Shown here in pieces: positions 1-33,585 of a stretch of DNA of 33,585 nucleotides. This DNA is from a virus. The notes beneath the pieces are model-generated. The model worked only from the letters and a program-made list of their open reading frames with translations, searched no databases and was not told the DNA's origin. The position numbers were made by a program, and so were the translations under genes. The stretch lies in IMG/VR virus record IMGVR_UViG_3300044464_000009, positions 1 to 33,585 of that record. One strand, 5' to 3'. Position 1 is the stretch's first letter; the number at the start of each line of letters is the position of its first letter.

Positions 1-236
1 AGGTTCCCGCTGGCCTCCTGGCATAGGTACAGCGCGCTCGGTCCGCCGATGGCATCACCGGCTGCAGCAAGAAGAGTGGTCCACTCGGCTGCGCTTGCTG
101 GCGTATAGATACCGGATGCGGAGTCGCGAGTAACGCCAACTATACCGGATGACGCTGGGGTGGTTTCGTCCTCGCTGATACCCACAGCAACGCCGGTCCT
201 GGCACCGACTCGTACGCCGACTCGTACGCCAATCAT
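1..236 (-). CDS. Partial virion protein with LamG-like signature (C-terminus beyond window)
   Basis: The frame opens at the ATG at 236, one base after the TGA of the preceding gene, and stays open to base 1, so only about 78 residues are seen. The N-terminus carries short G-x-x-V tetrapeptides (GVRVGVRVGARTGVAVG), the first two encoded by an exact 12-base tandem repeat. The last visible residues, YLCQEASGNL, closely resemble the opening of the LamG/concanavalin-like domain at the C-terminus of the 1314-aa protein at 8076-12020 (WLCDETSGNL). I infer a second LamG-type virion or receptor-contact protein. The Shine-Dalgarno is weak (GGAAA-type), so coupling to the upstream gene is likely. Function is otherwise unknown. 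Confidence 0.6.
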   Translation of the reverse strand, partial: MIGVRVGVRVGARTGVAVGISEDETTPASSGIVGVTRDSASGIYTPASAAEWTTLLAAAGDAIGGPSALYLCQEASGN

Positions 237-237
237 A

Positions 238-648
238 TCAATCTTTTCCGTTCGGAAAGATCTCAAGGAACCCGGCCACGGTGCACACAACCTGCACCCG
301 CATCCGCGCGGCGCCGCAGTTTCCGAGGTCCATGTGCGCCGATCCGGCGGTGCCGCCTGCGATGATCAGCGTGAGAGGTAGGACGGCGGTCGCCCCGCCT
401 CCGCTGATCGCGGTGTATCCGGCAGTCGGGTTGAGCTGTGTCCAATTGTTGTTGGCCACCGGATCGGTCAATGGAACCAGCCGATCCGGGACGTTCGTCA
501 CCCAGATCGTGATGGTAGCAACGATTGTCGCGTCCCACTTGAACCAGGCGCTTTGAATGAGCGATGCATCCCCACCGACCCCGTAGAAGTCGGTCTGTAC
601 AAGCTGCCGCCCGTTCTTACTGGGACCCGTATTTGCGATCTGCGCCAT
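238..648 (-). CDS. Small predicted structural protein, 136 aa
   Basis: The start is taken as the ATG at 648 (MAQIANTGPSK), six bases after a clear GAGGAG. It lies one base past the stop of the 1406-aa gene. An upstream in-frame start at 669 would bury the ribosome site. The product is beta-rich and poor in charge, with Thr, Val, Ala and Gly runs such as ATIVATITIWVTN and AVLPLTLIIAGGTAG, like small phage virion proteins. No family is recognised. Its place in the tail and internal-protein cluster suggests a minor virion component, which is inference only. Confidence 0.7.
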   Translation of the reverse strand: MAQIANTGPSKNGRQLVQTDFYGVGGDASLIQSAWFKWDATIVATITIWVTNVPDRLVPLTDPVANNNWTQLNPTAGYTAISGGGATAVLPLTLIIAGGTAGSAHMDLGNCGAARMRVQVVCTVAGFLEIFPNGKD

Positions 649-649
649 A

Positions 650-3600
650 TCAGACTCCTCGTCGGTCAAGTGACGTAAGTGTGTGCTGTGAGGTCTTCAG
701 GGGGCCAGAAATAGCCGGACCGGCTGTGGGTCCGCCCTGGGGCTGTGGTCCGTTGGGTCCGGCTGAACGCGCGGCGTTCGCCCCTTGAAGGTACTGGACG
801 TGAGACTGAGACATCGTGCCGTCGATGGGCACCTGGAACATGATTGAAATCGATACCCTACGCGGATACGGGAGCGTCTCGGTCATCTTTGGCGCGGCCT
901 CGATCAGGACGCGTTGAGCTTCCGCAAAGAGCGCCGGGTAGACCACACGTAGAGTTTCGGCCCCTTCGAGGGTGACATGGCCATGGGCGAGATCTTCCAG
1001 TACCGAGGCCGGGTCATTCACGGCATGGACGTAGCGACCGAACGATTCAAGTGCCGCCTTGCTCGGCCGCCACTTGTCCCCACCTGGCAGCACCCCTGGC
1101 ATCGTCATCTGCTTGGGGGCCTTGGAGTCGAGGAAGGCGATCCCCCGTGCGGTCTGCGCCACGATGGCATCATGGAGCTCGGCATCGGCCATGTGATACC
1201 TGTCGCTGATGGCTTGGTCGATCGCGCCCGGTTGCTGCGCTCGCGAGATCTCGTCCATCCGCGCCGAGTAGAGATCCTGAGGGTCCCTGCTGGCAGGCTT
1301 CTGGCCGCCCGGGAACAACTTCGTGGCCAACGTAACTGCGGGGCCTGCCGCAAAGGTGGCAGCCGACTTCATGCCCTTGCCTCCAACGGTGAGGATGGTG
1401 TTGATTGCCGAGCTGATTCGGTCCCTCACGGCGGCTGCCTTGCTGGCGATGAGACCTTCGGTGGTCTTCTCGACTCCGCCGCCCTTCCTTCCCAGCACCC
1501 TCATTACCGCCCGCGCTTTCAGGAACAGTCCGAGGATGGGACCGATGACCGGGATCGCGCTAAGGACGGGCGTACGGACGCCTAGAGCCCGAAGGAGTTC
1601 AAGAGCCGTTCCAACATCTGCCGCTGCCCCCAGGGCACCTGATGCCACCGCGGCAGGCGGGATTTTACCCGCGGCCGCTGTCGCTGCTTTGGCCGTCGTA
1701 GCAGCTGATGCATCTGCTTGAGCAGCGCGCGCAGCCTTGAACGCAGCAGCATGCTCGGCCGCAGAAGGAGGAGCCTCCATACCGACCACCGTTACCAGCC
1801 CAGAAAGCGCGTCCTCATGATCGCCCAGCGCCTTAGCTGCCCTCGCGAGCTGGGGACCGATGTCATCGGTCGGCCTGACGCCAGCCTTGGCAAGAGCCTT
1901 GGCGATCGCGAGATCATCTCGGATGCCCGACATCTTGCCGCGCATCTCGCTATCCACGATGGTTTTCCCAATGCTTCGATGCTCGGCGATCTTCGCCTTC
2001 ATGCCACGGTCGACCACGGTGTTGCTCTTGCCGGACCCAACCAGCCCATGTTCCTCGAGAATGCCAGCAACGTCAGGAGGGAGTTCAGGCGGTGACCCCT
2101 CAAAGCCGAACAGCTTCATGAGGTCGTCCAGACTACCGGGTGGTTTGTCGACGCCATGTCGGAGTTCCTCGGCTGCGCTCTTACCAGCTGACCTTACCGT
2201 CGTCTTGTCGACCGGTTCGATACGCGGCTCAAGCCCAAGTCGCATCTCGCCTGACGGTGGGATGTCCATGGCTTCACCCGAGGCATCGAAGTACGAGCGC
2301 TTCTTGGGATCAAACCTTAGGTTTGAGTCCCTGATGTCAAACGTCGTCGTCCGGTCCGCACTTGATTCAGGTTGTGCAACACGCTCAGCTACCTGTTCTC
2401 TTAGATTGTCGGCAGCTTCACTCACCTTGGCGTAGTGCTTGCGTTCCTGTTCAGTCGCCCATGACTCCGCATGCTTGGCTTCGATTCCGGCGCGCCGATG
2501 GAATCTATCCCCCTCGTAGCCTCGGGATGTCTCGCTCGCCGATCCATACTTCTCGGTGAACGACTCCGAGATCCTTGAAGCTGCATTGATAGGGTCCTTA
2601 ACACCGCGGATCCGTGTTGCTTCTTCCTGTAAGAACTTGTACCCATCCATAGCCCATGCCGCCTGAAGATCATCCGGGAGGTTGCCTGCAACGGCGGAAT
2701 GGATCTCGCGCCGACGCTCTACCGAGGCCGCGGCTGCCTTCTTGGCTGCCGCTACACGCTTCGGATTCAGCCGTACGGGCTCCGATCCATGGCCAGGACC
2801 ACTCTGGAGTACTTCCTCACGTGCGATACGCTCTGCATCTGCACGGCTATGACCGCCTTCGTATTCGAGGATCGCGGCTCTTTCAGCCCATGCCTCTGTC
2901 GCGGCGCGATCCGCCCATTCACGCTCTACTTTATCCAGTGCAGCGGAATGTCCGCCCTCTTCTCGCATCGCCCTTCCGATGTTCGCAGCTACGTAGGCGT
3001 CTCGTGTCCTTGGGGTCGTTAGGTCTTTGAAAAATGCATCAAGATCCCCATATATTGGCTCATAGAATGGGTTGAGTGACTCGGCCTGTGCTCCAGTCTT
3101 CGCCTTGACATTTCGTCGTGCTAGCGCCTCCGATCGGAAATGGTCGGCAGCTTCACGGGTCTTCGCCGCCTTGGTGGCGACATACTCCGCCCGAGACGGG
3201 GCCCCCATGGCCGGCAAGGCTTCTCCGGCCGCGAGCTTGTCTTGCATCCCACGCAGGAGGGCCTCGAGATCGTCGCCACCACTAGATGTCGCCGCACCGC
3301 GGGCTACGTCATCGGCCGCCGGCGACGATCCAGTAGACCATTCGACCTTGATCGGGGCGTTTGCTTCGATCGCTGCTGCTAGCCGATGCCGGCCATCGGT
3401 GACCAGGATCTTGCCCTCCTTGTCGACCGTGAGTTTGATGGGCGAGCGCTGGCCTTCGTGGATCGCCTTCTTGGCGTTGTCCACACGCACCGAGTCGACT
3501 CCTCCACCTGGGGGCTCGTAGTACCCATGGTCCGCTATCACCTTGGCAGGCAGCGTCTGAGACAGATCAGCATCATGAGCTGACTCGTGTGCCTTGATCT

Positions 3601-4870
3601 TGGACCATTCCGGAACTTCGCTCACGCTGGCAGGTGGACGGCGCCCGGCGTTGATGGCCTCGAACGAGGAAGGAGTCGCGACGCCTGGAGTCTCGCCAAC
3701 CCCCGCCTCGGCAGCTGCCTTAGCAAGCTCCTCTGAGGACTTCTTGCCGCTCGCGCCAGGCGCGCCGAATTCACCAACCGGGACCCCAGGGAGCGCGCCC
3801 CCGAGATCGGGTAGCGTAGACCCGGGAACATGGACATTCGGCGGAAGCAGGCCAGAGAGCGCTTGCTCAAGGTCGGGATCGGCTTCGCTGGTCACCCAAT
3901 CCCTGAACTGGACCTTGGAGGCTTCGTACTTCTGAAGTGCTTCCTCGATCTGCGCCTTCTCGGCTCCGCCTGCCGCTTGATCTCCGAGCGCAGCAGGATC
4001 AGCGTCACCGAACATACGCCGGGTCACCTGTTCGCCAGCGGCAGCCTGTTCCGTCTTGGCGTTGATCAGTTCAAGCTTGCGCTTGGCGGCTGCAGCCATC
4101 GCATCGCCGTCGCTGACTGACTGGGCGATCGCCGCGGTCGCATCCTGCTGAACCCCATGCGCCGCTGCAGCCGTGACCTCTCGCTTCGGGAACAGCGCGC
4201 GCGCGCGCAGCAACGCCTCTCCTCCAAGGGTGAGCGCGCCACCGATGGGCGCCGCGAAGAGGGCGCCATGCCCCATCCCACCTATGAACCCCTCGGCCGA
4301 GAGCGGCTTATCTTCGAGGGCAACCTGCGAGAGGTAGCCACCGCCACCGTAGAGCGCCCCTTCGGCTGCAGCCCCGAGCGTGTGGGCGCCCACTCGAGTG
4401 GCAAGTCCAGCGCCTTCACCGGCCGCATGCTCGACGATCGACCGCCCGAGAGACGAGGTCAGGCCGGCGGGGGTTCTAGCTGCAAGTCGAGCTGCGATGC
4501 CAGCTCCAGCCTCGGGAGCGGCTGCGCCTCCGGACAGCAACGATGGGATGATCGCCCCAGCGATCTGCCCACCGATGGCGGTGTATGGATGCGCCTTGTT
4601 CAGAGCGCTGAGCGTGTGGCCTCCCCCCAGCGCATCGATGCCGACGTCCGACAGGCCTAGCGTGGCCCCGCTGAGAACATTGGCCGCGCCAGCCTTGAGC
4701 GCACCGGCCGCCCCACCGTAGAGATCCTGGTTGATGCCCTCCTCGACCCTGCCGAGATGTTGCTCATCAGATTCCGGAGTGAATCCTTGAGCTTGATACG
4801 CCGCGACTTGGCTCGGATCAACCGAGTAGGCTCGCCCTTCGTGATCGCGAACTGTTACCGATTCAGGCAT
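650..4870 (-). CDS. Polyvalent-type internal virion protein with ParB-like motif, 1406 aa
   Basis: This is a very large Ala/Gly/Glu-rich, mostly helical protein. The start is the ATG at 4870, which shares a TGATG junction with the previous gene and follows AGGA at good spacing; a GTG at 4891 is less likely. Residues about 430-510 hold a ParB/sulfiredoxin-type signature, with ILVTDGRHRLAAAIEA near 487-502 preceded by a segment like the ParB N-terminal domain. Near 660-675 is WAERAAILEYEGG, a helical motif that recurs in the 57-aa gene at 29538-29711. Gly/Ala-rich hydrophobic stretches occur near residues 55-125 and again in the C-terminal third (a segment with PVIGPILGLFL), suitable for membrane contact. 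Size, position after the tail genes and mixed domains fit an ejected internal or polyvalent protein. That role is inferred, not shown. Confidence 0.75.
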   Translation of the reverse strand: MPESVTVRDHEGRAYSVDPSQVAAYQAQGFTPESDEQHLGRVEEGINQDLYGGAAGALKAGAANVLSGATLGLSDVGIDALGGGHTLSALNKAHPYTAIGGQIAGAIIPSLLSGGAAAPEAGAGIAARLAARTPAGLTSSLGRSIVEHAAGEGAGLATRVGAHTLGAAAEGALYGGGGYLSQVALEDKPLSAEGFIGGMGHGALFAAPIGGALTLGGEALLRARALFPKREVTAAAAHGVQQDATAAIAQSVSDGDAMAAAAKRKLELINAKTEQAAAGEQVTRRMFGDADPAALGDQAAGGAEKAQIEEALQKYEASKVQFRDWVTSEADPDLEQALSGLLPPNVHVPGSTLPDLGGALPGVPVGEFGAPGASGKKSSEELAKAAAEAGVGETPGVATPSSFEAINAGRRPPASVSEVPEWSKIKAHESAHDADLSQTLPAKVIADHGYYEPPGGGVDSVRVDNAKKAIHEGQRSPIKLTVDKEGKILVTDGRHRLAAAIEANAPIKVEWSTGSSPAADDVARGAATSSGGDDLEALLRGMQDKLAAGEALPAMGAPSRAEYVATKAAKTREAADHFRSEALARRNVKAKTGAQAESLNPFYEPIYGDLDAFFKDLTTPRTRDAYVAANIGRAMREEGGHSAALDKVEREWADRAATEAWAERAAILEYEGGHSRADAERIAREEVLQSGPGHGSEPVRLNPKRVAAAKKAAAASVERRREIHSAVAGNLPDDLQAAWAMDGYKFLQEEATRIRGVKDPINAASRISESFTEKYGSASETSRGYEGDRFHRRAGIEAKHAESWATEQERKHYAKVSEAADNLREQVAERVAQPESSADRTTTFDIRDSNLRFDPKKRSYFDASGEAMDIPPSGEMRLGLEPRIEPVDKTTVRSAGKSAAEELRHGVDKPPGSLDDLMKLFGFEGSPPELPPDVAGILEEHGLVGSGKSNTVVDRGMKAKIAEHRSIGKTIVDSEMRGKMSGIRDDLAIAKALAKAGVRPTDDIGPQLARAAKALGDHEDALSGLVTVVGMEAPPSAAEHAAAFKAARAAQADASAATTAKAATAAAGKIPPAAVASGALGAAADVGTALELLRALGVRTPVLSAIPVIGPILGLFLKARAVMRVLGRKGGGVEKTTEGLIASKAAAVRDRISSAINTILTVGGKGMKSAATFAAGPAVTLATKLFPGGQKPASRDPQDLYSARMDEISRAQQPGAIDQAISDRYHMADAELHDAIVAQTARGIAFLDSKAPKQMTMPGVLPGGDKWRPSKAALESFGRYVHAVNDPASVLEDLAHGHVTLEGAETLRVVYPALFAEAQRVLIEAAPKMTETLPYPRRVSISIMFQVPIDGTMSQSHVQYLQGANAARSAGPNGPQPQGGPTAGPAISGPLKTSQHTLTSLDRRGV

Positions 4871-7050
4871 CAGTTCCTCGGAAGGATCCACTCCGGTGGC
4901 GCCTGAACTTGAGGATCGGCGGTAGAACGCCCCCCGCTGGTACGACCTGGGCCCGATGATGTGGTGGTAGATTCCACCGGGGACGGTCCGGCGTTGATGT
5001 TGTTCGTCAAGAGCTGCTGCGCATACTCTCGAACCCCAGCGATGCTCGATCGGGTCGCCGCATCGAGAATCATCGCGGCATGGCCGGATACCGACGGGTC
5101 GGGATCCTGAAGTTGCGCCGCGTTCGTTTCAAGCAGGGCCCGGGCTCCCGATGGGACGTCTGGATACTGCCGACCCTTGGCAGCCTCAGCCTGAACGACG
5201 GCCGGTGGGATCGCGGACGGGGCGTCAGGGTCCACATGGTACATGCCGCCAATCTTGGGCGCGAACCTACCCGTGGTCGGGTCATACACCGCGCCTGGAT
5301 CTGGGGCACCACCCTGAATCACCTGTAGTTGTTTGTCATCTGGGGTCTCCGCGGCCGGTGGCGGAGAAGTCGTATCGGTCCATTTGATCTCTGGTCCGTT
5401 ATAGCCGAGTGCCCCGATCTTTTCGTTGACCTTCGCTTGCAGATTCTGGTTGCTCTCCTCTAGGGCCGCAGATGCATCCCGGGCGAACGATGTAGGGTCG
5501 ACGCCTGACGTCGCCATCTTCTCGAAGAATTGTACGGTAGGCTCGCGAAATGCGATGATCCCATACGCATCATGGAGCTCGGCCGTAGCGGACTGCAGCC
5601 GGGTCATCTGACGTTGCCATTCGGGCCCCTTAATCCATGTGGATTCTCCACCGTGGTCATGGATGGCGCGGACCATTTGCCCAACTAGCCGATTGTACGC
5701 CGTGGCTCCGGCGATCATGTCCTTCTGCTTCTGAGCGATGGCAGGATCACCTGCGAGAACTAGATCTCCGTTAGGGTTGCGTAACGGCATCATCTTGCCA
5801 TCCGGCCCCGGCGCGAATACCGCCCGCTTGGATTCGTCATCAGAGAGTTTCCCTTGGGCCTTCAGGGCCAGGGCTGCAGCCTTGAGTTGCTGCTCCTCGT
5901 CAAACTTGGTCTTCTGCCAACTCTCCTCGACGAGGTTGTGGCGTCGGGTCTCGGCCGACGCTGCGCTAGCCGCCCTGATCTGTTGCTGCTGGAGCTGGAC
6001 CTGCGTTGCATGCTGCGCAGCGGAGATCTTGTGCGCGGCGGAGGATTGTTCAAGGAGTGCCGCCTGAGTCTGGCCGTTCGCCAGAGCCTCGGCGGTCCCG
6101 AACTTGGCTGCCGTCGCGAGCACTTTCTGCGCGAGCGAGTGGTCGATCTCCCCTAGGCGTGCTTGGATTACCGCCTGCTTGTCCTTGGAGAACGCGTCGT
6201 ACTTGTCCAGTTGATGTTCAGCACGAGCGCCGCGCTTCTCAAGCTGATCGCGTTGGTCCATCTGCGCCACCACCGACTGATGGGCCTTGGTCTGCAACAT
6301 CTGGATGACAGGGTTCGGCGCCGCGCCTTGGCCGGGGTTGTTGATGCCCAGGAACGCGTTACCGAGGCCGCTCAAAGCAATCCCGATCCCCCATTCTACC
6401 TTGTCTCCGATACCAGCGTCATGCCAGTACTTATTCTGATCGACCTTGTAGTTGTCCGCCTGCTTGTAGATCTGATCCACTACCGTTTGCTTCTCGGCGT
6501 GGGTCTTGGCCCATAGGTCTTGCTCGGTCTTCTGCTGCTTCTCGAGCACCGCTCGATCGGCGGTAGCCTTGTCGTAGTTGGCGATCTGCGCCTGCGCCTC
6601 AGCCGCCTTGACATCGGTCGCTCCGGAGTTGGCCTGCTGCGAACGAACGTCGGCCGTGTCCTGCGCGGCATTCGCTGTCGCGGTCTGCTGCTCTGGGCTT
6701 ACTGGGCGCGGTTGAGTGGTTGGCGTGGCTGCGGATTTCGGCTGCGGAGATCCTGGCGCGGACACCTTGAAGTCCGGACGTTGCTGATCAGGCTGCCCAT
6801 CGCCCAGGGGTTGGGGCGCGCTAGGTAACGCCTGAAACGACGGCGGTTGGAGTGCCATGGGGTCCGGGGCGATGGCTGGCGCTGGCACGTTTGGTTGAGG
6901 TACCCAACCAAGACCCTGAACCACCGATGGATGCAGGCCACCGAACGGGTCAGGCTGGGGAAGCGCCGCGGAACCGTCGTCCGGTGGCAGCGGGGGTTGA
7001 CCCGGGATTCCCATCCCAGCGAGAACCGATGACGGCAAGCCGAGCGGCAT
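4870..7050 (-). CDS. Predicted internal virion protein, Gln/Ala-rich coiled coil, 726 aa
   Basis: The ATG at 7050 overlaps the stop of the previous gene (TGATG) and follows a GAGG. The first 130 residues are Pro-rich and low complexity. Then comes a long helical Gln/Ala/Lys/Asp region with predicted coiled coil (about 130-450), interrupted by a hydrophobic segment with WGIGIALSGLGNAFLGI that could contact membrane. The C-terminal 150 residues are again Pro/Gly-rich and end PPEWILPRN. No enzymatic motif is visible. Position between the S74-like protein and the 1406-aa protein, and this composition, match internal or ejection proteins of podovirus-like phages. Family assignment is by context, so the exact role is uncertain. 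Confidence 0.75.
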   Translation of the reverse strand: MPLGLPSSVLAGMGIPGQPPLPPDDGSAALPQPDPFGGLHPSVVQGLGWVPQPNVPAPAIAPDPMALQPPSFQALPSAPQPLGDGQPDQQRPDFKVSAPGSPQPKSAATPTTQPRPVSPEQQTATANAAQDTADVRSQQANSGATDVKAAEAQAQIANYDKATADRAVLEKQQKTEQDLWAKTHAEKQTVVDQIYKQADNYKVDQNKYWHDAGIGDKVEWGIGIALSGLGNAFLGINNPGQGAAPNPVIQMLQTKAHQSVVAQMDQRDQLEKRGARAEHQLDKYDAFSKDKQAVIQARLGEIDHSLAQKVLATAAKFGTAEALANGQTQAALLEQSSAAHKISAAQHATQVQLQQQQIRAASAASAETRRHNLVEESWQKTKFDEEQQLKAAALALKAQGKLSDDESKRAVFAPGPDGKMMPLRNPNGDLVLAGDPAIAQKQKDMIAGATAYNRLVGQMVRAIHDHGGESTWIKGPEWQRQMTRLQSATAELHDAYGIIAFREPTVQFFEKMATSGVDPTSFARDASAALEESNQNLQAKVNEKIGALGYNGPEIKWTDTTSPPPAAETPDDKQLQVIQGGAPDPGAVYDPTTGRFAPKIGGMYHVDPDAPSAIPPAVVQAEAAKGRQYPDVPSGARALLETNAAQLQDPDPSVSGHAAMILDAATRSSIAGVREYAQQLLTNNINAGPSPVESTTTSSGPGRTSGGRSTADPQVQAPPEWILPRN

Positions 7051-8066
7051 CAGCGCCTCGATGCCTCGAGCTTGCGCAGGCGCTCGTTGAGGCGAGCGGC
7101 AGCTGCGAGGGAAGTGCTCACCGCCTTGTTCACGTCGAGCATCTTGCTGCCATCTGGGGCCTCGAACACCACCCGCTTACCGGCCTGCGAGCGCTCCATG
7201 TCCTGCGCCATGATCCAGTTCCACTCGCCCTTGCCATGTTTCTCGTCCTTGTAGCGCCCAGCCTTGGCATGGAGGCCATCGAGCATCTTGTCGATCTGTG
7301 CTCCGGCGTCGATGACGTCGGTTTTGAGCCGCTCGTCCGACATCATCGCGGCCGTGCTCGCGCCCTGCCCGGCCTGGCTGAGCAGCCCACCGAGAAGGCT
7401 CGTCTGGTTCTTGTTCCCCTCGCGGCTGGTTGCATTCGCAGCGCCAAGCTCGTTGGCGTTCATGGTTCCGAGTTGGTTCATCAACTGCAAGTAGTTGTTT
7501 GCGCTGTTCTGCTGCGCGTTCTGCTGAAACCCGGCGTTGTTTTGGTTGGCGCCCTGCTGGTATCCGGCGTTAGCGTTCGCCGTCGAGAAGTCACCCGCGC
7601 GGCCGGCTTGCCCCAATCCGGCAAGCTGACCCTGAGCCGCCTGCTGATCCTGTAATGCTGCCTGCTGCCCCATTCCAGCCCCGGTGGACCCCAACGCGGC
7701 CGACTGGTTCGCGGCGTTCCGGTAGGCCAGCGCCGCGTTTCCGCCCCTGGCCATGCGAGCCTGAGCCTGCTGGGCAGCAAGAGCCTGCTGGATCTGGCGC
7801 TGTGCCGCGAGCTCTCCAGCTCCTTGCTGCTGACCGCTCGCGATCCCCTGAAGCTGCCCCATCTGCTGCAACTGCGCTTGGCGGAAAGGATCCTCCCCCT
7901 GTTGGAGTTGCGCCGCCTGCATCTGCGGCGCCTGCTGGTTCGCGATCCCTCCTGGCCCCATGCCCTGGTTCACGTACCCAAGCAGCTGGTTCCTGTCGGT
8001 ATAAGTAGTCGGAACGTTGGCGTTGTTCACCATGTCCCAGCTTAACGGATTGTACCAGTCACCCAT
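7050..8066 (-). CDS. Gln/Asn/Ala-rich virion protein with C-terminal S74-like chaperone domain, 338 aa
   Basis: The start ATG at 8066 follows AGGAG, which overlaps the stop of the upstream gene. Residues about 45-230 are an extraordinary Gln/Ala/Asn/Gly helical tract (many QQ, AAQ and NQN steps) with almost no charge. The last 96 residues begin SDERLKTDV and continue through a GEWNWIMAQDMER segment to a terminal helix LNERLRKLEA. This is the layout of the intramolecular chaperone/S74 peptidase domain: serine and lysine spaced by five as in the self-cleaving dyad, an AQ-type middle block and a terminal helix. That domain normally ends tail fibres and spikes. Here it caps a Gln-rich internal-type protein. 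Whether it cleaves itself is unknown. Confidence 0.75.
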   Translation of the reverse strand: MGDWYNPLSWDMVNNANVPTTYTDRNQLLGYVNQGMGPGGIANQQAPQMQAAQLQQGEDPFRQAQLQQMGQLQGIASGQQQGAGELAAQRQIQQALAAQQAQARMARGGNAALAYRNAANQSAALGSTGAGMGQQAALQDQQAAQGQLAGLGQAGRAGDFSTANANAGYQQGANQNNAGFQQNAQQNSANNYLQLMNQLGTMNANELGAANATSREGNKNQTSLLGGLLSQAGQGASTAAMMSDERLKTDVIDAGAQIDKMLDGLHAKAGRYKDEKHGKGEWNWIMAQDMERSQAGKRVVFEAPDGSKMLDVNKAVSTSLAAAARLNERLRKLEASRR

Positions 8067-8075
8067 GATGTGCTC

Positions 8076-11000
8076 CTAGGCGCTACGCGCCGCTCCGACT
8101 TTGAATGCGGGGCCGACCCCGCCGCCGATCAGCAGGAGTTCAGAGAGTTCGAAAGAAGCGCCCGGGGTGATCCCGGTAGCTATGGCTGTGGCGAACCGGT
8201 TGAGAGCATTCTCGATAGTCAAGGAGATCCCTGAGCATACACCGGGCCCCTTGCCGATAAACAGAGCAGACAGCCGTAGGTTGCTGTTACCCAACACCCA
8301 ATCACCGGTACCTACCGTGAAATTGCTTGCACTTGTAACAACTTGCCCTGCGATCGCTGTATTCGGAGTCGACACGAACACGGTGCCACCGAAGAGGTCT
8401 CGGATCGCCACCCTAACCGCCCCGGTCATTCGATCAACCACCGCTAGTCCAGCATGCGGCTGCCCTACAAAGTAGGCATTTGTACCCAAACGCGCCCCAT
8501 ATATGGCAGCTGGACCTACGTTTATTCCGATCGCGGTTCCATCCGTCCCTGTCAGTGACCATCCGTTGATAAATGTGTTCGATGCGTTCCCGCAGATCTG
8601 CCCGAACGCCCCAGGGAGCGCGTCCCACTCCCCCACCCATCCCACGATTAGCTCATCCGTTAATCCAAGATTGAAGATGGTATTGTTACCGCTATCGAAT
8701 GTTCCAGAACTCGACACGGTGAACCCTACCGCCCGGTCCGCGCCGCCGCGGGGCCCTGCCAAACCGTAAATCAGTCCCGCTCCAGACGCCGTAAGGGTCA
8801 TTCCGCCTACCGTGGGAGCCAGGTTCCCCGAGGTCTCATCGCATAGCCATACATGTGTGAACGTAGCCCCAGGTATGGCGGTTAGCGCTGCGTTGTACCC
8901 ACCGGTCAAGCGGTCTTCGATCCGGAATGAAATCGCCTGGCACCGTTTGTTCAGATGAATCCTCCGCTGATATCTCGTTCCTGCACCGCCCACGCCGCCA
9001 TACGGCCCCGAACCATACGATCCAGCGCCATACAGTGATGGTGACCGATTGTTGTTCACGTCGTTGAGGATCTCCGGGCTGTAACTTTCGTTGTAGTCCG
9101 TGCGATACCTGACGACGAGCGTGTGATCAGAAATGAATCGTCCAAGGAAATAGGCGTACAGGATTCTCTGCCAGCCCTGTAGATATTCCAAAAAGTGGAT
9201 CCATGCGGTTTCGATCACCATCGGGATCGCAGAGTTGTCGTCGAGGTACAATCCGGGGGTCTCGACGAACACCCGTGAATCATTCCTTAGGTAGTAGTAG
9301 GACCCATCGACCACGATCGCATCGAGACCTGTGTGGTTCGTGAATGTACTCCACTGGTTTCGCTTGTAGTCCCACATCAATGTTCTACCTGAATCAGTCA
9401 GGTAGACGATGCGCTCTACCGTTGGGATGAGCGTGGCGCGCGTAATAGCCTGCTCATCGTAGGCTTGAACGTCGGTCCCGATGTCGACGACCTGCCGATC
9501 ACGGGTGAGCATCATGATGCCCTTGCTAGACTGAAACGTCAGACCGACCGGAGTGGGGCCCACCGAGGCAGCGCTGATGCACCCCACGTCTGTGGAGACC
9601 AGCTCCACCGGGGTGAAGGCGTTCGCCTCTGGCGCCGCGCTGGGGTCCTGCAACGGACCGGGACCGCCGAACACGTAGACGGCGGTTTCCGAGAACGGAA
9701 TCACCGTATCGTCCATCATGCCGATCGCGGTGATCGGTCCACCGAACGGGTCTTTGCGGAGCGACAGATCTACCGGAGCCTCCAGGGCGACATCATCTGA
9801 GATCTGTTGCGAGTATCGGATGACATGCGGGTCCGTGGTATCGGTCCAAAACAGTCGGCTCTTGCCTACGGCCAGGATTCCTCCGTGCCATGGAGCTGGG
9901 GCGTTCGGCAAGATCCCGCCGTTCGTGTAGAGCGGCTCACGCTTCACGAGCGCCAGATCGTCGAGGTTGTCGCTGAAGCTCACCGTGTCGACGGTCGGAT
10001 CGTTGAGTACGTACCGGTTGTCTCCAGACGTGACGGTGACATCGTTGCTCGTGACCTTGTACATCGCGAGCGTGGAATCTGTGCCGGTGGCGCCGGCCGG
10101 CGAGCGCGCGATGCAGATGCGCACGTTGGCGAACCGAGTGAGCCGGCATGTCGGGGGCGTCATCGTGAATTTCTTCGGCCCCCCCGTCATCGTGACGAGC
10201 AGCTTCACGCTCGGGGGGCCGCGATGGAGTTCGCCTTGCGCATCGACCGCCTCATACCACCACGCGTAGAGGTACGTCCCGTTCGGGATCGCGCCGGCCG
10301 CGCCAATCGCGATCGCCGTGGTCATGTCGACCGGTACGCCTGACGTGTCGAATCCATAATCCGGCGCGCAGTGGAAGTCCGCCTCATGCCATGCGTCGCC
10401 GTCGTAGTGCATCGGCATCGACGAGGATAGATACAGGCCGCGCCCGAGTTGGGCGGTCTGATACGCGGGCAAGAAATCAAGCGTCGCCAGCTTGATGCCC
10501 TGCTCCGAGAACTGATCCCCGTTCTGGCTGCTCAGCTGAATCCGGTACGGGATGCACACCGCGTGCTGGCGCGAGTAGACATCGGTTTCGGCGAGATCGA
10601 CCGCCATAACGCCAGGGAGATGTGTGGTCCACGCACGCGTCCCAGCTCCGGTCGTTCGCATGAGCGCGCCAGACGCCTCCCCGGGCATGAGCCGCGACAC
10701 GATCACGGCATTTGGCGCTGCGACCCCGCTCGCCCCGCTCAGGCGAAGTGCGGAGACGTAGGGGAAGAACCGCGCGGCGTGCGCGACCATCACGTAAACA
10801 TCACCGACAAATCCGGCCGTGGCCGTTGCCGCCCCCCCGTCATGCCATGCGCGAGACACGAGACTATGCCCACGCAAAATTTTCGGCGTGCTCACGACCC
10901 CATTGTCAGTGTTGATGCTTCCGCTCTCGACCATGCACAGGTCGCTGCGTGCCGCCGTGATTTCAGCTGCCCACCAAAAGGTGGGAGCGAGCAATGGGCT

Positions 11001-12020
11001 AGCCTGTGACGATGCTTGCCATCCCAGGGTAAGCTGTGTATATGTCCCACTCGTGGCGATGGGGAGGAATCCCTCCAATCCTATGAACGAGCTACTAATA
11101 ACGCCTGCGTTCAATTGCGTCGCTCCGCCCACCCACATCACCGCGATCGTGTTGAATCCGTCGGCAAAGTAGGATATGGCTACCGACCCGGTTACAGTGG
11201 CCAACCAGGTTACCGCGCTGGCTAGCCCGGTGGCTGGCGAACCAATCACCCCAGATGGATGGATGTAGGCCGTACGGTATCCACCTACTACCGCCCATAT
11301 CATAACCCCGGGTCTTATCACGCTCGAGTTGGACGGAGCGAATGGGGCCGATTCGGCGTCGTACGATGGGTTGGTTGCGTCAAGGTCTCCTGTGAGTGTC
11401 GACACGACCGGAGTCGTCACGGGGTGCGCGGGGTTGACGATCGCGATCTGGATGCTGCCGAGGTCCGATCGCGTCCACAGCACGTGAATCACTTCTCCGA
11501 CCGCGATGCATGTCGGATCACGCGCCAGTGTAGCGCTATCGATCTGGGTCTGGGGAAGCAGAACCCGTCCGGTCGCGGCCTCGATCGCCTCGCACCATAC
11601 CCCTCCCCGGGAGTCCTCCCACGCTACGACGCGCACGCCGTTGCGCTCTGCGATGTCGGGCTGCGTCTGGTAGGTCCCCGTCCGGGCGATAGGAAGCGTG
11701 GTTGCCGTGGTGGCCGCAACCTCCCCCGTGTCCGCCCAGCGATCCACCGATGGCCGGTAGCTGTAGCAGCGCTTATCGGTGAAGAGGAGCACCTCACCGT
11801 CACGCTCCGCGAGTCCACGCGCATCCGTGATGTTGCCACCACCGTCCTGGATCTGCGTCGATAGCGCGCGGTATCCGTTTCGCTTGCTTAGCGTGGAAAG
11901 CTTCGTGAGAACACAGTTCTGCAGGTCTAGAAGCTTCGTGGTCGGAGTCTGCTTCGCCTCGGTTCGCGTATCAACGCCGCCCGAGAACTGGATCGCTAAC
12001 GGAGCGGGGGTGATGGTCAT
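8076..12020 (-). CDS. Nozzle/tail-hub-like structural protein with C-terminal LamG-type domain, 1314 aa
   Basis: The N-terminus (FSGGVDTRTE, then KLLDLQNCVL and SKRNGYRAL) is the type seen in P22 gp10 or T7 gp12-like tail nozzle proteins, which open with a short gene-map-like segment before beta-propeller repeats. Repeated strands such as SRLFWTDTTDPHVIRYS, GIMMLTRDRQVVDIGTD and GRTLMWDYKRNQWS support a propeller through about residue 1000. Residues about 1051-1290 form a LamG/concanavalin-like beta sandwich beginning HVWLCDETSGNL, an unusual addition. The ATG at 12020 has no visible Shine-Dalgarno. It would be translationally coupled only if an antisense ORF across 12017-12385 is expressed. 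Structural role is inferred from order after the adaptor and fibre genes; the precise name is uncertain. Confidence 0.75.
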   Translation of the reverse strand: MTITPAPLAIQFSGGVDTRTEAKQTPTTKLLDLQNCVLTKLSTLSKRNGYRALSTQIQDGGGNITDARGLAERDGEVLLFTDKRCYSYRPSVDRWADTGEVAATTATTLPIARTGTYQTQPDIAERNGVRVVAWEDSRGGVWCEAIEAATGRVLLPQTQIDSATLARDPTCIAVGEVIHVLWTRSDLGSIQIAIVNPAHPVTTPVVSTLTGDLDATNPSYDAESAPFAPSNSSVIRPGVMIWAVVGGYRTAYIHPSGVIGSPATGLASAVTWLATVTGSVAISYFADGFNTIAVMWVGGATQLNAGVISSSFIGLEGFLPIATSGTYTQLTLGWQASSQASPLLAPTFWWAAEITAARSDLCMVESGSINTDNGVVSTPKILRGHSLVSRAWHDGGAATATAGFVGDVYVMVAHAARFFPYVSALRLSGASGVAAPNAVIVSRLMPGEASGALMRTTGAGTRAWTTHLPGVMAVDLAETDVYSRQHAVCIPYRIQLSSQNGDQFSEQGIKLATLDFLPAYQTAQLGRGLYLSSSMPMHYDGDAWHEADFHCAPDYGFDTSGVPVDMTTAIAIGAAGAIPNGTYLYAWWYEAVDAQGELHRGPPSVKLLVTMTGGPKKFTMTPPTCRLTRFANVRICIARSPAGATGTDSTLAMYKVTSNDVTVTSGDNRYVLNDPTVDTVSFSDNLDDLALVKREPLYTNGGILPNAPAPWHGGILAVGKSRLFWTDTTDPHVIRYSQQISDDVALEAPVDLSLRKDPFGGPITAIGMMDDTVIPFSETAVYVFGGPGPLQDPSAAPEANAFTPVELVSTDVGCISAASVGPTPVGLTFQSSKGIMMLTRDRQVVDIGTDVQAYDEQAITRATLIPTVERIVYLTDSGRTLMWDYKRNQWSTFTNHTGLDAIVVDGSYYYLRNDSRVFVETPGLYLDDNSAIPMVIETAWIHFLEYLQGWQRILYAYFLGRFISDHTLVVRYRTDYNESYSPEILNDVNNNRSPSLYGAGSYGSGPYGGVGGAGTRYQRRIHLNKRCQAISFRIEDRLTGGYNAALTAIPGATFTHVWLCDETSGNLAPTVGGMTLTASGAGLIYGLAGPRGGADRAVGFTVSSSGTFDSGNNTIFNLGLTDELIVGWVGEWDALPGAFGQICGNASNTFINGWSLTGTDGTAIGINVGPAAIYGARLGTNAYFVGQPHAGLAVVDRMTGAVRVAIRDLFGGTVFVSTPNTAIAGQVVTSASNFTVGTGDWVLGNSNLRLSALFIGKGPGVCSGISLTIENALNRFATAIATGITPGASFELSELLLIGGGVGPAFKVGAARSA

Positions 12021-12044
12021 GGGGCGCCGCGCTCGATTGCGGTG

Positions 12045-12073
12045 TTGACAAATGCGCTAGCCGCCCCTATGAT
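12045..12073 (+). promoter_or_regulatory. Near-consensus sigma-70 promoter for a leaderless plus-strand gene
   Basis: TTGACA at 12045-12050 is followed by a 17-base spacer and TATGAT at 12068-12073. Only six bases (GCCATC) separate the -10 box from the ATG at 12080, so the predicted transcription start coincides with the start codon. There is no room for a Shine-Dalgarno. This is the strongest promoter-like match I found in the window, and it points against all flanking genes. Confidence 0.75.
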
Positions 12074-12079
12074 GCCATC

Positions 12080-12361
12080 ATGTACAGAGTCACGATTGCT
12101 CTCACCCTCATCATGTGTGGATGCTGGACGATTGGGCATACCGATGAGCCCGACATGCCAGCTCATGTGGTCATCCATACACCAGCTCGCCCCATGCTCA
12201 ATTGCGGATCGGCCCCGATAGAGCCGGCATGGTCCATCCGTTTCGTGGTTGACGCGGAGCCATATTTCGCGATTCCCCAGACTCACTGGATCGATCTCGA
12301 TAGGTGGATCTCCGATATGCGTGAATGGAGGGATTGTGTTACCATAGCGCTGAATCTCTAA
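12080..12361 (+). CDS. Small exported or lipoprotein-like protein, autonomous moron-type gene, 93 aa
   Basis: This is the only convincing plus-strand gene. It almost fills the gap between two minus-strand virion genes and has its own promoter directly upstream. The N-terminus MYRVTIALTLIMCGC is a short signal peptide with a lipobox-like MCGC (weak, Met at -3), followed by a mature part with further Cys and Trp. A Pro-rich centre (SAPIEPAW) leads to a C-terminal helix DLDRWISDMREWRDC. Small lysis lipoproteins (outer-membrane spanins) have this general plan, but the match is only architectural; superinfection exclusion or lysogenic conversion are alternatives. Translation would be leaderless. 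A competing minus-strand ORF covers the same bases (see rejected items). Confidence 0.6.
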   Translation: MYRVTIALTLIMCGCWTIGHTDEPDMPAHVVIHTPARPMLNCGSAPIEPAWSIRFVVDAEPYFAIPQTHWIDLDRWISDMREWRDCVTIALNL

Positions 12362-12374
12362 TGAATGCCGAGAT

Positions 12375-13532
12375 CTACGGGTCATCAAAATCCACCTCCG
12401 CTCCATAGAGTTTGCTGGACCCGTTACCGGCTATATTCGTGATAAAAATAGAGTAGTTAGTGCCAGCGACTACCGTAGTTGTTAGTCCAGTAACTTGCAG
12501 TGTCTGATTGGTACCCGCCCCGGATGATGCCGCCGATGTGGCGATAGTGGTTGCTGTCCCTACGGAGGTGACGCTGGCTACTGAAAACGAGTACGTCGTC
12601 GGACCAGTAGCACTATCTTGGATAAACAGACGAACGGCTAGTATTCTCTTCCCAGAAGCTAGCAGTATGCCACAGGCGTATCCGGTCAAAAGCGGATTGC
12701 CGGTTAGCGCCCCGCCCAAAACCCGGGTACCGCCGCTTGTTACGAAATCGTATGTACTAATCACCAATGTTCGGGTGCCGTGCTTGAATCTTCCGGTTCC
12801 GCTAGCCGTAACGCTCTTATTAGTAGCTAGAGCGAGATCGTTTGCTATAGTATTGTCTGCGACTAATTGCCCGGCAGAAGTCATTTGGATGACATTCTGC
12901 ACCGAAGGAAGAGCCGTCGGATAGGTCACGGCGTAGCTCGCGGCTAGGGCTGCTGGGCTGGCCAGTCTTACGCGATTCGTCGGCACTCCCGCCGCCGGGT
13001 TCGCCTTGAACTCGTACAGGTCAACGTCGGAACTTCGCATGCGAGCGTACTGGCGAACCGATGCTCCCACCTGCTGCTGGAACCAGTAGCTATCGGTCGC
13101 GTCATCGAACACCACGAGCGCCCCGGTTGCGGCGTAGTCGCCACCGATCCCGCCGGTGAACGCGGCAACGTTCAGCGCCGAACCGGCAGTAACCTTGAAG
13201 TTGACCCCGCCGAACGTTCGATAATAGAGTTCGTTGTCCGCAGAATTCAAAAATAGGGCGCCAGCCAGCGAGGTTACCGTGCTCGCCGCCTGGGGGGAGA
13301 AGTCGATGGCTCGCAGATCCGTGATGGCCCACTGGGACCCACCGCTGGACCATGTGACGTCACCGTTGATGTTCAGGCCGTTGGACGGTACTCGCACACC
13401 CTTGCCGGACGAATGATCGTGGCCATCCACCGTGGTCCGGATGGCGGTGTCCATGATCGGCGCCCATACGTCAGCATCGGAGAGGTCCGATGGCCAGACG
13501 ATGAGCATGTTGCTGGACGGTGACTGCGGCAT
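12375..13532 (-). CDS. Tail fibre or spike-like structural protein, 385 aa
   Basis: The ATG at 13532 directly follows the TAG of the upstream gene and is preceded by GGAGG eight bases away. The N-terminal 60 residues contain GHDHSSGKGVRVPSNGLNI, the HDHxxG motif common near the start of phage fibre or appendage proteins. The rest is Thr/Ser/Ala/Gly-rich beta sequence with short repeats (SVTASGTG, ATTIATSAASSGAGT), typical of trimeric fibres, ending in a beta-rich C-terminal head. No chaperone or enzymatic domain is visible. It probably contacts the host or decorates the tail; the receptor cannot be judged. Composition and gene order support a virion appendage. Confidence 0.7.
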   Translation of the reverse strand: MPQSPSSNMLIVWPSDLSDADVWAPIMDTAIRTTVDGHDHSSGKGVRVPSNGLNINGDVTWSSGGSQWAITDLRAIDFSPQAASTVTSLAGALFLNSADNELYYRTFGGVNFKVTAGSALNVAAFTGGIGGDYAATGALVVFDDATDSYWFQQQVGASVRQYARMRSSDVDLYEFKANPAAGVPTNRVRLASPAALAASYAVTYPTALPSVQNVIQMTSAGQLVADNTIANDLALATNKSVTASGTGRFKHGTRTLVISTYDFVTSGGTRVLGGALTGNPLLTGYACGILLASGKRILAVRLFIQDSATGPTTYSFSVASVTSVGTATTIATSAASSGAGTNQTLQVTGLTTTVVAGTNYSIFITNIAGNGSSKLYGAEVDFDDP

Positions 13533-13856
13533 CTAGAACGCCTCCACTGTGGCTCCGGGCTGAGCGACCCCGATGCACGTAAGCGTCATCTGCGAACCGG
13601 TCGCGCTCTTGAGCGACCAGGCCCAGGCCGCGTTGGCCACGGTCGGCGTGACGGTCGCCCCGCTCGGCTTGCGACCTAGCCCGTGGTTGATGACGTTGTC
13701 GCCGACGATGAGATCTACCGTGACGACCGAGCGATCCCGAAGCTGGTCAGCTGCACGTTGCGCGCTCTGGATGATCTGCCTGGTCTGTGCATCGCCGCTG
13801 ACAGGGGCGAACTGACGAGGACGAGAGGTAGGACGAGCGGGCCTAGAGGTAGGCAT
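13533..13856 (-). CDS. Small tail-associated protein, 107 aa
   Basis: The start chosen is the ATG at 13856, five bases after GGAGGT and overlapping the upstream stop as TGATG; in-frame GTG and TTG codons lie just upstream. The N-terminus is basic and Pro/Arg-rich (MPTSRPARPTSRPRQF), followed by a helix and a compact beta domain with LIVGDNVINHGLGRKPSGATVTP. The I-x-HGLGRxPxG signature is frequent in small proteins next to phage fibre genes, where the domain is thought to be structural. I cannot name it further. Translation is probably coupled to the adaptor gene and to the fibre gene that follows. Confidence 0.7.
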   Translation of the reverse strand: MPTSRPARPTSRPRQFAPVSGDAQTRQIIQSAQRAADQLRDRSVVTVDLIVGDNVINHGLGRKPSGATVTPTVANAAWAWSLKSATGSQMTLTCIGVAQPGATVEAF

Positions 13857-14563
13857 CACCAACCTCCATCGTCGTCGTTGTAGCCAAGGACTCGAGAATC
13901 TCGCGGAGGCCCATTGGGGTCTAGGTAGACCGGTTGGTCGGCATCACGGTTGCTGGCGTCAGAGCGCAGCCCCATGATCGCTCTCGCGATGTCGCGCTCA
14001 ACGCTCGTGGTGCTGAGTTCGCTGCGATCTAGGCAGAACTTCTGAGCCAAGTAGACCACCACGAGCTCCTCTGCAGGCACGTCGAACGTAACCGCCGTGG
14101 TGTCGGCGATGTTCGCGAACTGGACCGGGAGGGGGATCCAGAAGATACGAGCGGTTCCGGCCGGTGGGACCGGGACGAACACCAAGTTCGCCCCCTGCAT
14201 CCGGTAGCGCAGCCTGCTGATCGACGTCGCCGGGACCGCGCTGTAGCGATAGGACCCGGATAGGTCGTGCGGCAGGCATCGGCGGAAGCGAACGCCATCG
14301 GACGAGACGTCTAGATGGCGAAGCTGGTAGAAGTTGGGCGCGATCGTCGCCAGCGGGTAGGACGCCGTCCCAGCGACGATCGCGAAGGTTGTGTCGAGCG
14401 TGTAGTAGTCGCGCCACGCCTTCACCATCAACGCGTAGCCTTCGAGTAGCCCGTAGTTCAGCGCCTGCAGGAGAACGTCCGGCGTGATGTCGGTGGAGTT
14501 CTCCCACGAGCCGACCTGTTGGACGGCTAGCGATAGCTGAGCGAAGGTACGCGTGTAGGCCAT
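13856..14563 (-). CDS. Head-to-tail adaptor (gp4/gp11-like), 235 aa
   Basis: The protein opens with two helices (TRTFAQLSLAVQQVGSW, then LLQALNYGLLEGYALMVKAW), followed by a beta domain (FAIVAGTASYPLATIAPNFYQLRHLDV) and a C-terminal helix with VYLAQKFCLDR. This layout is typical of podovirus adaptor proteins that dock under the portal, and the gene lies between capsid and tail genes as expected. The acidic, Gly-rich tail (GYNDDDGGW) may be flexible. The start ATG at 14563 has no obvious Shine-Dalgarno and lies three bases after the upstream stop, so translation may depend on coupling. The family call rests on fold pattern and position. Confidence 0.7.
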   Translation of the reverse strand: MAYTRTFAQLSLAVQQVGSWENSTDITPDVLLQALNYGLLEGYALMVKAWRDYYTLDTTFAIVAGTASYPLATIAPNFYQLRHLDVSSDGVRFRRCLPHDLSGSYRYSAVPATSISRLRYRMQGANLVFVPVPPAGTARIFWIPLPVQFANIADTTAVTFDVPAEELVVVYLAQKFCLDRSELSTTSVERDIARAIMGLRSDASNRDADQPVYLDPNGPPRDSRVLGYNDDDGGW

Positions 14564-14566
14564 GGG

Positions 14567-15001
14567 CTAGTAGACCGGGGAGTTTTTCTGACCTTCCATT
14601 CGGAAGGTGAGGAAGTCGGTAGACAACAGGTCAACCGCTGCGCCGGACGTCGCGAGGTTCACACCGAACGTGATCACTCGAGTTGTCGGGTTGTAGTCCG
14701 TGATGAACACGTCCTTGTATGCAGCCGCGCCGGTCGTTGCCCAGACCATTCCCTCGATGTAGTTCACGACAGGAAGTGAGTCGATGAACTTTGCCGTGTA
14801 GGCACCCACGCCGGATCGCGTGATGTCCGTGGCGGTGAGCGACACGAAGTTGTTCGACGCCGCCATGTAGCCAGCCGACGACGTCGCCGAGAACGTGGTA
14901 GGCGCACGTACGGGGGCAGCTGCACCTGCCCCCTGCAGCTTCGCGTAGAAGAAGATGCTCTCGGATGGCATCCCGAACGCTTGGTTTTCACTTCGGTTCA
15001 T
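14567..15001 (-). CDS. Small head protein, possible decoration or minor capsid protein, 144 aa
   Basis: An AAGGAG six bases before the ATG at 15001 overlaps the TAA of the major capsid gene. The product is a beta-rich, low-charge protein (SNNFVSLTATDITRSG, RVITFGVNLATSGAAVD) of the size of phage decoration or head-completion proteins. It has no Cys and no recognisable catalytic residues. Its slot, directly after the major capsid gene and before the adaptor, favours a capsid-associated role. No family could be recognised, so decoration is an inference from context and composition. Confidence 0.65.
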   Translation of the reverse strand: MNRSENQAFGMPSESIFFYAKLQGAGAAAPVRAPTTFSATSSAGYMAASNNFVSLTATDITRSGVGAYTAKFIDSLPVVNYIEGMVWATTGAAAYKDVFITDYNPTTRVITFGVNLATSGAAVDLLSTDFLTFRMEGQKNSPVY

Positions 15002-15011
15002 CTGGTGCTCC

Positions 15012-16277
15012 TTACGGCAGTGTGATCACGACGTTGTAGCCGGGTGCCTTGCACGAGAAGTTGAAATACTCGCCCACACGCGCCTCATAGCCGTCGTTGC
15101 CTTCCGAGACCTTGATGATCGACCCGGCACGCTTCTGGAGGAAGTTGGGGGCTGGACCAGCGGAGAACATGCACCACGTCGACCACGTCAGGACGTAGAT
15201 GCGCTTCACGGGGCAGCATTGGTCCGTGTAGAGCGTCAGGTCGGTTCCGTTGAGGTTCACAGAGAACCCCTTGAACCCGACCGTCGCCATCTTCACGCCG
15301 TCGTAGCCGACCGCCGACGTGACGATCCACTTGCCTTCCATCTGCTTCGTGAGGGTCCCGAAAGTGATCGGATTCATCCAGACCACGTCCGGGTCGCCGC
15401 CGATGTTCTGGCTCGCGGCCACGGCATCGACGAGCAGGTTGGCCACCGAGTTTCCACCGGAGCCAACGATGCGGATCCCGGAAAGGAAGTCGATCTCCTG
15501 GGTCCGGTCAACGCCGTAGAACAGGGTTGCGCTGGGCGCCGTATCCGGGACCCAGTCGGAGACGCCGGACGCTGCCAGGAATCCTCCGGCCGCGGGGATG
15601 TCGCCATTCAGGTAGATGAAATCCGTGTTCACCAGCGCAGCGATTCCGGTCGTACCGGCCACCGTCGTGGTGAACGCACCGGTCACCCGGGTGACCGTGG
15701 CGATAGTGAGTACCGCACCGGCGTTGCGGAGCGCGCCACCGAGAGCGGCACCAGCGACGATCTGCTCGCCCTGCCGGATGCCCCACATGGACGAGATGTC
15801 AGCGAACGCGAGGTTGACCGTGGCCACGTTGACCACGCCATCAAGCTGACCGACTTCGCCCGCTGCCGTCCTGAAGAATCGGAAGTTGATGTAGTTGCCC
15901 TCGGCTTCGATGGAGTTGTCGAACTCATCGAACGCAGACTCGAACGCATCCTCGTCGCCGGTCGCGGTTGCCTCGATGGCCTGGTTGTCGACCTTGGCGA
16001 TCCGATAGTGCGACTTCCGGGTGACGTTGAAGTTCTTGTAGCTGGACGTGTTGTTCTGCGCGTTGGTGACCGCGACGCTGAATGTCGACGATCCGCCACC
16101 GGGCAATGCGGTCATGATGGGCTGCACCCATTCGCGACCGCCTACGTTGGTCTTCTTCTGCGACTTGGCGAGCATGCCGGTCGCCTTGTTCTTCTGCATC
16201 GCCATCCGAGCGATCTCGAACGGGCTGTAATGCTCTTTGACGACTGGATCGAGTACGGAGAGGTCAGTGACTGCCAT
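15012..16277 (-). CDS. Major capsid protein, 421 aa
   Basis: The protein begins MAVTDLSVLDPVVKEHY, with an N-terminal arm of helices, then a long mixed alpha/beta body, a Thr/Val/Ala-rich insertion near residues 185-230 and a C-terminal domain with DPDVVWMNPITFGTL and YVLTWSTWCMF. Length, lack of enzymatic motifs and position after a scaffold-like gene identify it as the HK97-fold major capsid protein. It has a good AAGGGA site before the ATG at 16277. No maturation protease gene is seen nearby, so any processing of the capsid precursor is unknown. It should be the most abundant virion protein. Confidence 0.85.
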   Translation of the reverse strand: MAVTDLSVLDPVVKEHYSPFEIARMAMQKNKATGMLAKSQKKTNVGGREWVQPIMTALPGGGSSTFSVAVTNAQNNTSSYKNFNVTRKSHYRIAKVDNQAIEATATGDEDAFESAFDEFDNSIEAEGNYINFRFFRTAAGEVGQLDGVVNVATVNLAFADISSMWGIRQGEQIVAGAALGGALRNAGAVLTIATVTRVTGAFTTTVAGTTGIAALVNTDFIYLNGDIPAAGGFLAASGVSDWVPDTAPSATLFYGVDRTQEIDFLSGIRIVGSGGNSVANLLVDAVAASQNIGGDPDVVWMNPITFGTLTKQMEGKWIVTSAVGYDGVKMATVGFKGFSVNLNGTDLTLYTDQCCPVKRIYVLTWSTWCMFSAGPAPNFLQKRAGSIIKVSEGNDGYEARVGEYFNFSCKAPGYNVVITLP

Positions 16278-16306
16278 GTGTGTGGTCCCTTGATGTGACG
16301 AATGGG

Positions 16307-17563
16307 TTAGGCGCTAGCGCCTCGGGACTTCGCCTTCGCAACCAATTTCGCGAGGCTAGCCCTACGGCGCGTCTGACCGTCCATCGGTAGATCCGATGGA
16401 TCCCAGACGGGCTCCTTGGCTGCTTGCGCTGCTGGCTTCGTCGGAGCGGGACCTGTTGCTCCACCTGGTGACGTCGCTGGCTTAGCTGCTGCCGGGGCCT
16501 GTGGCGCCGGTGTCTGATAGCGGGCGACCACCTTGGCCGCCGCATCGAACTTGCGTTTGTAGAAGTTGTTTGCGTGCTCGGTGGCCGTCGCAAGATCTGG
16601 CTTCTGGCCGAGCTCCTGCTGAGCCTTGAGCACATCGAAAACGATCGCCTCGGCTGGGATCCCCTCGGTGATATCGAGGTCATGGAGATACGGATGCTGA
16701 GCGCGCGCCGGGGCGATCAGCTGACCGATGTTGGCGACGTACGCCTCCACCTGGCGCTCTTGCTCTACCTTCGCTGCCGCCTCGGCCGCTGCCTTCTGTT
16801 GCGCCTTGGTCAGCTCCCCAAACTTGGCCTCGCGTTGGTCAAGCTGAGCCTTGTACGCCTTGAGAGCGCGTAGACCCTTGCGGGATTCGAGCTGAGTCTT
16901 GACCTCGTCGGGCAGCTTGACCCCGAGTCCTCGCTCGCTGAGTTCGGTTACAAGGTCGGTAAGCGCCGTCTTGAGTTCGCCATCATCGGTTGAGCCATGG
17001 ATGTCTCGAAGCCAGCCCATGATGGCATCGGCCGGTCGCTCCACTAGAGCGGTGCGGTCCGGCAGCAACTTCTCTCGTTCTACGAGCAGAGCTTCGCGGG
17101 CGGCTATTGCGGCCTCACGCTCTGCCAGCTTGGGGTCTGGCGCAGGGGCAGCCGGGGCGACCCCTGGAATGGCTGGAAGCGGAACGGATGGCAGGGCAGG
17201 CATCCCAGGCGGGGGTGCAACCGGAACGACGGGAGCGGCGGCAACGGCCAAAACGGGCGCTGCAACTACGCTTGGCGCTACCGCCGCCGGAGTAGCTGCC
17301 GGGGTTACCGCCTCGGGCTCCGCCCCCATGGGCTCCAGCTCGGCTTCTTCTCCGACTCCGCCAAGCTCAACGACCTTGCGAAACGCCTCCCGGCTCTTAC
17401 CGGACCACACACGAGGGGCGCGCGGTCCAGCCTGTGGGTCATCGATAGCGTTGCTGTCGATCGCCCCGATCTTTTCGACCGGAACGATGGGGGCTTCGGA
17501 TGCCTCGACCGCAGGCGTCGGTGCCTCAACTGCTGGCTCGTAATCGCTATCGTCGCTCGGCAT
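16307..17563 (-). CDS. Capsid scaffolding protein, 418 aa
   Basis: The ATG at 17563 overlaps the portal stop (TGATG) and is preceded by AAGGAG; a GTG one codon upstream is ignored. The first 140 residues are acidic and then strongly Pro/Ala/Val-rich low complexity. Residues about 145-330 are highly charged helix and coiled coil (EREAAIAAREALLVERE, AQQKAAAEAAAKVEQE). The C-terminus is basic (RRRASLAKLVAKAKSRG), as in P22-type scaffolds whose basic tail binds the coat. Its place between portal and major capsid is the standard scaffold slot. The long Pro/Ala N-terminal arm is an addition of unknown role. Confidence 0.75.
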   Translation of the reverse strand: MPSDDSDYEPAVEAPTPAVEASEAPIVPVEKIGAIDSNAIDDPQAGPRAPRVWSGKSREAFRKVVELGGVGEEAELEPMGAEPEAVTPAATPAAVAPSVVAAPVLAVAAAPVVPVAPPPGMPALPSVPLPAIPGVAPAAPAPDPKLAEREAAIAAREALLVEREKLLPDRTALVERPADAIMGWLRDIHGSTDDGELKTALTDLVTELSERGLGVKLPDEVKTQLESRKGLRALKAYKAQLDQREAKFGELTKAQQKAAAEAAAKVEQERQVEAYVANIGQLIAPARAQHPYLHDLDITEGIPAEAIVFDVLKAQQELGQKPDLATATEHANNFYKRKFDAAAKVVARYQTPAPQAPAAAKPATSPGGATGPAPTKPAAQAAKEPVWDPSDLPMDGQTRRRASLAKLVAKAKSRGASA

Positions 17564-19611
17564 CACGAAACTCCTTGGGCAAGCATCATCGGATTCATTC
17601 CAGCCGCCATCTGCGCAGCACCTCCGCCCATCAAATCAGGGATCCCGGGCGGTCCAGCTGGCCCCATCGGACCGGGCGGACCCATTCCCCCAGGCATCAT
17701 TCCGGGCGGCGGTGCGCCAGGCCCCGGACCGGGAGCCCCAGGCGGCGGACCACCGGGAGCTGGCATATTCGGATCAGGCTGCGCAGCCTTCTTCTCTTCC
17801 CCATCCAGCATCTGGAGGAACCATCGGTAGCGACTCAGGTAACGGTCATCGGCTCGCTCCGCGAACGCGTTGTCATGCTCGCCCTTGATGACCTCGAGCG
17901 CGAGACCCGGAGGCGAGAGCATGTATGGGGTGGGGACGCAATCCTCGAGCGGTACGGTGAGATCGCCCAGCATTTCCGCGACGGCCTGTAGTGCCCGGAT
18001 GGGCCCGAGCAAATGGCGGTTCGCTGCGCTGAGGTCTGGCTCCTCGAACAAAGACGCTGTGATCAGCGGGTTGTTCAGGAATCCCGGGATCTTGGCCATG
18101 TCCTGCAGTGCATCCAGTTTGCCGGCGCGCGTCCCGGGGATGAAGTTCTCCGGTTCGATCGCGAGGTGGTACCCGCCTCCGTCAAAGTCGAACTTCTTCC
18201 AATCGATCTCGTCGATCCAGGATACGAGCGCACCCTTCAAATCGGCGTCCTTCTTGGCGTCGATCGCCAGATCCTTGGCCTCATCGAGCGTGCACTGACC
18301 GACGTCGACGCGCGCCATGGAGTACTGCAGATCGAACTGACCGAACCGGTCGCTCTGGATATCGTCCATCGTGTCGAGCGCCTTGCCAGATGCGTTCGGA
18401 CCGAGCGGGCTCTTACTCGCGGCGCTGGCCTGCGAGATTCCGCTGATCTCGTACATCTCCTGGATCAGCCAGCGCAACGAGTCCATCGCCTGCGTGCTCG
18501 CCGGATTCGGTGCCTCATAATCCGGCTTGGCCCCGTCGTACTCGACGATGGCAGGGTGTCGAGCGCGGAGATGGTTGTCGTTCACCTCGCTGCCGCGTTG
18601 CTTGAAGATCTTCAGGGAGCTCCCCCAGTAGAGGGCCTCCTGGTGATCGGTCCACAGTTCGTTCACCTTGTTCTGGCTGCCTGCGAGCTGTTGCACGAGT
18701 CCGATCCCGAGGAACCCGCGCAAGGACGGGGTCCACTGAATGCGCGCGATGGGATACCGCATCCGGTCCCACGGGCGTTCATCGAGCGGCCCCCCACGAT
18801 CGCGGATCGCGATCACCCGACGTCCATCCTCGGCTCCAGGGTATGAGGGCAACCGCCACCCCTTCACAACCTCAACCTGATCAGGATCGATCGGCGCATC
18901 GTAGTCGTATGGTGCCCAGACATCGCGTGTGGCAGGTGGAAGGTCGCGGATGCGCTTCGCCTCCGACGGGTACATCGCGCACAGCTGATCGCGATCGATC
19001 AGCCGTACACGGGCGATGGTCTTGGGCCACCCGTTGTGGCGCGGTTCCCCATCATCGAACACGAGTTCGGACCGGGGGAACTGTTCAGGTGTGACATCCC
19101 CGCCCCAACGGATCGCCTCGGCGAATCCATCCCCACGGATCACTGCGTCGCGCATCATCGACGGTAGCATCCGTTCGATCTGCGGGGTCCCCAGCTTGCG
19201 ACGCATCACACGGCTGGCGCGGCGCGCGTACAACTTCTCGCTGTACTCGGCGTCATCACAGCCGATGATCGGCATCGACCGGTGCTTGCCGATACGGCTA
19301 ACCACCGTGTCCACCATGGACTGGAGGATGTTCAGGTAGCTGGATGCTTTCGACTGTGCGCGAAGGAAATCCATCGCGGCAGTGCCTAGCCGTCGCCCGA
19401 CTGGTCGCCCCTCGTAGATAGCCTCATGGATCAGGTCCATCGCGTGGTAGCCGCGAAGATACGCGCGACGAACATCAGACCAGTTCCACAGGCAAGCCGC
19501 TGCATCGACACCCTCGAGTCGCCACCACCGGCGCCCGTCGCGAGTCGGCTCGGGTTCGTCTACAGCGCGACCAGGGCGCTGATCGGCGACGTCTTTGGGC
19601 TTACGTTTCAG
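17563..19611 (-). CDS. Portal protein, 625-682 aa, with probable non-ATG start
   Basis: This is the dodecameric head vertex protein through which DNA is packaged and ejected. The core contains a helical N-terminal region, the clip and wing segments (IARIQWTPSLRGFLGIGLVQQL, then QNKVNELWTDHQEAL) and a long helix region (DSLRWLIQEMYEISG). The C-terminal 90 residues are collagen-like Gly/Pro (PPGPMGPAGPPG). The first ATG is at 19440, but the same frame is open upstream to 19641 and reads clearly coding residues (GRRWWRLEGVDAAACLWNW, then SDVRRAYLRGYHA). The best available initiation codon is CTG at 19611, giving MKRKPKDVAD, without a clear ribosome site. I annotate from there but mark the start unsure; a +1 shift from the overlapping P-loop gene is another route. 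Confidence 0.8.
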   Translation of the reverse strand: MKRKPKDVADQRPGRAVDEPEPTRDGRRWWRLEGVDAAACLWNWSDVRRAYLRGYHAMDLIHEAIYEGRPVGRRLGTAAMDFLRAQSKASSYLNILQSMVDTVVSRIGKHRSMPIIGCDDAEYSEKLYARRASRVMRRKLGTPQIERMLPSMMRDAVIRGDGFAEAIRWGGDVTPEQFPRSELVFDDGEPRHNGWPKTIARVRLIDRDQLCAMYPSEAKRIRDLPPATRDVWAPYDYDAPIDPDQVEVVKGWRLPSYPGAEDGRRVIAIRDRGGPLDERPWDRMRYPIARIQWTPSLRGFLGIGLVQQLAGSQNKVNELWTDHQEALYWGSSLKIFKQRGSEVNDNHLRARHPAIVEYDGAKPDYEAPNPASTQAMDSLRWLIQEMYEISGISQASAASKSPLGPNASGKALDTMDDIQSDRFGQFDLQYSMARVDVGQCTLDEAKDLAIDAKKDADLKGALVSWIDEIDWKKFDFDGGGYHLAIEPENFIPGTRAGKLDALQDMAKIPGFLNNPLITASLFEEPDLSAANRHLLGPIRALQAVAEMLGDLTVPLEDCVPTPYMLSPPGLALEVIKGEHDNAFAERADDRYLSRYRWFLQMLDGEEKKAAQPDPNMPAPGGPPPGAPGPGPGAPPPGMMPGGMGPPGPMGPAGPPGIPDLMGGGAAQMAAGMNPMMLAQGVS

Positions 19612-20137
19612 ACATGGACGAGCGCGGCCGCTGGGGCGCTGTCATGGGTGCATGTTCGTCATGGCGGTGGCCGTCGCATGACAGCCATCGCTTGCCGCAT
19701 CTCGGACAGCCGATGATGCCAACGCCGTCCGCATGCAGCCAGTCCTCGATCTCCTGCCAGACGCTCTCCTCGCCCTTGGCCATCGCGGCCTGCCCCTTGG
19801 ACAGCGCGACGTGCGGCGTCGTCAACCGGATCACGCGGTCCACCGGCGGACGTTCACCGGGATGCTGGTCGCGCCACTTCCGCAGGGCGCGCGACACGGC
19901 CACGCCCTCGATAATCCACGGGCCGTCCTCGTCGAGCCATGTGGCAACCTCAGCGGACGCTGCAGACCAGTCGAGCTTGCCGATCAGGTCGTCGGTGTGG
20001 CGGACGAACAGCTCCGATCGACGTGGCCCGCCGAACGTCGCCGACGGCGTGCCCCAGTCGGTCACGGTCGAGTCGCCAACCAGCTGCATCGCCAGCGTCG
20101 TCTTGCCCGTGCGCGGCCCGCCGGCGATGCAGATCAC
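19601..20137 (-). CDS. P-loop kinase-like protein with C-terminal Cys ribbon, 178 aa
   Basis: The start is the GTG at 20137, overlapping the previous stop as GTGA, so the Walker A motif lies at the extreme N-terminus (ICIAGGPRTGKTTLAM). A longer ATG frame would overlap the preceding gene completely. A hydrophobic strand ending in an acidic residue, GPWIIEGVAV, looks like the Walker B or substrate strand of small nucleotide/polynucleotide kinases. RVIRLTTPHVALSKGQAAMA resembles the region after it, without a clear LID. Residues about 140-160 hold CPRCGKRWLSCDGHRHDEH, a probable zinc site. It lies between terminase and portal, an unusual place. Substrate unknown: nucleotide, nucleic acid end or a packaging-related target are all possible. 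Confidence 0.7.
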   Translation of the reverse strand: MICIAGGPRTGKTTLAMQLVGDSTVTDWGTPSATFGGPRRSELFVRHTDDLIGKLDWSAASAEVATWLDEDGPWIIEGVAVSRALRKWRDQHPGERPPVDRVIRLTTPHVALSKGQAAMAKGEESVWQEIEDWLHADGVGIIGCPRCGKRWLSCDGHRHDEHAPMTAPQRPRSSMSET

Positions 20138-20343
20138 CGCGTCGCCTTGGCGGTGCGATGGACGCGCTCTCCGGTCATCGACTCGAGACGCTGGACGAGC
20201 GACGAACTGATACACGGAAGCACTTCGGAAGCCGGCACGTGCACGATGCACCCGTCTGGTAAGACGCACGCGAACGCGGCGCCGTGGACCTTCCGGTCCC
20301 GGTCGACCTTCATCGCCGTGTGCTCATCGATGGTAGCCAGCAT
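20134..20343 (-). CDS. Small hypothetical protein, 69 aa
   Basis: The start is the ATG at 20343, placed by a GGAGGT seven bases upstream; a GTG at 20352 overlapping the previous stop would sit inside that site. The product (MLATIDEHTAMKVDRDRK, then ACVLPDGCIVHVPASEV) has a beta-rich middle with two Cys and a basic helical C-terminus. It overlaps the start of the P-loop gene by four bases. No family is recognised. The location suggests co-translation with the kinase-like protein. Confidence 0.6.
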   Translation of the reverse strand: MLATIDEHTAMKVDRDRKVHGAAFACVLPDGCIVHVPASEVLPCISSSLVQRLESMTGERVHRTAKATR

Positions 20344-20348
20344 TGCGC

Positions 20349-20639
20349 TCACCTCCGACCTACCGCGGGTTGCAGTTCCCCAACCGGGATCCCCGAGTCT
20401 TCGAGCATTGCCTTGATCTCGGGGCTCATGGCGTCATCGTAGATCCCGCCGCGCCTTGCCTCTAGTCGGGGCTCCCTCTCTGGCGCGATCTGCTGACGGA
20501 GTTCGACATGGCATGTCCCTACCGTCACAGACGCGACCTGCATCCCAGCGCCGGACACCCAGGACAACACCGCGCAGACCTGTGCGGCGTCACCGGTAAG
20601 CTCCATAGCCACCGTATGGTCCTCTGTCGTCTTGCTCAC
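20349..20639 (-). CDS. Small hypothetical protein overlapping terL, 96 aa
   Basis: The ORF overlaps the end of the large terminase by about 50 bases. I choose the GTG at 20639 (MSKTTEDHTVAMEL) because an AGG lies about six bases upstream; the alternative ATG at 20606 has no ribosome site. The protein has a hydrophobic N-terminal half (AAQVCAVLSWVSGAGMQVASV), then a charged helix and a MSPEIKAMLEDSGIPVGE segment. A much longer frame to 20861 is only a shadow of terminase codons. No function can be assigned. Confidence 0.55.
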   Translation of the reverse strand: MSKTTEDHTVAMELTGDAAQVCAVLSWVSGAGMQVASVTVGTCHVELRQQIAPEREPRLEARRGGIYDDAMSPEIKAMLEDSGIPVGELQPAVGRR

Positions 20640-22242
20640 AGTTCGCCTGCTCAAGTTCTCGTTCCTCTTGTAGCACCCATTCCGCGGTACCTGGAAGGAT
20701 TTTCTTTGCTTCTGGCCGGAACCGGTGATGGTAGCTGTGCCGGTGGGCGTAGAGACCAGCATCGGATGCATGGTTCGGCGTGGTCGGGTCTTCGACCATC
20801 TTCCCAGTGGCCGACACGAGGATTGACCAGTGATGCACGAGCCACTCGCCGAGTAGCACACCGCCCTCGCGGACCTTGATTCTTCCGTTCAAGATGTCGG
20901 TGTTGAGCATCTGTACTGCGCCGTATTTGTTTGACTTTTCCGCCTCTATGACAGGCAGCTTGTACCGGTCAACCCAGGTCTTCGACCACCCCTTGACAGC
21001 CGGTTTCCCCCCGCCTCCCGCATCCGCCACCGTGATAGAGATGACCACGCTTTCGCGGACCTCGATCATGTAGGAGCCCATCTGATCGTAGTCGAGGCCG
21101 GACCTCGAGAACGATGCCACCTCGTACAGAACTGGATCCTTGAGGGACCATGCCCACAGCACGAACGCGTATGGGTCGCGGGTTCCTAGGTCATTGCCGA
21201 ACGCACAGAAGTACTGCCGACCCTCCGTGAACCCAGGCAGGTCGCGCATCGCCGCTTCGATGTCCGGGAAGCCATCCGGGCGGGTCCGGGCTGGCGCGTA
21301 GCAGAGCTCGTGCAGCGGCACCTTGTGCGCGGCATACACGTGGTTGCTGTCCTCGTGGACCCACTCCCCGAACCCCTCGCGAAGCATCGTGGGGGAGTCG
21401 AGCGGGGCGACATCTGATCCGCCAAGCAACTCCTGTAGGTCGAGCATCCCGCGCACGTGGCGCGCGCCCATGATTTCCGCCGACAGTTCGCCCTCGAGAT
21501 GCGGTCCGCTGATCACCTCCTCTACGCCAGCTATCACGTACCAATCACCGTTCTTCAACATGGCCCGACCGAAGAACGGGTTTGCCATGAGGTTCCAGTG
21601 ATGCACGGACCAATTCTTGAGCCGCGCCTTGAGCGTCGGTTGAGTTACCTTCCAGAACAATCCGCTCATGTTGCGTACCGGCGTTCCGGTAAGCCGCAAC
21701 CGACCGCGGTAGTCGAGCAGCGTGGGCATCAGGACGTCGCGGATGGTGTCCTCGAGCTTCGTCGGAATCTTCTGCGCTTCGTCCCACCACACTTTGTGAT
21801 ATGGCAGACCGAGCGCGCGGGAAACACCTGACTCATCATCGGCGCCCATCAGGTAGATCCAACTGTCCAGATCAGGAAAGTGGATCGTGAGTTCGGTCTC
21901 GTTCGGGATCGCGTTCAGCTTGTGCCGCTCAACGAGCGACTTCATCCCGTCGCCGCGCGCTCCGATCCACGCGAGCTTGCGCGCCTCCGCCCGCGTGCTG
22001 TTCAAATACAAAAAACGTCCGTGCTTCGTCCGCATAGCATCGCGGACGAAATCCCGGTTGCCGCCGCGGGTCTTACCAGCTCGACGTCCGCAGACAGCTG
22101 CCGTTAACCGAGCCGAGTCCTCATAGAACGCGCGTTGTTCGGGGAACCACTCCACGGTGAAGTCGTCCGATACTTTGCCCCGTTCCTGACGCAGCTTGCG
22201 CTCGGCTAGAAGTCGTGCCGCCCGGTCGCGATCGATCGGCAT
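20590..22242 (-). CDS. terL: Terminase large subunit, 550 aa
   Basis: This is the packaging motor and headful nuclease. The ATPase domain has Walker A CGRRAGKT (residues 51-58), Walker B KVWWDEAQ (150-157) and the coupling motif LTGTP (184-188). The C-terminal RNase H-like nuclease shows its acidic residues in FGNDLG (D351), ITVADAG (D407) and NHASDAGLYAH (H491, D494). All key residues are present, so the enzyme looks intact. The tail ends in a Gly/Tyr-rich stretch (GPYGGYGAYR). The ATG at 22242 has AAAGG close upstream. No small subunit is certain; candidates are the 156-aa gene just upstream and the 129-aa gene at 30432-30821. Confidence 0.93.
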   Translation of the reverse strand: MPIDRDRAARLLAERKLRQERGKVSDDFTVEWFPEQRAFYEDSARLTAAVCGRRAGKTRGGNRDFVRDAMRTKHGRFLYLNSTRAEARKLAWIGARGDGMKSLVERHKLNAIPNETELTIHFPDLDSWIYLMGADDESGVSRALGLPYHKVWWDEAQKIPTKLEDTIRDVLMPTLLDYRGRLRLTGTPVRNMSGLFWKVTQPTLKARLKNWSVHHWNLMANPFFGRAMLKNGDWYVIAGVEEVISGPHLEGELSAEIMGARHVRGMLDLQELLGGSDVAPLDSPTMLREGFGEWVHEDSNHVYAAHKVPLHELCYAPARTRPDGFPDIEAAMRDLPGFTEGRQYFCAFGNDLGTRDPYAFVLWAWSLKDPVLYEVASFSRSGLDYDQMGSYMIEVRESVVISITVADAGGGGKPAVKGWSKTWVDRYKLPVIEAEKSNKYGAVQMLNTDILNGRIKVREGGVLLGEWLVHHWSILVSATGKMVEDPTTPNHASDAGLYAHRHSYHHRFRPEAKKILPGTAEWVLQEERELEQANCEQDDRGPYGGYGAYR

Positions 22243-22248
22243 GCCCTT

Positions 22249-22530
22249 TCAGTTTTCCGCGAGACTCGCGCTGTCCACATCGATGATGTCGACCTTTTTG
22301 CCCTGCAGGCGAAGCGCGATGTTCGCTGAATCCCCACACATCACGATGCGGAGCAAGCACTGGTCACATGTCGCCTTCTGGATGTTCGTTGGGTCGCGAT
22401 GCCAGGCGTCCTGTTTGAGTGCATGCCCGCGCGAACCACAGAACGTGCGCCCGTCGTACATCTCGACGTGGATCGCACCGAGCGTGCGGATGTCTTCATC
22501 GTTCGGAGGTGACTCGGATGACACGGTCAT
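22249..22530 (-). CDS. Small Cys-containing protein, possible zinc ribbon, 93 aa
   Basis: The start is the ATG at 22530 (MTVSSESPPNDED), overlapping the upstream stop as TGATG and preceded by GGAG; a longer frame to 22605 has no ribosome site. Residues in GRTFCGSRGHALKQD and KATCDQCLLRIVMCGD give four or more Cys (C..CxxC) with nearby His, in the pattern of small phage zinc ribbons. The C-terminus is an acidic tail. It lies immediately before the terminase gene. Function is unknown, and zinc binding is predicted from spacing only. Confidence 0.65.
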   Translation of the reverse strand: MTVSSESPPNDEDIRTLGAIHVEMYDGRTFCGSRGHALKQDAWHRDPTNIQKATCDQCLLRIVMCGDSANIALRLQGKKVDIIDVDSASLAEN

Positions 22531-23000
22531 CACTCGTCTCCGCGACCGGAACCGGGCTTGCGTTCTGGGACGTCGTTGGCTGGTCCAGGGACCATTGCCC
22601 TGCAAAGCACTTCGATGGCCTTGTGCAGCGCAGCCTTGGCCTCGGCGTGCGCGTTCTGAGCCTCGAGAGCCATACGGCTTGCCTCGCTCAACGCTAGGTA
22701 CGCTACCGCCTCCGGTCCAGAAAGAGTCACCGTCGGGTCACGGTCCATACCGCGGAACTTGTCGATGGAGTCCAGCCGAATCGAATGATCCACAGCATAG
22801 TCGACCTCCTTCAGTGCCTTCGCGAAGGAGCTCCCCATCTCGCGAACCGCGGCGGTCTGCTGCATATGGGCGTCCGAGAGTTGAGCCTCGAGTTCCGCAT
22901 CGAGCGGAACCCCACGCGCCGCCTCGATCAGGCTTGCGGTGTGCGCGTCTCGCTTGGGTAGGCTGGTCATTCTCTCAACCTCAGCCGTGTTGTCGCTCAT
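22530..23000 (-). CDS. Helical protein upstream of terL, possible small terminase, 156 aa
   Basis: The ATG at 23000 overlaps the preceding stop (ATGA), with GGGAGAA just upstream. The product is acidic and helical (LDAELEAQLSDAHMQQTAAV, then ALEAQNAHAEAKAALHKAIE), about the size of a small terminase subunit and in a common position for one, one gene before terL. I see no confident helix-turn-helix, so this is only a candidate. The C-terminus is charged and disordered (PERKPGSGRGDE). Alternatives are a generic helical virion or assembly protein. Confidence 0.6.
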   Translation of the reverse strand: MSDNTAEVERMTSLPKRDAHTASLIEAARGVPLDAELEAQLSDAHMQQTAAVREMGSSFAKALKEVDYAVDHSIRLDSIDKFRGMDRDPTVTLSGPEAVAYLALSEASRMALEAQNAHAEAKAALHKAIEVLCRAMVPGPANDVPERKPGSGRGDE

Positions 23001-23224
23001 TTCTCCCGACCCTTCCCGAACGTGGTCCCAGGGAGAACGCCTGGGATCCCGGGTCGCCCCTTGACCGGGAGGCTCGCGGTGAAGGCCTCTGGTGTTTCCG
23101 CGGGATCCGACGACATCTCGGGGTCAGCGTTGCCAGGCATCACCTTGGCAGCGGCGATCTGTTCCTTGGCCTCGGGGGTACGCTTGGCCACCGTGCGCGT
23201 GGCGTAGTCCGGCTTGTCGCTCAT
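22997..23224 (-). CDS. Small protein, paralogue of its neighbour, 75 aa
   Basis: It starts at the ATG at 23224 in an overlap with the upstream stop. The N-terminal block AKRTPEAKEQIAAAKVMPGN matches PKRTQDAQDQISTARDMPAN of the next gene upstream (23221-23412) at most positions, indicating duplication of a short helix motif. The rest is Pro/Gly-rich and probably disordered (VKGRPGIPGVLPGTTFGKG). No family is recognised. The helix could be a small interaction or DNA-binding element, but nothing more can be said. Confidence 0.6.
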   Translation of the reverse strand: MSDKPDYATRTVAKRTPEAKEQIAAAKVMPGNADPEMSSDPAETPEAFTASLPVKGRPGIPGVLPGTTFGKGREK

Positions 23225-23412
23225 CGCCCGTACCCCGGGAGCTTGCTGGGCGCGCCAGGATGAGCCGGCGTAGGTCGCTCGGCGTCCTTGCAGGCCTCGG
23301 ACTCGGGCGCGGCGTTCTTACCCCGGTTCATGCCGGTCCCGCTGGTCCAGTTCGCGGGCATGTCTCGGGCGGTCGAGATCTGATCTTGAGCGTCTTGCGT
23401 TCGCTTGGGCAT
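23221..23412 (-). CDS. Small protein, paralogue of its neighbour, 63 aa
   Basis: The start ATG at 23412 follows AGGAG with five-base spacing. A longer frame to 23556 runs through the next gene and is rejected. It begins MPKRTQDAQDQISTARDMPAN, the shared block with the 75-aa protein that follows it. The remainder is Gly/Asn/Pro-rich (TSGTGMNRGKN, PAHPGAPSKLPGYGR) and likely disordered. Function is unknown. Confidence 0.6.
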   Translation of the reverse strand: MPKRTQDAQDQISTARDMPANWTSGTGMNRGKNAAPESEACKDAERPTPAHPGAPSKLPGYGR

Positions 23413-23414
23413 GT

Positions 23415-23582
23415 TCACTCCTGGGTTTCGTACTTCGCGCAGTATACCGGGTAGCACCGGGCGCAGTGGTAGAACATCGTCTCGATGCCATCCTCGACAC
23501 GAGATGGTCTCGCGTCCGCCTGGTAGGGGCAACCTGACTTGGTCGGACCGATGCATTTTCCGCTTGGGTTCAGGTTGAGCAC
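23415..23582 (-). CDS. Small Cys-rich protein, probable zinc-binding, 55 aa
   Basis: The best start is the GTG at 23582, overlapping the end of the 83-aa gene, with AGG nine bases upstream. The frame is open further up to 23756, but that part overlaps the other gene entirely. The product has KCIGPTKSGCPYQ and FYHCARCYPVYCAKYE, six Cys in CxxC and CxxxxC spacings, as in small metal-binding proteins. It lies just upstream of the duplicated pair. Start is uncertain and function unknown. Confidence 0.5.
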   Translation of the reverse strand: MLNLNPSGKCIGPTKSGCPYQADARPSRVEDGIETMFYHCARCYPVYCAKYETQE

Positions 23583-23821
23583 TTCGGATGCCTGGCGAGC
23601 AATGGATTTGGTCGGTATGACATCTCCTGGATCACCGACTTCGGGTAGCACTCGCGCAGCACCTCGTCGTTCCACCCGGAACTGGACGTAGTCTCCAGCG
23701 CCATGATTCGTAGGTACGCCCTGCGCCAGCGCTGCAAGGCTCGCGGATTTGACCACGGCGGTGGAAGACCTAACTCGGAGAGTTGCTCACACCGTTCGAT
23801 GGCTCGCTTCGCGTTCACCAT
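23570..23821 (-). CDS. Small hypothetical helical protein, 83 aa
   Basis: GGAGGA lies six bases before the ATG at 23821, which overlaps the preceding stop. The N-terminal half is helical (NAKRAIERCEQLSELGLP, then NPRALQRWRRAYLRIMALE), the C-terminal half less ordered with two Cys. It has a basic, Trp-containing helix that could bind nucleic acid, which is a guess. No family is recognised. It is translated just before the Cys-rich 55-aa product. Confidence 0.6.
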   Translation of the reverse strand: MVNAKRAIERCEQLSELGLPPPWSNPRALQRWRRAYLRIMALETTSSSGWNDEVLRECYPKSVIQEMSYRPNPLLARHPKCST

Positions 23822-24519
23822 TCGCAGTCCTCCGCGTCGAGGGGCATCATGACCTGGTTTTGTTTGTGCTCGACGTTGGCCGCCGAGCTCGCCGCGACCT
23901 TGGCACGGAGCTCAGCGGACCAGTGCGCGCTGACCGCGGCGCGCTGGATGTCAGACATGATCAGGCGACACGCCCTTGGCCCTCCGGTCTCGGCTCGGTT
24001 GCGCTGATCCCAGGACAACAGGTTGCGCAACGTCTGGCCGTCGTACTCGACGTCCAGCGGGCCGGTGACCGCTGGTGACAGCGGGTCACGAATTGTGACC
24101 GAACCATCCGGAATCTCCGGTTGGTTCATCTTCACGTCGCCTGCCTCGGTCCAATCGGTTTCCAGGATAAGGTTCCCTCCCTCGGAGTGGATTCTGAGCA
24201 CCCTGCTATGGGTCGTTGGATGTAGCGGTCGGTAGCCAACGCGCTTCGTGGGGCAGTAGTGGTTCGTCATGTCGTGTCCAAGCCACCAACGGATCTCGCA
24301 CTTCGGGCACTCCAGCATCTCACAGAGGTACCCGCTTGGAGCGAGAGCGTCCGGTACCAGCTTGACCCTACCGAATTGCGTACCTAGCGTGCATGGCTCG
24401 GAAACATCGAACCCGCTCACCACGAAGACGAGGTTGTCCGGTAGCCTGAGGTTGCGCTCACAGTACGACGTCGTCCAGTCCTCTATCTTCTCGAACAATT
24501 GTTTTAGGGTGTCCCTCAC
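23815..24519 (-). CDS. Hypothetical protein with Cys/His cluster, 234 aa
   Basis: It begins with GTG at 24519 (GTGA overlap) behind a purine-rich GGGGGGAAGAA. The first 50 residues form a mixed domain with FVVSGFDVSEP. Then ECPKCEIRWWLGHDMTNHYC gives a CxxC...H...HxC cluster resembling a zinc finger. A beta-rich section follows (LRIHSEGGNLILETDW, EIPDGSVTIRDPLSP). The last third is helical (SDIQRAAVSAHWSAELRAK). Many details suggest a folded, probably metal-binding phage protein, but I recognise no family, so role is open. Confidence 0.65.
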   Translation of the reverse strand: MRDTLKQLFEKIEDWTTSYCERNLRLPDNLVFVVSGFDVSEPCTLGTQFGRVKLVPDALAPSGYLCEMLECPKCEIRWWLGHDMTNHYCPTKRVGYRPLHPTTHSRVLRIHSEGGNLILETDWTEAGDVKMNQPEIPDGSVTIRDPLSPAVTGPLDVEYDGQTLRNLLSWDQRNRAETGGPRACRLIMSDIQRAAVSAHWSAELRAKVAASSAANVEHKQNQVMMPLDAEDCEW

Positions 24520-24788
24520 TTCTTCCCCCCTTGCGGCTTCGCTTCGCCGCGCATGAAAATCTGCGCGATGTTCGCCTCGGGAACGATCGCGTCGTAGTGA
24601 TCGGTCGGGACGATCCGGTGCTCCAGGATGACGCTCCCAGGGCGTTCGCCCCTCGACGGATCTCCCATGCGCGCGGTGATCTTTCCGGCCGTTGCCGAGC
24701 TCGCTGGGTTTCCCTTATCCCAGTACTGCTGTGGGATCCCGCCAATGTCGACCAGCTCCTTGAACTTCACGCGGTAGATTTCGCTCAC
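24516..24788 (-). CDS. Small hypothetical protein, 90 aa
   Basis: It starts with GTG at 24788 overlapping the GroES-like gene stop, with AGAGGA ten bases upstream. The sequence (MSEIYRVKFKELVDIGGIP, then GSVILEHRIVPTDHYDAIV) is beta-rich with a basic Gly/Lys tail. No motif or family is recognised. Coupled translation with the co-chaperonin gene suggests joint expression rather than shared function. Confidence 0.6.
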   Translation of the reverse strand: MSEIYRVKFKELVDIGGIPQQYWDKGNPASSATAGKITARMGDPSRGERPGSVILEHRIVPTDHYDAIVPEANIAQIFMRGEAKPQGGKK

Positions 24789-25144
24789 TGGATGGTGATC
24801 CTCTGCCCATCATGCGGGCTCACGAGGGACGATACCTTGTCGAGGTCCCGGACGCGCATTCCGACGTCGGCGAAGCGGATCAGTAGCATCTCCTCGGAGT
24901 CGACGGGAAACACGATTTGCCCCTTCGACTGTCGGAAGAAGATGATCACGTCACCGACGTTCACCGGCATCGAGATGAGAATCCCGTTAGCGTTGTGCCA
25001 ACCCTCGCTTGCAGCTGCCACTTCAGCGCGCTGCCAAGGCGTGTTGTCGATCGCCATCTCGGGGATGATCAGTCCACCTCGAGTCTTGTTTCCCGTGGCT
25101 AGGACGCGCACGAGCAGAAGGTCTCCAAAGAGTTCGTAATTCAT
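24785..25144 (-). CDS. groES: GroES-like co-chaperonin, 119 aa
   Basis: The N-terminus LLLVRVLATGNKTRGGLIIPE fits the GroES start and mobile loop, with the GGLII hydrophobic contact that docks on GroEL. Then come a beta strand RAEVAAASEG, the VNVGDVIIFF core strand (GroES: VKVGDIVIF) and EEMLLIRFADVGMRV at the C-terminal end. Length is near the host family norm plus a short extension. Phage co-chaperonins such as T4 gp31 replace host GroES to fold capsid proteins, so a role in capsid assembly is a reasonable inference. No GroEL gene is visible, so it must use the host ring. Confidence 0.85.
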   Translation of the reverse strand: MNYELFGDLLLVRVLATGNKTRGGLIIPEMAIDNTPWQRAEVAAASEGWHNANGILISMPVNVGDVIIFFRQSKGQIVFPVDSEEMLLIRFADVGMRVRDLDKVSSLVSPHDGQRITIQ

Positions 25145-25599
25145 TTTCCTGGGGTTCCTGGGGTGAGAAATTCGGTGAGCGGAACGTGGACGCTGGCGCG
25201 GTACCGACCGCGCATGGACTCAGAGGACGGACCGGTGCTTGTGCAGATCACAGCCTTCGACCGGTCCACGTTGATGCGCTTGAGGAGCTCGGCCGCAACG
25301 CCCTGGCCTCGCAGCGGACGGCCATCGGAATCGTGGTCACGACAGTACAGCCAGTGAACCAGCGGAACCGCGGGTCCCTCAGCGTAGAGCACGTAGCCCA
25401 CGATGTAGTCGTGATCGAAGTCCTTGACGCAGAGCAGCGCGCGGGTGTCAGGACGGTCAAGCACAGCGTCGATGACGTGGCCGATCTGGCGCCCCGTTCG
25501 CATCGTGCCGTGCCGCTGGCTGGCGTGCATCCCGAGCATCGATCGCGCCCAGGTCGAGGCGATGTATGGCTGGTCCGTTAGACGAGGGCCCCGGATCAT
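25141..25599 (-). CDS. GNAT-like acetyltransferase, 152 aa
   Basis: The core shows a GNAT pattern: a strand IVGYVLYAEG, a segment LVHWLYCRDH, then RPLRGQGVAAELLKRI, which is the R/Q-x-x-G-x-A acetyl-CoA pyrophosphate loop. It is followed by the terminal strand AVICTSTGPSSESM. The size is at the low end of the family. The start ATG at 25599 overlaps the upstream stop (ATGA) with no strong ribosome site. Substrate is unknown; phage GNATs can target proteins or small molecules. It sits next to the GroES-like gene, in an accessory stretch. Confidence 0.7.
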   Translation of the reverse strand: MIRGPRLTDQPYIASTWARSMLGMHASQRHGTMRTGRQIGHVIDAVLDRPDTRALLCVKDFDHDYIVGYVLYAEGPAVPLVHWLYCRDHDSDGRPLRGQGVAAELLKRINVDRSKAVICTSTGPSSESMRGRYRASVHVPLTEFLTPGTPGK

Positions 25600-25844
25600 C
25601 GCAGCACCGCATCAACCTTGATCTGATGCTTGACCTTCTTGACCGCCTCGAGTAGCGCCGTCGCAATCCGGATTGCATCATCGGTTGACAGGTACTCAAC
25701 ATGAAAGTCACGGCCGCCATCCGATCTCCGGGCTTCACGATCTCCTAGCGAGAACATGATGGGTGTGAGTTCGTCCATCGGCACCTCGCAGTACACGCGA
25801 ACCCACCAGAGCGGCTCACGATCAACGGTGTCGTAGGCGCTCAT
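25596..25844 (-). CDS. Small hypothetical protein, 82 aa
   Basis: The start is the ATG at 25844 (MSAYDTVDREPLWWVRV), sharing ATGA with the upstream stop; a longer frame to 25892 lacks support. A strand-rich first half with two Trp is followed by a helix DDAIRIATALLEAVKKVKHQ. No family is recognised. It is part of the overlapping chain of small genes. Confidence 0.6.
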   Translation of the reverse strand: MSAYDTVDREPLWWVRVYCEVPMDELTPIMFSLGDREARRSDGGRDFHVEYLSTDDAIRIATALLEAVKKVKHQIKVDAVLR

Positions 25845-26128
25845 CGCATCACCCGGCGAAGCTCCGCCGCTTCTGGGCTGGGGTCTGCCCACAGAGCTTC
25901 CCGTTGCTCTGGCGTGAGGTTGGCTGCGACCCGTACGGCCGTCGCATGACGCTGAAACGCCTCGGACAGCGACCGAACCGTGAACCCGGAACCATCCCAG
26001 CGATCAGCGCGAAACGGCGTCCAGCGCTCGGGCCGGGTAGCTCCCATGTGGATCGCCAACTCGCACCACTCGGACCCGGTTTCGGGTAACAGTTTCGCTA
26101 CCGTCACGTTAAGAGGGAGTAGGCTCAT
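25841..26128 (-). CDS. Small hypothetical protein, 95 aa
   Basis: The ATG at 26128 is preceded by GGAGGC seven bases away and overlaps the upstream stop (ATGA); the longer frame to 26341 is a shadow of the next gene. It has an N-terminal strand MSLLPLNVTVAKLLP, a Trp-containing middle and a C-terminal helix with LTPEQREALWADPSPEAAEL. That last motif resembles small helical assemblies, but no family is named. Function unknown. Confidence 0.6.
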   Translation of the reverse strand: MSLLPLNVTVAKLLPETGSEWCELAIHMGATRPERWTPFRADRWDGSGFTVRSLSEAFQRHATAVRVAANLTPEQREALWADPSPEAAELRRVMR

Positions 26129-26481
26129 GGTCGTAGCCTCCAGATCCCATCCACGAACTCCCGGCACTGGCAGGGGACCGCGCGCTCCTTTGCAGCCCAG
26201 CACGCCTTCTCGGTAGCTGTGGGACCGACCGCGCACATGGCCAGCACGAACCCATCGATCGGTATTCCCACCTGACAGTCCCAGGCATCCTGTGCTCCGG
26301 GGCTGTGCTTGCGGATGTAGCCCCACGGATCGGGATGCCATTGCGGATCGGTAGCTGGTCGCGTTGGTGGCTTACGAGTCCTTGATACCCTGAACACCGA
26401 AGTCGGGGCGCTGGTCTCGCGCTTCTCGCGTTGCTCTCGCAGCGCCAAGAACCGAGCCGCGCTCTCGTCGGATGTGCTCAC
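26125..26481 (-). CDS. Hypothetical protein with several Cys, 118 aa
   Basis: It starts with GTG at 26481 (GTGA overlap), with AGGGG eight bases upstream. The first 30 residues are a charged helix (ARFLALREQREKRE), followed by a Pro-rich linker. The C-terminal half has WDCQVGIPIDGFVLAMC, ACWAAKERAVPCQCREF and W residues that suggest a compact, disulfide- or metal-stabilised fold. No family is recognised. Confidence 0.6.
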   Translation of the reverse strand: MSTSDESAARFLALREQREKRETSAPTSVFRVSRTRKPPTRPATDPQWHPDPWGYIRKHSPGAQDAWDCQVGIPIDGFVLAMCAVGPTATEKACWAAKERAVPCQCREFVDGIWRLRP

Positions 26482-27158
26482 TTCGGGATCCCCTCGAGCA
26501 ACGCCATGCGCTGCGCCGTCTCATCTGTGGTTGTCGCAGTGGACCGGTTGACCTCGGCCTCAGCGAGAGTCTCGCTAGGTTGCAGCAGCATCGTGGTTCG
26601 CTTCGTCACGGTGCCCTTGTCGAGCTCCGCTACCGCGCGCTCCACCGCCCGGTTGCCGACGTCCTCAGCAGCACATGGGTGCGCATCGTATTCCCGGCGC
26701 GCTAGCTCCGGGTCACCCACCTTGAGGCCACAGAACCCGCATGCGCACTGCGTCCAGTAGGCCACACCGAGCGGAAAGGCTTCGCTCGCAAACGCTTCCT
26801 GAGAGCGGAGGGCAGCCTTTCGGTTGCGCTGGTTCACCTCCTTCCGTAGGGCCGCCATGGACATTCCGTAGCTGGCCATGCGACGCTCGAACTTGGCCTT
26901 AGACTCACCGTACCGCGGCCGGGGTGTGCATTCCGTGCTCGTGATGGCCGGGCTCCACCCAGGGGAATTCCCGCTCTCCAGTTCAGCCTTGGACAACGGC
27001 GTCACGAGGTCCGGCTGCACCGCCCCCGCAGCGGTCGAGAGCCGCGCGATGGTCCGTTCGAGTTGTTCCTGAGTTGCGCGGGGCTTGGGCGGATCGGGTT
27101 GCTTCAGCTTGGCCCGGGTGATGTCGTCGAAGATCCCCTCGAATGGGTACCGGGTCAC
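26478..27158 (-). CDS. Hypothetical protein with zinc-finger-like cluster, 226 aa
   Basis: Translation starts at the GTG at 27158 (GTGA overlap with the 61-aa gene), behind GGGG. The first 120 residues are basic and helical with a Pro-rich part (PDPPKPRATQEQLERTIARL). Then WTQCACGFCGLKVGD and YDAHPC form a CxC-x2-C...HxC cluster, probably a zinc site, and a charged helical tail follows. The composition suggests nucleic-acid binding, but that is inference and no family is recognised. Confidence 0.65.
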   Translation of the reverse strand: MTRYPFEGIFDDITRAKLKQPDPPKPRATQEQLERTIARLSTAAGAVQPDLVTPLSKAELESGNSPGWSPAITSTECTPRPRYGESKAKFERRMASYGMSMAALRKEVNQRNRKAALRSQEAFASEAFPLGVAYWTQCACGFCGLKVGDPELARREYDAHPCAAEDVGNRAVERAVAELDKGTVTKRTTMLLQPSETLAEAEVNRSTATTTDETAQRMALLEGIPK

Positions 27159-27340
27159 TTCACACCCCAAACGTCACGCCAGGTCTGGCGCTCATGAACC
27201 TCCGAGGCATCAGCGATGCACTTCGGTTGGGTGCCAGTTATTTGATGCCCCCAGGCCCGCTCCCATGCCGACCGCTCAAGGAAGCTGTCCCATGATGGAC
27301 GCCCTAACGTAGTACCAGAACGCGGAACCTGATCGCGCAT
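27155..27340 (-). CDS. Small hypothetical protein, 61 aa
   Basis: The ORF (MRDQVPRSGTTLGRPSWDSF, ending QTWRDVWGVK) lies between the 47-aa gene and the 226-aa gene and overlaps the latter's GTG start. Only a short GGAG directly precedes the ATG, so translation efficiency is unclear. It is rich in Trp and Arg. No family is recognised and the evidence for expression is the packed context only. Confidence 0.45.
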   Translation of the reverse strand: MRDQVPRSGTTLGRPSWDSFLERSAWERAWGHQITGTQPKCIADASEVHERQTWRDVWGVK

Positions 27341-27376
27341 GCTCCATAAGGCACACGAGATCAGGAGGTTGTCAAG

Positions 27377-27520
27377 CTAGTTCTCAGTACCGAGCTCCTC
27401 CGGCTTCCTGCCGAGGAGGGGGCGAAGCTCGCCCGCGAGTTGACCCGCAGCCTGGACGGCGAACGTGACGCCGACGCGGCGGCGGCGTGGGACGAGGAAA
27501 TCGAGCGCCTTCGACTTCAT
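27377..27520 (-). CDS. Possible small basic protein after dam, 47 aa
   Basis: This short frame (MKSKALDFLVPRRRRVGVTF, ending EELGTEN) follows the methyltransferase gene after 23 bases and stays in the same GC-rich patch. It has a basic RRRR cluster and Leu/Gly-rich helix. There is no clear Shine-Dalgarno before the ATG at 27520. It may be a small accessory gene that arrived with dam, or a chance frame. Confidence 0.35.
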   Translation of the reverse strand: MKSKALDFLVPRRRRVGVTFAVQAAGQLAGELRPLLGRKPEELGTEN

Positions 27521-27543
27521 CGGCGACCCATCGCCGAGGTCGT

Positions 27544-28467
27544 TCAGTAGCCGCCGGTCACGATGACTTCGTCGACGTCGCCGCGCTTGGATGCGTTCGA
27601 GTTGATGGCGCGGCTGCACTTCACGCGATCGATGTGGAAGCCCTTGTAGAGCGAGCGGATGAACGGCGTGTCGCTGTTGGACAGCATCACCCGGCAGCCG
27701 CGCGCGACGAGCAGCCGCGCCGTGGCGGCGAGCTCGCGCTGGTGCTCGCCGCTGAACGACCCCGTGGTGTAGCTCGTGAAGCTCGCGGTCTGGGTCAGCG
27801 GATCGTAGGGCGGATCGAAGTAGATGAAGTCGCCGCGGCGCGCGTCGGCCACCGCGGTCTGGTAGTCGCTGCAGCGCAGGGTCGCGCGACCGAGCACCGT
27901 GCTCGCCGCGTGCAGCGCCTCGGGCACGCAGATCGGCGGATCGGTGTAGCGGCCGATCGGCACGTTGAACGCGCCGGATCGGTTGACCCGCCACAGGCCG
28001 TTGAAGCAGGTCTTGTTGAGGTAGATGAAGGTCGCCGCGCGGTCGGCCGAGGTCCACGACCGCTCGCGATCGTTCCATCGCGTGCGCGCGGTGTAGTAGT
28101 GCGACTCGGAGTGCGCCGAGCGGTGGTGCTCGAGCTTGCGGATCACGGCGGCCACGTCGCGGGTGAGGCAAGTGTAGAGCCCGATCAGGTCGGGGTTCGA
28201 GTCCGCGAGCACCGCGCGCTCCGGGGCGATCCGGAAGAACATCGCGGCGCCCCCGGCGAACGGCTCGTAGTAGCGCTCGAACTGATCGGGCATCCGCTCG
28301 ATCAGCGCGGGCAGGAGCTTGGTCTTGCCACCGACCCACTTGACGACCGGTGAAGCAACAAAATCGGGGAGCGCTGGGCGTAGATCGCGCCTCGCGCGCA
28401 GCAAACGAGAAGGCATGACCGGGATCGTCGAGGGCCTCGATCTCATGGGAGCACGGTGGCGGGTCAT
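27544..28467 (-). CDS. dam: Dam-type N6-adenine DNA methyltransferase, 307 aa
   Basis: All D12-class signatures are present: PVVKWVGGKTKLLPAL (SAM loop), YYEPFAGGAAMFF, FIYLNKTCFNGLWRVN with GAFNVPIGRY (target recognition region), DFIYFDPPYDPL (catalytic DPPY) and RVMLSNSDTPFI. The family methylates the N6 of adenine in a short DNA target; phages use it to evade restriction or tune replication and packaging. The ATG at 28467 overlaps the preceding stop (ATGA) with AAGGAG very close; starts at 28446 and 28416 are also possible. The gene body reaches 75% G+C in two lines that I counted (27841-27960), above many neighbouring lines, suggesting recent transfer. Confidence 0.9.
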   Translation of the reverse strand: MTRHRAPMRSRPSTIPVMPSRLLRARRDLRPALPDFVASPVVKWVGGKTKLLPALIERMPDQFERYYEPFAGGAAMFFRIAPERAVLADSNPDLIGLYTCLTRDVAAVIRKLEHHRSAHSESHYYTARTRWNDRERSWTSADRAATFIYLNKTCFNGLWRVNRSGAFNVPIGRYTDPPICVPEALHAASTVLGRATLRCSDYQTAVADARRGDFIYFDPPYDPLTQTASFTSYTTGSFSGEHQRELAATARLLVARGCRVMLSNSDTPFIRSLYKGFHIDRVKCSRAINSNASKRGDVDEVIVTGGY

Positions 28468-28664
28468 TGCTCCTTGATGACACTGTACCACCCGCTCCAC
28501 CCGTCGCAGAGCGCGATCTCGGACTGCCTGAACATGTGGGCAACGCCGTCACGTAGCAACAAACGACCGTTGACGCGATCGACCCCATTGCGGGCCAGGC
28601 TTGCGCAGTTGGCGCACGGCGTGAAGTACAGGTGGAGCCGGATCCGTTCCACTCGCGCGCTCAT
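28464..28664 (-). CDS. Small hypothetical protein, 66 aa
   Basis: The start is the ATG at 28664 (MSARVERIRLHLYFTPCANC), overlapping the lipoprotein stop (ATGA); the longer frame to 28835 is a shadow of that gene. It contains CANC and a single later Cys, and a Trp-rich C-terminus GWSGWYSVIKEQ. No ribosome site is visible, so coupling is likely. Function unknown. Confidence 0.55.
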   Translation of the reverse strand: MSARVERIRLHLYFTPCANCASLARNGVDRVNGRLLLRDGVAHMFRQSEIALCDGWSGWYSVIKEQ

Positions 28665-29275
28665 GGGATGAGGGTGCAGGTGTACCCAGCATCGTGGCGC
28701 TCGCACCAGAAGGCCGAGCACCAGGTGCTGTTGGCGAGGTCTATCAGGCAGAGGCCACGGACAAACCTGGGCGTCCCATCGTTGAGATCCCAGTCGACCG
28801 TGCAGGAGTAGTTCCCATCCTCCTGACGCGTACAATCCACTGACGATACCAACGGTCGTTGCCCGAGCGAGAGCCCGGCACGCCGAGCTGCGTTACTCGC
28901 CGCGTTGAGCGTGGCCTGACCACGCGTCCCATCACCAGGGTGACAGAGCGCATCGGGGTCGGGCAGCGGCTCACCGCCCGGTGCGATCGGGTCGGAGATG
29001 CACGGGTCGTCACCTCCGCCATCGGGAAGGACCGGGATTAGGATGCTGCAGGTGCAACCTGTTCGTGGGTTGCAGCAGCACACGCCTCCGCTGACGACCG
29101 CGCAGCATTGGCCGTCCTCCCCGCAGGCCACTAGATTGGGGTCAGTGACCCCCGTGAACTCCGCGAGCATCGCGGCGGCGATCGCGAAGTCCTCTTTCTT
29201 GTTCGTGTCACTCTCCCCCTGAGTGGATGTCTGCATACATGAACACACCATCAGTAGCATCGCGAATTTTCTCAT
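28661..29275 (-). CDS. Cys-rich lipoprotein, 204 aa
   Basis: The start is the ATG at 29275, with an ATGA junction to the upstream gene. MRKFAMLLMVCSC is a short signal peptide ending in a VCSC lipobox-like site (C13). The mature part has a helix FAIAAAMLAEFTG, then a dense Cys block (GEDGQCCAVVSGGVCCCNP, TGCTCSI), a Gly/Asp/Pro-rich linker and paired Cys in the C-terminal half (CTRQEDGNYSC, ending CTLIP). It probably sits in the cell envelope, stabilised by disulfides. The Cys/Asp/Gly style resembles myxobacterial surface proteins. Function unknown: host-surface modification, exclusion of other phages or lysis-related roles are possible. Confidence 0.65.
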   Translation of the reverse strand: MRKFAMLLMVCSCMQTSTQGESDTNKKEDFAIAAAMLAEFTGVTDPNLVACGEDGQCCAVVSGGVCCCNPRTGCTCSILIPVLPDGGGDDPCISDPIAPGGEPLPDPDALCHPGDGTRGQATLNAASNAARRAGLSLGQRPLVSSVDCTRQEDGNYSCTVDWDLNDGTPRFVRGLCLIDLANSTWCSAFWCERHDAGYTCTLIP

Positions 29276-29538
29276 CGTTGACACCATACGCTTGTCCCAT
29301 TCTGATGCAAGGTCGCACCAGTACAATGTAGCAAGCCAGATACAGGTTCTGGTCCATCCAGATCGCGCCTAAGTTTCGCATCCTCGAGGTCATCCTGCGG
29401 TCGACCGAGCACCGGCGCGATCTGGTAGGAACCATCCTGTCGCGCCCTGGTCATGTACCAGCCCGCGGGCGCTCGCAGGTGCTGGCAATGCACCACGCAA
29501 CACAACACCACGAGCAGGACGACGAGCAGGCGCGGCAT
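29272..29538 (-). CDS. Small membrane-anchored or exported protein, 88 aa
   Basis: The start is the ATG at 29538 (TGATG with the 57-aa gene stop). MPRLLVVLLVVLCCVVHC is a strongly hydrophobic N-terminal segment, acting as a signal or membrane anchor. A 65-residue soluble part follows, with a charged helix (RPQDDLEDAKLRRDLD) and a C-terminal Cys pair. It is coupled to the lipoprotein gene that follows. This pairing of an anchored protein with a lipoprotein recalls spanin pairs, but the second protein is far larger than an outer spanin. I treat it as unknown. Confidence 0.6.
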   Translation of the reverse strand: MPRLLVVLLVVLCCVVHCQHLRAPAGWYMTRARQDGSYQIAPVLGRPQDDLEDAKLRRDLDGPEPVSGLLHCTGATLHQNGTSVWCQR

Positions 29539-29711
29539 CACCGACTCCCCAGTGTGTTCGCGACGTCGAAGTACGCCTCGGACTCGGCGACCTTGAGCGG
29601 AAGACCTCCATCGAGATGTCGGATCGCAGTACGCTCCTCCCAGAACTCTCGCACCTCCTCGTAAGGTCGACCGACGTTCCGGGCGATCGCGCGAAGCTTC
29701 CCCTCGTTCAT
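29538..29711 (-). CDS. Small protein with ERxAI...DGG motif, 57 aa
   Basis: The frame starts at the ATG at 29711 in an ATGA overlap and ends in a TGATG overlap with the next gene. The protein begins MNEGKLRAIARNVGRPYEE, then FWEERTAIRHLDGGLPLKV, then AESEAYFDVANTLGSR. The W-x-E-R-x-A-I-x(3)-[DE]-G-G core recurs in the 1406-aa internal protein (WAERAAILEYEGG), so the motif is used twice in this phage. It is a short helical element of unknown role. Junctions on both sides support a real gene. Confidence 0.6.
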   Translation of the reverse strand: MNEGKLRAIARNVGRPYEEVREFWEERTAIRHLDGGLPLKVAESEAYFDVANTLGSR

Positions 29712-29833
29712 CGCTGACCAAGCCGGTACTCGAGATCGTCGATGCGACTCATCGCATAGCTCAACGCCTCAGCTAGGCGCACGATGAACTTGATGGCGCC
29801 GACATCGCTGGCCGTGACAACGCCCTCGCTCAT
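29708..29833 (-). CDS. Very small helical protein, 41 aa
   Basis: The frame MSEGVVTASDVGAIKFIVRL continues with an amphipathic helix and ends RIDDLEYRLGQR. Start and stop both sit in ATGA overlaps with its neighbours, so expression is likely despite the short length. The helical, mildly acidic composition gives no function. A possible role is a small regulator or assembly peptide. Confidence 0.5.
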   Translation of the reverse strand: MSEGVVTASDVGAIKFIVRLAEALSYAMSRIDDLEYRLGQR

Positions 29834-29970
29834 GGCCAGCTCTCATCGTCACAGTCGCACCCGCATCCCTCGTCGTCTCGGTCCTCTTCTCGGCGTAGTG
29901 CCCCATGCCAGACCGCTAGGCCAACCGCGATCGAGAACGCCCAGATCAGGAAGAACTCAAGAAGGGTCAC
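29830..29970 (-). CDS. Small single-TM protein with Cys/Asp-rich tail, 46 aa
   Basis: The GTG at 29970 overlaps the stop of the RHH gene. The sequence MTLLEFFLIWAFSIAVGLAV is one transmembrane helix. It is followed by a charged, Cys-rich tail (WHGALRREEDRDDEGCGCDC) ending DDESWP. A single TM helix with a charged tail is compatible with a small holin or antiholin, but no holin family is recognised and no endolysin gene is in view. The unusual CGCDCDD tail may bind metal. Confidence 0.5.
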   Translation of the reverse strand: MTLLEFFLIWAFSIAVGLAVWHGALRREEDRDDEGCGCDCDDESWP

Positions 29971-30140
29971 GTCGTCACCAACGCCAGCTGAAACCAGGCG
30001 CTCATGCTCAGGTTCCCATGCTCGGCCAGCGCCTGCACCTTGGTGTACTCGCTCTCGGTGAGCCAGACGGTGACGCCGCGAGAGCGCTTGACCTCCGGAT
30101 CAACCGGTGGACGCCCGACCAGTGGCTTGCGTTTGCTCAT
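29967..30140 (-). CDS. Ribbon-helix-helix DNA-binding protein, 57 aa
   Basis: AGGAG lies five bases before the ATG at 30140. The basic N-terminus (MSKRKPLVGRPPVDPEVK) leads into RGVTVWLTESEYTKVQALAE, a beta strand plus helix, then HGNLSMSAWFQLALVTT, the second helix. This is the strand-helix-helix layout of Arc/MetJ/CopG-type dimeric repressors. It is short, as these proteins usually are. It probably regulates phage genes, perhaps at the nearby 15-bp palindrome or the promoter at 30385-30413; that link is inferred. Confidence 0.65.
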   Translation of the reverse strand: MSKRKPLVGRPPVDPEVKRSRGVTVWLTESEYTKVQALAEHGNLSMSAWFQLALVTT

Positions 30141-30165
30141 GTATTCTCCTGTCGGTCAGTCATGT

Positions 30166-30378
30166 TCATCCCCGGATCGTTAGAGAGTACGCTCCGTACC
30201 TAGCCGTCTTCACAGCGTCGATCAATCCAGCTTTGATCGCCCGATGGACCGCCGCGTAGCCGAACCGTCGGCTCGGTCCGATGTGTTCAGCGACCGGAAG
30301 GATCGCGCAGCCAGGGTGGTTGGTGACGTAGTTCACGGCCGCCTGCATCTGCGGTCCAACTCGGTTCGTTTTGGTCAT
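30166..30378 (-). CDS. Winged-helix-like DNA-binding protein, 70 aa, leaderless
   Basis: The sequence (GPQMQAAVNYVTNHPGCAIL, then FGYAAVHRAIKAGLIDAV, then YGAYSLTI) looks like a small winged helix: a helix, a recognition helix AAVHRAIKAGLI and a beta wing. There is no Shine-Dalgarno. The promoter at 30385-30413 places the predicted transcription start on its ATG, so it is likely leaderless and the first gene of a transcript running into the RHH gene. It may act as a repressor or regulator. Family naming is by pattern only. Confidence 0.65.
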   Translation of the reverse strand: MTKTNRVGPQMQAAVNYVTNHPGCAILPVAEHIGPSRRFGYAAVHRAIKAGLIDAVKTARYGAYSLTIRG

Positions 30379-30384
30379 GCACTT

Positions 30385-30413
30385 ACTCTAATCGCATAAC
30401 CCCGTCCTGTCAA
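30385..30413 (-). promoter_or_regulatory. Promoter with leaderless spacing for the winged-helix gene
   Basis: Read on the minus strand, TTGACA (30413-30408) is followed by a 17-base spacer and TAGAGT (30390-30385), a 4/6 match to the -10 box. Exactly six bases lie between it and the ATG at 30378. The -35 is perfect. The spacing to the ATG equals that of the plus-strand promoter at 12045-12073, so transcription should start at or next to the ATG. Confidence 0.65.
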
Positions 30414-30431
30414 CAACTCGGTGCGTGAAAG

Positions 30432-30821
30432 TCAGCTCACGCCGTCCGCCAGCGCCAGGCGACCGCGACGGCGAAGCTCCGAGTCAAGCTCCTCGTCCGA
30501 GAGTTCGCGCACCGCCTCACGGCCGAGCTCCACCATCTCGGTGGAGAACTCGTCATCCGTTAGAACGGACATCCCGGCGCGCTTGGCCAGCAACTGCATC
30601 TTCACCCTCTCCCGCTCCTCGGTGAGCAGCGCCGCGAACGTGGTCGAGTAGAGACCGTAGATCCTCGCCCAATCCCGGTCGGGCAGCCCGCCAGCCACGA
30701 AATTGTGCTCGAGTGAATCCTGCATCTTCTCCACCAACTTCAGATGCTTGGGGGTGCGACGTCGCAGCCACTCCTGTACGTTTGCCCGCTCCTCGCGCCA
30801 ACGATCATCAGCTTCGGACAT
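30432..30821 (-). CDS. Helical protein, possible small terminase or regulator, 129 aa
   Basis: The protein is highly charged and helical (DRWREERANVQEWLRRRTP, then LKLVEKMQDSLEHNF) with a middle part DRDWARIYGLYSTTFAALLT and an acidic C-terminal half (LSDEELDSELRRRGRL). Small terminase subunits and some regulators share this plan, but I see no diagnostic motif. Its ATG at 30821 lacks a ribosome site at proper distance. A weak promoter-like -10 (TAAGAT) lies exactly six bases upstream, again the leaderless spacing. It is separated from the winged-helix gene by a 53-base promoter gap. Confidence 0.6.
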   Translation of the reverse strand: MSEADDRWREERANVQEWLRRRTPKHLKLVEKMQDSLEHNFVAGGLPDRDWARIYGLYSTTFAALLTEERERVKMQLLAKRAGMSVLTDDEFSTEMVELGREAVRELSDEELDSELRRRGRLALADGVS

Positions 30822-30827
30822 GGCTGA

Positions 30828-30857
30828 ATCTTACTCCGACCCCCTGGCCCCCTGCAA
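30828..30857 (-). promoter_or_regulatory. Weak candidate promoter, leaderless spacing
   Basis: TAAGAT (30833-30828, minus strand) sits six bases before the ATG at 30821, and TTGCAG (30857-30852) lies 18 bases further upstream. Both boxes are only partial matches, so the call rests on the repeated six-base -10 to ATG distance and on the missing Shine-Dalgarno. Confidence 0.35.
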
Positions 30858-30881
30858 CCGTGGCAAATTTACCATACCCCT

Positions 30882-30896
30882 GCCAACTTAGTTGGC
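30882..30896. promoter_or_regulatory. 15-bp palindrome, possible operator
   Basis: GCCAACT-T-AGTTGGC is a perfect inverted repeat with 7-base arms and a single central base. It lies in the 284-base non-coding stretch 30822-31105, about 60-75 bases upstream of the 129-aa gene. It is too short for a terminator stem with a U tract and fits a repressor operator. In the same stretch, ATGTC at 30906-30910 and GACAT at 30929-30933 form looser arms. I see no gene or other strong signal in the rest of the stretch. Confidence 0.5.
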
Positions 30897-31105
30897 GCGA
30901 CATTTATGTCATGGTCAAATCAACAATCGACATGGTGAAGCACGTACAGTTTGACAAGCCACCCTGTCGCACCCCCTCTTAGTATTGCTAGGTCTCATCG
31001 CCGCTGCACTCCAGGTCCGATCCGCGCAACCTGACGTCCTAGGGCCGGGCAGAAGAAGCTTGGGATTGAACTGGGTTAGCGCGGACAGTGGCTCGGCAGG
31101 TAGCG

Positions 31106-31393
31106 CTACTCCGCGTCGTGCTTGCAGGTCCAGCAGTCGGTGGGCTTGGTATAGCCCTCGACGCTTCCGCAGCTACACCCCGTGCGCTTGTTCTCGTACC
31201 GTCGAGCTGACGCGGACGGACGGGGCGAGCTTGCCTGGCGTGGAGCAGACGTCGGAGCGCACCACGTGTGGGTGACGCAGCCAGGACCCCAGAACTCGAT
31301 CTGCGAGCCGGCGCTGAGGTTCTGACCACACCCGGCGCACCGGCCCGGGTACTTCGCAGTCATGCGACGATGGGCGGTCGACGTGGCCGACAT
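31106..31393 (-). CDS. Zinc-ribbon-like protein, 95 aa
   Basis: The start is the ATG at 31393, nine bases after GGAGG; an ATG at 31402 touches the Shine-Dalgarno and is less likely. The N-terminal half has GRCAGCGQNLSAGSQIEFW and CVTHTWC, the CxxC...C...HxxC pattern of small phage zinc ribbons. A Ser/Pro/Arg linker joins a second Cys group, CSCGSVEGYTKPTDCWTC. Two metal sites are likely. Function unknown; such proteins often bind nucleic acid or partners. Confidence 0.65.
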   Translation of the reverse strand: MSATSTAHRRMTAKYPGRCAGCGQNLSAGSQIEFWGPGCVTHTWCAPTSAPRQASSPRPSASARRYENKRTGCSCGSVEGYTKPTDCWTCKHDAE

Positions 31394-31394
31394 G

Positions 31395-31739
31395 TTACTC
31401 ATCCTCCGTGACGACGCCCATGCGGCTCTGCAGCGCAAGGAGTGAGCGCAGCATCGCAAGACAATGCCCGGCGCGCGGTCCGGTGCCACGTCGGTACATG
31501 GCGTTGTACGCGGCGATCTCGTCCTGGTTCGGGGGGCGTGCTGCGCTGATCAGCTCAGCGGCCAGCACGTGGAGCCCCATGTAGTCCCGTTCCCCGATGC
31601 GGCGGGTGATCATGCGCCCCATGAACCGCATGGTCACACGGCGATCCGCGAAGGTGAAGTCGGTCTCCCGGACGTGAACCCGGTGGGAACTGAAGTAGGA
31701 GTCATATGCGACAGGGCGGGTGGCGAGGTATTCGGTCAT
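31395..31739 (-). CDS. Hypothetical protein, 114 aa
   Basis: AGGA lies seven bases before the ATG at 31739. The protein has a beta-rich first half (HVRETDFTFADRRVTMRFMG) and helical second half (DYMGLHVLAAELISAARP, then HCLAMLRSLLALQSRMG). No motif or family is recognised. It is preceded by a 135-base gap in which I see no gene and no convincing promoter or terminator. Confidence 0.6.
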   Translation of the reverse strand: MTEYLATRPVAYDSYFSSHRVHVRETDFTFADRRVTMRFMGRMITRRIGERDYMGLHVLAAELISAARPPNQDEIAAYNAMYRRGTGPRAGHCLAMLRSLLALQSRMGVVTEDE

Positions 31740-31874
31740 CGGTATATCCTGGGTTGTGGTCGTGGCGTCAGGCAGTGCACCGGCGAGAGGTGCGACCGAT
31801 GGGCGCCAGGCCCGGGTTTTAGTCGTCGCCGTTACGGGCTATCTCCATCCAGACCTGACATGGATAGCTCTTTG

Positions 31875-32399
31875 CTACAGGAAGAATCCACCACCAGCTT
31901 CAATGTAGGTTCTCCACGGGATGAACTGCCCCAGCCCCTCGGTGGACATGAAGCCGAATTCCTGGACCTTGGGACCCAGGAGTCCGACAGTCATCGTCCC
32001 AGAAAGGACATCGACAAGCCGGTGGTACTCGTTCCACCAGATGTGGTTGACGTCGCCAGGTCGGTAGACCGTCTTGACGAACTGCCACGGGGTCTCTGCG
32101 CTGTCGTCGAAGTACCAGCGCTCGTCCGTGTACCCGCCAGTGACGATGCGGAACCAAGCCCGCTTCCACGGATGGTTGTGCGGATATGGATCCTTGTCGT
32201 CGCGATGAACCTTGTGGATCACCGGCCGATACCCAAGCACGCGAGGAAAGAGCGACCTGGTCAGGTACTCATCTCCGTCAGCGGCTGTGAAGGTCCGCGT
32301 CCAGAAGTGATCGTTGAACGGGAACTCAGCCAGCGTCGCTTGGATTCCCGACAGAATCGCTCGTGGGATGAATTCCTTGGGCCTGTTGCGTCGTATCAT
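31875..32399 (-). CDS. Cupin-like metal-binding protein, 174 aa
   Basis: The start is the ATG at 32399, behind AGGAAG; the longer frame to 32903 is a shadow. The core VIHKVHRDDKDPYPHNHPWK is followed by IVTGGYTDERWYF, VYRPGDVNHIWWNEYHRL and TMTVGLLGPKVQEFGF. This is a cupin beta-barrel with the HNHPW first motif, the PG-x-x-N-x-I-x(5)-H second motif and the LxGPKxxxxGF signature of a phage/bacterial cupin family often paired with a final W-x-x-Y. The His residues could bind Fe or Mn. The reaction is unknown; dioxygenase or isomerase activity is only possible by fold. Confidence 0.7.
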   Translation of the reverse strand: MIRRNRPKEFIPRAILSGIQATLAEFPFNDHFWTRTFTAADGDEYLTRSLFPRVLGYRPVIHKVHRDDKDPYPHNHPWKRAWFRIVTGGYTDERWYFDDSAETPWQFVKTVYRPGDVNHIWWNEYHRLVDVLSGTMTVGLLGPKVQEFGFMSTEGLGQFIPWRTYIEAGGGFFL

Positions 32400-32577
32400 T
32401 GGCTTCCTGCGCTTCCAGCTCCTTGTCGAGGAGCTTGAACCCGGCGAGGACGTCAAGGATGCTAATCCCGAGGGGCAACCCCTCCGCCACGCTCGTGTTC
32501 TTGATGACCTTGATGATCTGTGGGATCGTGTACCGACGCTCTGGCTTGATCTCAGGCAGCCTTGCGGTCCGAGGCAA
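32326..32577 (-). CDS. Hypothetical ORF with doubtful start, 83 aa
   Basis: The frame holds a plausible soluble sequence (PERRYTIPQIIKVIKNTSVA, then GISILDVLAGFKLLDKELEA). It overlaps the cupin start by about 74 bases and the end of the previous gene. The only start near its beginning is TTG at 32577, with no ribosome site. The frame lies at +1 relative to the previous gene, across a run of six T (32581-32576). It may be reached by frameshifting from that gene, or the run may hide a sequencing error. Function unknown. Confidence 0.45.
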   Translation of the reverse strand: MPRTARLPEIKPERRYTIPQIIKVIKNTSVAEGLPLGISILDVLAGFKLLDKELEAQEANDTTQQAQGIHPTSDSVGNPSDAG

Positions 32578-32839
32578 AAAACATGCCGCGTGGCAAGCGT
32601 TCGCTGGACACGAATCGCCAGGATGCGCCAGGGCTGAGCGCCCTGCGGTGGGTCTCGCTGCCGTTGGCTTTGGCGTTCACGTCGCGCCACGCTCCATTGA
32701 CGCTGATCGCGACGGCAGCGGCGTCGCTGCCGGTTTCGGTGGCGATATCGCAGGCGATGTGCGTCAACTCGGTGGACTGGGTCTCGAGGTATTCTGGCAT
32801 TGGCGTGTTCCCCTTGTCGTATGGTCGTGTGGTGCGCAT
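32552..32839 (-). CDS. Hypothetical protein, 95 aa
   Basis: The ATG at 32839 overlaps the preceding stop (TGATG) and follows GGAGC; a second ATG at 32800, with AAGGGG nine bases away, could give 82 residues. The sequence MPEYLETQSTELTHIACDIA is followed by a Val/Ala-rich strand and a basic stretch, WRFVSSERLPRGMFF. No family is recognised. Its end carries the six-T run discussed for the next frame. Confidence 0.55.
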   Translation of the reverse strand: MRTTRPYDKGNTPMPEYLETQSTELTHIACDIATETGSDAAAVAISVNGAWRDVNAKANGSETHRRALSPGASWRFVSSERLPRGMFFASDRKAA

Positions 32840-33021
32840 CAGACCAGCTCCACGGTAGCGATGCCCTTGGCGTCCACCTTGACGTGGACGGCTGCGGTGC
32901 CACGGATGCCGCCGTCTAGCTCGTAGTCCTTGCCGCAGACCCGGACGTTCCAGCCGGTCATGGTGCCGTGGTACTTGCCAGCCGGGAGAGAGTGGACCGA
33001 GACGATCTTGATGGTGTTCAT
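32839..33021 (-). CDS. Small beta-rich hypothetical protein, 60 aa
   Basis: The start is the ATG at 33021; the frame further up crosses the non-coding RNA-like stretch and is rejected. The protein alternates short strands (NTIKIVSVHSLPAGKYHGTM, then WNVRVCGKDYELDGGI) and ends VDAKGIATVELV, suggesting a small beta barrel. There is no good Shine-Dalgarno. Function is unknown. It is the first gene after the 265-base non-coding stretch. Confidence 0.5.
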   Translation of the reverse strand: MNTIKIVSVHSLPAGKYHGTMTGWNVRVCGKDYELDGGIRGTAAVHVKVDAKGIATVELV

Positions 33022-33086
33022 GGTCGTAGTTACTGCTTCCCGCGTGCCAGGTCGGCGACGAGCCAACCTGTTGACGTTGCTGTGTC

Positions 33087-33098
33087 CAATCCGGATTG
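33087..33098. repeat. 12-bp perfect palindrome
   Basis: CAATCCGGATTG is its own reverse complement. It lies four bases left of the 12-bp inverted repeat at 33102-33158 within the non-coding stretch 33022-33286. It could be a protein binding site; no function is shown. Confidence 0.5.
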
Positions 33099-33101
33099 CC
33101 T

Positions 33102-33158
33102 GGTCCGGAGTGTTGTCCTTGCGGCACACCCTGGATACGGGTCGCCACACTCCGGACC
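33102..33158. repeat. 12-bp inverted repeat with 33-base loop, possible structured RNA
   Basis: GGTCCGGAGTGT at 33102-33113 is the exact reverse complement of ACACTCCGGACC at 33147-33158. On the minus strand the loop itself can form ACCC-GTATCCA-GGGT, a 4-bp stem with a 7-base loop. The element lies in the non-coding stretch 33022-33286, next to the tRNA-like T-arm, without a following U tract. It may be an RNA structure or a protein site. Confidence 0.55.
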
Positions 33159-33159
33159 C

Positions 33160-33187
33160 TGGTGCATCGGGCCGGGATCGAACCGAC
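33160..33187 (-). other. tRNA-like 3' end (T-arm, acceptor strand, CCA), incomplete cloverleaf
   Basis: On the minus strand GTCGG-TTCGATC-CCGGC forms a 5-bp T-arm with a 7-base loop and a canonical B-box. It is followed by seven acceptor bases CCGATGC, a discriminator A and an encoded CCA. A partner GCCTCGG (6/7 pairing) and a D-arm-like GTCC..GGAT lie upstream, but 48 bases separate D-arm and T-arm and no 5-bp, 7-loop anticodon arm forms. It may be a tRNA relic, an attachment site copied from a tRNA 3' end, or an unusual tRNA. Confidence 0.4.
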
Positions 33188-33286
33188 GTCTCGCTCGACG
33201 TTGAGAGGTCTCGACGCCATGAACCAAGTGAGCACATCCTTCCGGGCTGGACGACCGAGGCGGAAGCGGCATAGCGCCGCCAGACT

Positions 33287-33585
33287 TCAGAGTGAATATC
33301 CGATGTCGCTCGGCGTGTCCTCGCTCGGTCCATCTCCTGGCACATAGCCGGCCGACGTCGTCTCCGGCATCGAGAACCGCATCATCACGCCTCGCTCCGG
33401 ATGGAACTCGACCCGCCATCCAACTAGAATGTACTTGTCGGCCACCGCCGCGACGCTTGCGGTCTGCCAGCCTGATCGAGTGACAGGGATGTCCATGCGC
33501 CCTGCCTTCAGGTGAGCGTCGACGTGCTCCTCGATCGCTGCCTGCTCGTTCTTCGTTACGATTGTGTCGTTGTACTGTTTCGGTG
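33287..33585 (-). CDS. Partial hypothetical protein (N-terminus beyond window)
   Basis: The frame is open from the right edge down to the stop at 33287. It reads NDTIVTKNEQAAIEEHVDAH, then LKAGRMDIPVTRSGW, then ADKYILVGWRVEFHPERGV and an acidic C-terminus ending SDIGYSL. The ATG at 33496 is an internal Met in a sequence that looks coding on both sides, so I take the gene as cut by the window rather than starting there; a short 69-aa version is the alternative. No family is recognised. Confidence 0.55.
   Translation of the reverse strand, partial: PKQYNDTIVTKNEQAAIEEHVDAHLKAGRMDIPVTRSGWQTASVAAVADKYILVGWRVEFHPERGVMMRFSMPETTSAGYVPGDGPSEDTPSDIGYSL

Follow-up and report, generated by a model that had tools for sequence, protein, structure and literature searches.

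A putative lipoprotein gene with a leaderless-type promoter occupies an exchangeable antisense slot in the virion operon of uncultivated soil phages

The window analyzed here is the complete IMG/VR virus record IMGVR_UViG_3300044464_000009 (33,585 bases, positions 1 to 33,585), which belongs to a tailed phage whose portal, adaptor, and terminase genes are P22/SU10-like. Its virion operon is carried on the minus strand and contains one short plus-strand gene, hereafter the slot gene. As the initial annotation had claimed, both flanking genes (8076-12020 and 12375-13532) are encoded on the opposite strand, and the same holds for the other virion genes with homologues. The convergent neighbor encodes a fiber-like protein in which a conserved N-terminus is followed by a hypervariable C-terminal beta domain (conservation of 0.73 versus 0.40 in alignment A4). 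This domain adopts a carbohydrate-binding module (CBM)-like fold in the structural model, with Foldseek matches to CBM folds at E values of about 3e-4 to 1e-3, and the combination is what a fiber tip would be expected to show, although the protein matches no assigned family. The operon ends with a 1,413-aa protein (650-4891, minus strand) bearing a ParB-like domain at residues 438 to 538 (phrog_1033, E=7e-8). Elsewhere on the minus strand, the window encodes a GroES-like co-chaperonin of its own (24785-25144; phrog_3188, E=1e-10) and a Cys-rich protein (28661-29326) that matches no family and includes a stretch resembling a signal peptide (MRKFAMLLMVCSC...).

The region upstream of the slot gene reads exactly as first described, i.e., TTGACA, a 17-base spacer, TATGAT, and six bases (gccatc) followed by the ATG at 12080, and it is the sole 11/12 sigma-70-like match within 10000-14500. 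With a -35 box that begins at -35 and a -10 box spanning -12 to -7 relative to the A of the ATG, transcription initiated in the conventional way would start at the start codon itself. A search of the same interval (10000-14500) yielded no intrinsic terminator after the gene. The ORF at 12080-12361 on the plus strand comprises 93 codons and translates to a 93-aa protein (MYRVTIALTLIMCGCWTIG...THWIDLDRWISDMREWRDCVTIALNL). The short signal peptide with MCGC and the Trp-rich tail noted in the initial annotation were both recovered: the N-terminus is hydrophobic, and three Trp residues, two of them conserved in homologues, lie within 14 residues near the C-terminus. The signal peptide and lipobox were judged by eye, and MCGC is noncanonical in that it departs from [LVI][ASTVI][GAS]C. 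In the AlphaFold model, a disordered linker joins the signal helix to a C-terminal helix; with a mean pLDDT of 64, the structure is too uncertain for a meaningful fold match.

Table 1. Features of the slot region, of the rest of the window, and of related phages
Feature	Location or members	Strand	Basis or remark
-35 element TTGACA	12045..12050	+	Starts exactly 35 nt before ATG; sequence
-10 element TATGAT	12068..12073	+	-12 to -7 from ATG; sequence
Slot gene for a predicted lipoprotein of 93 aa, with a leaderless design	12080..12361	+	Translation; homologues in L011, L021, L033
Predicted signal peptide, residues 1-14	12080..12121	+	Sequence; predicted helix 3-17
Presumed lipidated Cys15, lipobox MCGC	12122..12124	+	Sequence and homologues (MAGC, LTGC, LAAC)
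Cys42, invariant in four homologues	12203..12205	+	Alignment A3; possible disulfide with Cys86
Predicted C-terminal helix, residues 67-92, invariant W76, W83, C86	12278..12355	+	AlphaFold pLDDT about 75-85 over most; alignment A3
Large virion-operon protein, 1,314 aa	8076..12020	-	Divergent from the slot gene's promoter; 59-73% identity in relatives
Fiber-like virion gene	12375..13532	-	Convergent with the slot gene; alignment A4, model, Foldseek
Overlapping ORF, 129 aa, judged spurious	12017..12406	-	No homologue in relatives, no family match, codon-position GC not gene-like
Second leaderless-type gene, 70-aa product, weak MarR-like match	30166..30378	-	Preceded by TTGACA-17-TAGAGT-6-ATG; not part of the slot
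Window-type homologue L011	11163-11414		Antisense, same slot
Window-type homologue L021	4729-4998		Antisense, same slot
Window-type homologue L033	1733-1942		Antisense, same slot
Slot group one	Window, L011, L021, L033
Slot group two	L002, L003, L012		114-116 aa, NP[IV][ML]G motif
Slot group three	L007
Slot group four	L015		With HEVAH
Slot group five	L019/L020/L027
G003 dyad copies	Pieces L037:2808, L038:188, L039:1281, 6058, 7142, 11962, 1246, 14340

The 93-aa protein has no direct relatives in IMG/VR or among cultured phages, a single-protein scan with the L021 slot member matched only itself, and the family lacks conserved stretches that an alignment-based scan could use. Its family became visible only through the same slot in relatives reached via the neighboring genes: the fiber-like and large virion proteins, used as baits, gathered some 20 contigs and one contig from a metagenome-assembled genome (MAG), the terminase being too divergent to reach many relatives. 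An antisense gene for a small protein is present in the same slot, between the fiber-like gene and a virion gene of ~1,070 to 1,340 aa, in 11 distinct lineages, including the window. All 12 slot ORFs carry a hydrophobic signal peptide, and a lipobox-like Cys is found in all except L032a. In at least three relatives the slot is empty, with the virion genes overlapping by 4 bp (L008 and L009) or abutting (L026), and no lipoprotein gene occupies it in C187, the other contig of this phage group from the MAG.

Homologues of the window's slot ORF occur in the slot of three other contigs, two recognized by BLASTP (2e-6 and 3e-6, as single comparisons) and the third by profile match. The group shows 25 to 31% identity to the window's protein, and Cys42, Pro49, Trp76, Trp83, and Cys86 are invariant among its four members (alignment A3); a Cys42-Cys86 disulfide is probable on this pattern. 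Slot occupants altogether form at least five groups without detectable similarity to one another (Table 1), and the L032 slot holds two further ones (L032a and L032b). L007, L015, and L033 have the end of the promoter and the first codons (CATGGTaggcgcATGCGCAC) in common and differ in their mature proteins, which looks as if the cargo had been exchanged while the start stayed fixed. The L015 lipoprotein (2912-3367, minus strand) contains a zinc-protease-like HEVAHCALG motif and has no Pfam match. Beside the L021 slot gene, a tail-fiber-like gene with a signal peptide and collagen-like repeats (GATGATG) is inserted on the virion strand (5134-5871, plus strand).

The spacing between promoter and start codon is conserved across these genes. 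TTGAC starts 34 to 35 nt before the ATG in 9 of the 12 slot genes, for which the chance is about 3e-19 against the background of every ATG in these genomes; the exceptions are L012, L032a, and L032b, the last with TTGTGC at that place. The -10 box keeps its second-position A and sixth-position T in 10/12. Across 481 kb of relatives, the distance from TTGACA to ATG peaks sharply at 35 (18 occurrences, versus about 1 to 2 at other distances), and no peak appears for GTG or TTG in the same 481 kb. A sharp peak restricted to ATG implies that the promoter is leaderless in design and that the group uses such promoters generally, the slot gene thus being one case among others. Promoters of this type mostly precede short non-virion genes. 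In G003, a dyad (TTGACA-N4-YGTCCA) overlaps the -35 box; seven of its eight copies have an ATG 35 to 36 nt downstream, the slot gene among them, and the dyad is absent from the other six genomes examined. It is likely a phage operator. Given that the slot promoter in G003 has the dyad of non-virion genes, the slot gene would belong, at least there, to a phage-controlled regulon apart from the virion operon.

One relative (L033) lies in a MAG named "Proteobacteria bacterium", in which two contigs of the phage group and no 16S sequence were found. Omp85 proteins were detected in that MAG and in two genomes of its phylum with distant homologues, and the hosts of the group are likely diderm. The data indicate that this phage group, whose hosts are apparently diderm, depends on many promoters of the leaderless type. 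Across 378 further genomes from the phylum of the MAG, matches to the slot protein were at chance level and were discarded. Tyrosine-recombinase (PF00589) matches in G008 (35590-36036) and G009 (47039-47461) suggest that some of these phages are temperate.

Because antisense genes recur in the same slot across the 11 lineages and the site is empty in three relatives, the slot gene is very probably an autonomous lipoprotein moron. The earlier description of the gene as autonomous, leaderless, and moron-like thus gains support from comparative sequence data, namely, the conserved promoter-to-ATG spacing, the presence or absence at a single slot, and the exchange of lipoproteins. We propose that the gene is driven by its own sigma-70-type promoter, antisense in the virion operon, and that its transcript begins at the AUG, or a base or two from it, which would allow leaderless translation independent of the late operon. 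After export and lipidation at Cys15, the product would reside in the outer membrane, the mature protein having a flexible linker, a C-terminal helix, and one probable disulfide. In relatives, the slot holds genes for unrelated lipoproteins preceded by a similar promoter, or is empty. The lipoprotein probably alters the outer surface of the infected cell, e.g., against rival phages, or aids lysis. In the former case, it would modify the envelope of the infected or lysogenic cell such that a receptor is jammed or masked, leading to superinfection exclusion. Taken as a whole, a swappable moron for an outer-membrane lipoprotein, most likely acting in superinfection exclusion, is the best explanation of the locus, to which we assign a probability of roughly 0.45. 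Tentatively, and with less confidence than for that reading, the leaderless promoter may be part of an exchange cassette, in which fast-changing surface lipoproteins directed at receptors or competitors, the HExxH one included, are swapped beside the fiber tip and switched on by a phage operator together with non-virion genes. With a fixed address for swappable lipoprotein genes in uncultivated soil phages, position alone would suffice to collect new exclusion or lysis lipoproteins.

Lysis, exclusion, or host conversion had been suggested initially as functions; the comparison narrows these to roles for an outer-membrane lipoprotein and does not decide between exclusion and lysis. Superinfection exclusion is slightly favored over an orphan o-spanin, and as a mechanism for the window's lipoprotein we hold it to be possible, at somewhat less than even odds. 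It is favored by the fiber-like neighbor with its hypervariable CBM-like tip and by the traits of known exclusion lipoproteins, which are small and anchored in the outer membrane, with an intramolecular disulfide and a receptor-binding gene next to their own (PMC9586334; Rtp45, PMC12685063). The probable diderm nature of the MAG containing L033, based on Omp85, points the same way, as does the existence elsewhere of a lysis cassette with its own lipobox protein, in relatives with and without the window-type gene. Llp is expressed early according to the title of Decker 1994 (cited in PMC9586334). Counting against exclusion, the slot occupant showed no clear link to the C-terminal type of the fiber in 14 loci, whereas cor tracks receptor type in Drexlerviridae (PMC13164509). 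The fiber-like protein may also not be the receptor-binding protein; beta-helix and pectate-lyase-like proteins are encoded near the lysis genes. No PDB chain matched alignment A3 at E values up to 10, although structures of Llp and Rtp45 are published, and the best profile match of the window's protein is to an Rz-like spanin.

The strongest competitor, which we consider possible but doubtful, is an orphan Rz1-like o-spanin. According to this explanation, the window-type lipoprotein supplies the outer-membrane component of a spanin and pairs at lysis with a distant inner-membrane protein of the lysis cassette, perhaps one with a C-terminal membrane helix and a short periplasmic coil. The linker and C-terminal helix with a Cys would fit such a role. 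The window's protein and, independently, the L021 protein both have phrog_812 ("Rz-like spanin") as their best PHROG (E=0.0011 each over nearly the full length, to which the signal peptide contributes), and the mature window protein matches phrog_812 alone, at E=0.1. For L011 the best matches are phrog_456 (0.068) and Pfam LysC (0.2), and L033 matches phrog_812 at 0.85; the top named Foldseek matches, which are not significant, include Rz-1 and an o-spanin. However, no match remains for L021, L011, or L033 once the signal peptide is removed, and hhalign alignments to P2 LysC and BcepNY3 Rz-1 cover the signal peptides only and are no better than that of an unrelated slot lipoprotein. In surveyed spanin pairs, one gene is embedded in the other, overlaps it, or lies close by (PMC6139136), whereas the slot gene has fiber-like and large virion genes as neighbors and no adjacent i-spanin gene. 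Its promoter is of the non-virion type, with an operator common to non-virion genes in G003, and relatives keeping the lysis cassette have unrelated lipoproteins or nothing at the slot. That cassette is located at the far end of the virion operon, outside the window, in relatives with and without the window-type gene. It encodes one protein that ends in a membrane helix and another in which a holin-like part is fused to a lipobox domain; the cassettes that were read also encode an endolysin (GH25 in G003, G001, and G009). Since the cassette is distant and has its own lipobox, the slot gene neither adjoins an i-spanin gene nor is the sole candidate for a lysis lipoprotein. In the cassettes of L037 (4981-5913, minus strand), L035 (3201-3815 of the reversed stretch 2000-7000), and L044 (12300-16000), holin-like membrane helices share one frame with a lipobox and a Cys...Cys domain, and the lipobox is often immediately preceded by an ATG; a lipoprotein is possibly nested in frame inside the holin gene.

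An unlikely alternative to both exclusion and lysis is that the slot serves as a cargo bay for varied envelope proteins and that its occupant in the window is a general lysogenic or lytic conversion lipoprotein. The diversity of occupants, with at least five unrelated ones and an HExxH metalloprotease-like motif (HEVAH) in L015, and the integrase-like genes of some relatives would agree with this. Nonetheless, no integrase match was found in the window, G001, G002, G005, or G006, and the window's protein has no host-like homologue above chance in the 378 further genomes of that phylum to which the MAG belongs. Finally, an accidental slot ORF and promoter, with the 129-aa minus-strand ORF that covers the region (12017-12406) as the real gene or with non-coding DNA, is highly improbable and already contradicted by the comparison, since homologues in three relatives and a conserved promoter spacing support the plus frame, the minus-strand ORF has neither a homologue in the relatives searched nor a family match or gene-like codon-position GC, and the outcome named beforehand as fatal to the plus-strand gene, conservation of the minus frame at 12017-12385 with a broken plus frame, was the opposite of what was found.

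Among known systems, exclusion lipoproteins, o-spanins, and phage morons come closest to the slot gene. Like T5 Llp, T1/phi80 Cor, and Rtp45, its product is small, is predicted to be an outer-membrane lipoprotein, and contains an internal pair of Cys residues. As for Llp and Cor, whose genes lie beside the tail receptor-binding gene (PMC9586334; PMC13164509), the slot gene appears to have its own promoter, lies beside a fiber-like gene, and is absent from some relatives. The slot protein has no detectable sequence similarity to these three proteins, and its gene is antisense with a promoter of leaderless design, in a slot filled by unrelated families. The o-spanins (lambda Rz1, P2 LysC, and phrog_812) resemble it as short lipoproteins with a linker and a C-terminal helix, and there is a weak profile match to phrog_812. 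In contrast to o-spanins, the slot gene has no neighboring i-spanin, appears to have its own promoter, lies far from the lysis cassette, and is exchanged for unrelated lipoproteins; with P2 LysC, the match is limited to the signal peptide. A terminator of its own is often listed for a moron but is not essential. As with phage morons, which are autonomous inserted genes (accessory loci; PMC7067206), the slot gene would be expressed from its own promoter on the opposite strand and is present or absent between otherwise adjacent virion genes. It differs from such morons in that no terminator was found after it, in a leaderless design common to other genes of the same phages, and in its one fixed slot with a recurring lipoprotein cargo.
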